Shown: positions 1 to 64,000 of the stretch, piece by piece
How positions within the stretch are numbered: the first letter of the stretch is position 1
How the letters are laid out: each line of letters begins with the position of its first letter
Source: Maridesulfovibrio sp.
Lineage (GTDB): Bacteria; Desulfobacterota; Desulfovibrionia; Desulfovibrionales; Desulfovibrionaceae
Length of the DNA: 64,000 nt
Reading direction: 5' to 3'
Assembly: GCF_963667685.1 (NCBI RefSeq)
Contig: NZ_OY763931.1
Coordinates: 620,001-684,000, forward strand
Translations under genes and position numbers: made by a program
Notes under the pieces: generated by a model
Databases searched by the model: none
What the model was told of the DNA's origin: nothing
Seen by the model: only the letters and a program-made list of their open reading frames with translations

Positions 1-46
1 GATTTTTTTGATTTAGTGTATAATGCAATTAATGGTAGTTTCTGGT

Positions 47-74
47 TTGACAAAACGGAAGCATGTATTATTTT
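47..74 (+). promoter_or_regulatory. candidate promoter of lon
   Basis: A perfect -35 hexamer TTGACA lies at 47-52, with TATTTT at 69-74 after a 16-base spacer, about 180 bases before the lon start. The -10 is weak and no heat-shock operator was seen. This is a visual match only. Confidence 0.35.
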
Positions 75-255
75 CATTTTTCTAGAGGTTTATAAGTTTT
101 TGTGTAACAGCCATGTATTAAATTAATCGTCATGTTAATCAGTTAGCTGACATTTTAAAATAACTTTACCTGATTTGGTTTCCAGCCTGTGAACGGACGG
201 AGTGTTTGTTCTCGTTTGGTTAAAAGACGTTTCCGGGTTAAAAGCAGGAGGATAA

Positions 256-2709
256 ATGTCGTCCACAGTTTTCGAAGGTGGCAATACATCTGCTGAACAG
301 AATATTCTGCCAATGATGTCCCTGCGGGAAGTCGTAATGTTTCCCCGTTCTATTGTGCCGCTTTTTGTCGGTAGGGAATCTTCAATCAAAGCAATTGAAG
401 AGGCAATTTCCGATTATGACAAGAAGATTTTTCTGGTAACTCAGGAATTTCCTGAAAAAGAAAAGCCTGAACCTGATGACCTTTTCCGGGTCGGTACTGT
501 CAGTAAAATTCTGCAGATGCTCAGGTTGCCTGACGGTACTATCAAGGTTCTTTTCGAGGGCATGTACCGCGCCAGCTGGAACCCCGAATCCGAGGATGTT
601 GTTTTCGGGGAGAATTTTCCTCTGGTTAATGTTGAAAGAGTTAACGATCTTCCTGCCGAAGAACATACCACCGAGGCGCTGGTCCGCTCTGTTCACGAAG
701 CCCTTGAAAAGTTCGGCAAGGTGAATAAAAAGATCGCGTCTGAGACAGTTCTTGCCATCTCCACCATTCGTGAAGCCGGTAAGTTGGCTGATTCTATTAT
801 GCCTCATCTCAAGGTGGAGTTCCTCAAAAAACAGACTATTCTTGAGATGGTTGATCCCATTCAGAGGCTTGAAGCTGTTTATGAACTGCTGCTTGGTGAA
901 ATTGAAATTGTGTCCATTGAAAAGCGGGTTAAAAACCGTGTCAAAGGACAGATGGAAAAGAACCAGCGTGAGTATTATCTCAATGAGCAGCTCAAGGCTA
1001 TCAACAAGGAAATGGGCCGTGAGGATGATCCTCAGGCAGAAGCTCATGATCTTGAAGAACAGCTCAATGAAAAGAGCATGGAAGAAGAGTCCCGGGAGCG
1101 TGTGCGCAAGGAAATTAAAAAATTGCGCCAGATGGCTCCTTCCTCTGCCGAATATACCGTTGTCCGCAATTACGTGGACTGGATCATGGAGCTTCCATGG
1201 AATAAATATAAGAAATGTAAGCTAGATATAGCTGAAGCTCGCAGAATTCTGGATGAAGACCATTATGGCCTCGAAAAACCCAAGGAACGTATTCTTGAGT
1301 ACATGGCCGTACAGTCACTGGTGGAGACCATCAAAGGCCCCATCCTTTGTTTTGCCGGCCCTCCCGGTGTTGGTAAAACCTCTATCGCCCGTTCCATTGC
1401 CCGTGCCATGGGTCGTGAGTTTGTGCGTCTTTCACTGGGGGGTGTGCGCGATGAGGCAGAAATAAGAGGTCATCGTCGGACTTATGTCGGTGCGCTTCCG
1501 GGTAAGATTATTCAGTCCATGAGGCGCTGCGAATACAGCAACCCGGTTATCTGTCTTGATGAAGTTGATAAAATGAGTACCGATTTCAGGGGAGATCCGT
1601 CTGCGGCTCTTCTCGAGGTGCTTGACCCTGAGCAAAACAGTACTTTTAACGATCACTACCTTGATCTTGATTATGATCTGTCTAAGGTCTTTTTCATAAC
1701 CACAGCGAACGACCTGCATTCCATTCCGCTGCCCCTGCAGGATAGAATGGAGATCATCAAGCTGCCTGGTTATCTTGAAACCGAGAAAATGTATATTGCC
1801 AAGGATTTCCTACTGCCCAAGCAGGTTAAGGAACATGGCCTGAAAGATGAAAATCTTGCGGTTTCCGATAATGCCATGATCGATATAATCCGGACTTATA
1901 CCCGGGAAGCCGGCGTGCGTAACCTTGAGCGCGAGCTGGCTAAAGTTTGCAGAAAGACAGCAATGCAGATCGTTGAGTCCGGGGACAAGGAAAAGAGTGT
2001 TCATGTCACTACTGCGAATCTGAGCAAGATTCTTGGTGTACACAAGTTTCGTTACGGCGCTAGAGAGGAAAAATCTCTGATAGGCGTTTCCACAGGGCTT
2101 GCCTATACTCAGGTTGGCGGAGAAATGCTGATGGTTGAGGTTGTGCTCATGCCCGGTAGAGGAAAGGTCGTAATTACCGGTAAGCTGGGTGAGGTCATGC
2201 AGGAGTCTGCCCGGGCTGCTCTTTCATATATCCGTTCACGTTCTGATCTGTTCGGGTTGAAACCTGATTTTCATGAAAAGATTGATATTCATGTGCACGT
2301 GCCTGAGGGAGCAACACCCAAGGATGGACCTTCCGCAGGGATTACCCTCTGTACCGCCATGGCTTCAGCTTTTCTGAATGTTCCTGTTCGTCACGATCTG
2401 GCCATGACTGGAGAGATAACTCTGCGCGGCAGAGTGTTGCCCATCGGTGGACTGCGCGAAAAGCTTTTGGCTGCGCATCGCGGACTTTCTAAAACCGTGC
2501 TTATTCCTATTGATAACGAAAAGGATCTTAAAGAAGTGCCGGATGCAATTTTGAAAGATCTTGAGATCATCCCGGTTAAAAATATGGACGAAGTGCTTAG
2601 CTGCGCATTGGATAATCTTACCGCTGAGGAGTTGTTCCGTGGTCGAGATAGTGTCTCGCCATTGGCTTTGAACCTGATAAAGGAAGAGTATCAGGAGCAG
2701 CCCCACTAG
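256..2709 (+). CDS. lon: ATP-dependent protease Lon
   Basis: Cytoplasmic ATP-dependent serine protease that degrades misfolded and regulatory proteins. The 817-residue length is normal for the family. In order there is an N-terminal substrate-binding LON domain (about 17-220), a coiled linker, an AAA+ module with Walker A GPPGVGKT at 368-375 and Walker B CLDEVDK further on, then the protease domain. The catalytic pair is Ser693 (in KDGPSAG) and Lys736 (in [10 protein letters not shown]). Their 43-residue spacing matches that of the E. coli enzyme. The start is preceded by AGGAGG at 246-251. A strong terminator follows, so it looks monocistronic. Confidence 0.98.
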
Positions 2710-2735
2710 TTTTTAGCTCAAGATATAAGATGTTA

Positions 2736-2768
2736 AGGATGCCCTCATTGAGGGCATCCTTTTTTTTG
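2736..2768 (+). terminator. terminator of lon
   Basis: Perfect 12-base arms (AGGATGCCCTCA and its complement) around a tight loop, followed by eight T. Confidence 0.92.
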
Positions 2769-2849
2769 GGCGTAATGTCCGCGTGTTATTCCAACAGAGC
2801 GCTGATTGTGCTATGGATAAGCATGGCATGCAGCTATAGATTTAATCTT

Positions 2850-3974
2850 ATGCAAAGATCAAAATTCCGGGCAGAGTTGCGTTCTGTTGCTTTCCTGATT
2901 GTCTTATGTGTATTTTCAGAGTGCGCTTGTCCTGCGGCATGCGCCGATAGAGAGCTGAATCATCTTTTCCGTGAAGCTGTACATAGATTTAATATCCCCG
3001 GCGCGGTGATGATGGTCGAAGATCCGCAAGGGGGGGTAGAAGTATACAGGACAGGGGTGCGCAAAATTGGTAGCCGCAAGCCTATGAGCAGTAAGTTAAA
3101 ATTTCGTATCGGCAGTATAACCAAGACTTTTGTTTCATCTCTTGTGCTGATGCTGGTGGAGGAAGGGATTGTTTCTCTCGATACGGAAGTGCAAAATATC
3201 CTGCCTGATTTAATCCCTCAAGAAAGTCGAGTCACTGTCCGCAATCTATTGCATATGCGTAGCTGTTTAAACAATTTTACTGTTGAAGATGACTTCCTGC
3301 AATTGTTCCGGGAGCAGCCTTCTTTGCTGTGGACTCCCGAATGTTTATTGAATTTTGAAACAAAGGAGCAATGCAGTCCGGGTTTTGATTTCGAATACAA
3401 CAATGCCAACTATGTTCTACTCGGACTGATAATTGAAAAACTGACCGGTGACACTTTTGAAAATCAGGTTTCAAAACGCATACTTGAACCGTTGGGCTTA
3501 AATTCAACAACATTTCCTGTTAAAAGTTCTGATATGTCCAAGCCGTATGCTGCAGGTCATGACTATAACCCTGAGACAGGTCTGATAAGTGATTTGAGTC
3601 TTAGGATAAACCCGTCATGGGCATGGTGTTCTGGCAACGGCGTTTCAACTGCGCACGATTTGATGGTCTGGCTGAAGGCCTTTCTTGGCGGATACGGGAT
3701 AAGCGAAAAATTATTGTACGAGCAGTTGGATTTTCGGCCGGTTAATTATGACGGGATTGATTATGGTCTTGGAGTTATGAATAAATATACAGCTATCGGG
3801 CATAATGGTAATTTCGCCGGAATATATACATCGTTGGCGTTCAGGTATAAAGGATACTACTTTATTATTCTGACCAATGGGCAGGCTGTCGGTGGAGGAA
3901 AAACGGCAACTGCTGAATCTGTTTTTTGGTATATTATCAGTAAATCAAAATTATTTCGCCAAACTAAAAACTAA
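2850..3974 (+). CDS. secreted serine hydrolase, beta-lactamase/DD-peptidase fold
   Basis: Member of the class C beta-lactamase-like family (PF00144), which includes DD-carboxypeptidases, esterases and beta-lactamases; the substrate cannot be told from sequence. The three family motifs are visible: SxxK as SITK in RIGSITKTF, a YNN motif in FEYNNANY, and HNG in IGHNGNFAG in place of the KTG box. The start at 2850 gives a 374-residue protein with a hydrophobic signal peptide ending near ACPAACA. The reading frame is open further upstream but would begin inside the lon terminator. An ATG at 2823 is the alternative, and neither has a convincing ribosome-binding site. Its last 11 bases overlap the convergent small gene on the minus strand. 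Confidence 0.8.
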   Translation: MQRSKFRAELRSVAFLIVLCVFSECACPAACADRELNHLFREAVHRFNIPGAVMMVEDPQGGVEVYRTGVRKIGSRKPMSSKLKFRIGSITKTFVSSLVLMLVEEGIVSLDTEVQNILPDLIPQESRVTVRNLLHMRSCLNNFTVEDDFLQLFREQPSLLWTPECLLNFETKEQCSPGFDFEYNNANYVLLGLIIEKLTGDTFENQVSKRILEPLGLNSTTFPVKSSDMSKPYAAGHDYNPETGLISDLSLRINPSWAWCSGNGVSTAHDLMVWLKAFLGGYGISEKLLYEQLDFRPVNYDGIDYGLGVMNKYTAIGHNGNFAGIYTSLAFRYKGYYFIILTNGQAVGGGKTATAESVFWYIISKSKLFRQTKN

Positions 3975-4242
3975 AGCTGAATCCAAGACCGATTCCCATC
4001 GTGCTGGGGCTCGCGTCCGGTCCATCGTGTCCGGGGTCAGTGTGCTCATCCAGTCCGAAGAGCAGTTCAGTTCTCATCGTGTCTGTTATGTTCAGTCCAT
4101 TGACAATTTCACTGATTGAAAAGTCGCTCAATTTGCTGGTCTGAACCGGTTTAGGGTCTTCAGCGTAACCGAAATCGGCAGCGTAGCAGTTCGTAAACCC
4201 AAAGAAGATTAGTGTTGTCGCCATTAATATTGATTTCCACAT
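3964..4242 (-). CDS. small exported protein of unknown function
   Basis: Not recognised. A 92-residue product with a clear signal peptide (MWKSILMATTLIFFGFTNCYAA), an acidic middle containing DEHTDPGHDGPD, and a C-terminus GIGLGFSFSF. That end alternates hydrophobic residues and finishes in Phe, like the last strand of an outer-membrane barrel, but the protein is far too short for a full barrel. The start was chosen because GGAAGGTGG lies just upstream and the signal peptide follows. The open frame extends to 4419 without other support. It converges on, and overlaps by 11 bases, the serine hydrolase gene. Confidence 0.55.
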   Translation of the reverse strand: MWKSILMATTLIFFGFTNCYAADFGYAEDPKPVQTSKLSDFSISEIVNGLNITDTMRTELLFGLDEHTDPGHDGPDASPSTMGIGLGFSFSF

Positions 4243-4621
4243 TTTCCACCTTCCTGTTATTTCCTTTTCTTGTCTCCTTTCGTTGTATGAAATTATACAA
4301 TTTCCGGGCCATCTGATTATCTTGTCCATAATTAAAGGTGGATGGTGGGTATGGTTGTTTAGAACACAGCTGCTGGCTAGGAAAAATAATCGATTATTGT
4401 TTCTGGGCAGGTTTATCAAGTCGGAAAAAATGACTGTTTTAAATTAGACCCTTGTATAGACGAGTTGACGGGTTTAGCCGTTCGTAAACGAATTTTTTGT
4501 GTTTTGTTTCGGTTGATATCGTTCAAAAACGAACCGGTATTGATTTTATTTTGAGTAAAATCGAATTTAGTTGTTTTTTTCAAAATTACATAATTCCCTA
4601 AATTGGGACGGAATTTCAAAT

Positions 4622-4654
4622 TGTTACAATTGTGTTACGATTTATTCTTATTAT
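4622..4654 (+). promoter_or_regulatory. Pho-box-like promoter upstream of alkaline phosphatase
   Basis: Two direct repeats, TGTTACA (4622-4628) and TGTTACG (4633-4639), recur with an 11-base period as in PhoB-binding Pho boxes. A TATTAT -10 element follows at 4649-4654, the distance at which PhoB substitutes for a -35 element. A second possible promoter has TTGACA at 4673-4678 but poor spacing to its -10. Phosphate control is an inference from this layout and the downstream gene. Confidence 0.5.
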
Positions 4655-4961
4655 TTTGGGCCAAAACCCCCATTGACAATGGTTTGATTCGTTATAAAGT
4701 GGCTTAGGTTTTTTGCAAATCGCAAAAATGTCGTGTTGTTGCTGTGGGTTTTGGAAGGTTCCACTTGTTGGGACGGAGGATCACATTTGATGCGGGCTGA
4801 TCCACCTGAGCTTCGCTATTACCTATATGCAATGTTGCATTGTGAACTTTCGTGAATGTTCGGATTAAGGAATGCTGTTCATTTCATGAGAGTTGGCATT
4901 ACAGCTTGCATGCCTTGTTTTTAGGCATGAGGCATAACTTAAAACGGTAAGGAATGTGAAA
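4655..4961 (+). other. long untranslated leader before alkaline phosphatase
   Basis: About 300 bases with no supported gene. A hairpin with arms ATGCCT/AGGCAT spans about 4910-4927. Otherwise no known riboswitch or terminator was recognised. Confidence 0.35.
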
Positions 4962-6515
4962 ATGTTAAGAAGGATCGTACGTCCATTGGTATTGGCCGTC
5001 TGTCTGGCAATGATTGCGGCTTCCGCTTTCGCTGCTGCACCAAAGTATGTGTTTTACTTTATCGGTGATGGTCTTGGACCCACCCAGCGTATGGCTGCCG
5101 AGCTGTACAATAAGATGGAAAAGAATGACGCAGATGCCAAGCTGGTCATGAACTCTTTTCCGCAGGCTGCTCTGGTTACAACCTATTCCGACAACACCCT
5201 GATTACTGACTCCGCAGCAGGCGGGACAGCTCTGGCATGTGGCTTCAAAACCACTAACGGATATCTCGGCAAGCTTCCTAACGGTAAAGACATCAAGTCT
5301 ATTGCAGAAGCTGCAAAAGAGAACGGGTTTGCAGTAGGTATCGTAACTACCACCCGCCTGACCCACGCTACTCCGGCTGCTTTTTCCGCTCATAACCCTG
5401 ACCGTAACGCTTCTAATGAAATCGCAGTAGACCAGGCTGATTCCGGTTTTGATTTCTTCGCAGGTGGCGGTTACCGTCATTTTGTTGCAAAAAACAACAA
5501 ACTGGGTCTGAAGTCCAAGCGCAAAGATGACAAAGACGTTGTGAAAATGTTTGCAGATCAGGGTTACAAGACTTTCGTTGGTGATTCCACCCGCGACGCT
5601 TTCCGTGCATACAAGCCTAAGAAAGGGGATAAAGTCTTTGCAGCACTGACTTACAGTCACCTTCCTTATGAAGTTGAACGCCGTAACAGCAAACTTAAGG
5701 AAAACAAGCTTCCTGCACTGTATGAATTGACAGAAAAAGCTGTTGAAACTCTTTCCGCACAGGACAAGCCTTTCTTCCTTATGGTTGAAGGTGGCCGTAT
5801 TGACCATGCCGCACATGCTCATGATGCAAAATCCACCATTCTGGATACTATTGCTCTGGATGAAGCGGTTGCAGTTGCATACGAATTCTACAAAAAACAC
5901 CCTGAAGAAACTCTGATTGTAACAGCTGCCGACCACGAAACCGGTGGTGTTGCACTCGGTATCTCCATGGATTCAAAAGGTTACTTCCTCAACCTTAAAG
6001 AACTTGAAAAAGTTCAGGTATCTGCAGAAGACAATCTTAACGAATTCTACAACAAGCTGGCTGCAAAAGAGTCTAATATTGCAAAGCGCCATGCCGCTTT
6101 TATTGAATACGTTGAAAAGAACTGGGGACTGACTGATCGTACTCCGTCCGAAGAAAAAGTTCTTACCGACGCTATGGCTGTAGAGGATAAAAACCAGAAT
6201 CTGCCCGAAGCCAAGAAAGTCAGTTATGGATATTCCTACACTCCGACCATGGTTGCAGTTACTGACCTGATCTCTCAGAGAGCACGTATGTTCTGGACCT
6301 CCTTTGTTCATACCGGTACTTTCATTCCTGCTACCTCCATAGGTGTAGGTGCAGAAAGATTTGTCGGTTTTATCGACAACACCGATATTCCCAACCGCAT
6401 GGCTGAAGTTATGGAAGTGAATCTTTCTGACATCAAGCATGCTGATTCCAAGGCTCTGCTGGGTAAAACCTACGGTCCTCAGGAAAAATACTCCAAGATT
6501 CCTTACAACAAATAA
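4962..6515 (+). CDS. phoA: alkaline phosphatase, periplasmic
   Basis: Hydrolyses phosphomonoesters in the periplasm to release phosphate (PF00245). After a signal peptide ending AASAFA the mature enzyme shows the metal ligand Asp in FIGDGLG, the phosphorylated Ser84 in TDSAAGGTALACG, the EGGRIDHAAHAHD metal site and the TAADHETGG metal site. Length 517. The ATG at 4962 sits 8 bases after AAGGA. A GTG two codons earlier is too close to that site to be the start. The Pho-box-like promoter upstream suggests induction by phosphate starvation. It ends at a GC-rich terminator. Confidence 0.95.
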   Translation: MLRRIVRPLVLAVCLAMIAASAFAAAPKYVFYFIGDGLGPTQRMAAELYNKMEKNDADAKLVMNSFPQAALVTTYSDNTLITDSAAGGTALACGFKTTNGYLGKLPNGKDIKSIAEAAKENGFAVGIVTTTRLTHATPAAFSAHNPDRNASNEIAVDQADSGFDFFAGGGYRHFVAKNNKLGLKSKRKDDKDVVKMFADQGYKTFVGDSTRDAFRAYKPKKGDKVFAALTYSHLPYEVERRNSKLKENKLPALYELTEKAVETLSAQDKPFFLMVEGGRIDHAAHAHDAKSTILDTIALDEAVAVAYEFYKKHPEETLIVTAADHETGGVALGISMDSKGYFLNLKELEKVQVSAEDNLNEFYNKLAAKESNIAKRHAAFIEYVEKNWGLTDRTPSEEKVLTDAMAVEDKNQNLPEAKKVSYGYSYTPTMVAVTDLISQRARMFWTSFVHTGTFIPATSIGVGAERFVGFIDNTDIPNRMAEVMEVNLSDIKHADSKALLGKTYGPQEKYSKIPYNK

Positions 6516-6550
6516 TTGTTAAGGATAACAGGTCTATTTGTTTATTATTT

Positions 6551-6579
6551 AAAGGTCCCCGTTAACGCGGGGGCCTTTT
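6551..6579 (+). terminator. terminator of phoA
   Basis: Stem AAAGG-TCCCCG with CGGGGG-CCTTT around TTAA, then a short T run. It lies only 15 bases before the next start codon. Confidence 0.8.
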
Positions 6580-6593
6580 AATATGAGGTCTCC

Positions 6594-7751
6594 ATGAAAA
6601 GGTTAGCATCACCTGTTTTTTTTATTTTGATGATCGTAGGGCTTGTCGGCATCTTACAGTATGAAAATTCCGGTCAGGATTTGAAGACCGAAATGTACGA
6701 AGTGCGTGCAACTGTCATTTCTGTGAATAATGAGTCTCTTGTTGAGATGGGCACTGCACGTATCGGCGGGCAGCATGTAACCGCAATATTACAGCAGGGC
6801 GAGGCCAAAGGCCAGACTGTGATCGGAGTCAATCAGCTGACCGGACAGCCGGAAATGGATGAGCTGTTTCACCCCGGCGATACAATTCTCATGGCAGTGC
6901 GTATGGCTGACGGCAGGGCAGTGGAAGCCAGAGCTGTGAACCAGTACCGTCAAGGTTGGGAACTGGGATTGTTCGGGCTGTTTATCATTATTTTGCTGAT
7001 TTATGCCCGCTCGATTGGGTTGAAAGCGCTGTTCAGTTTTATTACCAGTTTTTATATCATCTGGAAATTTTTCATTCCCGGACTGCTTGAAGGTGGCAAT
7101 CCAATTCTGCTGACTGTGGTTACCCTTACCTTGCTGACTGTTGTGATTATTACCTGCGTGGCCGGTTTTTCAAGAGTTACTGTTGTTGCCACGCTGGGAA
7201 CTCTCAGCGGTTTGCTGCTTGCCTTGGGCCTGACCCTGTTCTTTGGGGAAAAGCTCAAGTTGGCAGGCATGACTGCGCCTTTTGTCACGCTTTTAATTTT
7301 TTCCGGCCATTACACTCTTGATCTGCTGGATATTTTTTATGCGTCTGTAATTCTGGGTGCATCCGGTGCAGCCATGGATATTGCTATGGATGTTTCCGCT
7401 TCTATGAATGAAGTGCTCGACAAGAAGCCGGATATTACACGCAATGAATTGATAAAATCAGGCTTTAATGTCGGGCGCATGGTCACCGGAACCATGACCA
7501 CAACACTTCTGTTGGCTTATTCCGGTGGTTATTTGACGATGCTGATGGTTTTTGTAACCAAAGGCACCTCGTTTACACGCATGCTCAATTTCAAGCTGGT
7601 GGCTGCGGAGATTTTTCGTACTCTGGTTGGAAGTGTAGGGCTGGTAATGGTTGCTCCCATTACAGCCGTTCTTGCAGGATTCATTTTATGCGGAGTTAAT
7701 GCTTCGCGTCATTCCACCGATTCTTCCCCCGAGGACAGCGACACTCTCTGA
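6594..7751 (+). CDS. YibE/F family membrane protein
   Basis: Polytopic inner-membrane protein of the YibE/F family (PF07907), whose biochemical role is not established. It has an N-terminal membrane anchor, a periplasmic stretch of about 100 residues, then a C-terminal half with about seven hydrophobic helices. Family-typical segments include GHYTLDLLDIFYASVILGASGAAMDIAMDVSASM (first part about residues 238-252) and a conserved GFNVGRMVTGTM. The 385 residues suit a full-length member. It begins right after the phoA terminator, so it probably has its own weak promoter or relies on readthrough. A bidirectional terminator follows. Confidence 0.85.
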   Translation: MKRLASPVFFILMIVGLVGILQYENSGQDLKTEMYEVRATVISVNNESLVEMGTARIGGQHVTAILQQGEAKGQTVIGVNQLTGQPEMDELFHPGDTILMAVRMADGRAVEARAVNQYRQGWELGLFGLFIIILLIYARSIGLKALFSFITSFYIIWKFFIPGLLEGGNPILLTVVTLTLLTVVIITCVAGFSRVTVVATLGTLSGLLLALGLTLFFGEKLKLAGMTAPFVTLLIFSGHYTLDLLDIFYASVILGASGAAMDIAMDVSASMNEVLDKKPDITRNELIKSGFNVGRMVTGTMTTTLLLAYSGGYLTMLMVFVTKGTSFTRMLNFKLVAAEIFRTLVGSVGLVMVAPITAVLAGFILCGVNASRHSTDSSPEDSDTL

Positions 7752-7788
7752 ACCGGGAAATGGAAAGTTGGCACTTAAAATTTTGAAA

Positions 7789-7821
7789 AATAAAGCCCGC
7801 AATATTGCGGGCTTTATTTTT
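7789..7821. terminator. bidirectional terminator
   Basis: Fifteen-base arms (AATAAAGCCCGCAAT and complement) with T runs on both strands, between the YibE/F gene and the convergent M23 peptidase gene. Confidence 0.9.
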
Positions 7822-7845
7822 GTATATGATATCATGGTGATAGGG

Positions 7846-9168
7846 TTATTCTGAATCAAGTTTGCTTGTAATATTATTTTTAATCCATTGGCCATCCCAC
7901 CATTCGACAGGATTAACCGGGATACCGGCACAGATTACACCGTAGTGGAGGTGGTCTCCCCCGGCCATACCAGTGGCTCCGGTTTTACCTATGATTTGTC
8001 CCTTGGCTACCATATCACCCGGTGCCACATCTATCTGGCTCAGGTGAGAGTATAGGGTCTGCAGACCTAGCCCGTGATCAATGATGACCGCATTGCCGTA
8101 GATTCCGAAATCAGATGCAGCGAGAACAACGCGCCCGTTGTTTGCAGCGGGAATTGGTGCATTGCGGATGCTGGCAAGGTCGATACCAAGATGTGTCTGT
8201 TTATCTATGACCTTATCGGCATAGTAGTAGCTGCGTTTGTCTCCGAAGCCGGCACGGGTTGCAGCATTGGGCAATCTTGAGAATTTACCCTCGAAAAGAA
8301 GAGTGGGAGATGTTTCTTTTGCAACGCGGTGAAGCTCAGCACGGTTTTTCTTGCGCAGCTCGCGGTTAACCTTCAGGAACAACTCAACCTGACTGGGCAA
8401 TTCGGGGTAATCGTTTTCAAACTGAGGCATTTTAGCGTTAAGAAAACGGTCTGAAATATTAATCCGGTCATGACGGTATTTCTTGCCGTTGGCATGGTAC
8501 CAGAATGAAGCTTTTCTAGTATTTCCGGCTGCGTCCTCAGCTATGAGGATAGGGTTGAAGTCCTTTTTCTCAGTATAATAGGGCATGGCGAAGAGGCAGG
8601 CGTATCTTCCATCCGGTTGTTTGTAGCCGGGGAAGAAGTCTTCATTAACCTGTACTCCGGTTTTTGCAGGTTCTTCGTTAAGTTTATAGAGTAATAGACC
8701 ACAACCGCCCTGATTTAAATTGTGACTAGTGGTCAGTACATTGATCTTGGGTGCGATAGTATCGAGAGTGTAGTTTCCACGCACAATTACTGCGTTACCG
8801 CTGCCGAATCCGGCAAGAGATGTATCCACAGCCCAGACAGCAAGTTCAAACGGGCCTTCTTTGATTTGCTTTTTCTTTATCAGAATATCTTCATTATAAT
8901 CAAAGCTGCCTTTAGGCAGAATTTTTTCAGTGAGAGTTGTCTTTTTCTCCCCTTGCGTAAGAACTATTTTTACCGCTTTGATTCCGGATTGGACATCACT
9001 GATATTAACATTGATAGGGGTTTTATAAGTTATAAACCCATCGCCGGGAGTTAGGGCGGCCTGAGGTGCCGTTGTGTCTTTGTAAAGCAGATAGGCCCCG
9101 GTCCCTAGCACCGCGACGAGAATGATAAGCAGGAAAATTTGTCCAATACGACTTTTCTTTTTAGCCAT
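7846..9168 (-). CDS. membrane-anchored M23 metallopeptidase
   Basis: Probable zinc endopeptidase acting on peptidoglycan cross-links, or a divisome-type activator. The 440-residue protein has one N-terminal transmembrane segment (about 9-26), a long periplasmic region with beta-rich sequence, and a C-terminal LytM/M23 domain. The zinc ligands are visible as HLGIDLA (HxxxD) and HLHYGV (HxH), with the internal YSHLSQI motif, so the active site looks intact. The start was set at MAKKKSRIG because AAGGA lies 7 bases upstream; the frame stays open to 9318 without support. It is divergent from the hydrogenase operon. Confidence 0.9.
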   Translation of the reverse strand: MAKKKSRIGQIFLLIILVAVLGTGAYLLYKDTTAPQAALTPGDGFITYKTPINVNISDVQSGIKAVKIVLTQGEKKTTLTEKILPKGSFDYNEDILIKKKQIKEGPFELAVWAVDTSLAGFGSGNAVIVRGNYTLDTIAPKINVLTTSHNLNQGGCGLLLYKLNEEPAKTGVQVNEDFFPGYKQPDGRYACLFAMPYYTEKKDFNPILIAEDAAGNTRKASFWYHANGKKYRHDRINISDRFLNAKMPQFENDYPELPSQVELFLKVNRELRKKNRAELHRVAKETSPTLLFEGKFSRLPNAATRAGFGDKRSYYYADKVIDKQTHLGIDLASIRNAPIPAANNGRVVLAASDFGIYGNAVIIDHGLGLQTLYSHLSQIDVAPGDMVAKGQIIGKTGATGMAGGDHLHYGVICAGIPVNPVEWWDGQWIKNNITSKLDSE

Positions 9169-9302
9169 TATAAATCCTTGATTTTTCGTGTGAAACAATA
9201 GTTGCGAGTTATTAACAGCGCAGACCTTAACAAGAAAATAGTTAGTGGGACAAGGTCGAACCTCATTATAAAAAAAGTTGTCTATGAGTTGCATAGATAA
9301 AA

Positions 9303-9329
9303 CTGATACATTTGCCAACTTTGTATCAG
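9303..9329. promoter_or_regulatory. inverted repeat upstream of the hydrogenase operon (possible operator)
   Basis: Perfect 8-base arms CTGATACA (9303-9310) and TGTATCAG (9322-9329) separated by 11 bases. It lies directly upstream of a possible promoter (TTGACG 9336-9341, TATTGG 9359-9364, spacer 17). The site does not match the NikR, Rex or FNR consensus as I know them. The regulator is unknown. Confidence 0.4.
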
Positions 9330-9404
9330 ATATTGTTGACGAAAAATATCCTACCGTGTATTGGATCTAAAAAAATATCGTCGCCGTGGCGGTTTTTTTA
9401 CTTA

Positions 9405-9422
9405 GTAAGGACAGTGCCTTAC
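9405..9422 (+). other. hairpin in the hysB leader
   Basis: Six-base stem GTAAGG/CCTTAC with a six-base loop, ending 16 bases before the AAGGAGGT ribosome-binding site at 9439-9446. It has no T run, so it is not a terminator. It may influence message stability or translation. Confidence 0.3.
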
Positions 9423-9450
9423 AGCGCCGGCAACCACCAAGGAGGTAGGG

Positions 9451-10398
9451 ATGAGTTTGACCAGGCGAGATTTTGTGAAATTGTGCACAGGAACTGTTGC
9501 TGGATTTGGGATTTCCCAGATGTTCAACCCCAGTGTTGTGCATGCGCTGAAAAAGTTTGTACCGAATGTTTTCTGGCTGCAGGGACAGGGCTGCACCGGT
9601 TGTTCGGTTTCTATTCTTAACTCAGTGCACCCCTCTATCGCAGAGGTTCTGCTCGATGTAATCAACCTTGACTATCACCCGACTATTATGGGTTCCGAAG
9701 GCCACGAAGCCTGGGGATACATGATGGATCAGGCCGAAAAGAATAAAGGTAAGTACATCGTGATTGTTGAGGGTGCCGTTCCCACAGCTGAGAACGGCCA
9801 TTTCTGTATCGTAGGTGCAGATGCCAACCATAAAGAATACACTATGGCTGAAACCACTCTTGAAATGGCCAAGAACGCAGCTGTGGTTGTTAACGTTGGC
9901 ACATGTTCAGCTTATGGTGGTATTCCCGCTGCTGAAGGAAACCTGACAGGCTCCATGTCTGTTACAAATTTCCTCGCAGAAAACGGTGTGAAGACTCCAG
10001 TTGTTAACATTCCCGGGTGTCCGCCCCATCCTGACTGGATGGTCGGAACCCTCGTTGTCGCCATCAACGCCATTGAAGCAAAAGGGTTGCAGGGCGGTCT
10101 TGCCGAAGTCGTTCAGATTCTGGATGAAAACGGTCGTCCCAAACCTTTCTTTGGGCAAAACATCCACGACAACTGTCCCTATCTTGGGGCGTTCGACAAC
10201 GATGATTATGCTGAGATTTTCACCGACCCCGACAAATGCCGTTACGAACTGGGATGTAAAGGTCCCAACGCGAATTCCGACTGCTTTAAACGTAAGTGGA
10301 ACGGCGGTGTTAACTGGTGTGTTGAAAACTCAGTATGTCTTGGCTGCGTAGAACCGGGATTCCCGGATGAAATGTCCCCCTTCTACGAAGCCGGATAA
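9451..10398 (+). CDS. hysB: [NiFeSe] hydrogenase small subunit
   Basis: Electron-transfer subunit of the periplasmic [NiFeSe] hydrogenase. It carries iron-sulfur clusters between the active site in HysA and cytochrome c3-type partners. It opens with a Tat signal containing the twin-arginine TRRDFVKLC, so the dimer is exported folded. The proximal cluster ligands appear in GQGCTGCSVS, GTCSAYGG and GCPPHPDWM. The distal half (NCPYLGAFDN, CRYELGCKGP, CFKRKWNGGVNWC, CLGCVEP) has the extra Cys set typical of the HysB type, which carries three [4Fe-4S] clusters. From memory of the family it resembles D. vulgaris HysB along its whole length. A strong AAGGAGGT site fixes the start. hysA follows after 23 bases. 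Confidence 0.96.
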   Translation: MSLTRRDFVKLCTGTVAGFGISQMFNPSVVHALKKFVPNVFWLQGQGCTGCSVSILNSVHPSIAEVLLDVINLDYHPTIMGSEGHEAWGYMMDQAEKNKGKYIVIVEGAVPTAENGHFCIVGADANHKEYTMAETTLEMAKNAAVVVNVGTCSAYGGIPAAEGNLTGSMSVTNFLAENGVKTPVVNIPGCPPHPDWMVGTLVVAINAIEAKGLQGGLAEVVQILDENGRPKPFFGQNIHDNCPYLGAFDNDDYAEIFTDPDKCRYELGCKGPNANSDCFKRKWNGGVNWCVENSVCLGCVEPGFPDEMSPFYEAG

Positions 10399-10421
10399 CC
10401 GGAAAAGGAGTATTAATCCTT

Positions 10422-11960
10422 ATGTCTTCAAAATCTCATGCTCCCGCTGGTAAAGACGGGAAAATTAAGATTGCCATTGATCCGGTAACCCGTATCGAAG
10501 GCCACCTTAAGGCTGAGGTCGTAGTTAAAGACGGTAAAGTAACTGATGCATGGCTCTCCGGCGGCATGTACCGTGGTTTCGAGAACATCCTTGTAGGACG
10601 TGATCCCCGCGATGCAGCCCAGTTGACCCAGCGTCTTTGTGGTGTTTGCCCCACCGCTCACTCAACCGCTTCCACCCGTGCACTTGATGATGCTTTCGGC
10701 GTTAAGCTGACCACTAACGGTCGCGTAACCAAAAACCTCATCTTTGGTGCTAACTACCTGCAATCTCACATTCTGCACTTCTATCACCTCGCAGCACTGG
10801 ATTTCGTACGCGGACCGGGCAAAGCGCCTTTCGTTCCCCGTTTCGAACATCCTGACCTGCGTCTTGATGAAAAAACCAACAAAGTAGCTGTAGACCAGTA
10901 TGTTAAGGCACTTGAAATCCGTCGTATCTGCCATGAAATGGTAGCTCTGTTCGGTGGTAAAATGCCTCACATTTCCGGTCAGGTCGTTGGTGGTGCAACT
11001 GAAATTCCGACCAAGGAAAAGCTCGCTGAATACGCAAGCCGTTTCAAGCAGGTCCAGAAGTTCATTGCAGAAACCTACGTGCCCACAGTTTACCTTATCG
11101 GTTCCGTTTACAAAGATCTGTTCAAGATCGGTGGCGGTTATAAAAATGCCATGGCATACGGCGTATTCCCCATGGATGATGCTGAGTCCGAATTCCTGCT
11201 CAAACCCGGTGTTTACATCGACGGTAAAGATGCACCTTTCGATCATAAGCTTATCAAGGAATACACCAAGTACGCATGGTACACTGATGAGTGTTCCGAT
11301 CTGCACCCCAGCGAAGGTAAAACCATTCCTGATGTGCATAAGAAGGACGCTTACAGCTTCTGTAAGGCTTCCCGTTACAACGGTGCAGCTGTCGAAGTCG
11401 GTCCACTGGCGCGTATGTGGGTTCATAATCCCGAACTCAGCCCAATGGGTCAAAAGCAGCTCAAGGATCTCTTCGGTATCGAAGCCAAGATGTTCCGCGA
11501 TCTGGGCGAAGATATGGCATTCTCCCTCATGGGCCGTCACGTCGCACGCGCAGAAGAAGCATACATGGTTGCAAACGCAATCCAGGATGCATGGCTCAAG
11601 GAAGTTAAGCCCGGCGAAGAAACCTTCGTCAAGTCTGCAATTCCTGAGTCCGCAGAAGGCCTCGGTCTTACCGAAGCACCTCGCGGTTCTCTGCTGCACT
11701 ACATCAACATCAAGGATTCAGTGACTGCTAACTACCAGATGATCCCCGCGACCCTCTGGAACAGCACCCCGCGTGATGACAAAGGTCGTCGCGGTACCAT
11801 CGAGGAAGCACTCGTAGGTACACCCGTTCCTGATCCGAAAAACCCCGTAGACGTCTCAAGGATCATCAGATCCTTCGACCCGTGACTTGGTTGTGCCGTG
11901 CACGTGCTGCACGCAGAGACCGGTGAAGAACATGTTGTTCACGTAGGCGAAGGTTGCTAA
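10422..11960 (+). CDS. hysA: [NiFeSe] hydrogenase large subunit, selenoprotein
   Basis: Catalytic subunit for H2 oxidation or production in the periplasm. The frame meets TGA at 11883-11885, which I read as selenocysteine 488. The continuation after it is U-L-G-C-A-V-H-V and runs to TAA at 11958-11960, giving 512 residues. The UxxC motif (488/491) pairs with the N-terminal CxxC (Cys73/Cys76 in LCGVCPTAHS) to bind the Ni-Fe site. A hairpin just after the TGA fits a bacterial SECIS. The tail after His494 is the peptide a maturation protease would remove. It has no Cys in the first residues, so an N-terminal lipid anchor is not visible. Stopping at 11885 would lose the active-site ligands. Confidence 0.96.
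11897..11913 (+). promoter_or_regulatory. SECIS-like hairpin of hysA
   Basis: Stem CGTGCA (11897-11902) and TGCACG (11908-11913) with a five-base loop CGTGC containing GU. The loop begins 18 bases after the UGA codon, where the SelB-binding hairpin of bacterial selenoprotein messages sits. It lies inside the coding sequence. Confidence 0.7.
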
Positions 11961-11986
11961 CGTAACGACGTTTCACTGATTATAAG

Positions 11987-12026
11987 CTCCCGGATGCAGG
12001 ACAACTGTGTCCGGGAGTTTTACTTT
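11987..12026 (+). terminator. terminator of hysBA
   Basis: Arms CTCCCGGA (11987-11994) and TCCGGGAG (12010-12017) followed by T-rich sequence. Confidence 0.8.
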
Positions 12027-12030
12027 TATA

Positions 12031-12251
12031 GCCTCCAAGCTATTTTGCCTTCGGCGATCCTGCCGGAGGCCTAAACCCTTTTGCAAAAGGGTTTAAGAAT
12101 ACCAAAACCTTTTATTTAAGCTTCACTGCTTGTTAATTCGAAAGTCGTCTTATAAAGATATATGCGAAGCAAACTAAAAAGTTTTGAGGGGATGGGGTCT
12201 GGGGAAGGGGAACTTTTCCAAAAGTTCCCCTTCCCCAGCCGCCGGAGGCAT
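12031..12251. repeat. dispersed hairpin element, member 1
   Basis: Begins with GCCTCC and contains TGCCGGAGGC. A perfect 24-base palindrome follows at 12072-12095 (arm TAAACCCTTTTG), then a run shared with the member at 60345. A second, very strong inverted repeat has 19-base arms at 12199-12217 and 12220-12238. It ends in GCCGCCGGAGGC, the signature shared with other members. It separates hysA from the maturation protease gene. Confidence 0.75.
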
Positions 12252-12272
12252 CTCACGACAAAGGATTTCATA

Positions 12273-12746
12273 ATGAAAAAACTGTTGGTTTTAGGGATTG
12301 GTAATATTCTTCTCGGCGATGAGGGCGTCGGGGTGCATGCTGTAGAAGAACTGAAGAAAGAAGAATGGCCGGAATACGTTCATCTTGTGGACGGCGGCAC
12401 ATTCACCCACGATATTTTTCATATTCTGGAAGGCTACGACGGTCTTCTGGTGCTCGACATCGTTCATGGCGGGAAGGATGCCGGGACAGTTTATTATCTG
12501 GAAGAAAAGGATGTCATCGATAACGACAAGCAGCGTCTTTCCCTGCACGATATTGATCTCGTCGATTCTCTGAACATGGCCGCCGCCATAGGCAAGCGCC
12601 CTGAAATGCGCATCTTAGGAATGGAACCGGAAAATTATACCGATTGGTCCATGGAAATGACCGATACATGTAAAGCGGTATTTCCCGGTTACGTAGACAG
12701 GGCGCGTACTGAGATTAAGCGTTTTATTGCGGAATTTGGGCAGTAG
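12273..12746 (+). CDS. hysD: hydrogenase maturation protease
   Basis: Nickel-dependent endopeptidase of the HyaD/HybD/HycI type (peptidase M52) that clips the C-terminal peptide of the large subunit after Ni insertion; the obvious substrate is HysA, after His494. The N-terminus LVLGIGNILLGDEGVGVHA contains the Ni-sensing Glu. A conserved Asp lies in LVLDIVHGG and a His in LSLHDIDL. At 157 residues the length is normal. The ATG at 12273 has AAGGA seven bases upstream; the frame is open to 12162 but that part lies in the dispersed element. It is separated from hysA by a terminator and that element, so separate expression is likely. The hysD symbol is by context. Confidence 0.9.
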   Translation: MKKLLVLGIGNILLGDEGVGVHAVEELKKEEWPEYVHLVDGGTFTHDIFHILEGYDGLLVLDIVHGGKDAGTVYYLEEKDVIDNDKQRLSLHDIDLVDSLNMAAAIGKRPEMRILGMEPENYTDWSMEMTDTCKAVFPGYVDRARTEIKRFIAEFGQ

Positions 12747-12773
12747 GATTCTTTAATGATTTAGATGTTGCTA

Positions 12774-12807
12774 AACGGTAGTCTCTTTACGGGACTGCCG
12801 TTTTTTT
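12774..12807 (+). terminator. terminator of the maturation protease gene
   Basis: Stem AACGGTAGTC pairs with GGACTGCCGTT (one G-T pair) followed by seven T. It overlaps the last codons of the convergent gene. Confidence 0.8.
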
Positions 12808-13497
12808 CTTTCCCCAAGGGCAAGTCGCAACACATACACCGCAAATGTAGGGCATCAGATTGCCGAATCCTGAAACTTTATTAAGATGGTCAACGCAGGA
12901 ATCCAGATCCACGGCCTGATTACGGGAGCTGTAATGAAGCTCCGTGCTGACGTTTTTAATGGCCCCGGCAGGGCATGCATCGGTGCATTTTGTACATTTT
13001 CCGCAGCGGTTTTTGATAGGGCCGTCTGCGGGAATATCAAGATCAGTGAGAATTGTGACCAAACGTATGCGTGGTCCGTATTGCGGGGTGATGAGCAATA
13101 GCGACTTTCCCTGCCAGCCTAGTCCGGCATTGATAGCCACCGCTTTGTGAGAAATATAGGAGACAAACCGCTCTTCGCAGAGAATTTGGCTGGCTGGAAT
13201 GGGCAGTGCTTTTGCGCCGTTGTTCTGGATGAAACTGGTTAAGCGGCAGGCTATGTTATCCAGAAGTGCGTTTACACGTTGATAATGCTGCGAGTATATT
13301 TCAGTAGGAGTATCTACGATTGTATCGATAATACCGTTTGCCAATTGCACCGCTATTGATATTGCGCGGGGAAAGTTATGAAGAAGATCTTCAGGGCTTG
13401 TTTCCATGGATCCCATGCGGGTTGTATCAGCAACTGCGATTAAATCAGCTCCGTATTGTTTCGCATTCTTGAAAAGCTCACCTTTAATATCAGACAT
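12787..13497 (-). CDS. QueG-like 4Fe-4S double-cluster protein
   Basis: A 236-residue cytoplasmic protein related to the iron-sulfur part of epoxyqueuosine reductase and reductive-dehalogenase-like proteins. Two cluster motifs are seen near the end: CGKCTKCTDACPAGAI and CGVCVATCP. The N-terminal part contains the GLGWQGKSLLLITPQYGPRIRL segment of this family (first part about 127-140). It is shorter than QueG and lacks its C-terminal HEAT-like region, so the tRNA-modification role should not be assumed. An AGGAGG site precedes the ATG. Confidence 0.8.
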   Translation of the reverse strand: MSDIKGELFKNAKQYGADLIAVADTTRMGSMETSPEDLLHNFPRAISIAVQLANGIIDTIVDTPTEIYSQHYQRVNALLDNIACRLTSFIQNNGAKALPIPASQILCEERFVSYISHKAVAINAGLGWQGKSLLLITPQYGPRIRLVTILTDLDIPADGPIKNRCGKCTKCTDACPAGAIKNVSTELHYSSRNQAVDLDSCVDHLNKVSGFGNLMPYICGVCVATCPWGKKKTAVP

Positions 13498-13621
13498 ACT
13501 TCTCCTCCTATTTGTGCTCTTGCTTTTTATTTTTTCCTTATATGAACACTGCGTACTCTAATTGAGCAAGGATCAATTTAGATAGAATGAAATTGACATT
13601 CTGATATTTAAAAGGAGTAAT

Positions 13622-14713
13622 TTACTCCTCTACAACCGCAATCAACTTCTGCAAAACAAGCGGCGTATTGAAGTTATCCAGCACTCTTTGTCTTCCAGCG
13701 GCACCCATTTTCTTGCGCAGTTCGGCATCAAGAATAAGTCTTTCCAGAGCGGCAGCCAGCTTGGAAGTGTCGTCTACCGGAACAAGTATTCCGGTTTCTC
13801 CGTCTACTACGACTTCAGGGTTGGAACTGATATTGAAACCCACCACTGGTTTTTCAAGAGTCATAGCTTCGACCAATGCGTAACCGAATCCTTCCCAGAG
13901 TGATGGCAGGCAGAAAATATCCTGTGAGGCATGGAATGATTTCATATTCTCGACGAAACCAAGGAAAGAAACCTTATCGTTCACATCCAGTTCTGTAGTG
14001 TAATCTTTCAGTTCCTGTTCCATTTCGCCTTTTCCGGCGATAAGTATTTTGAAATTTAAGCCTTTTTCCTTGAGTATTTTTGCCGACTCAATGAGATGTT
14101 TCTGTCCTTTTTGAGCAGTTAAACGGGCTGCATTTCCGATGACGACTTCGCCGTTTTCTGCGGTGTAAAGTGGTGAGCATTCCTGTTTATCGAATTCGGA
14201 AACATCAAAACCGTTGTAGATCTGGCGGATTTTGTTTTCAGCAATGAGCGTGGAATTATTGGCCAGAACAGTTCGCTTTGTCTCAAGGGAGTTGACAATC
14301 AGGCGATCCACTACGTTCTTATAAATGTAGCGGTTAAGCAGTGAATTCTTAACCGGAACGGCAATTCCGCGACGGTAGATGACCCTGTTTACCCCAGCGC
14401 GTTTGGCGGCAATTCCGCCGCTTTTAAGGTCCGAGGGTAGGGCGGTGATCAGGGTCTGAATGTTGTTTGTCGCAAAAAAAGATTTTAATCGGCCCATAAG
14501 AATGGGATTTAAAAAGGAAAGATTGCCGATCGGTTCGCTGTGCAAGGTGATTCCCGGTTCATTTTTCAGTCGGGATTTCAGCTCGGATTTATGGTTGGTG
14601 ACAACGAATACGTTGTACCCCTGATCCCGAAGGAGCAGGGAGAAATGGTGGTTCCATTTCTCCCCGCCGCCCCAGGCTTTATTACTATTAAAAAAGCATA
14701 TGTTTTTATTCAC
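13622..14713 (-). CDS. glycosyltransferase family 4 protein
   Basis: Retaining GT-B glycosyltransferase, probably for surface polysaccharide or lipopolysaccharide. The N-terminal half starts with NSNKAWGGGEKWN, a glycine-rich acceptor-side loop. The C-terminal half has GNAARLTAQKGQKHLIES and the nucleotide-sugar EX7E motif in EGFGYALVEA. At 363 residues it is full length. Its first 8 bases overlap the end of the succinyl-CoA synthetase gene, indicating translational coupling. The sugar and acceptor cannot be inferred. Confidence 0.88.
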   Translation of the reverse strand: MNKNICFFNSNKAWGGGEKWNHHFSLLLRDQGYNVFVVTNHKSELKSRLKNEPGITLHSEPIGNLSFLNPILMGRLKSFFATNNIQTLITALPSDLKSGGIAAKRAGVNRVIYRRGIAVPVKNSLLNRYIYKNVVDRLIVNSLETKRTVLANNSTLIAENKIRQIYNGFDVSEFDKQECSPLYTAENGEVVIGNAARLTAQKGQKHLIESAKILKEKGLNFKILIAGKGEMEQELKDYTTELDVNDKVSFLGFVENMKSFHASQDIFCLPSLWEGFGYALVEAMTLEKPVVGFNISSNPEVVVDGETGILVPVDDTSKLAAALERLILDAELRKKMGAAGRQRVLDNFNTPLVLQKLIAVVEE

Positions 14714-16799
14714 TTAATTTTATTCCAAGTGCGTCTGCTGTCAGCTGCGGAATAGATTCAAGGCTGGGGCAGACTGTGAAACCTGCTGCGCGCATTTTTT
14801 CCAGTTTGCCTTGTACCCCTGATCCTTCTTGAAGAATAGCACCTGCGTGGCCCAGACGTTTACCCGGAGGTGCGGTCTGACCAGCAATAAAGGAAAGTAC
14901 GGGTTTGTCAAATCCTGTTTCGATTACGTAATCCGCTAGGTCCTGCTCAGCAGTACCACCGATTTCACCGAGAACCATAACGGCCTTGGTTTCATCGTGA
15001 TTGCGCAGCATTTCAAATACATCCGCAAAGGTCGTGCCGATGTATGAGTCACCGCCGATACCAATGGACAGGGACTGTCCTATACCAACCTGATTCAGGC
15101 GGTCGGCCACTTCATAAGTCAGGGTTCCGGAGCGGGAAAGCACAGCAACCGGACCGGGGGAGAAGGGGGTAGTCGGCAGAATGCCGATCTTGGTCTGTCC
15201 GGGCACTATCAGGCCGGGAGTGTTGGGACCGACAATTCGTGACTTTCCGCCTTTGACCTGCTCCAGTACGTTGAGCATGTCTGACTGAACGATTCCTTCA
15301 GTGATGCACACTACCCACGGAATTTCGCAGGAAGCAGCTTCTAGAATAGCATCGGTTGCCAGTTTCGGTGGAACAAAAATGATGCTCGCCCCGATTTCGT
15401 GATGACGTTGGGCTTCTTTGATGGAGTTATAAACCGGAACTCCGAGAACATCCAGACCGCCTTTGAATGGAGTCACCCCGGCTACGATGTTTGAGCCATA
15501 TTCAAGCATAAGCTTAGTGTGTAGGCGGCCTTCTGCACCAGTGATACCTTGTACGAGAATTGGGGTATCCTTGTTGATGCCGAAGATGTGCGGAGATTTG
15601 TAGCCGATGTCCTCGGGACGGGAGTCAGGCATGGCCGCAATGGGGTCTGGAAATTCTATCTTTGCGCTGTCTGCCGGCTTGAGACTGGCCAGCAGGTCGA
15701 GGGCTTCCTGCATGTTCCTGGCCCGGTGCAGCTTATCGCCTTTAACCTGCTTGAGAATTTCAAGACCTTCCTCGGCACTGTTGCCGGACATGCGCACAAC
15801 GATTGGCTTTTCCGGTTCCTTTCCGCCAAGGGCGGCAACAAGAGCTTTGGCCACTAGTTCACAGGAAAGGATTCCGCCGAAGAGATTGATCAGAATAGCT
15901 TTAACCTGATCATCGTCAAAGAGCAGGCGCAGGGCGGTTTCGATGCGCTTCTGGTCCGCGGCTCCGCCGAGATCAAGGAAGTTTGCAGCCGGTAGGTCGG
16001 AGAAGTTGAGCGCGTCCATGGATGCCATCGCCAGTCCTGCACCGTTGGCGATAAGCCCTACCCAGCCTTTGAGGGAAACAAAACTCATTCCGGCTTCTCG
16101 GGCAATATTTTCTACCGGGGTGGAGTGTTCCGGCTGGTAGTATTTTTCAAATGCGGGGTTGAGATCAACGATGTTGTCGTCCATCTCGATTTTACCGTCC
16201 AGCGCGAGAAGTTTGCCGTATCCGGTCAATGCCAGCGGGTTTATTTCAGCAAGCAGCAAGCCGTTCTCTATCATGCTGTTGTAGAGATTTCTAACTATGT
16301 TGCTGAAATCCATAAATAGTTCTTTAGCTATGCCGATGTGGAAGAAGGCTGCGCGGATCTGGTTGGGCTTTAGTCCACCGGGTAGACTGATTTCCTGAAT
16401 GAGCAGGTTTTCAGGTCCCATATTTTCGATTTCCATTCCGCCTTCACGACCCACAGTCATTATAACTTTGCGACGCTGGCGGGAAAGGGTCAGGGAAAGA
16501 TAAAATTCCTTGCGGATATCCACTGCTGGCTCAGCCCGCAGAAAGGGTACTTTATTACCCTTGATTTCCATAGTGAGTATCCGGCGGGCGATTTTTTCGT
16601 ATTCGTCCTTTGAATCAACCTTCTGGATTCCTCCGGCTTTGCCGCGACCGCCCACAGGTACCTGTGCTTTTAAAATCCATGGAAGCGGAAAGTATGGCTC
16701 CAGCCCCGGCAGGTCCTTCTCGGAAATTTTTACACCGGTGGGGACGGGAAGTCCGGCCTCTTTGAGCAGAATTTTACTTAAATGTTCATTAAGCAGCAT
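14706..16799 (-). CDS. sucCD: fused succinyl-CoA synthetase, beta then alpha
   Basis: A single 697-residue chain joins the ATP-grasp beta subunit (about 1-390) to the CoA-binding alpha subunit (about 405-697). The beta part starts with NEHLSKILLKEAGLPVPTG and has GGRGKAGG in its nucleotide-binding region. The alpha part has the CoA-binding QGITGAEGRLHTKLML and the phosphohistidine His651 in KRLGHAGAI. It would interconvert succinyl-CoA and succinate with phosphorylation of a nucleoside diphosphate. The order is opposite to ADP-forming acetyl-CoA synthetase fusions (alpha-beta), which favours the succinate enzyme, though related acyl-CoA substrates remain possible. A GGAGGGAG site precedes the ATG. 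Confidence 0.88.
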   Translation of the reverse strand: MLLNEHLSKILLKEAGLPVPTGVKISEKDLPGLEPYFPLPWILKAQVPVGGRGKAGGIQKVDSKDEYEKIARRILTMEIKGNKVPFLRAEPAVDIRKEFYLSLTLSRQRRKVIMTVGREGGMEIENMGPENLLIQEISLPGGLKPNQIRAAFFHIGIAKELFMDFSNIVRNLYNSMIENGLLLAEINPLALTGYGKLLALDGKIEMDDNIVDLNPAFEKYYQPEHSTPVENIAREAGMSFVSLKGWVGLIANGAGLAMASMDALNFSDLPAANFLDLGGAADQKRIETALRLLFDDDQVKAILINLFGGILSCELVAKALVAALGGKEPEKPIVVRMSGNSAEEGLEILKQVKGDKLHRARNMQEALDLLASLKPADSAKIEFPDPIAAMPDSRPEDIGYKSPHIFGINKDTPILVQGITGAEGRLHTKLMLEYGSNIVAGVTPFKGGLDVLGVPVYNSIKEAQRHHEIGASIIFVPPKLATDAILEAASCEIPWVVCITEGIVQSDMLNVLEQVKGGKSRIVGPNTPGLIVPGQTKIGILPTTPFSPGPVAVLSRSGTLTYEVADRLNQVGIGQSLSIGIGGDSYIGTTFADVFEMLRNHDETKAVMVLGEIGGTAEQDLADYVIETGFDKPVLSFIAGQTAPPGKRLGHAGAILQEGSGVQGKLEKMRAAGFTVCPSLESIPQLTADALGIKLSE

Positions 16800-17144
16800 A
16801 CTCCCTCCAGTATGGCTTTTTTAAAGGAACAAGTCCCTTTGGAATCCCTATTGGTTTAGCATTGGATAATAAAAGCCAATAGGTCCGGTTTGTTTGGAAC
16901 TGTGCAGTTAAACCGAGCAGGAGGTTTAACTGCCGGGAATCTTTACGGGTGATCATTTTCAAATTTTAATGATACTCGTGCCCATAGCGTATAATTCAAT
17001 TATATGGCACTCTCAAGGGTAATTAATGATTTTATACATGGACTGAACCGTTGTTTTGCCCATGAAGCGTCTTAAATAAAAGGATAGAGCGGGAATAAAA
17101 AATATCCGAACAAAGTTTTGTGTTTGGTTTTTTAAGGGAATATT
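16800..17144. other. intergenic region with two inverted repeats
   Basis: Divergent promoter region of 345 bases without a supported gene. CCTATTGG (16847-16854) and CCAATAGG (16876-16883) form one inverted repeat. GCAGTTAAACC (16904-16914) and GGTTTAACTGC (16923-16933) form a perfect 11-base stem with an 8-base loop and no T run. A TATAAT lies at 16990-16995. Possible operators, but no regulator is recognised. Confidence 0.4.
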
Positions 17145-17930
17145 ATGGCTGATTTTAAAGATTTGACCGATGCTTTAACGGATGAAGTCCTTCATGAGAT
17201 GGCGGAATCCTTTTTCGGAGCCCGTGTTGATGTCGATCATGCGATTGAATATTTCCATGAGGTGTCTGAAAAGCTGCATGTTAAGTTGTATGCGGTATTT
17301 AGAAATTGCGCACTTATGGAGAAAATATGCTTCGGCCCGGATGGGTTTAATGATTTCTGGGTTTCGGCCGGAATAAGCAGGGAGCGTTTTTTTCATCCGG
17401 CAGGTGTCGAGTGTGCATCCATTATGGTTAAGCCTTCCTTTGCTTTCACTGCAAGGGGAGAGTACATCAAGTGGTTCACCATTGTTTATGATATGCTCGC
17501 CGGGAGTATTGAAGATTACATGCACGGTTCGATCAATGAGCATAGTGACGGACGCAAAGTCCGGTCTGTGAACCGTGAGGATTTTGTCAGGATGGCCAAT
17601 GAGATCAATATCAAAATCGAAAAGGTGAACAGGAATGTTACGGCGTCTGATGTTCTGAAATTCACCAAGTCGCTGGACCCGGAAGCAGTGCATAGAGAAA
17701 ATATAGCCGGATGTGTCGGGCCCAAGTGTCAGGCTGTTGATGATGAGATGGCTTTCAAAGTTATCACCATCAAGGATATTGAATTTCCAAAATTTCCAGA
17801 TCTTCCGCCTCATAAAGAAATGGCGTCGTATATTTCGGGTTATTGTTCGCAGGTGTGGGCCCGTGATAAAGTGCGTGTCAGGGCTTTGCTTAAGGATTTG
17901 CGACATAGCGTGGATAAGGAGTTGTTATGA
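17145..17930 (+). CDS. conserved-looking protein of unknown function
   Basis: Not recognised. A 261-residue soluble protein with no signal peptide or membrane segment. It is rich in charged helices and has scattered Cys (NCAL, KICFG, VECAS, GCVGPKCQ, GYCSQ). The N-terminal DLTDALTDEVLHEMAESFFGARVD looks helical. The pair of cysteines in AGCVGPKC could bind metal but no family motif fits. The ATG has AAGGG ten bases upstream. The stop overlaps the start of the next gene by four bases (ATGA), so the two are probably co-translated and work together. Confidence 0.7.
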   Translation: MADFKDLTDALTDEVLHEMAESFFGARVDVDHAIEYFHEVSEKLHVKLYAVFRNCALMEKICFGPDGFNDFWVSAGISRERFFHPAGVECASIMVKPSFAFTARGEYIKWFTIVYDMLAGSIEDYMHGSINEHSDGRKVRSVNREDFVRMANEINIKIEKVNRNVTASDVLKFTKSLDPEAVHRENIAGCVGPKCQAVDDEMAFKVITIKDIEFPKFPDLPPHKEMASYISGYCSQVWARDKVRVRALLKDLRHSVDKELL

Positions 17931-18418
17931 AAAAATCGTTGGGTTTCATTCTGGTTCTGATTTGTATTTTGTCTCTTGGGTCCTTTGCAGCAGCGGAAGA
18001 AACAAAAGCCGTTCCAAATGTTAAGGCCAAACCAACTCCGGCGGAAAAAGTCGAACAGGCTGATGATAAGTCTGGTGTTCCGGTAATTGTCGTTCATTCC
18101 GGCGATGATGTTCTTGGGGGAACGCTGGCGTTAAAGTTAAAGGAAAACTTTAGGAAATCAGTTCTCTTTAATCTGGCAGGGAATAACTCCAAAGCTGTGC
18201 GGGTCAGGATTGAGTCCCGCAGTGAATTTAAAGACAGACCGGAGATCGGGTCTGTTTATTCCGTTGTCTGGACTTTTGCGGAAAGCGAAGATGTCGTGCC
18301 GTTTTATCTCAAACAGGAATTGGGGATATCTACATCCCGCAGTGTGGAAACAGATGCTTCCGGATTGATGAATGAGACGGACAAGATCGCTTCCGAATAT
18401 AAATACCTTTTCGAATAG
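17927..18418 (+). CDS. exported protein of unknown function
   Basis: Not recognised. A 163-residue protein with a clear signal peptide ending GSFAAAEE, a Pro/Lys-rich linker (about 28-50) and a compact periplasmic domain starting VPVIVVHSGDDVLGGTLALKLKE (first part about 51-68). That domain resembles proteins that measure strings of short-lived surface differences only loosely, so no family is claimed. It overlaps the previous gene by four bases and is probably expressed with it. Confidence 0.7.
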   Translation: MKKSLGFILVLICILSLGSFAAAEETKAVPNVKAKPTPAEKVEQADDKSGVPVIVVHSGDDVLGGTLALKLKENFRKSVLFNLAGNNSKAVRVRIESRSEFKDRPEIGSVYSVVWTFAESEDVVPFYLKQELGISTSRSVETDASGLMNETDKIASEYKYLFE

Positions 18419-18437
18419 TTCTGTTTTATTATTCGAC

Positions 18438-19580
18438 TTAGTGTGTTTTAAGCCGCATTGCTCGCAGATTACGCAGCTTTTCCCCTGATTCTTTACCAAG
18501 ATTTCTTTCGTGATCCGGCAGAGATACATTGAGTATCTCTGTCAGGTCTGCGAAAGCCTTTTTCAGCACTGGTTTGCCCCGGTCCGCATGGCAGAGGCCG
18601 GCCATATTTTCCAGCAAGCCTGAAACATGTAACTTCATCAAAAGGTCAACCTTGGTGCCGGGACGTAGTTCGGCGTAATTACCGGCCTTCATGTGCAGCA
18701 GGGCTGCAGTCTCCCCGGCCCGGATATATTTGACCGGGAGCATTAGTCTTTTCCCCAGATTCTGCGCCTGTTCAGCTCCATTTTTGTCATGCCCGTGATG
18801 TGAAGGGAGAAACTGCGGCTCAGTCAGTACCTTACCCAGATCATGGCACATGGCCATCCAGCAGGTGAGAGGATCTCCAGCCACCTTATCCATGATTTCA
18901 GCGATATGTCCGGCAACAGATTTGTCGTGGTATTTTTTGGGGCCTGCGGGTATTTCATCTGCACCGGAAAATTCGCTGAACCATGGCTCAAGACAATCCG
19001 CTTTAATCAACAGGCGTAAAAAATTTCCGGGTTTGGGGCCGCCCAAGGCTTTACGCAGCTCAGCCCCGATGCGGTCTGGTGCGATATGTTTCAGCCAGCC
19101 GCTTGCAGCACATCTTTTCATCTCGTCAATCAGTTCTGGATGCGGGTTGAAATCAGGAAAGCGTGCCAGAAATGCTGCTGCCCGGAACACACGCAGCGGA
19201 TCTTCTTTGAATGTGTCCGGGAAAGAAGGGCGCAGAATTCTGTTTTGCAGATCTTCCAAGCCATGTGGATGGGCATACAGTTCACCTTCCTCATCCAATG
19301 CAAGAGCGTTCATGGTGAAATCACGGGCTTTGAGGTCAAGGTCTATTGTTTCTTCTGTGTTTATTCCATGCTTACGGGGGAATGAAAATTCTAGACCGTT
19401 AAGATAAAAAATCTCGTAGGATTTACCAACAGGACGAGCTTTAGGAAACGCCGAAGTGAATTCCTCCGCTGTCCCGGATGCAATAAAATAGTCGATATCT
19501 TTGGGTTTCTTTCCCCGCAGCAGATCACGGACTGCGCCTCCGGCAATTAAGATCTTCAAATTATCCGTTTTTTTAGCCAT
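18438..19580 (-). CDS. tRNA nucleotidyltransferase / poly(A) polymerase family with HD domain
   Basis: Class II nucleotidyltransferase, most likely adding or repairing the CCA end of tRNA. The head domain has GGAVRDLLRG and the catalytic DxD-type KDIDYFIA, then the RDFTMNALALD motif, and EDPLRVFRAAAFLARF in the neck. A C-terminal HD phosphohydrolase motif appears as CHDLGK. At 380 residues it is the length of HD-containing family members. Poly(A) polymerase activity cannot be excluded by sequence alone. It is convergent with the preceding exported-protein gene, with only 19 bases between. Confidence 0.88.
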   Translation of the reverse strand: MAKKTDNLKILIAGGAVRDLLRGKKPKDIDYFIASGTAEEFTSAFPKARPVGKSYEIFYLNGLEFSFPRKHGINTEETIDLDLKARDFTMNALALDEEGELYAHPHGLEDLQNRILRPSFPDTFKEDPLRVFRAAAFLARFPDFNPHPELIDEMKRCAASGWLKHIAPDRIGAELRKALGGPKPGNFLRLLIKADCLEPWFSEFSGADEIPAGPKKYHDKSVAGHIAEIMDKVAGDPLTCWMAMCHDLGKVLTEPQFLPSHHGHDKNGAEQAQNLGKRLMLPVKYIRAGETAALLHMKAGNYAELRPGTKVDLLMKLHVSGLLENMAGLCHADRGKPVLKKAFADLTEILNVSLPDHERNLGKESGEKLRNLRAMRLKTH

Positions 19581-19669
19581 TTAAATGTGTTTGTCCTTCT
19601 TCTCTAAATACCAAAAGAGCAATTCTCGCGGTTCTTGATTAATTCAGGTTTGATGGTATCGTATGTTCA

Positions 19670-20350
19670 ATGAAAAAGAAAATACTGATACTCATACTTT
19701 TGGTTAGCATTGCAGTCTTGTTTTTTGCCTTTGATCTAGACAGATTTTTTACTCTTGAATATTTAAAGAATTCACGACAGGAATTTCAGACCTTTTATGA
19801 CCAGAATCCATTTTGGACCATATCTTCTTTTTTTCTGATCTATGTGTTTGTGGTCGGGATAAATCTTCCGGGAGCAACCGTGCTTGGGCTAGCCGGTGGT
19901 GCCTTGTTCGGTTTTACCGTAGGAGTACTGATAATTTCTTTTGCCAGCACGATCGGGGCAACCATGGCCTGTTTCTTTTCCCGTTATCTCTTTCGCGACT
20001 ATGTGCAGCGCAAGTTCGGGGACAGGTTGGATAAAGTCAATCAGGGTATAGAAAAAGAAGGAGCTTTTTATCTTTTTACCATGCGCCTTATCCCGGCAAT
20101 TCCATTTGTGGTAATTAATCTGGTTATGGGGCTGACTCCCATGCGTTTAGGTACTTTTTACTGGGTTTCGCAACTGGGAATGCTGCCCGGAACTATGGTC
20201 TATGTTAACGCCGGCAAGGAATTAGGGCAGATTAACTCACTTGCCGGAATAGTGCAGCCGGGGGTGCTCATTTCATTTGTTCTGCTCGGATTGTTTCCTC
20301 TTGCAGTAAAGAAGATTGTCGGGCTTGTTAAGAAGCGTCGAAGTGTGTAA
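19670..20350 (+). CDS. VTT-domain (TVP38/TMEM64, DedA-like) membrane protein
   Basis: Inner-membrane protein of 226 residues from the VTT/SNARE-associated family (PF09335), related to DedA proteins linked to lipid handling. An N-terminal helix (about 4-22) is followed by the conserved core INLPGATVLGLAGGALFGF, a re-entrant-type segment, and MRLIPAIPFVVINLVMG with the family Arg and Pro. Two further helices and a basic tail VKKRRSV complete it. No close operon partner. Confidence 0.88.
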   Translation: MKKKILILILLVSIAVLFFAFDLDRFFTLEYLKNSRQEFQTFYDQNPFWTISSFFLIYVFVVGINLPGATVLGLAGGALFGFTVGVLIISFASTIGATMACFFSRYLFRDYVQRKFGDRLDKVNQGIEKEGAFYLFTMRLIPAIPFVVINLVMGLTPMRLGTFYWVSQLGMLPGTMVYVNAGKELGQINSLAGIVQPGVLISFVLLGLFPLAVKKIVGLVKKRRSV

Positions 20351-20387
20351 TATTCATAATTACTCAGCTAATTAAAGTAGATAACTT

Positions 20388-21563
20388 ATGATTGTCAGGG
20401 CCGCACCGAGCATACGAACCTACCACAAAGGTAAGGTTATTTTCAACGAGGGTCAGGAAAGCAAGATTGCTTACATGATCAAGTCCGGAACCGTTGATAT
20501 TTTTAAAATAATCGACAAAAAAAAGACGGTGATGGCTTCCCTGCGGCGGGGGGATATTTTCGGGGAGATGTCTTTGCTCGCCAACCAGAAGCGAACTGCC
20601 AGTGCTGAAGCTTCGAGTTTTTGTGAGCTTGTTGTACTTACAGAAGAGATGATGAACAAGCTGCTGAAATCTTCACCGGTGACTGTAAAAAAGATGTTGG
20701 AGCTTTTGGCAAAAAGGGTTGCGGATACTGACCTCAAGACCGGCAGCACAGAGCAGAGTGACTCGTTTCTTGCCCTCGCAACTATCCTTGATCTTGCTTA
20801 CCGGGAATTTGCGTACACACCACGCGATCAACAGCGCGAGATTGAAAATTACAAGATGGGCCTTTCTGCAACTTCCTATATTCAAACGGTCAAAAGTCTG
20901 GCTGTTTTTTCACGTGTTGAGATCGATTCTTTTCTGGATACAGTATTCAAGCTGCGCCTGATCAATATTAAAAGCGTTAAAAAAGGCGATAAAAGTGCTT
21001 TTGTAGAGCGTTACATCCAGATTGATAATTTTGAGCAGTTCATGTGCAACCTGCGCTCGTTGTACAAGCAAATGCGCGAGCTTGGTGCCAAAGTTGATCA
21101 GCGTATGACTTTCATGACTTTTAGCGATCTGGCGAACAGGACCGGAAGTAGCCCGGAATTGATTTATAAAAAAGTCATCAAGGAAGAGATGCCTGAAAAT
21201 CTGCTCTTTTTTGACCGGGAAAAAGCTATGGAATGGCGTAAGGATAAGGCCCCGGATTTTTTTAAGAAGTTTCGTAGGCCGCGTAAGTCTCTGGAAGAAC
21301 TTGAAGCTGTTGATGATATTATCTTCATCGATAATCCTACGCTCAAGAAAGCTCTTGAAGGATTCAATTACTATAAAATTTCTGTACTTTATTCCGCCCT
21401 TGATCAGCAGGGTAAAGATAAAATCAAGCGAAATATCGGTAAAAAGGTTGCCCAAATCCTTCTGCATGAACCTCCGTGTGACCGTGATCCCAGCGATGCG
21501 GAAGTTCTCGAATGTTGTGATGAACTCCTTGATACGGTCCGTAAAATCAAGGGGGTGAACTGA
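20388..21563 (+). CDS. cyclic-nucleotide-binding protein with FliG-like C-terminus, copy 1
   Basis: A 391-residue cytoplasmic protein. The N-terminal cNMP-binding barrel (about 12-118) has the phosphate-binding cassette FGEMSLLANQKRTASAEA. The middle (130-290) is helical and unassigned, without a recognisable DNA-binding helix-turn-helix. The last 84 residues (308-391) resemble the C-terminal domain of the flagellar switch protein FliG: VDDIIFIDNPTLKKALEG, then KIKRNIGKKVAQIL and a trailing helical motif. That resemblance is by eye. The next gene is a divergent paralog of the same architecture, one base away. Confidence 0.8.
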   Translation: MIVRAAPSIRTYHKGKVIFNEGQESKIAYMIKSGTVDIFKIIDKKKTVMASLRRGDIFGEMSLLANQKRTASAEASSFCELVVLTEEMMNKLLKSSPVTVKKMLELLAKRVADTDLKTGSTEQSDSFLALATILDLAYREFAYTPRDQQREIENYKMGLSATSYIQTVKSLAVFSRVEIDSFLDTVFKLRLINIKSVKKGDKSAFVERYIQIDNFEQFMCNLRSLYKQMRELGAKVDQRMTFMTFSDLANRTGSSPELIYKKVIKEEMPENLLFFDREKAMEWRKDKAPDFFKKFRRPRKSLEELEAVDDIIFIDNPTLKKALEGFNYYKISVLYSALDQQGKDKIKRNIGKKVAQILLHEPPCDRDPSDAEVLECCDELLDTVRKIKGVN

Positions 21564-21564
21564 G

Positions 21565-22698
21565 GTGCCCAAACCGCAAGCCAAGACTTTCCTGAAAGGT
21601 GAAGTGCTGTTCAAAGAAGGTGACAAAGGCCAAGTAGCCTATATGATTCAGTCCGGGACAATTAATATTGTCAAAAATATCAAAGGGAAGCGCCAGATTC
21701 TAGCAACCCTTGGCCCGGGGGAAATTTTTGGCGAGATGGCTATTATATCCCGCAGTGCGAGAGTTGCCGGAGCAGAAGCCGCGTCTGAATGTACTGTGCT
21801 GGTGTTGACTGCACGGCTGATTCTTATGTTGCTCAAGAAAAGCCATCCAACGGTTTTTCATCTTACCCGAGTGCTTGCTTCCCGTCTGGCCAGCGCCGAC
21901 CGGGCTATTTCCGAAAGCCGCAGTGATAATTCCTGGCTGACCTTCTGCCGTATTCTGCACATGAAGCATCGCATACTACAGACAATGCCGCGCGGTGAAG
22001 ATTCTCCTATCGGGATTACCCTTGAAGATCTATCCAGAGACTTTTCCGCGATCACCAACGCCCCGCAGCATGAAATTAACCGCCATATTAAATCCGCAAT
22101 TGGATTTAATATGATAACAGTCAATAAAATAGGAGCCCAGACTTACCTGAGCATCATCAATCCGGATGATTTCCTGATTATCGCTGAAAATCTTTCAGGT
22201 GATATCAATAAATTCAGTGGCAAGGTTTTTCTCTCTGATTTTATGGATATTTTTGATTTTTCAAACTTAGTCGATTCCAATCCGGAAATGATCTATAAAA
22301 AGATCGGAGTAGGTGAATTTCCTGAAGATATCTGCGTACTGCACAAGGAAAGCACTTCCAAATGGGTTGAAAAAAAAGGCGAGCAGTTTTTCAGGGAGGT
22401 AAAGCGCAAGCGTAAGTCTATTGAAGAGTTGGAAGGTGTTGAAGATATCATCTTCGTTGATATAGGAACCCTCAAGCAGGTTTTTCGCCAGCTTGGATAC
22501 TATAAGCTGGGTATTCTGATTGCCATTGCCGGGGATGATGCAAAAAAAAGAATTCTATCGGTTATTTCTAGCAAAATAGCAGCAGCAATCACACGAGACT
22601 CCCGTTCTTCCGACGCTATTGACCAGAGTGAAGCTGATGATGTGGAAGAAGAACTCATTGATCTTATCCGGGAGATCAAATCCTCCAAGACAGAATAG
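21565..22698 (+). CDS. cyclic-nucleotide-binding protein with FliG-like C-terminus, copy 2
   Basis: Tandem paralog of the previous gene (377 residues). It has a cNMP-binding barrel with IFGEMAIISRSARVAGAEA, a helical middle, and a FliG-like end (VEDIIFVDIGTLKQVFRQLG, then KKRILSVISSKIAAAI). The start is GTG, one base after the stop of copy 1, with a G-rich ribosome-binding site inside copy 1, so the two are translationally coupled. The binding-site residues differ between the copies, so they may sense different ligands or form a heteromer. No FliG partner genes are nearby. Confidence 0.8.
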   Translation: MPKPQAKTFLKGEVLFKEGDKGQVAYMIQSGTINIVKNIKGKRQILATLGPGEIFGEMAIISRSARVAGAEAASECTVLVLTARLILMLLKKSHPTVFHLTRVLASRLASADRAISESRSDNSWLTFCRILHMKHRILQTMPRGEDSPIGITLEDLSRDFSAITNAPQHEINRHIKSAIGFNMITVNKIGAQTYLSIINPDDFLIIAENLSGDINKFSGKVFLSDFMDIFDFSNLVDSNPEMIYKKIGVGEFPEDICVLHKESTSKWVEKKGEQFFREVKRKRKSIEELEGVEDIIFVDIGTLKQVFRQLGYYKLGILIAIAGDDAKKRILSVISSKIAAAITRDSRSSDAIDQSEADDVEEELIDLIREIKSSKTE

Positions 22699-22865
22699 TT
22701 CTTTAGCGGCTGCCCCCGCCTATTTATTTTGACTTTAGTACAGCTTCCGGATGAACAATGGTTGCACAATCCGTTAGCTTTAGGTAACAATATAATTAAG
22801 CTAAAGTATTAATAAAAACAGGATCAAACCTCGTCTAACATCCTTTGACCATGGGATAATGCAGT

Positions 22866-23789
22866 ATGATTACTCGAATTACTATTATCAGCGGTAAGGA
22901 AAACAGCCCCTTGCCCAAGACAACTCCAGAAAAGCTTTTTCAGGCCCATCCCCTTTGGGCGCGTGATATTGAGAACTTCGGACCCTGGAACAGTGAGGAT
23001 GCGGAGTACAGGAGCTACTCGACATGGATTTCCGGTTCTCGAACCGGGGTTCCCGTTGCGGTTTGCGGTTCCTGTGTTTCCAGCCTTGATGTTGCATGGC
23101 GTTTAAATTCTCTCGAAGATCTTTCGGATTGGGGAAGTGTTTTGGCGGTTGAACAGAATACCGGGCGGGGACAGGTTCGCCGCGAATGGATATCACCTCC
23201 CGGAAATCTATATGGAACTGTTAAGTGGCCTTCTCTGCCGGAAGCTAAGCCCGGTGAGGTCCGGCCTGTATGGAACCGGATTCTTCCCCTTATTGTCGGT
23301 TATCTGACATGTAATGCTTTGCGTGATCTTGGTATTGATGCCCAGCTCAAGTGGCCCAATGATATCCTTATCGACGGCAGAAAGGCCGGCGGAATTTTAA
23401 TTGAGGAACGCAGTAACGTCACTATGGTCGGCATCGGCTTGAATCTGGTTTACGCACCGGAACGTGATTTGCTTCGTGCTGATCACGCTGTTCCTGCCGG
23501 AAAGTTGAATACCGATACTATGCAGCTTGGTCCCTTGGAAACCTGGGTTGAGCTGATCAAGCATTTCAGGGGTAATTTTGATTCAATAATTTCTTTGAAT
23601 AATACTGATGATTTCCTTTACGAACTTCAGGACCGTCTGGTCTGGTTCGGGGAAGAAGTCAGGATTGTGGACGGTCCCGAAGGGGTTGAACGTGGTGTGA
23701 TTTGCGGTTTACGCTCCGATGGTGGGCTTGTTGTTGACTCTAATGGTGAACAGCATGAAATCTATTCCGGGTCCGTAATGCCTTTATAA
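22866..23789 (+). CDS. birA: biotin--[acetyl-CoA-carboxylase] ligase
   Basis: Activates biotin with ATP and attaches it to carboxylase carrier proteins. The catalytic core has EQNTGRGQVRREW (the biotin/adenylate loop) and KWPNDILI with the catalytic Lys, followed by GGILIEE and VGIGLNL. The C-terminal SH3-like domain closes the protein. At 307 residues it lacks a typical N-terminal helix-turn-helix. The first 75 residues are an unusual N-terminal extension without a recognised DNA-binding fold, so it is probably a non-regulatory ligase. Confidence 0.9.
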   Translation: MITRITIISGKENSPLPKTTPEKLFQAHPLWARDIENFGPWNSEDAEYRSYSTWISGSRTGVPVAVCGSCVSSLDVAWRLNSLEDLSDWGSVLAVEQNTGRGQVRREWISPPGNLYGTVKWPSLPEAKPGEVRPVWNRILPLIVGYLTCNALRDLGIDAQLKWPNDILIDGRKAGGILIEERSNVTMVGIGLNLVYAPERDLLRADHAVPAGKLNTDTMQLGPLETWVELIKHFRGNFDSIISLNNTDDFLYELQDRLVWFGEEVRIVDGPEGVERGVICGLRSDGGLVVDSNGEQHEIYSGSVMPL

Positions 23790-23833
23790 TGTTGGCAGAT
23801 ATTGTTTTTTGCTTGACATACGGGCCTTGGTGA

Positions 23834-23977
23834 GGAATTGCTTTTTTTGTTGCCGGGTGGACTGAAGGGAAGCTTTTCACCCGTTTACGGCAATTCCGGA
23901 ATGCAGCGGTGTTCTTCCGTTTGCGCCCGTGTCAGTAGCATTATCGTTTGCAACCCTGTTCTTTTCTTGGACAGGGT
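23834..23977 (+). promoter_or_regulatory. structured leader with competing stems before the PEP-synthase-like gene
   Basis: GGAATTGC (23834-23841) can pair with GCAATTCC (23890-23897). Alternatively TTGCC (23850-23854) plus CGGGTG (23854-23859) can pair with CACCCG (23878-23883) and GGCAA (23889-23893), using part of the same strand. A further 7-base stem has ACCCTGT (23953-23959) and ACAGGGT (23971-23977). It matches no riboswitch class I know. The foldings are by hand. Confidence 0.35.
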
Positions 23978-24093
23978 GCTATACCTGTTTATATTCTGTT
24001 AATTTCTTTTCGATTACTGATTATCTTAATTACCCGGATTTTATAATAAAATCCAATAGCATATCTCTATTAAAGATGTGTAAGGAGGAAGTG

Positions 24094-27000
24094 ATGGCTG
24101 GTAAGACGGAAGAAGCGGTTTCCGCTAAAGGTGCGGAAACAGCAGCTCCGAAGAAGTCCCAGGCTAAAAAGCAGCTTGAAACAAAGCTGATATTAACCGG
24201 CGCTGATATTGTTAAAATCGGCGAAGATGCTGAGCTGCTGGTTGGTGGAAAAAACTATAACACCGCATTGATCAGTCAGGTAGAAGGCATCAGGTCTCCC
24301 CAGTTCAGAGCGGTATCATCCATAGCATTTCATAAACTTCTTGATGAGACTAAAGTTAACGCAAGCGTTGTCCGTTCTGTTGTGGACAGTGAATATAACG
24401 CTGTGGACTGGAGTAGTGAAGAAGTTAATAGTGACAGTGAATTCTTACAGAAGTTTGTCCGCTCAATAGCCCTTGCAATCAGGGAAGAGGCCCGCAAACA
24501 TACTGAAACTAAAATTCAGTTGCGAACCTTTATAAATAACGTTGTTGAAGGTTTCGCAACCTCACCTGAAGGAATTGACCAGCTTCGCAAAAGATCCGTA
24601 CTTGTTCAGAGTGCAATTCTTTCCGTGGAACTCCCTAAAGAGGTGGAAGCGGCAGTCAAGGAAGCATATCTTTCAATCTGCAAGGATGCCGGTCTTGAAA
24701 ACGAACCTGTCGCCGTGCGTTCGTCTGCTGCCGGAGAAGACAGCCGCAAGAAGGCATTTGCCGGACTTCAGGATACTTATCTAAATATTGTCGGCGAAGA
24801 TCAGTGCGCCGAAGCATACCATTGGGATTGCGCATCCGCTTACAACCTGCGCAGCATGACCTATCGTCGTGAAGCTATTCTTGATGCCGTAACACTGGCA
24901 GAAAATACCGGCGATGTTTCCATTGCCGAGAATGCGAAACTGGAATGGGCCATCGAGAACACCTCGCTTTCCGTTTGCATCATGCGCATGATCAACCCGG
25001 TTATTTCCGGTACTGCTTTCAGCGCTGATACCGCTACCGGTTGCCGCGGAACGGACCGCAAGGATCTTGTTTCCATAGACGCAAGTTACGGTCTCGGTGA
25101 AGCTGTTGTCGGCGGAATGGTCACCCCGGATAAATTTTACGTATTCCAGCGTGATGACGGATCTGAAGTTGTTGTCCGTAACATGGGCAGCAAAGACAAG
25201 AAGATCGTCTATAGCGAAAAGGGCGGGACCAAGGTTGAAAAAGTTCCGTCCGGTGCTGTTTACCGCTGGGCCCTTTCCCTTGCTCAGGCCGAAGAAGTCG
25301 CCAAAGGTGTCCGCTCCATCAGCCATGCCTATGGCGGTATGATAATGGATACTGAGTTCTGCCTCGATGCTGCTGACCGTCTCTGGTTTGTTCAGGCCCG
25401 CCCTGAAACACGCTGGAACGAGGAATTCGAACAGCATCCGGATGCTATCTTCATGCGTAGGCTTGAGGTTGACCCCAAGGAGCTTGAAGAAGCTGAGGTC
25501 GTTCTTGAAGGAAATGGCGCATCCCGAGGAGCCGGACAGGGGACTGTTAAGTACCTGCGTTCCGCTCTCGAACTGAATAAAATCCACAAGGGTGACATTC
25601 TCGCGGCAGAGCGTACCGACCCTGATATGGTTCCGGGAATGCGCATCGCATCAGGTATTCTCGCTGATGTCGGGGGTGATACAAGTCACGCAGCGATTAC
25701 CTCCCGTGAGCTTGGGATTCCGGCCATTATCGGTATTCAGAGGCTTGAAGTTCTGCGCTCTCTTGAAGGGCAGGAAATCACAGTTGACGGCTCACGTGGC
25801 AAGGTATACCGCGGCGCACTTCCTCTGATTGAAGTTGGCGGAACCATCAATACTTCCGAACTTCCGGCGACTAAAACCAAGGTTGGCCTGATTCTCGCTG
25901 ATGTTGGGCAGTCCCTGTTCCTTTCCCGTCTGCGTGAAGTTCCTGACTTTGAAGTAGGTCTGCTGCGTGCTGAGTTTATGCTTGGTAACGTAGGCGTGCA
26001 TCCGCTGGCCCTTGAAGCATATGACAACGGAACTCTTGATAAGCTGGTTCAGGATAAGCTTGATGAGCTGGATTCCAGACTGACAACAGTCATGAAGACC
26101 CAGCTTGATTCCGGCTTGATTTCCCTGAATATCAATCTCAGGGAATATGTAGGCGCGCTTACCGGTCTGGCCGCGGAAATGGATTCCATGGCTAACGCCA
26201 ACACTGCCCGAGGAACCGAAGAAGTTCTGGCCATGCACCGCAAGCTGCGTGAACTGGATAAAAAACTCGACCACTACCTTGAGCACGCTACAGAAAGTCT
26301 CTACACCCTGAAGACCTCTGTTGACATTGAAGAGCATCTGCGCGGCGTCCTCGGAATTCACGCCGGTGAGCATGCAGATTCCAAATTCATCTATAAGAGA
26401 ACTGAATCTCTTGATGAACTTCCTGAAATGCTTGCCAAGGCCAAAGAGAATCCCATGGTTCTCGAATACATTGAAGGAATTAAAGCGCTGCGTGAAGAAG
26501 TGGCTCTCAAGATGGGGCTTAAATCCGAGATGGATGAAGTTACCACCCTTCGCCAGCGCATTTCTGATATTATTAAATCCCGCGGTCTTAGAAGCGGTAA
26601 AGAAAATTACATTCAGACCCTGTCTCAAGGCTTGGCTCTCTTCGCTATGGCCTTTTATGGCAAGGACATTGTTTACCGTACCACTGACTTCAAGACCAAC
26701 GAATACCATAACCTGCTGGGCGGGTTGCTCTTCGAACACCATGAAGACAACCCCATGCTCGGTTATCGGGGTGTTTCCAGAAATATCCATGACTGGGAGC
26801 TGGAAGCATTCAAGCTTGCGCGCGGTGTTTTCGGCGGCAAAAACCTGCATATCATGCTGCCATTTGTACGTACTATAGAAGAAGCCCGCAGCATGAAGCG
26901 TTACCTGTCTCAGGTGCATAACCTTGATTCCGGCGTCGATGGCCTTAAGCTGATTCTCATGGCCGAGATTCCCAGTAACGCTGTACTTAGTAAAGAATTC

Positions 27001-27672
27001 ATCAAAGAAGTTGATGGTTTCTCCATCGGCTCTAACGATATGACCCAGCTGGTACTTGGGACTGACCGGGATAACTCCAGCTTACAGCACATTTATGACG
27101 AAGAAGATCCCGCTGTTGTCTGGGCGATCCTTTCCGCTATTTTCACCGGGCAGAAGTTCGGCAAGAAAATCGGTTTCTGCGGTCAGGGAGTTTCCAACAG
27201 TGTTATTCTGCGCGGTGTAGTCTGCATCGCCGGGATTGTGTCCGCATCCGTTGTTCCTGATACCTATCTCCAGACCAAGCTTGATATGGCTGCGGTTGAG
27301 GCAGAGAATATCAAGGTCAGCGAACTTGGGCAGTGGATCAGGGCCCGGCATTTCGAGCGTCTTGCCAAGCTAATGGAAGAGAACGGCTACAGCCACATTA
27401 TCAAGAAGTACAAGACCCCGGAAGATCTCGAGGACTGGTACGAAGGTGAGATAAGACGTCTCAATGAGCAGCTTCGCGACAACATGGATTCCCCGCGCGA
27501 AGACTTCATCAGACAGGAAATGGATACTTTCCGTGGAACTTTCCACAAGCCGGTGATTTATTCCGCATGGGATTGGAACCAGACTGTTGAAGATGCAATG
27601 CACCATGCAGGATTCGCTACTTTTGAAGAGCAGGAAGTTGCCCTAGAAGAACAGCGTAAGAAGAAATGGTAG
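24094..27672 (+). CDS. large PEP-synthase-like phosphotransferase
   Basis: A 1192-residue enzyme of the phosphoenolpyruvate synthase / pyruvate phosphate dikinase family. The N-terminal ATP-grasp domain has VAVRSSAAGEDSRKKAFAG and the Arg-rich QARPETRW. The swivelling phosphohistidine domain has His532 in GDTSHAAITSRELG. The C-terminal TIM barrel has DFKTNEYHNLLGG, MLGYRGVSR, GSNDMTQLVLGTDRD and the Cys in FCGQGVS. PpsA is about 790 residues; here roughly 165 extra helical residues sit inside the barrel (about 640-850) and about 110 more at the C-terminus. The start follows AAGGAGG at 24082-24088. Which substrate it uses is not certain. Confidence 0.85.
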   Translation: MAGKTEEAVSAKGAETAAPKKSQAKKQLETKLILTGADIVKIGEDAELLVGGKNYNTALISQVEGIRSPQFRAVSSIAFHKLLDETKVNASVVRSVVDSEYNAVDWSSEEVNSDSEFLQKFVRSIALAIREEARKHTETKIQLRTFINNVVEGFATSPEGIDQLRKRSVLVQSAILSVELPKEVEAAVKEAYLSICKDAGLENEPVAVRSSAAGEDSRKKAFAGLQDTYLNIVGEDQCAEAYHWDCASAYNLRSMTYRREAILDAVTLAENTGDVSIAENAKLEWAIENTSLSVCIMRMINPVISGTAFSADTATGCRGTDRKDLVSIDASYGLGEAVVGGMVTPDKFYVFQRDDGSEVVVRNMGSKDKKIVYSEKGGTKVEKVPSGAVYRWALSLAQAEEVAKGVRSISHAYGGMIMDTEFCLDAADRLWFVQARPETRWNEEFEQHPDAIFMRRLEVDPKELEEAEVVLEGNGASRGAGQGTVKYLRSALELNKIHKGDILAAERTDPDMVPGMRIASGILADVGGDTSHAAITSRELGIPAIIGIQRLEVLRSLEGQEITVDGSRGKVYRGALPLIEVGGTINTSELPATKTKVGLILADVGQSLFLSRLREVPDFEVGLLRAEFMLGNVGVHPLALEAYDNGTLDKLVQDKLDELDSRLTTVMKTQLDSGLISLNINLREYVGALTGLAAEMDSMANANTARGTEEVLAMHRKLRELDKKLDHYLEHATESLYTLKTSVDIEEHLRGVLGIHAGEHADSKFIYKRTESLDELPEMLAKAKENPMVLEYIEGIKALREEVALKMGLKSEMDEVTTLRQRISDIIKSRGLRSGKENYIQTLSQGLALFAMAFYGKDIVYRTTDFKTNEYHNLLGGLLFEHHEDNPMLGYRGVSRNIHDWELEAFKLARGVFGGKNLHIMLPFVRTIEEARSMKRYLSQVHNLDSGVDGLKLILMAEIPSNAVLSKEFIKEVDGFSIGSNDMTQLVLGTDRDNSSLQHIYDEEDPAVVWAILSAIFTGQKFGKKIGFCGQGVSNSVILRGVVCIAGIVSASVVPDTYLQTKLDMAAVEAENIKVSELGQWIRARHFERLAKLMEENGYSHIIKKYKTPEDLEDWYEGEIRRLNEQLRDNMDSPREDFIRQEMDTFRGTFHKPVIYSAWDWNQTVEDAMHHAGFATFEEQEVALEEQRKKKW

Positions 27673-27698
27673 TTCTTGTTTAAAAAGTAATGTCGATC

Positions 27699-27729
27699 AG
27701 GCCGCCCTACTAGGGCGGCCTTTTTTTTT
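27699..27729 (+). terminator. terminator of the PEP-synthase-like gene
   Basis: Perfect GC-rich stem AGGCCGCCCTA and its complement, followed by nine T. Confidence 0.95.
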
Positions 27730-27828
27730 GGTAAAGTATTTATAAAAAACTTAATTACGTCAGCAACCATGTGCATAACCTTGACAGCGAATAAGAGCAG
27801 AGGCATATATTTTATTACAGGAGATGAA

Positions 27829-28269
27829 ATGATTGAATCGAAACGATTTGTAAAAATATCAGTGGTTGCCTTAGCTCTTTCTTCTATGCTGCTTGGTGGC
27901 TGTTCTTTAAACTCTGCTAACTATGTAGGTAATCAGGACAGCTATTCTGAAAGGGTTGCCCGTAAATTAGGCAGGGGGGTGACAAACTTTGTCTCTGCTC
28001 CTTTGGAAATTCCAAACCAGTCTGTGAATCTGGCGGCGGAGAGCAATGAGCCTGCCGAACAGGCGGCAGGGTACGTAGGTGGTCTATTCTTAGGCTTTGC
28101 ATACACAGGGGGGCGTATTGTTTCCGGCATGTATGACATTGTCACATCACCCTTCGGCGGTCCTGCTGCGCCGACCATGGAAGATGAGTTCTTCCACTCT
28201 GAATTTGTCGAAAAAGTCAACGACCAGACAGAATCATTCGATGACATTTGGTCATTGGGTATCGAATAA
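27829..28269 (+). CDS. lipoprotein, TIGR04073-like exosortase-associated family
   Basis: A 146-residue outer-membrane or periplasmic lipoprotein. The signal peptide ends in the lipobox LLGGC, so Cys would be lipidated. The mature part contains RKLGRGVTNFVSAPLEIPNQ and a glycine-rich hydrophobic stretch, GYVGGLFLGFAYTGGRIVSG. These resemble a small family annotated as exosortase-system-associated (TIGR04073), recalled from memory. Function unknown. The ATG has GGAG seven bases upstream; the frame is open further upstream without support. Confidence 0.7.
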   Translation: MIESKRFVKISVVALALSSMLLGGCSLNSANYVGNQDSYSERVARKLGRGVTNFVSAPLEIPNQSVNLAAESNEPAEQAAGYVGGLFLGFAYTGGRIVSGMYDIVTSPFGGPAAPTMEDEFFHSEFVEKVNDQTESFDDIWSLGIE

Positions 28270-28298
28270 TTTTAAGTTTGATTTAAATACTGAGTTTT

Positions 28299-28332
28299 AA
28301 ACCTCCACAGCAGAATTGCATGGAGGTTTTTT
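28299..28332 (+). terminator. terminator between two lipoprotein genes
   Basis: Arms AAACCTCCA (28299-28307) and TGGAGGTTT (28321-28329) with a T run. Confidence 0.85.
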
Positions 28333-28357
28333 ATTTAACGTTGTTTGTGAGGTTCTC

Positions 28358-29182
28358 ATGTTGAAGAAATTTTTTGCAGCATTGTTGCTGTTTTTGTTGG
28401 TATCCGGTTGTGTGAATAAGCAGATCCTGAAAGAACAGATAACTGAGGCCATTAAGGAAAACCCGCAAATCGTCATTGATGCCATGCGGGAAAACAGCGT
28501 TGAGATGTTGGAAATAGTAGAGCAGGGCATTGATCAGCGCGAAAAGATTAAGCGTGAAGCTGTGTTTAATGCCGAGATCGCTAAACCGTATCAGCCAGTA
28601 ATCAATGCAGAAAGGCCAATGCTTGGTAATCCTGATGCTCCGGTTACTATAGTTGAATATACAGATTTTCTTTGTCCGTATTGCAGCAAGGGTGCTAAGG
28701 TGGTTAGTAAACTGGCTGCAGAACACCCGCAAAAGTACAAATTGGTGTTCAAACATCTGCCTCTGCACAAAAATTCTCGTCAGTTGGCTCTAGTTTTCGA
28801 GGCACTTGCACTTTCCAACAAAGAGCAGGCTTTCAAATTTCATGATCTCGTTTTCCAAAACCAGAAACATCTTTATGATGATGCTTCCGGTGCCGTGCTG
28901 GGCAGAATTCTTGCAGAAGTCGGCGTGGATAATGAGCAACTTCAAAAGAATATCCAGAACAAAAAATTGCAGCAATACCTCGCTGATGACGAAGCCGAAG
29001 CCAAAAAATTTGATATCAATGCAACCCCGACATTTCTTGTAAATGGTGTTTCTATTCGCGGCTATCTGCCTGTTGAAAGGTTTGAGGGAATGGTGGATGT
29101 GATTTTGGAAAAATCAGAAGCGAAAAAGGTAGTAGATACTCCCGAAGGTGAAATCTGCGAAGATTGCCTTAACCAGATGTAG
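28358..29182 (+). CDS. DsbA-family thiol oxidoreductase lipoprotein
   Basis: A 274-residue thioredoxin-fold protein for disulfide exchange in the periplasm, tethered by a lipid: the signal ends in LLVSGC. After a helical region (about 20-75) the thioredoxin domain starts at PVTIVEYTDFLCPYCSKG with the CPYC active site. It contains the all-helical DsbA insert and the cis-Pro loop in NATPTFLVNGV. The C-terminus has an extra CEDCLNQM pair. The start at 28358 was chosen for the signal peptide, and the open frame upstream lies in a terminator. The methyltransferase gene follows after 10 bases. Confidence 0.9.
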   Translation: MLKKFFAALLLFLLVSGCVNKQILKEQITEAIKENPQIVIDAMRENSVEMLEIVEQGIDQREKIKREAVFNAEIAKPYQPVINAERPMLGNPDAPVTIVEYTDFLCPYCSKGAKVVSKLAAEHPQKYKLVFKHLPLHKNSRQLALVFEALALSNKEQAFKFHDLVFQNQKHLYDDASGAVLGRILAEVGVDNEQLQKNIQNKKLQQYLADDEAEAKKFDINATPTFLVNGVSIRGYLPVERFEGMVDVILEKSEAKKVVDTPEGEICEDCLNQM

Positions 29183-29192
29183 TTGGTGAAGT

Positions 29193-29927
29193 ATGAGAGA
29201 TATCAGTAAGATTTCAGAACCGCCTGAAGATTTGCACATTTGTTTCGGTGGTGGAGATTTTCGGCTTTCCGGAAAAAAAATGATCGATCTGTGCCGGGAA
29301 AAATTTGGCTTGCGTCCTGATTCGAAAGTTCTGGATATCGGTTGCGGGATCGGCAGATTATCATATCCCCTGTTGGAATATCTCTCGGAAGATGGAGCGT
29401 ATGAAGGCTTTGATACGTTTCCTGTCGGAGTCAAATGGTGTACGGAAAATATTACGCCTGAATTTCCCAATTTTCGCTATCAACATGTTGAGATTTATAA
29501 TTCCACGTACAATCCGGCTGCGAAAACCAAGGCTGCTGATTTTATATTCCCATATGAGGATGAATCCTTTGACTTGATTACGCTTAATTCCGTTTTCACG
29601 CATATGATGCCGGAAGATATCATGAATTATATAAAGGAAATGGATAGGGTACTGAAAGTAGACGGCCATATTCTGGCTACTTTTTTTCTGATCAATGCAG
29701 AATCAAATGAGTTGATGGATCTGGGGAAAAGTGTCCATGATTTCTTCAAGTTTGGAATTTTTTACACAGCTGATCCTAAAGATCCTATGGATGCTGTCGG
29801 TTATGATGAGAAATTTGCTGTGAATATGTTTGCTCAGCGCGGATTCGTTGTTCAGGAAACTATACCGGGCAACTGGTGCGGAAGAGAATCAAACTATCAT
29901 CAGGATATTTTGCTAGTCAGCCGCTAA
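29193..29927 (+). CDS. class I SAM-dependent methyltransferase
   Basis: A 244-residue methyltransferase with motif I VLDIGCGIGRLSYPL, an acidic ribose-binding residue in YEGFDTF, and DESFDLITLNSVFTHM (motif IV region) followed by DRVLKVDGHI. The acceptor substrate cannot be predicted; the N-terminus suggests a small-molecule or surface-glycan methyltransferase. It follows the DsbA-like gene by 10 bases and is likely co-transcribed. Confidence 0.85.
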   Translation: MRDISKISEPPEDLHICFGGGDFRLSGKKMIDLCREKFGLRPDSKVLDIGCGIGRLSYPLLEYLSEDGAYEGFDTFPVGVKWCTENITPEFPNFRYQHVEIYNSTYNPAAKTKAADFIFPYEDESFDLITLNSVFTHMMPEDIMNYIKEMDRVLKVDGHILATFFLINAESNELMDLGKSVHDFFKFGIFYTADPKDPMDAVGYDEKFAVNMFAQRGFVVQETIPGNWCGRESNYHQDILLVSR

Positions 29928-29953
29928 GCTGCGCGAGTTACGAATTATAATAT

Positions 29954-29997
29954 AAAAGCTGGAGTTCAGGTCGATTGACTTAAATTCCAGCTTTTTT
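29954..29997. terminator. bidirectional terminator before galE
   Basis: Arms AAAAGCTGGA (29954-29963) and TCCAGCTTTT (29986-29995) between convergent genes. Confidence 0.8.
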
Positions 29998-30017
29998 CGT
30001 TTGATGCCCTAGCGAAA

Positions 30018-31004
30018 CTAAAATGCCGGATTCTTGTGCCAGCGGTATGCGGTTTCAATTATTTCGCGGAGTTCTGTGTATTTTGGGGTCCAGTTAAGCT
30101 TTGCATATGCCTTAGAGCTGTCAGCCACAAGTCGCGGAGAGTCTCCAGCGCGGGATGGCTCATAGTCGAAACCGATCTCACGGCCAATGACTTCACTTGA
30201 AGCCTTGATGACATCAAGAATGCTGAATCCTTTGCCGTTACCGAGATTGAAAGAGTGCGCTCCTTTGTTTTGATTCATGAAGCTTATTGCTTTTAAATGA
30301 GCGTCACAGAGGTCTAGAATATGGATGTAGTCCCGCACACAGGTTCCGTCAGGAGTCGGGTAATCATTACCGAAAATTTTTAGTTTGCGTCCTTCCTCAA
30401 TGCAGCTGAGCAGGATGTTCGGAATAAGATGAGTTTCTGGTGAATGGGCTTCTCCGATGAGACTGTCCGGGTGTGCACCTGCGGCATTGAAGTAGCGGAA
30501 ACATACGGAATCAAGCCCATAAGCGACGGCGTAATCCTGAAGAATCTCCTCTACCTGAAGCTTTGTCCTGCCGTAAGGATTGAGCGGCTTAAGCGGGTGG
30601 TCTTCGGTAATTATGTCCATGACCGGATCACCGTAGACTGCGGCAGTGGAAGAGAATACGAACTTACCGACACCGTACTTACGCATGCCCTGAAGCAGGT
30701 TTAAAGTTCCGGTTACGTTATTGTCGTAGTATTCAAATGGTTTTTGAACTGATTCGCTGACTACGATCAGGCCTGAAAAATGAAAGACAGCATCAAAACT
30801 ATTTTCTGAAAACAATTTCTCAATGTCGGCAGGGTTACGCAGGTCCCCCTTGACGAACTTACCCCACTTCAGTGCTTCCGCGTGGCCTGTGGAGAGGTTG
30901 TCGAAGACTGTGACCTCATGTCCAGCTTCGGCAATCATCCGGGTCATATGCGAACCGATATATCCTGCCCCACCGCAGACGAGCAGTGAAAGTTTATTAC
31001 CCAT
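30018..31004 (-). CDS. galE: UDP-glucose 4-epimerase
   Basis: Interconverts UDP-glucose and UDP-galactose for polysaccharide synthesis. A Rossmann short-chain dehydrogenase: CGGAGYIGSH binds NAD, the catalytic Tyr/Lys pair is in YGRTK with SSTAAVYG before it, and the UDP-sugar region contains DGTCVRDYIHILDLCDAH. The 328 residues are full length. It stands alone between a shared terminator and a divergent promoter region. Confidence 0.93.
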   Translation of the reverse strand: MGNKLSLLVCGGAGYIGSHMTRMIAEAGHEVTVFDNLSTGHAEALKWGKFVKGDLRNPADIEKLFSENSFDAVFHFSGLIVVSESVQKPFEYYDNNVTGTLNLLQGMRKYGVGKFVFSSTAAVYGDPVMDIITEDHPLKPLNPYGRTKLQVEEILQDYAVAYGLDSVCFRYFNAAGAHPDSLIGEAHSPETHLIPNILLSCIEEGRKLKIFGNDYPTPDGTCVRDYIHILDLCDAHLKAISFMNQNKGAHSFNLGNGKGFSILDVIKASSEVIGREIGFDYEPSRAGDSPRLVADSSKAYAKLNWTPKYTELREIIETAYRWHKNPAF

Positions 31005-31187
31005 TTTATTATGCTCCGGTTATTGGTGATGTATCTCTGACGCACTGACTATTTATTAAAAATAATTATTTGTCGAGAGATGGTGGGGATTGTTTGTGGT
31101 TGCTTTTGATAGTTGTTGATCTTGTATGATCTCTGTTATGATAAGCGAATTGTATTAATGAATAGACTGTTAACAGAGGGTAATGAT

Positions 31188-32738
31188 TTGTGGAAAAAAA
31201 TTATATGTATGAGTTTGTTTTTTGTTGCCGTTGTTTACGGGACGGCTCTGGCTTCATCTGAAAGGGTGGTTTTCTATCCGTCCGGTGCTGATTTCAGCCG
31301 TACGGTTACGGCTGATGTTAAATCTGATGAAAATGGAAGTTATGTAATGTTTACCCTTAGCGGGCAGGCTGTTCCTGACACATTTACCATTGCCGCCTTA
31401 AGTAAAGGTATCGCGGTGAATGATGTGTCATGGGCCCGTAGTGATTTGTCTAGATCCCCGGCAGCTGTTGAACTAGGTAAGAAAATCGATCAACTCAAGT
31501 TCAAGCTGGATACGGTCATTGCCGAGCAGCAGGCAGTTGATGGGGGCATAGCATTCTGGAAAGAAAGGGGCAGCGAACAGCAGATAAAGCCTTCCGATCT
31601 GGGCAATATCGCAGGGCAGGTTGTCAGCAGCCTTTCCAAACTTTATCAGGAATCAGCTAAGCTAAAAATTAAAATTAATGATTTACGGGAATTGATCAAA
31701 GATCTGCAACGGCAGTTGAATGAAATGTCCGGTAGTGGAAAGCTGGTGTGGAATGTGAAGGTCTCTCTGGCTGCAAAAGGGGCAAAGAGCGCCGATTTTA
31801 AAATCGGATATATGCTCCGCAATTGTGGTTGGACTCCCAAGTATAAGCTTGATGCCTATCCCAGTACGGGCAAAATAACATTTGCATTCGAGGCTGAGAT
31901 ACATCAGGCCAGCGGTATGGATTTCAAGAATTGTGATGTCGCACTGGCCACAGTAAAAAAACAGTCCAGAATTTCTCCGCCGCAACTGGGGCGGTGGGTG
32001 ATTGAGCCTAAGCCGGAAGAAGAACCGGAACGCTATGCGATGGATAGCATCCAGATGGCTATGGAAGCTGCTCCGGCTGCAATGGGAAAAGTGCGGAATC
32101 TTGCTCCTAAAAGTACACCGAAGCGCGTAAACAAAGCGACATATTCCTTGTGGGAGATGGGACGCAAAACCATTCCGGCAGGTAGCACCAGAAAATATGC
32201 TGTTGAAAGTGAAACTTGGAAATCAGATTTCTCTTTTATCGCGCGCCCATCGTTGACTCCTGATGTTTTCGTTTCAGCGAAAACTGTTCTTGCGGAAGCG
32301 AGGGATTATCCTTCTGGAACTGCACTGATGTTCATGGAAGGAACCATGATCGGAAAGAAGGATTTTTCATTTTCCGGCAAGGAAAAGAAACTATTTTTCG
32401 GTTCTGACCCCATGCTTAAGATTGACCGTAAAATTATTGAGAAGAAATCAGGTGAACAGGGTATGTTCGGTTCCAAGCAGACTTATAGTTGGAAGTACGG
32501 GATTGAGCTTGAAAACAGCCGCGCGTCTTCGCTCAAGGTGCTGGTGCAGGAACCTGCTCCGGTTTCAGGAGACAAACGAATTAAGCTTGAAATAACTTCC
32601 AAGCCTGAAGCTGTGATTAAGGATGATAACTTTGAATGGCTTGTCGAAGTCCCGGCGGCAGGTAAATATACTCTTAATTATGCAGTGGAAATGACAGCGC
32701 CGGATGATATGAATATTGATTTAGGGATTGGGCGCTGA
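31188..32738 (+). CDS. exported DUF4139 (MuiA-like) protein
   Basis: Protein with the architecture of the mucoidy-inhibitor MuiA/DUF4139 family: an N-terminal beta domain (about 25-90), a coiled-coil region with long heptad-like helices (about 100-180), and a C-terminal DUF4139 beta domain. I set the start at the TTG at 31188, seven bases after GAGGG, because the signal peptide WKKIICMSLFFVAVVYGTALA then starts cleanly. An ATG at 31158 is the alternative. Predicted to be periplasmic; molecular role unknown. Confidence 0.75.
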   Translation: MWKKIICMSLFFVAVVYGTALASSERVVFYPSGADFSRTVTADVKSDENGSYVMFTLSGQAVPDTFTIAALSKGIAVNDVSWARSDLSRSPAAVELGKKIDQLKFKLDTVIAEQQAVDGGIAFWKERGSEQQIKPSDLGNIAGQVVSSLSKLYQESAKLKIKINDLRELIKDLQRQLNEMSGSGKLVWNVKVSLAAKGAKSADFKIGYMLRNCGWTPKYKLDAYPSTGKITFAFEAEIHQASGMDFKNCDVALATVKKQSRISPPQLGRWVIEPKPEEEPERYAMDSIQMAMEAAPAAMGKVRNLAPKSTPKRVNKATYSLWEMGRKTIPAGSTRKYAVESETWKSDFSFIARPSLTPDVFVSAKTVLAEARDYPSGTALMFMEGTMIGKKDFSFSGKEKKLFFGSDPMLKIDRKIIEKKSGEQGMFGSKQTYSWKYGIELENSRASSLKVLVQEPAPVSGDKRIKLEITSKPEAVIKDDNFEWLVEVPAAGKYTLNYAVEMTAPDDMNIDLGIGR

Positions 32739-32759
32739 TAATTAAAAATTAATGAATAA

Positions 32760-32793
32760 AAAACGGCCCGTTCCAGATGGAGCGGGCCGTTTT
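32760..32793. terminator. bidirectional terminator
   Basis: Strong stem AAAACGGCCCG...CGGGCCGTTTT between the DUF4139 gene and the convergent FadL-type gene. Confidence 0.93.
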
Positions 32794-32814
32794 GTTTGCC
32801 GTATTGACAGTGAT

Positions 32815-34104
32815 CTAGAATGAAAATCCCATATCCAAACTCACAATGTGAGTATGTGAATTGGTTATTTCAGTGTCGCGTATACCTTCAGCCGGCCTTG
32901 CTGCAATGGTGCGGTCCTTCATCCAAAGATAGTTGTATGCGGCATCGACGGTGAAGTTTTCATACTTCCATCCGATACCGAAAGAAACGTTCTGGCGGTC
33001 ACTGGTGGGCAGCATGTAATCAACATACCCATCAGGAATAGGGCTCTGATCATAGAAGTAACCGGCTCTGAGAGCAAGGTTTTCTATGGGCAGGTATTCA
33101 ACACCAAATTCAAACTTCCATACATCAGTCCATTTTTTGTCAGCGCGGATAGCCTGTCTGCCAACAGCAGTAGCTTTGTCAAAGTAATAGTCAATCGCGC
33201 TGTAGTCACTCCACATGGAGAAAACAGCATCGAATTCGAAGCTCAGATTGTCCAGGGGCTTGTATTCAACACCACCGAACATCATGTGCGGAGTGTTCAT
33301 GTTCATGCTGACTGATGAATCTTGAAAAAGTGGTGAAGCGGCTGCGACTGCGGTGGGAACATTGTAGCTGGCAGAGCCTTCTGCCCTGTGATCCATTTTG
33401 CTGCGCCATGAAAATCCGATAGCCCACTGGTCGTTGGGAGTTACGCGGATCGCGGCGTTCAGTCCTGGAGTAAACCCATTTACAATGAGACGCTGATCAA
33501 CGTCGCCTGCATAGGTGCTGGGGTCGTTCAGTCTGGTGGCATCCAGTTTTTTTCTAAGGTCAGCGCGGACCTTCATGAATTCAACACCAACGGCGATAGA
33601 AATGTAGTCGTTGAATTTGTAAGCGATGTTGGGGTTGATGGAATAAGTTTCGATAGCTGTATTATAGGTTGCGTATCTTCCTGCCCAGTTTTCATCAAAC
33701 TCGGTACCAAGGCCGAATCTTGTAAACGAACCTACACCAATCCAGACGTTATCGTTGATCTGTTGGGTAACGAATGCGTTAGGTACAAAAAAAACATTTT
33801 TGGTCATGCTGTTTTTTGTGGTTGTACCTCCGGCAGTTGTTGTCAGGTCCATCATGGGGGAAATCATTGCAACGCCTGCCTGCATGTGGGTTCCCTCAAG
33901 CTGAGTAATACCTGCAGGGTTCCATGCAAGAGCGGAAGGATCATTCGCTTTAGCAACCATGGCGCCGCCAAGTGCGTTGCCGCGTGATCCCCATTCATAG
34001 ATGGCAAAACCCGCTGCCTCAGCTTTACTGCTGAAGCATGGGACAATTGCCAGTCCCAATAACATGATAAGCATGCCGAAACATGCTGTAAATCTGGTCC
34101 TCAT
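32815..34104 (-). CDS. FadL/OmpP1-type outer-membrane transport protein
   Basis: A 14-strand-type barrel of the FadL/TodX/OmpP1 family (PF03349) that lets hydrophobic molecules such as long-chain fatty acids across the outer membrane. The signal peptide is followed by GFAIYEWGSRGNALGGAMVA (first residues of the hatch domain) and the family NPAGITQLEG motif. The chain ends with the barrel signal VSLDMGFSF. The ATG at 34104 is six bases after AAGGAG; a GTG two codons earlier overlaps that site. Length 429. Confidence 0.92.
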   Translation of the reverse strand: MRTRFTACFGMLIMLLGLAIVPCFSSKAEAAGFAIYEWGSRGNALGGAMVAKANDPSALAWNPAGITQLEGTHMQAGVAMISPMMDLTTTAGGTTTKNSMTKNVFFVPNAFVTQQINDNVWIGVGSFTRFGLGTEFDENWAGRYATYNTAIETYSINPNIAYKFNDYISIAVGVEFMKVRADLRKKLDATRLNDPSTYAGDVDQRLIVNGFTPGLNAAIRVTPNDQWAIGFSWRSKMDHRAEGSASYNVPTAVAAASPLFQDSSVSMNMNTPHMMFGGVEYKPLDNLSFEFDAVFSMWSDYSAIDYYFDKATAVGRQAIRADKKWTDVWKFEFGVEYLPIENLALRAGYFYDQSPIPDGYVDYMLPTSDRQNVSFGIGWKYENFTVDAAYNYLWMKDRTIAARPAEGIRDTEITNSHTHIVSLDMGFSF

Positions 34105-34507
34105 ATACACTCCTTCAAAAAATACTGAAAAATGCTAAATAGCAATGCTTATCAAAGCTATCCCCTCAAAAAAATGCTGATACTAACTATCTTGAATGTT
34201 AAATTTAGTAAAGCAAAATTGACATAAATGTAGGTTGTTGTGAGAATAACACGTTTATGGTTGGGTTTTATTTGCATACATGTGTGTATGTTTAATTAAT
34301 TTGCAATGCAGTATAAAATTAAAATCTATTTAAAATTTTATTTATGCAATGATAATGTGTTCAGATTCATTGTAAACACATTTAAGTTGAATTGAATCCT
34401 ATTTGTTGTATTGAAATAATATTGAATATTAAAACAACTTATATTTATATTTGTACTATAATTGCAATTAATCCTTATTTACTTCATCTTATTTGATAGT
34501 AGACCAT
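34105..34507. other. AT-rich intergenic region
   Basis: About 400 bases upstream of the FadL-type gene, dominated by A/T runs. I see no gene, no RNA and no clear inverted repeat. It probably carries the promoter of the FadL-type gene, but no hexamer pair stands out. Confidence 0.5.
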
Positions 34508-34540
34508 AAAAAAAGGCAGTTACAATATGTAACTGCCTTT
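34508..34540 (-). terminator. terminator of thrC-tlyA
   Basis: Thirteen-base arms (AAAGGCAGTTACA and complement) with a three-base loop, and a T run on the minus strand. Confidence 0.9.
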
Positions 34541-34562
34541 CAATACTGTTTGTTTTGCAATA

Positions 34563-35306
34563 TCAACGAACAAAATACGCAAGATATTCCTGATTTCCTT
34601 TAGGTCCCTTGATACTGGATGGTACCAAACCTTTAAGTTGCAGACCTAGCTCTGCCGAAGCAAAATGAATTATCATATCCACGGTCTGTTGTCTGAGCTT
34701 ATTATCTCTAACCACACCCTTGTCTGTCTGTCCGGGCCCGACTTCAAATTGCGGCTTGATCAGGCAGACAATTTCTCCGCTGGACTTTAGGAATCGGACC
34801 AAAGCCGGTAGAATTTTTGTCAATGAAATAAAGGAAACGTCACAAACAATCAGATCAACTTTTTCAGGAATAAGGGTTTCTTCCGAATGGCGCAGGTTGA
34901 TACGCTCAAGGTTGATAACACGTTCATCCTGCTGAAGTTTCCAGTGCAGCTGTCCATAACCAACATCAGCGGCATAGACCCGCACTGCACCGAACTGAAG
35001 CATGCAATCGGTAAATCCGCCGGTGGAAGCCCCGGCATCCAGCGCGACTTTATCCTTCGGATCAAGGCCAAGCTCTTCGATAGCTGTAAGCAGTTTATAA
35101 CCGCCACGGCTGACAAAACGGTCACGGCCTTTCACAACGATTTCAATGTCAGGGTCAAGTTGCATTCCCGGTTTGGTCACCGGAAGTTTCTGACCGTCTT
35201 TGAGATAGTGGGCCTGTCCGGCCATAATCATGCGCTTGGCCTGCTCACGGCTTTCGGAAAGACCCTGAGCAAATAGCATCTGATCCGCGCGTTCCTTCTT
35301 CGCCAC
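34563..35306 (-). CDS. tlyA: TlyA family rRNA 2'-O-methyltransferase
   Basis: Probable SAM-dependent methyltransferase of ribosomal RNA, often misnamed hemolysin. The N-terminal S4 RNA-binding domain (ERADQMLFAQGLSESREQAKR) is followed by an FtsJ-like domain with ALDAGASTGGFTDCML (SAM loop), VYAADVGYGQL, and KPQFEVGPGQ. The 247-residue length is normal. The start is GTG, directly abutting the thrC stop with no spacer, so it is translationally coupled to thrC. Confidence 0.9.
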   Translation of the reverse strand: MAKKERADQMLFAQGLSESREQAKRMIMAGQAHYLKDGQKLPVTKPGMQLDPDIEIVVKGRDRFVSRGGYKLLTAIEELGLDPKDKVALDAGASTGGFTDCMLQFGAVRVYAADVGYGQLHWKLQQDERVINLERINLRHSEETLIPEKVDLIVCDVSFISLTKILPALVRFLKSSGEIVCLIKPQFEVGPGQTDKGVVRDNKLRQQTVDMIIHFASAELGLQLKGLVPSSIKGPKGNQEYLAYFVR

Positions 35307-36758
35307 TTATCTTTTCTCCAGACCGAGCATGGAAACAACGTTGTCCGCAGCTTTAGCGATATAGTCAGCTTCGGACATTTTGTCCTTTTCGCTGCTTTCG
35401 ATCACGAGTTCAGGCTTGTTTGCGCGTGAAGCATCAGGGGTAACTTCATACTCAGCTGGGAATTCGTTCTGATAGTACATATCCTGAAAACCAACGAATT
35501 TGAGCTGATGAGCTGTGGAATCAAGTACTGCACTTTCGTTTTCGCTGATCAGTCCCAGCTCTTTGGCACGGATGAGACCTGCAAAACATTCTCCGCCCTG
35601 AGTGCAGGCTATGTGTCCGTGTGAGTTCGCCAGCAGCATGGAATCCATGATCATCTGTTCGCTGACCTGCACAACCTGAAATGCTTTTTTGCCACCGATT
35701 GCTTCGAATTTTTCAGCAAAGTGTTTTACACGGGGGAAGGAGACCGGGTTTCCGATCATTGCAGCCTGAGCAACAGAAGGCTGTACTTTAACAGGTTTGT
35801 ATTCACGCTCGCTTTCGTCTTCTACTGAGTAGTAGCGGTAGACAGGGTCGGCATGAGCGGACTGTACGCCGAATACACGGGGAAGATCGCTGATAATTTC
35901 AAGGTCGTAAAGTTTAAGAAATCCGGCCATGATTGCGGTGATGTTGCCTGCATTTCCAATGGGAACAAAGATGCATTTGTCTTTGAGGTCCCAATCGTAC
36001 CACTGGGCGACTTCAAATGCGTAAGATTCCTGACCGAGTATTCTCCATGAGTTCTTGGAGTTGAGCAGGGCCACGCGGTAGTTGTCTGCCAGATTTTCAA
36101 CGACTTTCATGCAGTCGTCAAAAACTCCGGGAACTTCAAGTACTTTTGCTCCGCTGCCCAGTGGCTGTGCCAGCTGCTGAGGTGTGACCTTGCCTTGCGG
36201 CAGGATAACTACGGATTTTACGCCGCTTTTCATGTAGGATGCGTACAGTGCGGCCGCAGCGGAAGTATCCCCGGTGGATGCGCATACAGTCAGGATTTCA
36301 TCCCAGCTGTTTTTGTTCATCAGTGCATTTATGTAGCTGAAAGCACAGGCCATACCACGGTCTTTGAAAGATGCGCTGGGGTTCTGACCGTCATTTTTAT
36401 ATGCGGTTTTGATTCCGGTCACATCATTCAGGGCAGGGCTGGATGCAACGATGGGGGTGTTTCCTTCACCAAGGTAAAGGATTTCATCTTCTTCCATTAC
36501 CGGGGCAAAAAGCTCGTAGAACCGGAAAATACCCCGTAGACTGTCTTTTTTGGTGGAACAACGGGCATCGAAAATTTCACGCCATTCTTTGCCGCTGGTT
36601 TTCTTCAATTCATCGAAAGTGAGATCTTCGAGGATGAAAACAGAGCCGCATTCAGGGCAGGTGTAGTGCAGTTCGTTAATATCATAACGGGCATTGCAAC
36701 CCAGGCAATGATACTCCATTTTGCCACGGTATTTCGGAAATTCATTCGCAAGATTCAT
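35307..36758 (-). CDS. thrC: threonine synthase
   Basis: PLP enzyme making threonine from O-phosphohomoserine. A zinc-ribbon-like start with CLGC and CPEC is followed by the PLP lysine in NPSASFKDRG and the phosphate-binding GNAGNITAIMAGF. The C-terminal region continues to 483 residues, slightly long because of the ribbon. Adjacent to tlyA with no gap. Confidence 0.92.
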   Translation of the reverse strand: MNLANEFPKYRGKMEYHCLGCNARYDINELHYTCPECGSVFILEDLTFDELKKTSGKEWREIFDARCSTKKDSLRGIFRFYELFAPVMEEDEILYLGEGNTPIVASSPALNDVTGIKTAYKNDGQNPSASFKDRGMACAFSYINALMNKNSWDEILTVCASTGDTSAAAALYASYMKSGVKSVVILPQGKVTPQQLAQPLGSGAKVLEVPGVFDDCMKVVENLADNYRVALLNSKNSWRILGQESYAFEVAQWYDWDLKDKCIFVPIGNAGNITAIMAGFLKLYDLEIISDLPRVFGVQSAHADPVYRYYSVEDESEREYKPVKVQPSVAQAAMIGNPVSFPRVKHFAEKFEAIGGKKAFQVVQVSEQMIMDSMLLANSHGHIACTQGGECFAGLIRAKELGLISENESAVLDSTAHQLKFVGFQDMYYQNEFPAEYEVTPDASRANKPELVIESSEKDKMSEADYIAKAADNVVSMLGLEKR

Positions 36759-36775
36759 GTCGCATCCTTTTTTGC

Positions 36776-36968
36776 ATTCGGCGACCCTTGCGGGGCTTAA
36801 ATCCTTTTGGAAAAAAGGTTTAAAATTCCCAAAAACTTTTATAAGGGATCAGCCGATGGCTTTATTAATTGTGGTTGTTTTTTTATAAGCCGTAGAACCG
36901 GGCTTATTAAAAGTTTCAGGATAGTCCAGAGAACCTTTGTTTAAAATGATACTCTGGCCGCCGGAGGC
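36776..36968. repeat. dispersed hairpin element, member 2
   Basis: Starts with TCGGCGACCCTTGCGGGGC, then TTAAATCCTTTT paired with AAAAGGTTTAA, and later carries ATAGTCCAGAGAACC plus GATACTCTGG, closing in GCCGCCGGAGGC. The first half matches member 1 and the second half matches member 3 (43313-43405). A short AAGCGCGAAGCGC hairpin-like piece follows at 36986-36998. Confidence 0.7.
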
Positions 36969-37009
36969 GAAATCAAATTAACAAAAAGCGCGAAGCGCAT
37001 CAAAATTTC

Positions 37010-37513
37010 TTAACTGGGCCAGATCTTAGGGACGCTCATGACAAACATCCATACACCGAGGCTTATCTTCATCGCCATGCCGAAAGCTTTACCCCAGAAT
37101 GCGCCCCACGCGGAATACCTTGCTTCGGCAAAGCTTCTACCGTGGGTTAGTTCAAGGGCGAAGCATCCGCCGAAAGAGCCGAGCAACGCACCGGGAAGCG
37201 CACCGAGTCCAAAGAAAAACGGTGCTCCGAGGATTGCTCCTGCTATTGCGCCGATGAAAGCTCCGATATTTCCACGTCCGGTAGCTCCGTATTTTTTGCA
37301 GCCTAAATACTGGGCCATAAACTCGAAAACTTCACCAGCAAGGGCTATCATACCAAGAATTATAATAAAATTCCAAGTAATTGCTACAGGCTGGTAGAAT
37401 TTCCAGCATGCGGCAAGTGCAAGAATCAGCCAGTTTGCCGGTAAACCGAATATGTGCAGTGCCAGTGAGCACAACATAAGCAGGATAACCAGAATGGCTA
37501 ATGCGGTTACCAT
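37010..37513 (-). CDS. DUF456 membrane protein
   Basis: A 167-residue inner-membrane protein of the DUF456 family, function unknown. About four to five hydrophobic segments are visible, with glycine-rich FFFGLGALPGALLGSFGGCFALE and the motif ARYSAWGAFWGKAFG (part of the family core). The start lies 4 bases after the paaK stop, so it is the last gene of the paaK unit. Confidence 0.85.
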   Translation of the reverse strand: MVTALAILVILLMLCSLALHIFGLPANWLILALAACWKFYQPVAITWNFIIILGMIALAGEVFEFMAQYLGCKKYGATGRGNIGAFIGAIAGAILGAPFFFGLGALPGALLGSFGGCFALELTHGRSFAEARYSAWGAFWGKAFGMAMKISLGVWMFVMSVPKIWPS

Positions 37514-37517
37514 TTTA

Positions 37518-38816
37518 TTAAGCCTCTTTAACCCTAAGGTCTACTACACGCACAGCCTTGCCTTCAGTTTTCGGGATGGAGTTGTGCTGTACCAGTTCGA
37601 CGCGCGGAGTGATGAGTATCTCATCTCGCAGCATGGAAGAGATCTTTTTCTGGATGCCCTGTAGTACGCGCATGTCTTCAATGAAATGCTCTTCCTTGAT
37701 CTCAACTTTGACTCTGATTTGGTCCATGAGACCTTCATTGATCAATTCAATGAGGTAGTTCTGACCAACTTCGGGGATGCCCATGATGATTTTCTCAATC
37801 TGCATGGGATAAATGTTCACACCCTTGAGGATGAGCATATCATCAGCACGGCCCATAATGCGGTCAATGCGGCGGGAAGTTCGTCCACATTTACACTGGC
37901 CGGGGATAAACCGGGTCAGGTCACGGGTGCGGTAGCGGATGATAGGCATGCCTTCGCGGGTCAGGGTGGTCATAACAAGTTCCCCGACTTCGCCTTCCGC
38001 AACATGTTCGCCTGTTTCAGGATTGATTATCTCTGCGATATAGGAATCTTCCCAGACATGCATGCCTTCCTGCTCCATACACTCAAAGGCGACACCTGGG
38101 CCGTTCATTTCAGAAAGACCGTAAGAGTTGTAGGCTTTGATACACATCAGTTCTTCGATTTTGCGGCGGGTATGCTCGGTGTGCGGTTCGGCACCAATAA
38201 GGGCGACTCTCCATGGCATTTCAGCCGGATCGTAGCCTTCATCACGCACTTTTTGCGCAAAATAAAGGGCGAAAGAAGGAATGATATGCAGACCGGTTAC
38301 ATTGAAGTCGCGGATAAGTTTAATCTGGCGTTTTGTGTTACCGGCCCCGGCAGGAACTGTTAAGCAGCCAAGACGTTCGGAACCGTAGTGGATACCGAGT
38401 CCGCCTGTGAACAGGCCGTAGCCGGACATGTTCTGAAATACGTCAGATTTACGTAACCCTACAGAATACATGGAACGGGCCATGAGGTCTGCCCAAGTCT
38501 CCAGATCCTTCTGAGTATAGAGGACTGCGGTAGGTGTTCCTGTTGTACCGGAAGAGGCGTGCAGACGCACAAAGTTGTTCAGCGATTGGGTCAGTAGTCC
38601 GTGAGGATACTGTGAGCGCAGGTCATCTTTAGTTGTAAAAGGAAGCTTTGTGATATCATCAGCTGTTTTGATGATGGATGGGTCAATGCTGTTCTTCTTA
38701 AAAATTTCACTATAATACGGAGAATTTGCTGCCAGCTCAATTGTCTTTTTCAGTCTTTCAACCTGGAGCTCTTCCAGTTTTCCTCTTTCAAGGGTTTCAG
38801 CTTCATGAAAATACAT
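37518..38816 (-). CDS. paaK: phenylacetate-CoA ligase family protein
   Basis: Adenylate-forming ligase that activates an aryl acid with ATP and CoA. The P-loop-like HASSGTTGTPT, the YGLSEMNGPG and the YRTRDLTRF motifs of the PaaK family are present, and the C-terminal lid has VNIYPMQIEKI. The 432 residues equal the usual length. In anaerobes such proteins often serve indolepyruvate or aryl-acid metabolism, so the acid is not certain. It lies 53 bases after dnaB. Confidence 0.88.
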   Translation of the reverse strand: MYFHEAETLERGKLEELQVERLKKTIELAANSPYYSEIFKKNSIDPSIIKTADDITKLPFTTKDDLRSQYPHGLLTQSLNNFVRLHASSGTTGTPTAVLYTQKDLETWADLMARSMYSVGLRKSDVFQNMSGYGLFTGGLGIHYGSERLGCLTVPAGAGNTKRQIKLIRDFNVTGLHIIPSFALYFAQKVRDEGYDPAEMPWRVALIGAEPHTEHTRRKIEELMCIKAYNSYGLSEMNGPGVAFECMEQEGMHVWEDSYIAEIINPETGEHVAEGEVGELVMTTLTREGMPIIRYRTRDLTRFIPGQCKCGRTSRRIDRIMGRADDMLILKGVNIYPMQIEKIIMGIPEVGQNYLIELINEGLMDQIRVKVEIKEEHFIEDMRVLQGIQKKISSMLRDEILITPRVELVQHNSIPKTEGKAVRVVDLRVKEA

Positions 38817-38869
38817 TAATTCTCTCCGTGTAGAAGTTTTCAGTACATCACGTCATAAATAATGTCCGA

Positions 38870-40297
38870 TTATTCATCGTCGTATTCTGACGGATATGGC
38901 TCAGCAGCAAGGTTTTCAAATGCTGTGTAAGGACCGAGAAAAGCAAGTTCAACAATACCTGTGGGGCCGTTACGCTGTTTTCCGATAATAACTTCCGCTT
39001 TGTTTGTCAGCGGTTTGTCCTCTTTCTTGTTGTAGAAATCTTCACGGTAAAGGAAGAGGATAATATCAGCGTCCTGCTCAATAGCTCCGGATTCACGCAG
39101 GTCAGACATCATGGGACGTTTGTCGGTACGTTCTTCAACTTTACGGTTAAGCTGAGACAGGGCGATGACAGGTATGTTCAACTCTTTGGCCAGAGCTTTG
39201 AGAGTTCGAGATATATCCGAAATTTCCTGTTCACGGGAATCAGTGCGGGCACTGGAGCGCATGAGCTGCAGGTAGTCAATCATAACCAGCCCAAGATTGT
39301 GCTGGGATTTGAGGCGTCTGCATCTTGCGCGCAGTTCCATTGTGGATATCGCCGGAGTATCATCAATAAAAATAGGCGACTGTGTCAAGTCATCAGCGGC
39401 ATCATAAAGCTTGGCCCAGTCTTCATCATCCAACTGACCAGTTCTGAGACGGGAAAGATCCACCTTGCCGTGACATGCGAGCATACGTGTCATCAGCTGC
39501 CCCATGGCCATTTCAAGAGAAAAAACAGCTGTGGTTACGCCGGAATGAAGCGCGGCACGCATGGCCACGTTCAGTGCGAATGCAGTTTTTCCCATACTCG
39601 GGCGACCGGCGATAATGATGAGGTCTGAGTTTTGCAGACCGGCAGTCATTTCATCAAATTTATGATATGTGGTCGGGATTCCGGTAATCAGGGAAGACTG
39701 GTTAACGCGTTTTTCCAGATCCTGGAAAACCTCGGTTATGATAGCTTTACTGCTTTTAAGGGTGGTGTTCTTTTTAGAGTCAGTAATATCAAAGATGGAT
39801 TGCTCAGAATGGTCAAGAAGTTCTTTAACATCCTGAGTCTCAAAGCTTTCATTGATAATATTGGCTGCGGTATTGATCAGACTGCGCTGGATGGATTTTT
39901 CCGCCACAATTTCCGCATGGTACAAGGCGTTTGCTGAGCTGACAACAGAGTTGGCAAGTTCTGCAAGATATACCGGTCCGCCGACTGAATCGATTTTGTC
40001 GTAAGCAGTAAGGTATTCACTTACCGTGATCAGGTCGATGGGAGCATTACGCGAATAAAGGGCCTCAAAAGCCCGGAAAATTTCCTGATGGGCAGGGGAG
40101 TAGAAGTCGTCGGATTTAGTAATGTCAACGAGGTCGTTGAAGATGGTATTGCTTAAGAATACCCCGCCTAATACAGCTTGTTCGGCTTCAAGGTTATGCG
40201 GCGGGACTTTACGCAAAAGATCGGACGAAGCGTCGCTAGACGCTCCGCCCGAATTGTAGTCTGAGCCGGATCTACGCTTCTGCTTCTGCTTCTGCAT
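38870..40297 (-). CDS. dnaB: replicative DNA helicase DnaB
   Basis: Hexameric helicase of the replication fork. The N-terminal domain starts with VPPHNLEAEQAVLGGVFL, and the RecA-like motor has Walker A AGRPSMGKTAF, KSQHNLGLVMIDYLQLM (Walker B) and the R-finger area in QLNRKVEERTDKRP. The exact start is uncertain: the ATG at 40297 lies inside rplI and overlaps its end by 26 bases, and no ATG exists between the rplI stop and the conserved core. A TTG near 40225 is the main alternative. Residues before the core are basic and low-complexity. It forms one unit with rpsF-rpsR-rplI. Confidence 0.93.
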   Translation of the reverse strand: MQKQKQKRRSGSDYNSGGASSDASSDLLRKVPPHNLEAEQAVLGGVFLSNTIFNDLVDITKSDDFYSPAHQEIFRAFEALYSRNAPIDLITVSEYLTAYDKIDSVGGPVYLAELANSVVSSANALYHAEIVAEKSIQRSLINTAANIINESFETQDVKELLDHSEQSIFDITDSKKNTTLKSSKAIITEVFQDLEKRVNQSSLITGIPTTYHKFDEMTAGLQNSDLIIIAGRPSMGKTAFALNVAMRAALHSGVTTAVFSLEMAMGQLMTRMLACHGKVDLSRLRTGQLDDEDWAKLYDAADDLTQSPIFIDDTPAISTMELRARCRRLKSQHNLGLVMIDYLQLMRSSARTDSREQEISDISRTLKALAKELNIPVIALSQLNRKVEERTDKRPMMSDLRESGAIEQDADIILFLYREDFYNKKEDKPLTNKAEVIIGKQRNGPTGIVELAFLGPYTAFENLAAEPYPSEYDDE

Positions 40298-40808
40298 CTG
40301 CTTCTGCGACTTCGGTTTCAGCAGGAGCTGCAACCTCTTCAGCGGGCTCTTCTTCAACCGGTCCGCCAACTTTGGCTACAACCAGTTTTACTTCACCGCG
40401 AACTTCGGGATGAAGTTTGATTTCGATGTCGTATTCGCCAAGAGAGCGGATAGGATCGGACAGCAGGATTTTTCTGCGGTCGATATCGAAATCCAGTTCA
40501 GCGAGAGCATCAGCGATGTTAACTGCGGTTACGGAACCGTACAGTTTGTCGCCTTCACCAACGCGTACTTCAATGTTAACTTCAACTTCAGCCAGTCTGT
40601 CTCTAAGACCTTCTGCCTGAGTGCGGAGGTTGTCAGCGAGTTCCTGAAGCTTTCTTTTTTCAAGCTCAAACTGCTTGAGGTTAGCTTCGGAAGCGGGCAT
40701 AGCCAGACCCTGAGGAATCAGGTAGTTACGGCCATAACCAGCTTTAACGGTAACAATTTCTCCGAGACTGCCAAGAGAATCTACATCAGCACGTAAAATA
40801 AGTTTCAT
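40272..40808 (-). CDS. rplI: 50S ribosomal protein L9
   Basis: Binds 23S rRNA near the L1 stalk. Typical N-domain MKLILRADVDSLGSLGEIVTVKAGYGRNYLIPQGLA (first 36 residues), long central helix, and C-domain. At 178 residues it exceeds the usual 149 because of an acidic tail ending in alternating Glu/Ala (AEADAEAEAEA), encoded by GCAGAA-type hexamers. That tail overlaps the putative dnaB start in another frame. Confidence 0.97.
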   Translation of the reverse strand: MKLILRADVDSLGSLGEIVTVKAGYGRNYLIPQGLAMPASEANLKQFELEKRKLQELADNLRTQAEGLRDRLAEVEVNIEVRVGEGDKLYGSVTAVNIADALAELDFDIDRRKILLSDPIRSLGEYDIEIKLHPEVRGEVKLVVAKVGGPVEEEPAEEVAAPAETEVAEADAEAEAEA

Positions 40809-40817
40809 GTAGTCCCC

Positions 40818-41078
40818 CTAGATGCTCTTTTTCTTTACATCGGTGCTGTGCACTGTTGTGTAGTGCATGAGAGCCATCTGTCTGGAACGCTTGATTTCAG
40901 TGGTCAGACGACGCTGGTGCTTAGCGCAGGTACCGGTGATTCTGCGAGCAATAATTTTGCCGCGTTCGGTTACGAAGTCCTTCAGAATGTCAGGACGTTT
41001 ATAATCGAGGGGAAGGTTCTTATCCGCGCAGAAGCGGCAGAACTTTCTTTTGGGTGTGAATTTTCTTTTGAATGCCAT
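40818..41078 (-). CDS. rpsR: 30S ribosomal protein S18
   Basis: Binds S6 and the central domain of 16S rRNA. The 86 residues include CRFCADK and the conserved [16 protein letters not shown] region, and end MHYTTVHST. Three-base-spaced after rpsF, in the usual S6-S18-L9 order, with no ssb gene between. Confidence 0.97.
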
Positions 41079-41080
41079 GA

Positions 41081-41392
41081 TTAAGCCTCCTCTGCCTTTA
41101 CGGTTTCATCAAGTTTAACTGTTACGAACTTGAAGATACCATCAGTGATACGGATGTTGCGCTCGAGTTCTGCAACCAGCGGGCCGGGTGCATTGAAAAC
41201 GAGGCGGACATAGTATCCACGGGTCTGGTTCTGGACAGGGTAAGCCAGCTGGCGGGAACCCCAATCGTCGATCTCATCCATTTTACCGCCTTCGCGGTCG
41301 ATAATTGCGATGAGTCCCTCAACGAGTTCTTTGCGGCTGTCGCTCGCAAGTTCGGGGCTCAAAAGCAAAAGTACTTCATACTTTCTGAGCAT
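41081..41392 (-). CDS. rpsF: 30S ribosomal protein S6
   Basis: Central-domain ribosomal protein, partner of S18. [14 protein letters not shown] at the start and the [20 protein letters not shown] stretch are characteristic. The 103 residues are normal. Preceded by AAGGAGGAG and by its own promoter, so it heads the unit rpsF-rpsR-rplI-dnaB. Confidence 0.97.
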
Positions 41393-41452
41393 ATTAACTC
41401 CTCCTTATGGTCTATGGCCCTTTCCTATATATAAGGGCAAGGCAAAAAGGGA

Positions 41453-41486
41453 TCTTTATTCCCTTCACCAGCTTATGTCAAGCTGG
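41453..41486 (-). promoter_or_regulatory. promoter of the rpsF operon with inverted repeat over the -35
   Basis: On the minus strand, TTGACA (41481-41476) and TAAAGA (41458-41453) have a 17-base spacer. The -35 lies inside a perfect inverted repeat, CCAGCTT-N5-AAGCTGG at 41468-41486, so a repressor could occlude it. A short hairpin, GCCCTT...AAGGGC, follows in the leader. Confidence 0.55.
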
Positions 41487-41506
41487 AATGAGAATATATC
41501 TTAAAA

Positions 41507-41542
41507 ATAAGAAAGCCGGAAGCTATTTTACTTCCGGCTTTT
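41507..41542 (-). terminator. terminator of fabI
   Basis: Eleven-base arms (AAAGCCGGAAG and complement) with a T-rich tail on the minus strand, separating fabI from the rpsF operon. Confidence 0.87.
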
Positions 41543-41562
41543 GGAGTGCTTATCGGGATTAA

Positions 41563-42327
41563 CTAAATTCCCAGAATATTGTATCCACAGTCCACGAAGT
41601 GGGTTTCCCCGGTTACACCGGCGGAAAGGTCTGATGCGTAGTAAACAGCGGTTTTACCAACATCTTCAGTGGTCACGTTGCGCTTGAGAGGAGCTTTATC
41701 TTCAATGTGGCGGAAGATGTCTTTGAAGCTGGAAATGCCTGAAGCTGCGAGGGTCTTGATAGGACCTGCACTGATGGCATTGATGCGCACACCTTTTTCA
41801 CCGAGATCAACAGCAAGGTAACGAACACTCGCTTCGAGGGTTGCTTTGGCAACACCCATCACATTGTAGTTGGTGATAACTCTGCTTGCACCGAGGTAGG
41901 TCATAGCCATGACGGAACCGCCAGGATTGATCAAATCTTCGTAGGCATTACAAAGACTTACCAGAGAGTAAGCGGAAACATCCATTGCGAGGTGGAAACC
42001 ATCGCGAGAAGTTTCGATGTAGCGTTTTTTGAGGTCTTCGCGGTTGGCGAAGGCAACGGAGTGGATGAGGATGTCAATGTCTCCCCATTTCTCTTTTACT
42101 TCAGCAACGGAAGCAGCGATGCTCTCATCGCTCTGAACATCACACTGGAAAGTGAAGGCTCCGCCCAGCTCTTCGCTGATGGGCTCAACACGTTTTTTGA
42201 TGGCATCATTAACATAGCTGAAAGCCAGCTCAGCACCTTGTTCTTTAAACTGCTTGGCGATGCCGTACGCAATGCTCTTTGTGTTTGCAACACCGAAAAT
42301 CAGTGCCTTTTTTCCTTTCAGAAGCAT
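41563..42327 (-). CDS. fabI: enoyl-[acyl-carrier-protein] reductase
   Basis: NAD(P)H-dependent last step of the fatty-acid elongation cycle. A divergent short-chain dehydrogenase: KALIFGVANTKSIAYGIAKQ binds the cofactor and the catalytic Tyr/Lys lie in YNVMGVAKATLE. 254 residues, full length. It starts 41 bases after purC and is probably read with it. Confidence 0.95.
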   Translation of the reverse strand: MLLKGKKALIFGVANTKSIAYGIAKQFKEQGAELAFSYVNDAIKKRVEPISEELGGAFTFQCDVQSDESIAASVAEVKEKWGDIDILIHSVAFANREDLKKRYIETSRDGFHLAMDVSAYSLVSLCNAYEDLINPGGSVMAMTYLGASRVITNYNVMGVAKATLEASVRYLAVDLGEKGVRINAISAGPIKTLAASGISSFKDIFRHIEDKAPLKRNVTTEDVGKTAVYYASDLSAGVTGETHFVDCGYNILGI

Positions 42328-42368
42328 TGATCTCTCCTTTTATTACTACTTCGATTTTTCTTTGCTTT

Positions 42369-43268
42369 TTAAGCGTCAAGTCTGCTTTCAGTCAAGAGCG
42401 TGAATGCTTCCATGTATTTGTCGCGGGTTTTGGTTGCGATTTCTTCTGGTACTTCAGGAGCAGGAGGCTGTTTATTGAATTTGATTTCGGTCAGCCAGTC
42501 ACGCAGGAACTGCTTGTCAAAGCTTGGCTGGGATTTACCTGCTTCGTAGCCTTCAACAGGCCAGAAGCGGGATGAGTCCGGAGTTAGGACTTCGTCGATA
42601 ATGATCAATTCGCCGTCATAAATGCCGAATTCGAATTTGGTGTCAGCAATGATGATTCCCTTTTCACGAGCGTAGTCGCGGCCACGCTTGTAGATGGAAA
42701 GGGTAGCTTCCTGAACTTTGTCGAAAAGTTCTTTACCTAGCAGTTCAGTGGCTTTTTCCACGGAAATATTCTCATCGTGCTCGCCAAGTTCTGCTTTTGT
42801 AGAAGGAGTGAACAGCGGGTGTTCCAGCATTTCTGATTCCTGAAGACCTTCGGGGAGTTTATGTCCGCAGACTTCTCCTGTGTTCTGGTAATCTTTCCAG
42901 CCGGAACCGGTAATGTATCCGCGAACAATGCATTCAATAGGCAGGGGCTTGGCTTTTTTTACCAGAACGGAACGTCCTTCCAGCTGATCACGGTATTTAT
43001 GGAGAACTTCGGGGTAGTCGTCTACTTTAGAAGCGATCAGGTGGTTCGGGATGATGTCTTTGAACATGTCCATCCAGAACAGGGTGATCTGGTTCAGGAT
43101 TTTTCCCTTATCGTCGATAGGGTTGGGCATTATTACATCATAAGCGGAAATTCTGTCAGTGGTAACCAGCAGAAGTTTATCATCATCCACTTCGTATATA
43201 TCGCGGACTTTTCCGCGGGAAAGAAGTTTCAGCTCTTTAATATCGGTTTCAACTACATGTTTGGACAT
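42369..43268 (-). CDS. purC: phosphoribosylaminoimidazole-succinocarboxamide synthase
   Basis: Purine pathway enzyme that joins aspartate to [24 protein letters not shown] and [19 protein letters not shown] are the diagnostic N-terminal motifs, and [18 protein letters not shown] and DTKFEFG follow. 299 residues, normal. Confidence 0.96.
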
Positions 43269-43312
43269 CCGCGTATCCTCATTTTAATGTTTAAAATGAC
43301 AATTTTTCTTAT

Positions 43313-43405
43313 TAAGCGGCTAAACCCTGAAAAAGAGATAGTCCAGAGAACCCAGACAAAAGGATACTCTGTCTTATAGGTAGTCCCTTCAGGGCCGCCG
43401 AAGAC
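43313..43405. repeat. dispersed hairpin element, member 3 (short form)
   Basis: Carries AAACCCTGAAAAAG, then GATAGTCCAGAGAACCC, GATACTCTG and the closing GCCGCCGAAGAC. It matches the second half of member 2. Lies between purC and hisD, both on the minus strand. Confidence 0.6.
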
Positions 43406-43416
43406 ATTACAGCGTG

Positions 43417-44724
43417 TTAACTTTTAAGTCTTGTTTCAACGGAACGGGCATGAGCTTCCAGTCCCTCAAGTCTCGCAAGTCTTGCAATCTTACCGCCGTG
43501 GCGGTCGATGTAATTCTGATCAGTATAGATCAAACTTGTTTTTTTGGTAAATGTTTCTACTGAAAGAGCAGATGAGAAGCGCGCTGTGCCCACAGTAGGC
43601 AGCACGTGGTTTGGTCCTGCAAAGTAATCTCCTACAGGCTCAGGGGTGAAGTGCCCCATGAAAATGGCTCCGGCGTGTTTGATGCGCCCAATAGCCGCCC
43701 AAGGATCGTCAAAGGCAAGTTCCAAGTGTTCTGGTGCCATGCGGTTCACAAAATCAATACCGGTTTCAAGGTCTGCGACTTTTACAATAGCGCCCCAGTC
43801 TTCGAGGGACTTAAGGGCAATTTCGCCACGGGGTAGAAGGCCGGCTTGTTTTTTAAGTTCATATTTAACTTTAACACCAAGCTCGTCGTCCCATGTTATA
43901 AGTACAGAAGATGCGAGGGGGTCGTGTTCCGCCTGTGAAAGCAGGTCGGCGGCAATCCATGCGGGATCGGAGTTTCCGTCAGCAAGGATGGCAACTTCAC
44001 TGGGACCGGCGATCATGTCGATACCAACTTCACCGACCAGTTGACCTTTGGCTGTGGCTACAAAGATATTGCCGGGGCCGGCAATAACATCACAGGGGGC
44101 GATGGATTCGGTCCCGTAAGCAAAAGCACCTATAGCCCAGGCTGATCCGGAAGCGTATATCTCATTAATACCCAGTTCCTGAGCTGTAGCCAGAATGTAG
44201 GGGTTCAATGTGCCGTCTTTGCGTGGCGGGGAGATAACTGCAATCTCTTTGACCCCTGCAACCTGGGCCGGAACCGCATTCATGATCATACTTGAGATCA
44301 GGGGTGTTTCTCCGCCCTGACCGCCGGGTACATACAGGCCTACACGGTCGACAGGGCGAACCAGCTGTCCGAGGATCGTTCCGTCTTCACCGGTGGTCCA
44401 CCATGATTCTTCGACTTGTCTGCGATGGAAATTTCTAATGTTGCGGATCGCTTCTTCGATTATTTCAAGGTCATGTGATTCAATTTCTGCATAAGCAAGC
44501 CTGCGCTGGTCAGTGCTGACTTTGAGCATGGAATGGCTGAAATCAGGGCAGTCGAACTGGCGGGTGTATTCCACAAGAGCCTGATCGCCTTTTGATTTAA
44601 CATTAGAGAGAATGTCTTTGACAATGGAGTCAACTTTGCTGTCCGGGTTAACCCGGAGCTCAAACCATTTCTTGATTTCCGGCCAATCCTGTTGTCCGGA
44701 ATAGGTAATATCTCTGCAAGGCAT
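43417..44724 (-). CDS. hisD: histidinol dehydrogenase
   Basis: NAD and zinc enzyme for the last two oxidations of histidine synthesis. VGLYVPGGQGG and the APCDVIAGPGNIFVATAKGQ loop are family hallmarks, with DMIAGPSEVAI and the catalytic EHLELAF segment. 435 residues, normal. Not in a histidine operon here. Confidence 0.95.
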   Translation of the reverse strand: MPCRDITYSGQQDWPEIKKWFELRVNPDSKVDSIVKDILSNVKSKGDQALVEYTRQFDCPDFSHSMLKVSTDQRRLAYAEIESHDLEIIEEAIRNIRNFHRRQVEESWWTTGEDGTILGQLVRPVDRVGLYVPGGQGGETPLISSMIMNAVPAQVAGVKEIAVISPPRKDGTLNPYILATAQELGINEIYASGSAWAIGAFAYGTESIAPCDVIAGPGNIFVATAKGQLVGEVGIDMIAGPSEVAILADGNSDPAWIAADLLSQAEHDPLASSVLITWDDELGVKVKYELKKQAGLLPRGEIALKSLEDWGAIVKVADLETGIDFVNRMAPEHLELAFDDPWAAIGRIKHAGAIFMGHFTPEPVGDYFAGPNHVLPTVGTARFSSALSVETFTKKTSLIYTDQNYIDRHGGKIARLARLEGLEAHARSVETRLKS

Positions 44725-44856
44725 AGAAGTGTCCTTAACTTGATGGATGTGATTGATGTGTAAATCTACTTACGAAGAGATGTCTTAAAGATGACATGAC
44801 CCTTATCTTAATGTGCATGAAAAGTCGAGAAGATTAGGTTGTCAGGCTTTGGAAAA

Positions 44857-44892
44857 TAAAAAGGGGCCGGGAGTAAAAAACTCCCGGCCCCC
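44857..44892 (-). terminator. terminator of the porin gene
   Basis: Twelve-base arms, GGGGCCGGGAGT and its complement, with a five-base loop and a T run on the minus strand. Confidence 0.95.
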
Positions 44893-44929
44893 GGCGTCAA
44901 GACTATGCTAAATTTCTAAGAAAAGTTTC

Positions 44930-46336
44930 TTAGAAGCTGTACATCAGACCAACAACGCACTTGAGCATGGGATCTTCGTCGCCATTGCCGCGTGCTACGC
45001 CGCCGGGAAGGCCGGAAGTCTTCCAGGTGTCGTCGTCGAAGTCAACTGCTACGTAAGCGAGTTCAACAACAGCAGACAGTTCGTCATAGATCTGGTATCT
45101 GGTGGTGAAGTCTACTTCGTAAGCGGTGTCTTCGTCGGTCAGGAAAGTACCGTCAGCAGAGATGCCGCTAGCAGCAGTTGCTCTACCGTTCTTGATGAGG
45201 TCTGCATCGTTGGTACCTTTGATGAACAGGAAGTTGATATCGTGGCTCAGTTTCTCGATGAAAGAGATATCTTCGAGCTGGAGACCGAGAACCCACATAC
45301 CAATCTGCTGCTGGCTGTCGAGGTCAACGTTACCGGTGAAAGCACCACCACCGAAGTAGGAGGTACCGAAAGCAAAGTTGTTGTCGATGATAGGCATACG
45401 CTCGGAACCGTTGTCGCTATCGTCATCTTCACCGGTGCTGTATGCGAATACCAGTTTGGGCTTTACGAAGTCCAGGCCGGTGTAAGCAAGAGAAGCGTCC
45501 ATGAAGAAACCGTCACGGTCGTTCTGCTTTTTGTCAGCGTCTACGGAACCGTAAGCGAGGTCAGCTGCGAATACGATGGGATCGAACATATCCATTTCAA
45601 AGGAAGTACCGAGCCACCATGCGCCGAGGTTTTTGTTGTATGCAACAGGAGCAGGACCCTGGAGGCCTTCAAGAGCATTGGTGTTTTTACCAATGTTAGC
45701 ATACAGGAAGTAAGGAGTAGCAGAAATGCCATCGATGGTGATGGGCAGAGCTGCGTAGAATGCATCGAGTTCGTCGTCGTTTTCAACGCCGTCGCCAGCC
45801 CAAGTGGTGCTGTCGTTAGTTGCGAGGTCCTGGATGCGGATGAATGCACCAGCAATCGCGATCTGGTCAGTGATAGGAGTCTCGAGCATGAATACGTCGA
45901 GGTCAGCATCACCAAGGATCATGTTGTCGGAAGCTGCACCAGGCAGGTTCACGTTGATACGACCAGCGGTGGTCAGGATTTCAGTGCCGGGGAAACGGTA
46001 CTGCAAGTAAGCGTTTTTAACTCTGAGATCGTCGTCACCATCGTTGATACCGCCGTTGTTAACGCCGTTGGTACCGTAAATGGTTCTGTATTCGGTGTAA
46101 AGAACACCCCAGAGGTTTTCGTTTGCGATGAAACGGAACTGAGCACGAGCACGGAAGTAGAATCTCATGTCGTCTTCTGCCTGGCCGCCGTCTTTAGCGC
46201 TCAGGAACTCAGAGTTGTCAATGATGTTCATCTGGAACTGGAATTTACCTTTAGCGTCCAGATCAACAGCAGATGCGGTAGCAGCAAAGCCGAAGACCAT
46301 GCATGCCAGCACTGCGAGGATAGCAAGTTTTTTCAT
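44930..46336 (-). CDS. outer-membrane homotrimeric porin, Desulfovibrio type
   Basis: Abundant outer-membrane pore. The signal peptide (ATASA) precedes a 16-strand-type beta barrel rich in aromatic girdles, ending in KCVVGLMYSF with the terminal Phe. DLDAKGKFQFQMNIIDNSEF and FYFRARAQFRFIANENLWGVLYTEYRT (first part) are typical of the Desulfovibrio homotrimeric porins, a comparison from memory. 468 residues. The strong codon bias of the gene creates long open frames on the other strand. It has a very strong terminator, fitting high expression. Confidence 0.88.
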   Translation of the reverse strand: MKKLAILAVLACMVFGFAATASAVDLDAKGKFQFQMNIIDNSEFLSAKDGGQAEDDMRFYFRARAQFRFIANENLWGVLYTEYRTIYGTNGVNNGGINDGDDDLRVKNAYLQYRFPGTEILTTAGRINVNLPGAASDNMILGDADLDVFMLETPITDQIAIAGAFIRIQDLATNDSTTWAGDGVENDDELDAFYAALPITIDGISATPYFLYANIGKNTNALEGLQGPAPVAYNKNLGAWWLGTSFEMDMFDPIVFAADLAYGSVDADKKQNDRDGFFMDASLAYTGLDFVKPKLVFAYSTGEDDDSDNGSERMPIIDNNFAFGTSYFGGGAFTGNVDLDSQQQIGMWVLGLQLEDISFIEKLSHDINFLFIKGTNDADLIKNGRATAASGISADGTFLTDEDTAYEVDFTTRYQIYDELSAVVELAYVAVDFDDDTWKTSGLPGGVARGNGDEDPMLKCVVGLMYSF

Positions 46337-46456
46337 TTGATTTATCCTTTTGCTGAATAAATGTTATAGCACAATTGCCTGACGCCTACCTTCAGCGACA
46401 GTTCTAGCTCTTCGTGGAATGCATGGCAAGTGAAAATTTACATTTTTTTGACAAGG

Positions 46457-46490
46457 GTATAATTTTTTTTACCGTATAATTTTTTTTACT
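46457..46490. repeat. 17-bp tandem repeat between porin and uvrC
   Basis: Two adjacent copies, GTATAATTTTTTTTACC (46457-46473) and GTATAATTTTTTTTACT (46474-46490), differ only in the last base. They lie about 120 bases upstream of the porin start and 145 upstream of uvrC. Each carries TATAAT on the plus strand, but the TTGACA at 46448-46453 is 21 bases from the second copy. Confidence 0.75.
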
Positions 46491-46634
46491 CTACACCATC
46501 CCCTAGAACTATAGGGTTTTTCTAGACTTTTTATTTACGAAGAAAATACCTTGATTGACAAGGGGTAAGCCTGAGATTAGATGCTTATTAGGTAAAAATG
46601 AACGAGTATAAAAAATTTTACAGGCAAAACGGTC

Positions 46635-48437
46635 ATGGCATTTGAATTTAATAGTGGCGATTTTTCGACATTGCCCGGTGTTTATCTGATGAAGGATTCT
46701 TCCGGACGCATTATATATGTAGGGAAGGCTCGTGAGTTGCGCAAAAGGTTGGCCTCCTATTTCAGGGCCTTTGACAAACATACGCCTAAGACCCGGGTGC
46801 TTGTTTCCAAAATTCATTCCATCGATACTCTTGTTACCGGGACTGAAAAAGAAGCCTTGTTGCTTGAGGCCAGTCTGATCAAGAAGCATAGGCCGCGTTA
46901 TAATGTTGTCCTGCGGGATGACAAGCAGTACGTCCTTTTTCAGCTGGACAAGAAATCAGATTTTCCACGACTGCGTATGACCCGCAAGGTTGTCCGGGAT
47001 GGTTCGGTCTATTTCGGTCCTTATACCTCCAGCTATTTTGCCCGCGAAACATGGAAAGTTCTTGGTAAAGTTTTTCCATTGCGTAAGTGTTCAGACTCTT
47101 CTTTTCGGAACCGAGTGCGGCCCTGCCTGTATTATGACATTGGTCAATGCCTTGGCCCGTGCGTAAATCTGGTTCCTCACAATGATTACATGGAACTGGT
47201 TCATCAGGTTGAGTTATTGCTTTCCGGCAAGGCTGGAGATTTGATTGGTTCTTTGCGGCGTCAGATGGAAGAGGCGTCCGAGGCCATGGAGTTTGAAGTG
47301 GCTGCGAAATTTCGTGACCAGATTAAGGCGATTCAGAAAACAATTGAAAAGCAGTCGGTAGTTCTAAATGAGCGCTCAGACATTGACGTAATTGCTTTGG
47401 CGGAATCTTCGCAGGGTGTAGGTCTTGGGTTGCTCTTTATTCGTAAAGGGCGCTTACTGGATAAGAAAAATTTTTTCTGGCCCGGGTTGAGCCTTGAAGA
47501 CGGCGAAGAAGTGTTGAACAGCTTTGTTTCCCAGTTCTATACCTCTACTAAATTCATACCCCCTAAGCTTTTCGTCCCTTTTGAATACGATATGCAGGGT
47601 GCAGCGGAGCTACTTAGTGAACGCAGCAAGTCCATAGTACGTATTATGACTCCTCACAGTGGCGAGGAAAAGCGGTTGCTTGAAATTGCCCGCAAGAACG
47701 CCGCGCTTGGAATCAAAGAAAAGGAAAACGACAATATCTTAGATATGTTGGCCGGGAAACTGAAGCTGTCCGGGCCGCCGAAGCGCATTGAATGTATTGA
47801 TGCTTCTCATCTGGGCGGGGAGGGTATGCGTGTAGGTATGGTTGTTTTCGAAGAAGCCAAGTCTGAAAAATCGCAATACCGTACTTACGTTTTCCCAGAG
47901 CTGGAGCATTCTTCGGATGACTACGCCGCCTTGTTTCATTGGGTAATCAAGCGAATTGATTCCGGACCGCCTTGGGCGGACCTTATATTAATAGATGGTG
48001 GTAAAGGCCAGCTTGCGTCAGTCGAGAAAGCTTTTGCCGAAAACTGGAAATATGAAGAGCCTATCCCGCATTTGGCTTCAATCGCCAAAGGCCCGACCCG
48101 TAAGGCCGGGGAGCTTGAAGATCGTATTTTCCGGCCCGGACGCAAGAATCATCTGCCGCTAAAAGGCGGTAGCCCGGAATTGCTATACCTGCAGCGGGTT
48201 CGCGATGAAGCTCATCGTTTTGTTATCGGCAGGCAGCGGAAATCCCGCAAGCAGAAAGTTCTGCAAAGTGAAGTGCTATCCCTACCCGGAATCGGACCGA
48301 AGACCGCGCGTCTGCTCTGGGATGAGTTTGGATCGGTTCAAAAAATGAAAGAGGCTTCGGTTAAAGAACTATCCAATGTCCAAGGAATAGGAAAGAAAAG
48401 GGCGCAGCAGATATTCGATGCTTTTAAAGAGGTTTGA
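46635..48437 (+). CDS. uvrC: excinuclease ABC subunit C
   Basis: Makes the two incisions of nucleotide excision repair with UvrA/B. The GIY-YIG nuclease (GVYLMKDSSGRIIYVGKA) is followed by a CX-type cluster (CSDSSFRNRVRPCLYYDIGQC), a UvrB-binding UVR motif near residues 205-235, an RNase-H-like nuclease, and tandem helix-hairpin-helix motifs (LPGIGPKTARLLWDEFG, NVQGIGKKRAQQIFDAF). 600 residues, normal. Confidence 0.95.
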   Translation: MAFEFNSGDFSTLPGVYLMKDSSGRIIYVGKARELRKRLASYFRAFDKHTPKTRVLVSKIHSIDTLVTGTEKEALLLEASLIKKHRPRYNVVLRDDKQYVLFQLDKKSDFPRLRMTRKVVRDGSVYFGPYTSSYFARETWKVLGKVFPLRKCSDSSFRNRVRPCLYYDIGQCLGPCVNLVPHNDYMELVHQVELLLSGKAGDLIGSLRRQMEEASEAMEFEVAAKFRDQIKAIQKTIEKQSVVLNERSDIDVIALAESSQGVGLGLLFIRKGRLLDKKNFFWPGLSLEDGEEVLNSFVSQFYTSTKFIPPKLFVPFEYDMQGAAELLSERSKSIVRIMTPHSGEEKRLLEIARKNAALGIKEKENDNILDMLAGKLKLSGPPKRIECIDASHLGGEGMRVGMVVFEEAKSEKSQYRTYVFPELEHSSDDYAALFHWVIKRIDSGPPWADLILIDGGKGQLASVEKAFAENWKYEEPIPHLASIAKGPTRKAGELEDRIFRPGRKNHLPLKGGSPELLYLQRVRDEAHRFVIGRQRKSRKQKVLQSEVLSLPGIGPKTARLLWDEFGSVQKMKEASVKELSNVQGIGKKRAQQIFDAFKEV

Positions 48438-48518
48438 TTATATCTTTTTCAGACATGATATCCTCTTTCCATAAGAAGTTTGACTTGGCTTTGCATACTT
48501 TTTTAATAGCCCTTAAAT

Positions 48519-48557
48519 TAAAGGACCGTAATATCGGATTGATATTACGGTCCTTTT
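48519..48557 (+). terminator. terminator of uvrC
   Basis: Fifteen-base arms, AAGGACCGTAATATC (48521-48535) and complement (48541-48555), with a T tail. Confidence 0.93.
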
Positions 48558-48579
48558 GTCTGTGATTTTATAAAAATAC

Positions 48580-48665
48580 ACGGCGAAGCCCTAATATAAA
48601 GTTTTGGGATTCTTAACCCCTTTTCCAAAAGGGTTTAAGGCTCCCGGCAGGGCCGCCGGAGGCAT
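48580..48665. repeat. dispersed hairpin element, member 4 (reverse orientation)
   Basis: Read on the minus strand it matches the start of member 1: CTGCCGGGAGCC, TTAAACCCTTTTGG, AAAAGGGGTTAAGAATCCC and a trailing CTTC. It ends on the plus strand in GCCGCCGGAGGC, just beyond the stop of the UPF0173 gene. Confidence 0.65.
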
Positions 48666-48666
48666 T

Positions 48667-49350
48667 CTAAATCTCTTGTCCTTTGCCAACTTCGAGTTCG
48701 ACAACTTTGCAGTTGGGAGCAAATTCGGCGCATGCTTTTTTGAAATCAACGGCATCCTGTTCAAGGATGGGGAATGTGCCGAAATGCATGGGGATGGCGG
48801 TTTTGCAATTCAGCAGCTTGCAGGCATAAGCGGCATCTTTTGAATCCATGGTGAACCAACCGCCGGTAGGCAGCAGGGCAACATCGATATCGTGTAGTTT
48901 TCCAAAAAGTTCCATGCTGGCGAAAAGCCCTGTATCCCCTGCGAAATAGACGCAAAAATCATCTTCGTAAGTGAGAATGAATCCGGAAGGTGCTCCTGTG
49001 GCGGAGGAGTGCATGGCCTGCACCATTTTGATTTTGATCCCGGCTACGGATACAGTTCCGCCGATGTTCATGCCAATCAGCTTTTCCTGATCAACTCCCT
49101 GTTCAATCATTTTTTCCAGTAGATCAAAAATGCAGACCAGTGTAGCTCCGGTGGCTTTGCAGATTTCAACTGCCTGTCCGATATGGTCGCCGTGATCGTG
49201 AGTTACCAGCACGGCGTCTGCTTTGCTGATGGATTCCCATGTTGCGGAAGCCTTGGGATTACCTTCGAAAAAGGGATCGATGATAATTGTTTTGTCGTCA
49301 GACTGGATGGTGAAATTGGAATGGCCGTTCCATGTGAATACGTGTTTCAT
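48667..49350 (-). CDS. UPF0173 metal-dependent hydrolase
   Basis: Metallo-beta-lactamase-fold protein of 227 residues with the metal motif THDHGDHIG and downstream metal ligands in HSSATGAPSGF and FAGDTGLF. The family substrate is unknown. Starts three bases after the ubiX stop and is co-transcribed. Confidence 0.88.
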   Translation of the reverse strand: MKHVFTWNGHSNFTIQSDDKTIIIDPFFEGNPKASATWESISKADAVLVTHDHGDHIGQAVEICKATGATLVCIFDLLEKMIEQGVDQEKLIGMNIGGTVSVAGIKIKMVQAMHSSATGAPSGFILTYEDDFCVYFAGDTGLFASMELFGKLHDIDVALLPTGGWFTMDSKDAAYACKLLNCKTAIPMHFGTFPILEQDAVDFKKACAEFAPNCKVVELEVGKGQEI

Positions 49351-49353
49351 GCT

Positions 49354-49932
49354 TTACCTCTTTGATTCTTCGCCCCACGCACGGTATAAATTGTGTGGGA
49401 TTTGCATTTGTTCTAAAACTCTACCTGCCATGTGTGCTGCCATGTCATCAATGCTTTTGGGGGCATGATAAAAACCAGGTGACGCTGGCATAATTGTGGC
49501 CCCGGCAAGGGTTGCGGTTTCCATGTTGCGTATGTGGATCAGGTTGAGCGGGGTTTCGCGGGTAACAAGAATAAGTTTCCGCCGTTCTTTGAGGCAGACG
49601 TCCGCGGCCCGGTGAATCAGGTTGTTGCCCAATCCTTGGGCTACTGCCGCAAGTGTAGCCATGGAGCAGGGGCAGATTATCATGCCTGCATGTTGCCATG
49701 AACCGCTGGCAGGAGGTGCGGCAATATTCTCCTGCGGATAGACGAAATCTGCGCATCCGGTCAGGTCTTCAGGTTTGAAGTCTGTTTCAAGTTCCATCAC
49801 CTTCAGGGCAGCATTGGAAATTATCAAATGCAATTCAATATTATCCAATGTGCGCAGATGCTGGGCCAGTTTCACCGCATATATTGTTCCACTGGCTCCG
49901 CTGGCGGCGAGGATTATTTTTTTAGTGTCCAT
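49354..49932 (-). CDS. ubiX: flavin prenyltransferase UbiX family
   Basis: Makes prenylated FMN, the cofactor of UbiD-type decarboxylases. The N-terminus has the GASGTIYA FMN-binding loop, ISNAALKVMELE, and CPCSMATLAAVAQG with RETPLNLIHIRNM following, all family signatures. 192 residues from the ATG at 49932; the frame extends upstream without support. Two genes downstream code unrelated functions. Confidence 0.9.
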   Translation of the reverse strand: MDTKKIILAASGASGTIYAVKLAQHLRTLDNIELHLIISNAALKVMELETDFKPEDLTGCADFVYPQENIAAPPASGSWQHAGMIICPCSMATLAAVAQGLGNNLIHRAADVCLKERRKLILVTRETPLNLIHIRNMETATLAGATIMPASPGFYHAPKSIDDMAAHMAGRVLEQMQIPHNLYRAWGEESKR

Positions 49933-50129
49933 ATTTATAAGGATACTCCTTTTCTGCTTGTCGATGCAGAGATTTAAATTACAACATGGTATATTTGATG
50001 ACAAGGAGAAGAATATAGGATTTTGCTACTTGGAATTTCTTGAACTTTTGTCAACCTTATGCGAGTAGGAACCCACCCACACAAAAAATTATTTTCCACA
50101 AGACAAAAACAGCTTACGGAGTAAAATTT

Positions 50130-51311
50130 ATGGTCACTCTTGGAACTGCCGGAACTGCTTCCGCCCGCAAAATGATGCTGCTCGGCGGTGGCGAGCTTGG
50201 TAAAGAAGTTGTCGTTGAAGCTCAGCGCCTTGGCGTTGAGGTAATTGTCGTGGACAGGTATGAAAATACCCCGGCCATGCAGGTAGCGCACCGCAGTTAT
50301 GTTATTTCAATGCTTGATGCTGCTGAACTACGCCGTGTTGTTGAAACTGAAAAGCCTGATTTCATCGTGCCTGAAATCGAGGCCATTGCCACCGAAACCC
50401 TGCTCGAACTTGAGAAGGAAGGTTTCAACGTAGTTCCTACCGCCCGCGCTACCCGCCTGACCATGGATCGCGAAGGCATCCGCCGTCTGGCTGCCGAGGA
50501 AGTCGGCCTGAAAACTTCTCCCTACAAATTTGCGGATACCAAGGAAGAGTACCTCGAAGCATTGAAAGAAATCGGCATTCCCTGCGTTATCAAGCCGGTT
50601 ATGAGTTCTTCCGGGAAAGGGCAGAGCACCGTAAAATCCGAAGCAGATATCGACCGTGCATGGGATTACTCTCAGTCCGGCGGCAGAACCGGAGAAGGGC
50701 GTATCATCGTCGAAAGCTTTGTCGATTTCGATTATGAAATCACTCTGCTGACCGTGCGCCATGCAGGTGGCACTTCCTACTGCGCACCCATCGGACACCG
50801 TCAGGATGATGGTGATTACCGTGAATCATGGCAGCCGCAGCCCATGTCAGAAGCCGCACTTGCCAAGGCTCAGGACTATGCGCTGAGAATTACCGATGCC
50901 CTCGGCGGCAGGGGAATTTTCGGCGTGGAGCTTTTTGTTAAGGGTGAGGATGTTATTTTCAGCGAAGTTTCCCCGCGCCCACACGATACCGGACTGGTGA
51001 CAGTAATTTCGCAGGATTTGAGTGAATTTGCTCTGCATGTCCGCGCTATTATGGGACTGCCTGTTCCCGCTATCCGTCAGTATAGTCCGGCGGCATCCAG
51101 TGTCATCCTTTCCAACGGTAAATCCGCAGCACCCGCTTTCGCTAATGTGGATAAGGCTCTTGAAGAAGCCGACACTAAAGTCCTCATCTTTGGTAAAGGG
51201 GAATGTGACGGTGTGCGCCGTCTCGGTGTTGCCCTTGCTCTTGGTGAAGATGTGGAAGACGCAAAAGCGCGTGCTATACGTGCTTCCTCTGCTGTTGAAG
51301 TTGAATATTAA
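50130..51311 (+). CDS. purT: formate-dependent phosphoribosylglycinamide formyltransferase
   Basis: ATP-grasp enzyme for GAR formylation with formate. [25 protein letters not shown] begins the PreATP-grasp fold. The ATP-grasp core has [14 protein letters not shown] and [13 protein letters not shown]. 393 residues from ATG 50130, preceded by GGAG. The frame is open to 50040 but lacks support. Confidence 0.94.
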
Positions 51312-51615
51312 GTCAATCAGATATAAATTCTCGTAAGCTCCCTCAGTGCCTTTTTGGGTATTGAAGGAGCTTTTTTCTTTAAGTGTTACTTTAAGAAAAA
51401 AGCTTTCTGGTTTTTATTGACACAACTCGAAAAGATGCGCATTTTATGGGCTCGGTAACGCGAAAGCGGAAAATTTTACGATTTGATTGCTTTTTAGATA
51501 GATAAGTAATTACTTCATTTGATTTTCAGAAATAAGTTCGAATAAGCACTCCGCATTGCGAAGATTCTTTTTACCCGGACTATATGTCTAACTCTTTATA
51601 TAGGAATATAGTACT
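51312..51615. other. intergenic region upstream of the antiporter gene
   Basis: About 300 bases without a gene. It holds the purT terminator. A TTGACA is present near 51418 but without a matching -10. AGGA precedes the antiporter ATG by 10 bases. Confidence 0.4.
51335..51377 (+). terminator. terminator of purT
   Basis: AAGCTCCCTCA and TTGAAGGAGCTT, one mismatch, then six T. Confidence 0.75.
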
Positions 51616-52920
51616 ATGAAACAGGAAGCAAACGGTTTGGCCCTAGCGCCACTGGCCCTATTTTTGGTGATATTTATTGGTACCGGATTTTTCCTGACCA
51701 TGAACGGAACCAGCATGGCTTTCTACCAGCTCTCCGCCACAGTCGCTATTCTGCCCGCAATTGCATGGGCTATCTGGATGGGAAAAGACAAGATCAACGA
51801 CAAAATTAATATTTTTCTGCGCGGAGCAGGCGAGCCGGGCATCATCACCATGTGCATGATTTATCTGCTGGCCGGGGGATTCGCATCCGTTGCCAAATCC
51901 ATCGGCGGTGTTGAGTCCACAGTAAACCTCGGGCTTTCCATCGTTCCTGCATCCATGGTTCTGCCCGGTCTGTTCGTCATAGCCGCTTTTATCGCGACCG
52001 CCATGGGTACTTCCATGGGAACCATTGCAGCAATCGCACCTATTGCTGTTGGTGTTGCCGGGAAGACTGATATTCCTTCCGCGCTGCTAATGGGAGCAGT
52101 TGTCGGTGGTGCAATGTTCGGTGATAACCTGTCTATGATTTCCGACACCACCATCGCCGCAACCCGCACACAGGGATGCCAGATGAGTGACAAGTTCAAG
52201 ATGAACTTTCTTATAGCACTTCCGGCTGCATTGGTAACAATCGTTATACTGTACCTTGCCGGGGAGGGCGGGCAGGTAGTCGCTGACGGCGGATACAGCC
52301 TGCTGAAGGTTCTGCCGTATATTACAATTCTGGTTATGGCTGTGCTTGGAGTTAACGTGTTTGTTGTTCTTGGAGTAGGTATCGTATTCACCGGAATGGT
52401 TGGATTCGTTTCTTTGGACAGCTTTAATCTGCTGACCTTTTCGCAGGACATATACAAAGGTTTTACCGGAATGCAGGAAATTCTGGTTCTGTCACTGCTG
52501 GTAGGTGGTCTTGGCGAGCTGATCAAATTCCACGGCGGTATCACTTACATTATTGATTTCATCGGCAAACTGACCAAAGGAACAAAGTCCACTAAAGCCG
52601 GGGAATTCAGCATCAGTGCTCTTTCCGTCCTGTCTGACCTTTGTACAGCGAACAATACCGTAGCCATTGTCCTCACCGGGGGCATGGCAAAGGAAATCGC
52701 CGAAAGCCACAATGTTGACCCGCGCCGCAGCGCAAGTCTGCTGGATATCTTTTCTTGCGTAGTGCAGGGGCTGATCCCTTATGGCGCACAAGTTCTGCTT
52801 GCAGGTTCCATCTCCGGTCTTTCCCCGCTCGAGATCATCGGCAACATGCACTACTGCTTTATCCTCGCAGTAGTGGCAGTGCTTAGCATTATGACCGGAT
52901 TTCCCAGAATCAGGAAATAG
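51616..52920 (+). CDS. NhaC-family Na+/H+ antiporter
   Basis: A 434-residue transporter with about 11 to 12 hydrophobic helices (PF03553 type). The signature segment GAVVGGAMFGDNLSMISDTT resembles NhaC, with substrate-site polar residues in ATAMGTSMGTIA. It exchanges sodium for protons or a metabolite. Its final 90 bases and terminator are duplicated at 55220-55377. No co-transcribed neighbour. Confidence 0.88.
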   Translation: MKQEANGLALAPLALFLVIFIGTGFFLTMNGTSMAFYQLSATVAILPAIAWAIWMGKDKINDKINIFLRGAGEPGIITMCMIYLLAGGFASVAKSIGGVESTVNLGLSIVPASMVLPGLFVIAAFIATAMGTSMGTIAAIAPIAVGVAGKTDIPSALLMGAVVGGAMFGDNLSMISDTTIAATRTQGCQMSDKFKMNFLIALPAALVTIVILYLAGEGGQVVADGGYSLLKVLPYITILVMAVLGVNVFVVLGVGIVFTGMVGFVSLDSFNLLTFSQDIYKGFTGMQEILVLSLLVGGLGELIKFHGGITYIIDFIGKLTKGTKSTKAGEFSISALSVLSDLCTANNTVAIVLTGGMAKEIAESHNVDPRRSASLLDIFSCVVQGLIPYGAQVLLAGSISGLSPLEIIGNMHYCFILAVVAVLSIMTGFPRIRK

Positions 52921-52990
52921 CTGATTCAGCTGATTTGGATATATAGATTTAAAAGTTCCCCGCAGCCTCTGGTTGCGGGGGATTTTTTTT
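52831..52990 (+). repeat. left-flank repeat, copy 1 (end of antiporter gene plus terminator)
   Basis: Last 30 codons of the antiporter gene and its terminator. A second copy lies 2389 bases downstream at 55220-55377. Confidence 0.9.
52956..52990 (+). terminator. terminator of the antiporter gene
   Basis: CCCCGCA (52958-52964) and TGCGGGG (52974-52980) with a run of eight T. Confidence 0.88.
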
Positions 52991-53105
52991 GTGGGTGAAG
53001 TTGTTATTCTGTATTGACGGATCGTATTTGTATCGTTAGCTTTTTATAAAGTTTTATTTGGGGAATTATTGGTTTGATTTTTATATATCGGGGAGGGGAA
53101 ATAAT

Positions 53106-55073
53106 ATGAATTCGACTCAGATATTTGATGCCGCTGTTGCTGCGCCGGGTGTTGCGTGGGGATGGTTTTTGGGATTGAATTTGGGTTTAAAACTTACATT
53201 TTTATGTGCAGTCTTTGGAGCGTATCCAGTTGTTATTCATATTTCTAATTTTTTTAAGGGTTCAAACAAACTAGATGATTCACAAAACTTAGCTGAAAAA
53301 CTATATGAAGACTTGAAACAAACCCAAGTTGCACTACAATTAAAAGATGAGGAAATAAAAGCTCTCAAAGAAGATATTGATGGTTTGCGTGAAGCACAAA
53401 AGAATCCTGAAGAAAAAAATTATGCAGCTAGGGCTGAAGCCGAACTTGCGAACGGTAAAATTGATTTGGCTAAGGCTTTTTCTGCTGAAGAAGCTGCGAA
53501 ACATCTAAAAGCTGGTGACGATAGTTATTTGAAAGAGGCGCCTCAGACACTACAATCAAAAGATGAGGAAATAAAAGCTCTCAAAGATGCTATTGATGGT
53601 TTGCGTGAAGCACAAAAGAATCCTGAAGAAAAAAATTATGCAGCTAGGGCTGAAGCCGAACTTGCGAACGGTAAAATTGATTTGGCTAAGGCTTTTTCTG
53701 CTGAAGAAGCTGCGAAACATCTAAAAGCTGGTGACGATAGTTATTTGAAAGAGGCGCCTCAGACACTACAATCAAAAGATGAGGAAATAAAAGCTCTCAA
53801 AGATGCTATTGATGGTTTGCGTGAAGCACAAAAGAATCCTAAAGAAAAAAATCATGCAGCTAGGGCTGAAGCAGAACTTGCGAACGGGAAAATTGATTTG
53901 GCTAAGGCTTTTTATGCTGAAGAAGCTGCGAAACACCTAAAAGCTGGTGACGATAGTTATTTGAAAGCAGCGGAAGCTTTGCGGCGTAAAGGTGCTTTGG
54001 ATTATATGAATAATCCAGCAGAGGCCATGAAAGCTTATCAAAAGTCAGTTGAACTTGATCCGAAGAGTGCTGACGGTTGGAATCAGCTGGGGTTATTGCA
54101 TCATTTGCTTGGTAATCTTAAATTAGCTGGAGATGCATTTAATGAGGTTCTGCAACTAAGCAACTCAGACAAGAGTATAAAAGCTGTTGCTTACGGCAAC
54201 CTCGGCGTGATCCGTAAGACTCAGGGTGACCTTGAAGGGGCGGAAGATTTTTATTTGAAAGCATTGGAAATCGATAAAGAGCTGGGTAGTAAAGAAGGCA
54301 TGGCTGCTGATTACGGCAACCTCGGCGTGATCCGTGATACTCAGGGTGACCTTGAAGGGGCGGAAGAGCTTTATTTGAAAGCTCTGGAAATAGATAAGGA
54401 GCTGGGGCGTAAAGAAGGCATGGCTATCCGTTACGGCAACCTCGGTCTAATCCGTGATACTCAGGGTGACCTTGAAGGGGCGGAAGAGCTTTATTTGAAA
54501 GCTCTGGAAATAGATAAGGAGCTGGGGCGTAAAGAAGGCATGGCTATCCGTTACGGCAACCTCGGTCTAATCCGTGCGGCTCAGGGTGACCTTGAAGGGG
54601 CGGAAGAGTTTTATAATAAGGCTCTTAAAATCGGCAAGGAATTAGGATCCAAAGAACGTATCGCAATTCAATACGGCAACCTCGGTATAATCCGTAAGAC
54701 GCAGGGTGACCTTGAAGGGGCGGAAGAGTTTTATTTGAAAGCTCTGGAAATAGATAAGGAGCTGGAGCGTAAAGAAGGCATGGCTATTCGTTACGGCAAC
54801 CTCGGTCTAATCCGTGCGACTCAGGGTGACCTTGAAGGGGCGGAAGAGTTTTACAATAAGGCTCTTAAAATCGGCAAGGAATTAGGATCCAAAGAACGTA
54901 TCGCAATTCAATACGGCAACCTCGGTGTTCTACGAGAGATTCGAAACGATTTGAAAGGGGCGGAAGATTACTGGCAACAATCCCTTGCCTTATACAAACA
55001 AATCGGCGCCGCACCTATGATCGAAAAAATTCAAGGCTGGCTGGACGAACTAGAAGCCAACAAAGACAATTAA
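53106..55073 (+). CDS. membrane-anchored TPR protein with internal tandem repeats
   Basis: A 655-residue protein, unassigned as a whole. One N-terminal transmembrane segment (about 18-50) is followed by helical coil, three 72-residue repeats (77-148, 149-220, 221-292), a TPR-like linker (about 290-360), and at least seven 40-residue tetratricopeptide repeats from Tyr363 (YGNLGVIRKTQGDLEGAEDF). TPR arrays are protein-binding scaffolds. The first 72-residue units are nearly identical in DNA, which indicates recent duplication. The ATG has GGAGGGG upstream. The sequence is AT-richer than its neighbours by eye. It lies between the two flanking repeats and seems an accessory gene. Confidence 0.85.
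   Translation: MNSTQIFDAAVAAPGVAWGWFLGLNLGLKLTFLCAVFGAYPVVIHISNFFKGSNKLDDSQNLAEKLYEDLKQTQVALQLKDEEIKALKEDIDGLREAQKNPEEKNYAARAEAELANGKIDLAKAFSAEEAAKHLKAGDDSYLKEAPQTLQSKDEEIKALKDAIDGLREAQKNPEEKNYAARAEAELANGKIDLAKAFSAEEAAKHLKAGDDSYLKEAPQTLQSKDEEIKALKDAIDGLREAQKNPKEKNHAARAEAELANGKIDLAKAFYAEEAAKHLKAGDDSYLKAAEALRRKGALDYMNNPAEAMKAYQKSVELDPKSADGWNQLGLLHHLLGNLKLAGDAFNEVLQLSNSDKSIKAVAYGNLGVIRKTQGDLEGAEDFYLKALEIDKELGSKEGMAADYGNLGVIRDTQGDLEGAEELYLKALEIDKELGRKEGMAIRYGNLGLIRDTQGDLEGAEELYLKALEIDKELGRKEGMAIRYGNLGLIRAAQGDLEGAEEFYNKALKIGKELGSKERIAIQYGNLGIIRKTQGDLEGAEEFYLKALEIDKELERKEGMAIRYGNLGLIRATQGDLEGAEEFYNKALKIGKELGSKERIAIQYGNLGVLREIRNDLKGAEDYWQQSLALYKQIGAAPMIEKIQGWLDELEANKDN
53334..53981 (+). repeat. three 216-bp tandem repeats inside the TPR gene
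   Basis: Units start at 53334, 53550 and 53766. The first two are almost identical; the third has a few changes (for example tat to cat, and tct to tat). Each encodes KDEEIKALKxxIDGLREAQ and the rest of a 72-residue coiled-coil-like unit. Confidence 0.93.
54192..55031 (+). repeat. seven 120-bp TPR repeats
   Basis: Units start at 54192 and recur every 120 bases through 54912. They share TACGGCAACCTCGG at the head, and several pairs are identical over most of their length, so the array is likely length-variable. Confidence 0.93.
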
Positions 55074-55109
55074 CCCTTTCCCAACAACTCCAACCCATAC
55101 ACCACAAAT

Positions 55110-55155
55110 AAGCGTGAAGCCCTATCAAAAGATAGAGTTTCACGCTTTTAAATTT
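55110..55155 (+). repeat. right-flank hairpin, copy 1 (terminator of the TPR gene)
   Basis: AAGCGTGAA and TTCACGCTT with inner CTATC-AAAA-GATAG, then TTTT. The same 46-base sequence with four substitutions lies at 55996-56041. Confidence 0.8.
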
Positions 55156-55219
55156 CCTATTCAAACAAATAATGCCGAAGGCGTCATCCAAATGAAATCT
55201 TCACAATCCCTACATAATT

Positions 55220-55309
55220 GATATCATCGGCAACATGCACTACTGCTTCATCCTCGCAGTAGTGGCAGTGCTCAGCATCATGACCGGATTTCCCAGAATC
55301 AGGAAATAG
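55220..55309 (+). pseudogene. remnant: last 30 codons of an antiporter gene
   Basis: Matches 52831-52920 with only a few differences. Within the shared coding part the changes ttt to ttc, ctt to ctc and att to atc are synonymous and the TAG stop is kept. No upstream part of the gene is present, so it cannot make a transporter. Confidence 0.85.
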
Positions 55310-55344
55310 CTGATTCTGCTGATTCGGATATATAGATTTAAAAG

Positions 55345-55377
55345 TTCCCCGCAGCCTCTGGTTGCGGGGGATTTTTT
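55345..55377 (+). terminator. copied antiporter terminator
   Basis: Same stem as 52956-52990, with six instead of eight T. It completes the left-flank repeat, copy 2, and stands at the 3' end of the ATPase gene. Confidence 0.8.
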
Positions 55378-55433
55378 GTGTAAGGAAAGATGTTGCGCTA
55401 TGCAAATAAACATAGTGCCTTCGCAATATATTA

Positions 55434-55970
55434 TTACGCATTTATATGTTTTAAAATGAAATCAACGCGTTCAGCGACAGACTTTTTGGGAACTGTTACT
55501 AATGAATATTCAAATTTATTATAGGCGCTAACCATTTCTTGATAGGTAGCGACTGCTTCATCGAAATCCTGCTTTCGTTCGTCATCATTTTCGAAAATAG
55601 ACTTCCACGGTGGAAAGATAAATATCTTGGGATTATATTTCAATTTGTTGCAATATTCCAACAACTCGTCAGAAATAGGGAGACCTTCAAGTAAGGAATA
55701 GCCATAAGAGTCTATAATACTTCTATCGCAGAAAATTAACTTATCCGTACACTTCTGACAGTTATAATTATCTACTTCTTTCCGCACCATTTCGTCGCGA
55801 AAAGCAATTTTATCATCCCAGGGTAAAGTTTTTCCGCCGATTTTCAACTGTTCCTGGATCACCTGACGTCCAACTTCAGCCATGCTGCGATAGCCCATAC
55901 CTATTAAATGATTAATTGTTGTCGTTTTTCCTGACCCCGGGCCACCAGTAAATACTATTAAATTATTCAT
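55434..55970 (-). CDS. AAA_28-like ATPase/kinase
   Basis: A 178-residue P-loop NTPase: NNLIVFTGGPGSGKTTTINHL is Walker A (first part about 3-18), with a Cys pair in NYNCQKC and the CDRSIIDSYGY segment that follows Walker B-like LIFC. It resembles the predicted-ATPase family near NadR-type kinases; the substrate is unknown. The ATG at 55970 was chosen because the P-loop then starts at residue 10. The longer frame to 56015 runs into the right-flank repeat. AT-rich and without operon partners, so probably an accessory gene. Confidence 0.78.
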   Translation of the reverse strand: MNNLIVFTGGPGSGKTTTINHLIGMGYRSMAEVGRQVIQEQLKIGGKTLPWDDKIAFRDEMVRKEVDNYNCQKCTDKLIFCDRSIIDSYGYSLLEGLPISDELLEYCNKLKYNPKIFIFPPWKSIFENDDERKQDFDEAVATYQEMVSAYNKFEYSLVTVPKKSVAERVDFILKHINA

Positions 55971-55995
55971 CTGAATATCCCTCAGCAAAGCAAAA

Positions 55996-56041
55996 AAGCG
56001 TGAAGCCCATCCCAAAGATAGAGTTTCACGCTTTTAAATTT
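55996..56041 (+). repeat. right-flank hairpin, copy 2
   Basis: Matches 55110-55155 at 42 of 46 positions. Here it lies upstream of the ATPase start rather than after a gene, so it no longer terminates a cognate gene. Confidence 0.8.
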
Positions 56042-56084
56042 ATAGCTATTTTAAGCGGTTGCCACGAATCAGCAGGAAAGTGGA

Positions 56085-56190
56085 TTTGGACGTTTCCTGA
56101 AAGGCAACGACCCACAAAGGGGGAGCCACAGGAAGTGGCGAATCAAAAGGGCTTTAGCCCTCGGAGAGCTGCCGGAGGCACTCCCTACAA
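56085..56190. repeat. dispersed hairpin element, partial member 5
   Basis: GAATCAAAAGGGCTTTAGCCCT and the closing GCTGCCGGAGGCA resemble the ends of the other members, but the middle is different. It abuts the 3' end of cheZ. Confidence 0.45.
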
Positions 56191-56925
56191 CCCAAGCGAA
56201 GCCAACAAATCATCAACATCACCCTGATCGGCTTTTTCGGTGGGCCCTTTGAGTTCGCTCATTTTGGTTTGAGTTTCCTGATCGAGCTGCTCAAGGGACT
56301 TTTCCGGGGCCTGTTCGCGGGCTTTGATTTTAAGCCCGGTGGACATATAGAGATCAAGGACGATTTTTTCTACGCTCTTGATGGTATCAATGATGATTTT
56401 GATGCGCTGCCCGGTCAGGTCCTGAAAGGAGAGGGTGGTCATGATGGTCATGATGTCCTGACCAAGGGTTTCATTGATGTTGGCCAGCTCAACGCGCTGT
56501 TCTTTCTTTACACCGCCGGATTCAAAAGCCTTAATGATTTTTGCAAGGGCAGTCTGGGTTTCCTGAGTTTTTTCAAGAATATCCATGATGTCCTGCGTGG
56601 CTTTTTCCGTGGTGCGCATGATGGCATCAAGCTGATCGGAAGCTTCATTAAAAAGCTGGTCCGGGTCGGAATCAACGCAAACTACTGGCTCTGTTGAACC
56701 TGCAGGGCCTTTTTTCGCCTTGGCAACTTCCTGATAGATATCGCGAAGACCGTTTTGCAGGTCGATGTTGATTCTGCGGTAGAATTCACCTTCAAGCAGG
56801 GTCTGAGACATGCTCCTGGAAATTTCTCTCTGCACTGCATTGGAAATGCTTTCCTTGAGGCTTCTACTCAGATCCTCGGAGACCTTCTCCATCATCTCCC
56901 GCACTATCTGATCATCATGAATCAC
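56185..56925 (-). CDS. cheZ: chemotaxis protein phosphatase CheZ
   Basis: Speeds dephosphorylation of CheY-P in the flagellar chemotaxis system. Family motif LSFQDLTGQR is present, with Asp169 and Gln173 equivalent to the catalytic D143/Q147 of E. coli. The C-terminal peptide DVDDLLASLGL resembles the CheY-binding end of E. coli CheZ. 246 residues, mostly helical. It is the last gene of the cheZ-ileS block. Confidence 0.94.
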   Translation of the reverse strand: MIHDDQIVREMMEKVSEDLSRSLKESISNAVQREISRSMSQTLLEGEFYRRINIDLQNGLRDIYQEVAKAKKGPAGSTEPVVCVDSDPDQLFNEASDQLDAIMRTTEKATQDIMDILEKTQETQTALAKIIKAFESGGVKKEQRVELANINETLGQDIMTIMTTLSFQDLTGQRIKIIIDTIKSVEKIVLDLYMSTGLKIKAREQAPEKSLEQLDQETQTKMSELKGPTEKADQGDVDDLLASLGL

Positions 56926-56963
56926 TGCGCACTCCTTCGCGTTGATATATTTTGTTAGCAGCG

Positions 56964-57476
56964 CTAACCGAGTTTTCGGGTTCGTATTATTTCCCGCTGT
57001 TCGCTGAAAACGAATTGGATAATGGACTCAAGGTCGTGTTCCCTGATTTTTTCAAAGTCCATTTTCCATATATTCTTTCCTGCGGCGGTTTTAACATTAC
57101 CTTTGGCCCCGGCTAGGCGTAAAGGAATCTGATCTATTTCCACCACAGCTTCCAGAATGCAGTCTGCAGTGATCTCCTCGGAACGAAAGGTCATTCCATT
57201 CCCGGATATTTCCAGTATTTCCAGATTAATGGGGAAATCCTGATCAAGGTTTTGCTTGCTTTGCATGCCCAGTAACTGGTCCAGCTTGCGGTCCAGTTCA
57301 ATTACATAAACCTTAAGCCATTCCGGGACTCTTGAATCATCCAGGTCTTCCGCGGGATGTTTTTTCATTCCGCTGAAACCACGGTAGACGGGCTGGCTCT
57401 CCAATGAGGAGGATATCCGTCCGTGTCCCTTGATTCTTGTTGCTACACTTGCGTAGTGCGGTGCGTCCCGGTCCAT
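56964..57476 (-). CDS. PilZ-like domain protein
   Basis: A 170-residue cytoplasmic protein. The second half has EILEISGNGMTFRSEE, similar to the DxSxxG-type stretch of PilZ c-di-GMP receptors, and ends in RTRKLG. The RxxxR arm that contacts c-di-GMP is not obvious, so binding is uncertain. The ATG at 57476 is chosen; the frame runs on upstream into the ferredoxin gene. Next to cheZ, it may link c-di-GMP to motility. Confidence 0.6.
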   Translation of the reverse strand: MDRDAPHYASVATRIKGHGRISSSLESQPVYRGFSGMKKHPAEDLDDSRVPEWLKVYVIELDRKLDQLLGMQSKQNLDQDFPINLEILEISGNGMTFRSEEITADCILEAVVEIDQIPLRLAGAKGNVKTAAGKNIWKMDFEKIREHDLESIIQFVFSEQREIIRTRKLG

Positions 57477-57507
57477 GTTAGATTCCCTTGTAGTTGGTTG
57501 TTGCAGA

Positions 57508-57936
57508 TTAATCCTGCGGATCAACTTCCATGGCCCGGACAGGACAGACCTTGGTGCAAAGACCGCAGGCGGTACATTTTTCCAGATTGAAGAGAACCAG
57601 GCGGGTATCCTTTTCCAGAGAAAGAGCACCTGTGGGACACATGGAAAGGCACATGCCACAGTGCATACAGGATTTCTCGTCTCTAGCGATTTTCTGAGCT
57701 ACAGGAATCAGTCTGACACCGTTTTCCTTAAGGTAGTTGATACCCTTGTGGTAATCTTCCTCAAGTCCGGTAATCTCAAGTGTCATGCTGCCTTCCAGTC
57801 TGGGGTTGATGTCAGCTTTCAGAATATTGAAGCTGAGGTCGTAGAGTTTTCCCAGATTGCATACAACCGGGCGGCCGGAAGTAGTCGGGGGAAAGGCGAG
57901 GTGAATAATTTTGTTAAAATTCTTGTTGTCAGTCAT
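57508..57936 (-). CDS. NIL-domain ferredoxin
   Basis: A 142-residue protein with an N-terminal NIL domain (about 5-78, LAFPPTTSGRPVV) and two [4Fe-4S] motifs, CMHCGMCLSMCP and CTACGLCTKVCP. Probably an electron carrier or a domain fused to methionine or sulfur metabolism; NIL domains often bind small molecules. Co-oriented with neighbours. Confidence 0.88.
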   Translation of the reverse strand: MTDNKNFNKIIHLAFPPTTSGRPVVCNLGKLYDLSFNILKADINPRLEGSMTLEITGLEEDYHKGINYLKENGVRLIPVAQKIARDEKSCMHCGMCLSMCPTGALSLEKDTRLVLFNLEKCTACGLCTKVCPVRAMEVDPQD

Positions 57937-57954
57937 CTTAGTAATCCGTTTATA

Positions 57955-58878
57955 TTATTTTAAGTTTTTGATGATAGTTTTAGCGCGTTTGCCTTCAGCA
58001 GAGTCCGGGGCTTTTTTGATCAGGTCTTCAAGAATGAAACGTCCTGATTTGGTTTTACCCAGTTTGATCAGGCAAAGGCCCTGCTTTAGAAGGGCAGGCC
58101 TGTATTTGTTGCTCTTAGAGTGTTTGGCAATGACAACCTGGTATTTAAGGGCTGCATTAGCGTAATCTTCGAGCTGGTAGTAGCTTTCACCTTCCCAGAA
58201 AATAGCGTTGGGGACAAGCTTGTGTTTGGGAAAAGTTTTGGTGAATTCAGCCATATCCCTGATAGATTCTTTGTACTTACGTGCCTTGAAAGCGGAGAGA
58301 CCTTTATCATACAAAGCCTGAGCAGGTTCAACCTGATCCATTTTTTTAGGTTCAGGTGCAACAACAGCTGCTATTCCGCCAACTGCGGCGGCGGTTTCAG
58401 CTACGGCATCCTGTGTTGTCTGATCTTTTGGAGCCGTGTCTTTTATCAGTCCGAGGTCGATAGCCAACTGGCTTTCAAGGGCCAGACGCATATCTTCTAC
58501 TTTTTTGGACAAGCCTTCAAGAGAAACAGTACTGTTGGTATCGCCTGCGTCCAATCTTGTTACGGATTCAGACATGGCATTCACAGTGCCCTGAAGTTTG
58601 GCAACCTGCATTTTCAGTGCATTAAATTCTGCATACATATTTGCCTGCTGTGTCTGAACTGGCGAGCTGGTTTTCTTTATCTCTTCACGCAGGTTTGCGT
58701 TATCTGCTGTAACCTGCTGGTCGAGGTTGTCTATTTTTTTATTGAGCTGCGCCCGTGTCTGCCTCATTTCCATGCGCAGCTTGTCCATATCGGAAGTGGT
58801 CACACAGCCGTTTAAACCCGTAGCCAGAGGAAAGGCGATCAGTGCTGCAATCAGAGATTTTTTCATATTATTCTGCAT
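57955..58878 (-). CDS. cpoB: CpoB/YbgF-like tol-pal lipoprotein
   Basis: Periplasmic protein with N-terminal coiled coil and C-terminal TPR repeats. LNGC near residue 25 looks like a lipobox. The middle is low complexity (alanine rich), and the TPR part begins QALYDKGLSAFKARKYKESIRDMAEF. Related to CpoB, which coordinates peptidoglycan synthesis with outer-membrane constriction. The start overlaps the preceding small gene by 11 bases. 307 residues. Confidence 0.8.
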   Translation of the reverse strand: MQNNMKKSLIAALIAFPLATGLNGCVTTSDMDKLRMEMRQTRAQLNKKIDNLDQQVTADNANLREEIKKTSSPVQTQQANMYAEFNALKMQVAKLQGTVNAMSESVTRLDAGDTNSTVSLEGLSKKVEDMRLALESQLAIDLGLIKDTAPKDQTTQDAVAETAAAVGGIAAVVAPEPKKMDQVEPAQALYDKGLSAFKARKYKESIRDMAEFTKTFPKHKLVPNAIFWEGESYYQLEDYANAALKYQVVIAKHSKSNKYRPALLKQGLCLIKLGKTKSGRFILEDLIKKAPDSAEGKRAKTIIKNLK

Positions 58879-59104
58879 TGTATTTTTTCCCCCTTTTTCT
58901 ACCTAGGACAAAGTAAGCCAGACAGCCGAGAAATGGAATAAAAATCGAGAGCTGTATCCATCCTACTTTTTCCATGTTTGACGGAAATTCCCTGTTGAAT
59001 GCATCCCATATAGCGAAAAGTGTCAAGACTGCGAAAAGTCCGACGCTGCCGAGGATGATGAGCCAGGTTTCCATTGGAAGGGCGGGAATTTTTCCGAAGA
59101 ACAT
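58868..59104 (-). CDS. PLDc_N domain small membrane protein
   Basis: A 78-residue inner-membrane protein with two helices and the PLDc_N signature (WIQLSIFIPFLGCLAYFVLGRKRG). It overlaps the next gene by 11 bases and abuts lgt, so it is co-translated. Role unknown. Confidence 0.85.
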   Translation of the reverse strand: MFFGKIPALPMETWLIILGSVGLFAVLTLFAIWDAFNREFPSNMEKVGWIQLSIFIPFLGCLAYFVLGRKRGKKYNAE

Positions 59105-59859
59105 TAGGCGCTCCTTTTTTTGTGTATTGATAACAGGTATATACCAATTGAGAAAAAGACAAGTGTTATAAGTTGGGTTGCACTCAGCGGGCCGAATTCG
59201 CCCCGGTTGTCTGCCCTGAAAAATTCAATAATAAATCTGAACACAGAAAACAATACAAGGAAAAGCCCGGTAATGCGGCCTTCTGTCTGTAAACGGTTTC
59301 CAAAAATAAGGAGAATAAGGAAAGTAATTAATCCAGCCAGCGAATGATAAAGCTGTGTAGGATGAAGGGACTGAAACAGGGGAGCCAGAGAAGTTGTATT
59401 CGTAAAAGTCACGCCCCAGGGGAGATCCGTCGGCTTTCCATAGCAGCAACCGGCAAAGAAACAGCCAAGTCTACCAATCGCCTGCCCCAGCGCAATGCCC
59501 GGGGCAAAACAGTCCAGCCAATCCAGAAGCGGCTGTTTTTTTGAATGCAGGAAGAGGAGACCGCCCAGTGAACCGAAAATTACCGCGCCTGAAAAAACCA
59601 GTCCGCCCTGCCAGATGTAGAATATTTTGAACAGGTTTTCGGAAAATTCCTGAGGATAAAGAGAAATATAAAGTGCACGGGCACCGATAATACCGCTTAC
59701 TACAGTGATAATCCCTGCAATGGGCGCAAGTTTATACTCCAGTTCCCATAGTCTGGCGGCGCGCATAGCCCATCCCATCCCCAACAGACATCCGGCAGTG
59801 AGGAAGACACTGTAGGCGTATATATTTATTGAACCTATGCTGAACAGGATCGGATTCAT
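59104..59859 (-). CDS. lgt: prolipoprotein diacylglyceryl transferase
   Basis: Adds diacylglycerol to the Cys of prolipoproteins in the inner membrane. About seven helices and the family motif GQAIGRLGCFFAGCCYG with the conserved Arg, and LHPTQLYHSL. 251 residues. Shares one base with the PLDc_N gene. Processes the lipoproteins seen elsewhere in this window. Confidence 0.93.
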   Translation of the reverse strand: MNPILFSIGSINIYAYSVFLTAGCLLGMGWAMRAARLWELEYKLAPIAGIITVVSGIIGARALYISLYPQEFSENLFKIFYIWQGGLVFSGAVIFGSLGGLLFLHSKKQPLLDWLDCFAPGIALGQAIGRLGCFFAGCCYGKPTDLPWGVTFTNTTSLAPLFQSLHPTQLYHSLAGLITFLILLIFGNRLQTEGRITGLFLVLFSVFRFIIEFFRADNRGEFGPLSATQLITLVFFSIGIYLLSIHKKRSA

Positions 59860-59860
59860 T

Positions 59861-60331
59861 TTACTTGTTCTTGTAGAAAGAGATAATCATGGCAAAAGCG
59901 CCCATGCAGATGGCTATATCCGCAATATTAAATGCCGGCCAGTGATGGGTCCCGAAATAAAAATCCAGAAAGTCAGTTACTTCATGATACAAAATCCGGT
60001 CAATCAGGTTGCCGACAGCACCGCCAAGAACTAGCCCTAGACCTACAATTTGAAATTTATCACGCTCTTCGACAGATCTCAGAAGCATAGCAATTGCACC
60101 TAGAGCAACAACAGTAACGATAATAAAAAAGTTCCGCTGCCAGCTGATGTCCGCACTGTTTAAAAATCCGAATGCAGCACCTTTATTTACAACGTGGACC
60201 AGATTAAATAGCCCGGGAATGATGACTTCAGATGTCCAAAGTGTCATCTTCTCCCGAATCGCCACTTTTGTGGCCTGATCAAGAATTAAAGTTACAACAG
60301 CAATTATTCCAGCCAATGTATATCTGTTCAT
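59861..60331 (-). CDS. lspA: lipoprotein signal peptidase
   Basis: Aspartic peptidase that removes lipoprotein signal peptides after Lgt. The motifs NKGAAFGFLN, GGAVGNLIDRILY and FNIADIAI carry the catalytic Asp pair. 156 residues from ATG 60331; the open frame upstream lies in a dispersed element. Two bases from lgt. Confidence 0.93.
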   Translation of the reverse strand: MNRYTLAGIIAVVTLILDQATKVAIREKMTLWTSEVIIPGLFNLVHVVNKGAAFGFLNSADISWQRNFFIIVTVVALGAIAMLLRSVEERDKFQIVGLGLVLGGAVGNLIDRILYHEVTDFLDFYFGTHHWPAFNIADIAICMGAFAMIISFYKNK

Positions 60332-60344
60332 ATAGAACTCATTT

Positions 60345-60500
60345 CGCCTTCGGCGATTCTTCCGGGCCTTAAACCATTTATACAAAAAGGGTTTAAGAAT
60401 CCCAAAACATGTTATTAGGCTTCACCATTTTATATTCGAAGATCGTTTCAGAAAACTACCGGCAAAGCATGACTAAAACGTCTTTTGGGAAGAGGGCCTG
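60345..60500. repeat. dispersed hairpin element, member 6
   Basis: TTCGCCTTCGGCGATTCTTCCGG and the sequence AAAAAGGGTTTAAGAATCCCAAAAC closely match the first half of member 1, including the following GCTTCAC and ATTCGAAGATCGT. The inverted repeat is decayed. Lies between lspA and the ileS terminator. Confidence 0.7.
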
Positions 60501-60526
60501 AGGTATAGGGAAGGCGACCTTATCTT

Positions 60527-60567
60527 CAAAAATGCCCCCGTCTTTCATCAGAATGACGGGGGCATTT
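60527..60567 (-). terminator. terminator of ileS
   Basis: Thirteen-base arms AAATGCCCCCGTC and complement, with T runs in the minus direction. Confidence 0.93.
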
Positions 60568-60600
60568 ACTTATTCAATTTACAAAGAGCTTTTTTAGAAT

Positions 60601-63414
60601 CTAACCGGCCAGAACTACTGCGCAGCGGGGGCAGAGTTCAGGATGGTCTGCATTGGTGCCGAGAGTATCGTATCTCCAGCAGCGGCTGCATTTTTCGCCC
60701 TGAGCTTTTTCAACTTTGATAGCCAGCCCTTTCAGTTCTTCAGGTTTGACTGCATCGTCAGATGCGTCAGCAAGAGGCGCGATTTCAACACCGGATACGA
60801 TGAAGAATTCACGGCGCTCAATACCTTCAAGAGCTTTAGCGATTTCGTCGTTAGCGAATAGGGTTACCTTGGTATCAAGGGAATGTCCGATGACCTTTTC
60901 GCGGCGCAGAGGCTCAATGGCCTTGGTTACTTCGGTACGAACGTCCATGAGCAGTTCCCATCTTTTGCGCTCGGCATCGTCGATGGAAGGCTTGAGCAGT
61001 TCGGGGCGGAGAGCAAAGACGGTGTCTGCATCACCTTTCATTTCTGCAGGCATATGCGAGTATGCTTCTTCTGCGGTGAAAGAAAGGATGGGAGCCATGT
61101 CTGCGAGCAGCATGAGCATGGTCTGCCAGAGTACGGTCTGTGCGGAACGGCGCTCAAGGCTCTTTTCGCCGGAAACGTAGAGTCTATCCTTGATGATATC
61201 GAGGTAGAAGGCAGATAGCTCGGTTGTGCAGAGGTTATGCAGGGTGTGGTAAACTTTGTGGAATTCAAAGTTTGCGTATGCCTTCTGGATAACTCCGTGC
61301 TGACGGTTGACCAGATCAAGTGCGAAATGGTCGATGGGCAGCATTTCTGCGGGGGCTACTGCATCTGTTTCGGGGTTGAAACCGTCAAGGTTACCGAGGA
61401 TGTAGCGGCAGGTATTACGAACACGGCGGTAAGTATCAACCATTCGGCTCAGAATTTCATCTGAGATGCGTACGTCTTCCTGATAGTTTACTGCGGAAAC
61501 CCACATACGCAGGATTTCAGCACCGTGTTTGTCGATGATTTCCTGCGGTGCGATGACGTTACCGATGGATTTTGACATCTTACGGCCGTCTTTATCAACT
61601 ACGTAACCGTGAGTCAGCACTGTTTTATAGGGAGGCACGCCGCGGGTTCCTATGGAAGCGAGCAGGGAGCTGTGGAACCAGCCGCGATGCTGGTCGGAAC
61701 CTTCAAGGTACAGATCAGCGGGGAAGCGGTGTTCCTTGCGTTTTTCAACGACAGCAGCGTAACTGGTACCGGAATCGAACCATACGTCAAGGATGTCGTC
61801 TTCCTTGGCCCAGTGGTTGCCACCGCATTTGGGGCATTTCAGGCCTTCGGGAGCGATCTCTTCAACAGATTTTTCGAACCAGTAGTCACAGCCGCGTTCG
61901 TGTTTTTCAAATTCGTCCACTACGGAGAAAACCCACTCAGGATCGTTGTACACTTCATCGCAGTCTTCACATATCAGGGCGATAATGGGCACACCCCAGT
62001 TGCGCTGACGGGAGATGCACCAGTCAGGGCGGTTTTCAACCATGCTGTAGATACGGTTTTCACCCCATGCCGGAATCCAGTCAACGTCATTTTTGATGGC
62101 TTTGAGGGCCTTGGCACGCAGGTCATTTTCGTCCATGCCTACAAACCACTGGGTGGTGGCACGGAAGATAACCGGCTCTTTACAGCGCCAGCAGTGCGGG
62201 TAGGAGTGTTTGATTTTTTCCTCTGCGAGCAGGTTGCCTACTTCTTCCAGTTTTTCAATGACTTTGGGGTTGGCTTCCCAGACATTCATACCGGCGAAGA
62301 ATTCCACTTCATTGAGGAATACGCCACTGTTATTCATGGGTGAGTATACTTCAAGACCGTATTTGAGACCGGTTTCAAAGTCCTCTCGACCATGGCCGGG
62401 GGCCGTGTGAACACAACCTGTACCGGAATCGAGAGTTACGTAATCAGCCAGTACGATGAGAGATTCGCGATCGTAGATGGGGTGCTTTGCTACTGCTCCT
62501 TCAAGTTCGGTGCCCTTGAGGGTAGCCAGCACATTCCAGCTTTCCCAACCGAAGGACTCTGCGCAAACAGGCAATAGTCTTTCAGCGAGGATATAGATGT
62601 CACCGTTCACTTCGGCGACAACGTAATCAAATTCGGGATGAACAGCCACAGCCACGTTGTCGGGAATGGTCCAGGGAGTGGTGGTCCAGATACACACGTA
62701 GGTGCGGGAAAGGTCCACTTTGGATGCAACATCTTCCGGCAGTGCTTTCAGCACTTTTTCATCGTTGAGAGGAAAACGAACGTAGATTGAAGGAGATGTG
62801 TGATCTTCGTATTCAACTTCCGCTTCAGCAAGGGCGGTACGGCAATCGCAGCACCAGTGAATGGGCTTCTTACCACGTACAACAGAACCTTTCTCCATGA
62901 GACGGCCCAGTTCACGGGCTGTTGCTGCCTCGTATTCAGGCTTCATGGTCAGGTAAGGATCTTCCCAGTTACCGAAAACGCCCAGACGCTTGAATTCCTT
63001 GCGTTGGATATCAACGAATTTTGCAGCATACTCGCGACAGAGTTTGCGGATAACTGTGGTGGGCAGTTCTTTTTTCTTTTTTTTGAGTTCCTGTTCAACC
63101 TTATGCTCAATGGGCAGACCGTGACAGTCCCATCCGGGAACGTATTCAGCTTTCATGCCCTGAAGGTTGCGGGATTTTACGATAATGTCCTTGAGGACTT
63201 TGTTCATGGCTGTGCCCATGTGAATGTGGCCGTTAGCATACGGGGGGCCATCGTGCAGTACGTACTGTTCTGCATCGGCGTTTGCTTCAACCATTTTTTC
63301 GTAAACCCCGTCTTCCTCCCAACGTTTGAGCATTTCGGGCTCACGCTGTTTGAGGTTGGCTTTCATGGGAAATTTGGTCTTGGGCAGACACAGGGTCTTT
63401 TTATAATCGCTCAT
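60601..63414 (-). CDS. ileS: isoleucyl-tRNA synthetase
   Basis: Charges tRNA-Ile. Class I signatures are HIHMG (63-67, the HIGH motif) and KMSKSIGN, and a C-terminal zinc pair CSRCWRY and CPRC is present. The editing domain lies between. 937 residues is full length for the bacterial type. No T-box or tRNA-like leader was recognised. It ends in a terminator before the lspA cluster. Confidence 0.97.
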
Positions 63415-63603
63415 GACTGGAAAAGTCCTCCGAAACTATCTTTAAAGATATAATATTGATTAAAAGCTGTTTATGAAATTCCTTTGACGGAACGAAAATG
63501 TTCATAAACAAGGTGAAAAATATCAGCTTGTTATCGATTGTATAAACAAATTCCGGCAGATTGTGGAAAAGAAAACAGCCGTTTTGGCGAATACTCAAAA
63601 AAT

Positions 63604-63626
63604 AAAAAAACGCTCAAAAATGAGCG
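63604..63626 (-). terminator. terminator of the DUF493 gene
   Basis: CGCTCA and TGAGCG with an A-rich loop; on the minus strand a T run follows. Confidence 0.8.
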
Positions 63627-63684
63627 GCGTCATCTTTAAACAAGGAGTGATGGAAGTCAACCCGGAGTTGCTTCATTAAATATA

Positions 63685-63945
63685 TTAAAGGGAAATGAGT
63701 CCTTCAATTGTGGCTGCTTTTTCGTAGATGTTCAGGATTACGTCAGAGCTGTTGGCGTGGATGACTACGGTTACGCTGGTATATTTGCCGGTTTTGGATT
63801 CTTTTTCAGTATATGGAAAACCATCAATCATGGATTTGAGTTCATCAAGTGATTTGCAGGGCACAATGAACTTAAAAGTATAATCGCAAGGCCACTCATG
63901 ATGCTCATCAAGCACAACTTTAAATTGTTGAATGGAATTTGCCAT
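63685..63945 (-). CDS. DUF493 (YbeD-like) protein
   Basis: An 86-residue cytoplasmic protein of the DUF493/UPF0250 family, with the characteristic WPCDYTFKFIVP start and the YTSVTVVIHANSSDVILNIYEKA end (first part). The family adopts an ACT-like alpha/beta fold; its function is not established. Confidence 0.88.
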   Translation of the reverse strand: MANSIQQFKVVLDEHHEWPCDYTFKFIVPCKSLDELKSMIDGFPYTEKESKTGKYTSVTVVIHANSSDVILNIYEKAATIEGLISL

Positions 63946-64000
63946 GCCTATCTCCTTATCTATCTAAAATGTCATATTTTTTTATGTTGTAGCAACAGAA

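Follow-up and report, generated by a model that had tools for sequence, protein, structure and literature searches.

An apparent joint of two nha-cheZ interval alleles in a Maridesulfovibrio genome: a probable scar left by an exchange of genes with a close relative

Homology-facilitated illegitimate recombination combines one homologous side with one non-homologous joint. It has been proposed, for example, for the T6SS immunity arrays of Vibrio cholerae, in which old content is kept beside new, and the same account gives its frequency as several orders of magnitude below that of ordinary homologous recombination (PMC5361080). The same process has been proposed for dimorphic loci of Escherichia coli (PMC2884548). 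Events with one homologous and one illegitimate end are on record for three naturally competent species, and also for conjugation in E. coli, where their efficiency is low (PMC2884548, PMC3240628). The minimal mobile elements of Neisseria are described as alternative genes between two conserved genes (PMC3898611). Transformation of Streptococcus pneumoniae yields merodiploids, which in the cited account are tandem duplications formed by unequal chromatid exchange (PMC3784515).

The locus considered here lies between the genes for an NhaC-type Na+/H+ antiporter (nha) and a CheZ-type protein in a Maridesulfovibrio sp. genome of 4.42 Mb in three contigs. The window, the whole stretch of DNA that was analysed, comprises 64,000 bases (positions 620001 to 684000 on contig 2). 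With moderate confidence the region is read as two alleles of the nha-cheZ interval joined head to tail, an arrangement that would have arisen by homology-facilitated illegitimate recombination with the allele of a close relative. The locus would then probably be a scar of gene exchange between close relatives, of an already known kind, and no new machinery is implied. The rarity reported for such events (PMC5361080) counts against this reading.

The resemblance to the described systems is partial. There is a non-homologous joint at one end, placed here at the four bases TACA; the homologous side and the transfer are presumed. As in the V. cholerae arrays (PMC5361080), old content is kept beside new at the same locus. 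Unlike the cases as those sources describe them, the borders here are cheZ and an antiporter gene, of which a remnant with an internal deletion is left at the illegitimate end. Like the Neisseria elements as described, the interval has different whole-gene contents between conserved genes (TPR, empty, or TPR plus ATPase in close relatives) and no recognised mobility gene; unlike them, both contents occur here in one genome, apparently joined illegitimately, and the comparison is at the level of species. The likeness in gene content does not extend to relative G015 and eight more distant genomes, in which the two genes are not neighbours, or to G014, which lacks the antiporter gene. The S. pneumoniae merodiploids are likewise tandem duplications whose two copies may carry alleles of different origin, but as described they span about 100 to 900 kb and depend on chromosome repeats (PMC3784515), whereas the present case involves about 3 kb and a four-base overlap. 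No similar published case was recognised by title in a literature search, and the case is not claimed as unpublished. The scar is real and readable and is well explained by known processes, the donor being putative. From its joint the steps by which close relatives would have exchanged genes can be proposed on the strength of a single genome, and its pattern (the tail of a border gene, then a foreign gene, then a second copy of the other border's terminator) provides a search signature with which such scars could be counted.

Layout of the nha-cheZ interval

The left border gene, nha (51616-52920, plus strand; PF03553), is intact, and its 3' end with the terminator behind it forms the first copy of a repeat (52831-52990). 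A TPR-repeat gene follows (53106-55073, plus strand; 655 amino acids counted from ATG). Behind it lie a first hairpin, a spacer and a second, altered copy of the nha end. An ATPase gene of the AAA_28 P-loop type (55434-55970; 178 amino acids), a second hairpin and a second spacer lead to the right border, the cheZ-type gene (56185-56925, minus strand; PF04344). The succession nha, TPR, hairpin, nha tail, ATPase, hairpin, cheZ agrees with the preliminary description, which does not mention that the ATPase gene, like cheZ, lies on the minus strand.

Open reading frames of at least 80 amino acids in the interval are the TPR gene, the ATPase gene and an 85-amino-acid frame antisense to the copied nha tail. 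No gene for a recombinase, an integrase, replication or a relaxase was recognised in the interval, where the TPR and ATPase products were searched for protein families. The spacer before cheZ, spacer Y (56042-56184), holds a dispersed repeat element (56064-56181), with 81% identity over 103 bases to C2:1296607-1296707 and shorter matches elsewhere in the genome; it is presumably REP-like.

Side-by-side alleles could also come from a strain mixture in which the reads of two strains were merged, and repeats are risky for assemblers. Such an artefact is nevertheless very improbable: the assembly has three contigs, a completeness of 100 and a contamination of 0.37, and the joint bears a sequence signature of its own (a short overlap, and a deletion between repeats).

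The copied antiporter end and the joint

Recurrence of the nha 3' end with its terminator, reported in the preliminary description, is confirmed: an alignment of 52831-52990 with 55220-55377, 160 columns long, contains 6 mismatches and one 2-base gap. A search of the genome with the nha end returned these two places and one 34-base match to part of the terminator on another contig; no further full copy of the left repeat was found in the genome. Between codon 407 and the stop the two copies differ at 3 of 87 bases, each time by a synonymous change of T to C; three C-ending codons and a short T run thereby mark the second copy. If changes were random, an all-synonymous outcome would have a p of 0.010-0.018, depending on the weight given to transitions. 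Adding a synonymous change in codon 312 lowers this to 0.002-0.005, with that base included only after it was seen. The copied end looks like an allele that diverged while working, an indication that is suggestive, not strong, with three changes behind it, and that agrees with the related functional allele proposed earlier.

Alignment of nha 3' ends places the intact resident copy nearest to the copied tail. Of 90 positions 4 differ between the two, and the joint accounts for one of these, whereas the copied tail differs from that of each of 15 relatives at 10 or more. Both tails also have a common stretch after the stop codon that was seen in none of 14 relatives, an alignment that omits G001 as too distant and G014 because it lacks the gene. 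Because of this stretch and of the contrast in differences, the source would be the same species or a near sister. The copied terminator lies downstream of the ATPase stop codon and folds on that strand too, less strongly (-16.0 kcal/mol).

The simple copy has its edge at its first three bases, GAG versus GAT. Leftward of this edge homology resumes as a separate block, 55211-55222 matching 52546-52557. The sequence from 55211 is TACATAATTGAT; with up to one mismatch, on both strands of the 64-kb window, its only other match is at 52546, in nha codons 311-314. There 11 of 12 bases are identical, the reading frame is the same and the difference is synonymous. In the copy as in nha, TACATAATTGAT directly precedes the ten-base word TCATCGGCAA, with one base between. 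The window contains this word at three places: the intact nha has it at 52559 and 52835, and the copy has it at 55224, preceded there by the base of the downstream repeat.

On the other side of the joint is spacer X (55156-55213), 58 bases that with the next base end in CCCTACA, the sequence at the genome's own cheZ stop codon (56183-56189). Its last three bases overlap the nha block, and TACA (55211-55214) is common to the cheZ end and nha codon 311. Compared with the cheZ spacer of G011 it gave a z of 4.0, with 0 of 300 shuffles as good; for the other six spacers z was 2.1 (the own spacer Y), 1.4 (G010), 0.5 (G008), 0.3 (G007), -0.2 (G013) and -1.0 (G015). Spacer X thus looks like the old cheZ-side spacer, chiefly by its likeness to G011. 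That it matches well only one of the seven spacers compared counts against the preferred reading.

In the simplest account, the cheZ end would have been joined to the nha interior at TACA, and 276 bases between the two ten-base repeats would have been lost, so that a remnant of codons 311-314 (55211-55222) now precedes the rest of the second allele's nha end and terminator (55223-55377). The junction would be illegitimate, because the joint lies outside both repeats, between the apparent cheZ end and the nha interior. Since the base before the repeat in the copy is of the downstream type, the deletion would need a switch one base outside the perfect repeat, or else an extra substitution in the second allele; this requirement also weighs against the preferred reading.

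The events can be put in a probable order. The left-hand allele would be ancestral, with nha, the TPR gene, a terminator, a spacer and cheZ. The right-hand allele, presumably from a strain or sister species, is 96% identical in the shared nha end and would have had the ATPase gene in place of the TPR gene between the same two terminators. Its DNA may have paired by homology on the cheZ side and been resolved there by a homologous crossover, while its other end would have joined the resident allele illegitimately through the four-base overlap. The deletion within the incoming nha could belong to the same step or a later one. As an outcome, both contents would have been kept, with nha and cheZ intact and the incoming nha tail and terminator downstream of the ATPase gene. 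Two alternative units joined at one site through shared flanks had been proposed earlier; alternative contents do stand side by side, but they are unequal, the TPR gene being old, and the joint lies outside the shared flanks. Genes of the comEC and DprA types are present in the genome and are compatible with DNA uptake, which they allow but do not show. Their presence says little, because the same families occur in 10 and 11, respectively, of 14 control genomes, E. coli included.

A local tandem duplication from nha codon 311 to the cheZ stop via TACA would produce exactly such a joint, a cheZ end running into an nha interior with a short overlap, and its repeats would need no donor. In the second copy the TPR gene would later have given way to the ATPase gene, and the nha remnant would have shrunk. 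That second event, a replacement between terminators, left no visible TPR remnant, and the 57 bases that follow the copied terminator show no apparent relation to the sequence behind the intact terminator. Spacers X and Y also differ, and all three coding changes in the tail are synonymous, at the p given above for random change. A duplication of this kind is possible, though doubtful; the joint of two alleles from close relatives is preferred.

Hairpins and interval contents in relatives

The second repeated element, a hairpin of 46 bases at 55110-55155 (hairpin 1) and 55996-56041 (hairpin 2), is identical at 42 positions, as had been reported, and at 46 of 51 (90%) when extended. On each of the four strands tested the fold is better than that of any of 200 shuffles. 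Predicted energies on the plus strand are -22.0 kcal/mol for hairpin 1 and -18.9 kcal/mol for hairpin 2, and on the minus strand -22.7 and -19.3 kcal/mol, so that the second fold is somewhat weaker. When the genome was searched with each hairpin region, the hairpin part matched only the other hairpin at E 0.01. A generic dispersed repeat was rejected on these searches, which found only the two places, and the resemblance to generic repeats such as 36986-36998, raised as a caveat in the preliminary description, amounts by eye to a short run in common. Flanks common genome-wide, which would have spoken against a particular site, were found for neither repeat in the own-genome searches.

The 3' end of cheZ was compared in nine relatives (G006, G007, G008, G010, G011, G013, G014, G015 and G016). 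In all but G006, G014 and G016, where the sequence looked different, a hairpin of the same form and altered sequence was seen there by eye. Because of this position beside cheZ, the hairpin is taken to be this group's cheZ-side terminator, foldable on both strands, and not a cassette mark. Hairpin 1 would originally have lain before cheZ, and hairpin 2 would be the same terminator of the second allele.

Some integrases leave a copied 3' gene end beside their insert. Site-specific mobile cassettes, of the integron or att type, might be imagined here, with the nha tail as a duplicated att site and the hairpin as a recombination site; the copied gene end does adjoin the insert, and the ATPase family occurs on plasmids. 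This is hardly credible, however: no integrase was recognised in the interval, relatives have the hairpin as the terminator on the cheZ side, and the joint coincides with neither of the repeats. A strict-consensus search of the interval gave a single RYYYAAC and a single GTTRRRY, which are separated by 1.8 kb and do not lie at a hairpin. An integron gene cassette was rejected, with no attC site (strict consensus) or integrase found in the interval, and so was a site-specific integrative element, with no recombinase in the insert or att repeats at its borders there.

The reading as two alleles from close relatives draws on the contents of the interval elsewhere in the genus. The set comprised 17 genomes, the present one included, with one genome per species. 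All 16 relatives have cheZ, and 15 of them have a closely related nha, the antiporter of G014 being a distant one. In G007, G011 and G013 the interval consists of one TPR gene, then the hairpin, then cheZ. In G010 two parts of a TPR gene stand at two contig ends, one beside nha and one beside cheZ, and very likely the gene lies between nha and cheZ here too. The G006 TPR gene adjoins cheZ, and five other genes lie between it and nha, 4.7 kb away. By eye the products of these five (L075, 2.4-6.8 kb in the nha-oriented piece) look like a DUF190 protein, CrcB, a CYTH-domain protein, ClpS and ClpA. In G008, a genome that is 84% complete, the interval is 152 bases with two terminators on one contig, and both the TPR and the ATPase gene are absent. 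About 58 kb separate nha from cheZ in G015. There the block that reaches from cheZ past the end of the window is found upstream, not downstream, of the nha block (L085, L127-L130, L070), which makes the interval a rearrangement breakpoint in that genome. In eight more distant relatives the two genes are far apart or on different contigs.

The ATPase gene is found in none of the 16 genus relatives. Among the other 296 genomes of the order, these 16 included, seven have a match (8 of 297 with the present genome). Because of this distribution among relatives the TPR gene, with same-place relatives in other species, is regarded as the old content of the interval and the ATPase gene as newly acquired. 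In the stretches fetched around 35 nha loci from genome_contigs, one shows cheZ (L034, the same contig as in G008) and none the ATPase or the TPR gene. A pattern search of viral_contigs, with close relatives only in reach, gave no confirmed case. The proposed donor state, nha-ATPase-cheZ without the TPR gene, was in no genome searched. As had been anticipated, the content differs among relatives (TPR, empty, or TPR plus other genes) and TPR-only intervals exist; a strain with the ATPase gene alone was not seen among the 16, and the TPR-ATPase arrangement is not unchanged in all relatives.

The nha-cheZ interval is the most changeable of 44 neighbouring gene pairs compared in three relatives (G007, G013 and G006). 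In four pairs the gap lengths vary by more than 300 bases. Those of nha-cheZ are 3264 bases in the present genome and 1709, 1809 and 6511 bases in the relatives, the only pair with more than one departure; the other three variable pairs owe their range to a single departing genome each. The comparison used open reading frames of at least 100 amino acids from 7846 to 65348, with overlaps filtered, match ends taken as gene ends and a threshold of 300 bases. Five genes at 256-7751 (found only in G007), the TPR and ATPase rows (being themselves the content under test) and rows from 65404 (found only in G015) were dropped, the rearranged G015 was left out, and the first four and last two genes were missing in G006. 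G008, with an empty interval, and G015, with a broken one, show further that the place is changeable. The five genes at 256-7751 match only G007 among the limited stretches of four relatives compared, and the other three may carry them elsewhere.

The name cassette hotspot, used in the preliminary description, captures this changeability, but there is no sign of dedicated machinery; it is too strong because the inserted genes of G006 look like household genes by eye and the case of G015 is a rearrangement. It is conceivable, though rather unlikely, that the interval serves the genus as a standing exchange site, where two strong terminators act as homology islands for whole-gene swaps (TPR, ATPase or nothing) among strains and failed swaps leave tandem two-allele scars, of which the present one would be an example, with both states preserved in a single genome.

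The ATPase and TPR genes

The ATPase product belongs to the AAA_28 family (PF13521), with a profile score of 141.6 bits against a curated cut-off of 27. The G+C content of its gene is 0.371, compared with 0.464 for the window. At third positions it is 0.363, and 0.351 in the TPR gene, 0.561 in nha and 0.567 in cheZ. Low G+C is no argument for a foreign origin of the ATPase gene alone, because the old TPR gene is equally low at third positions. The best plasmid matches of the ATPase are about 60% identical and are found on Vibrio plasmids. Its contexts outside the genus differ in the cases looked at (six of the seven order genomes and 2 of 114 plasmid records).

A circle carrying the nha tail, the ATPase gene, the hairpin and the cheZ end could have closed at TACA and been integrated by a single homologous crossover in the hairpin-cheZ stretch. 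This would yield the same final order, with the joint as the closing point. On the other hand, no replication, relaxase or recombinase gene was recognised in the unit, and a DNA search of a plasmid collection with 52700-56950 returned nothing beyond a single record that matches 112 bases of the ATPase gene. A phage search, with the ATPase protein only, gave two records of one phage that covered 61% of the query. An excursion through a circle is judged improbable, and the joining of two alleles of the interval remains the favoured origin.

The functions of the two products were also considered. A defence role, sought in PADLOC, was rejected: a Mad8 model matched the ATPase weakly over residues 1-29, and two general TPR models matched the TPR protein. 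In NCBIfam the ATPase matches only stretches of 31 and 24 residues of RecD models, and the TPR protein matches eleven models through its repeats, all far below cut-offs. A sequence search with the ATPase among solved structures gave no match at E 0.1. A single-sequence fold prediction for the ATPase had a mean pLDDT of 43.2 and was not used.

The TPR gene is repetitive. It contains three 216-base repeats with 91.7-98.6% mutual identity and a run of 120-base repeats (53332-53979 and 54071-54970), and by eye the TPR genes of relatives are also repetitive. Conservation of the TPR protein among these species is 55-64%, below that of the neighbours nha and cheZ of the same genomes.
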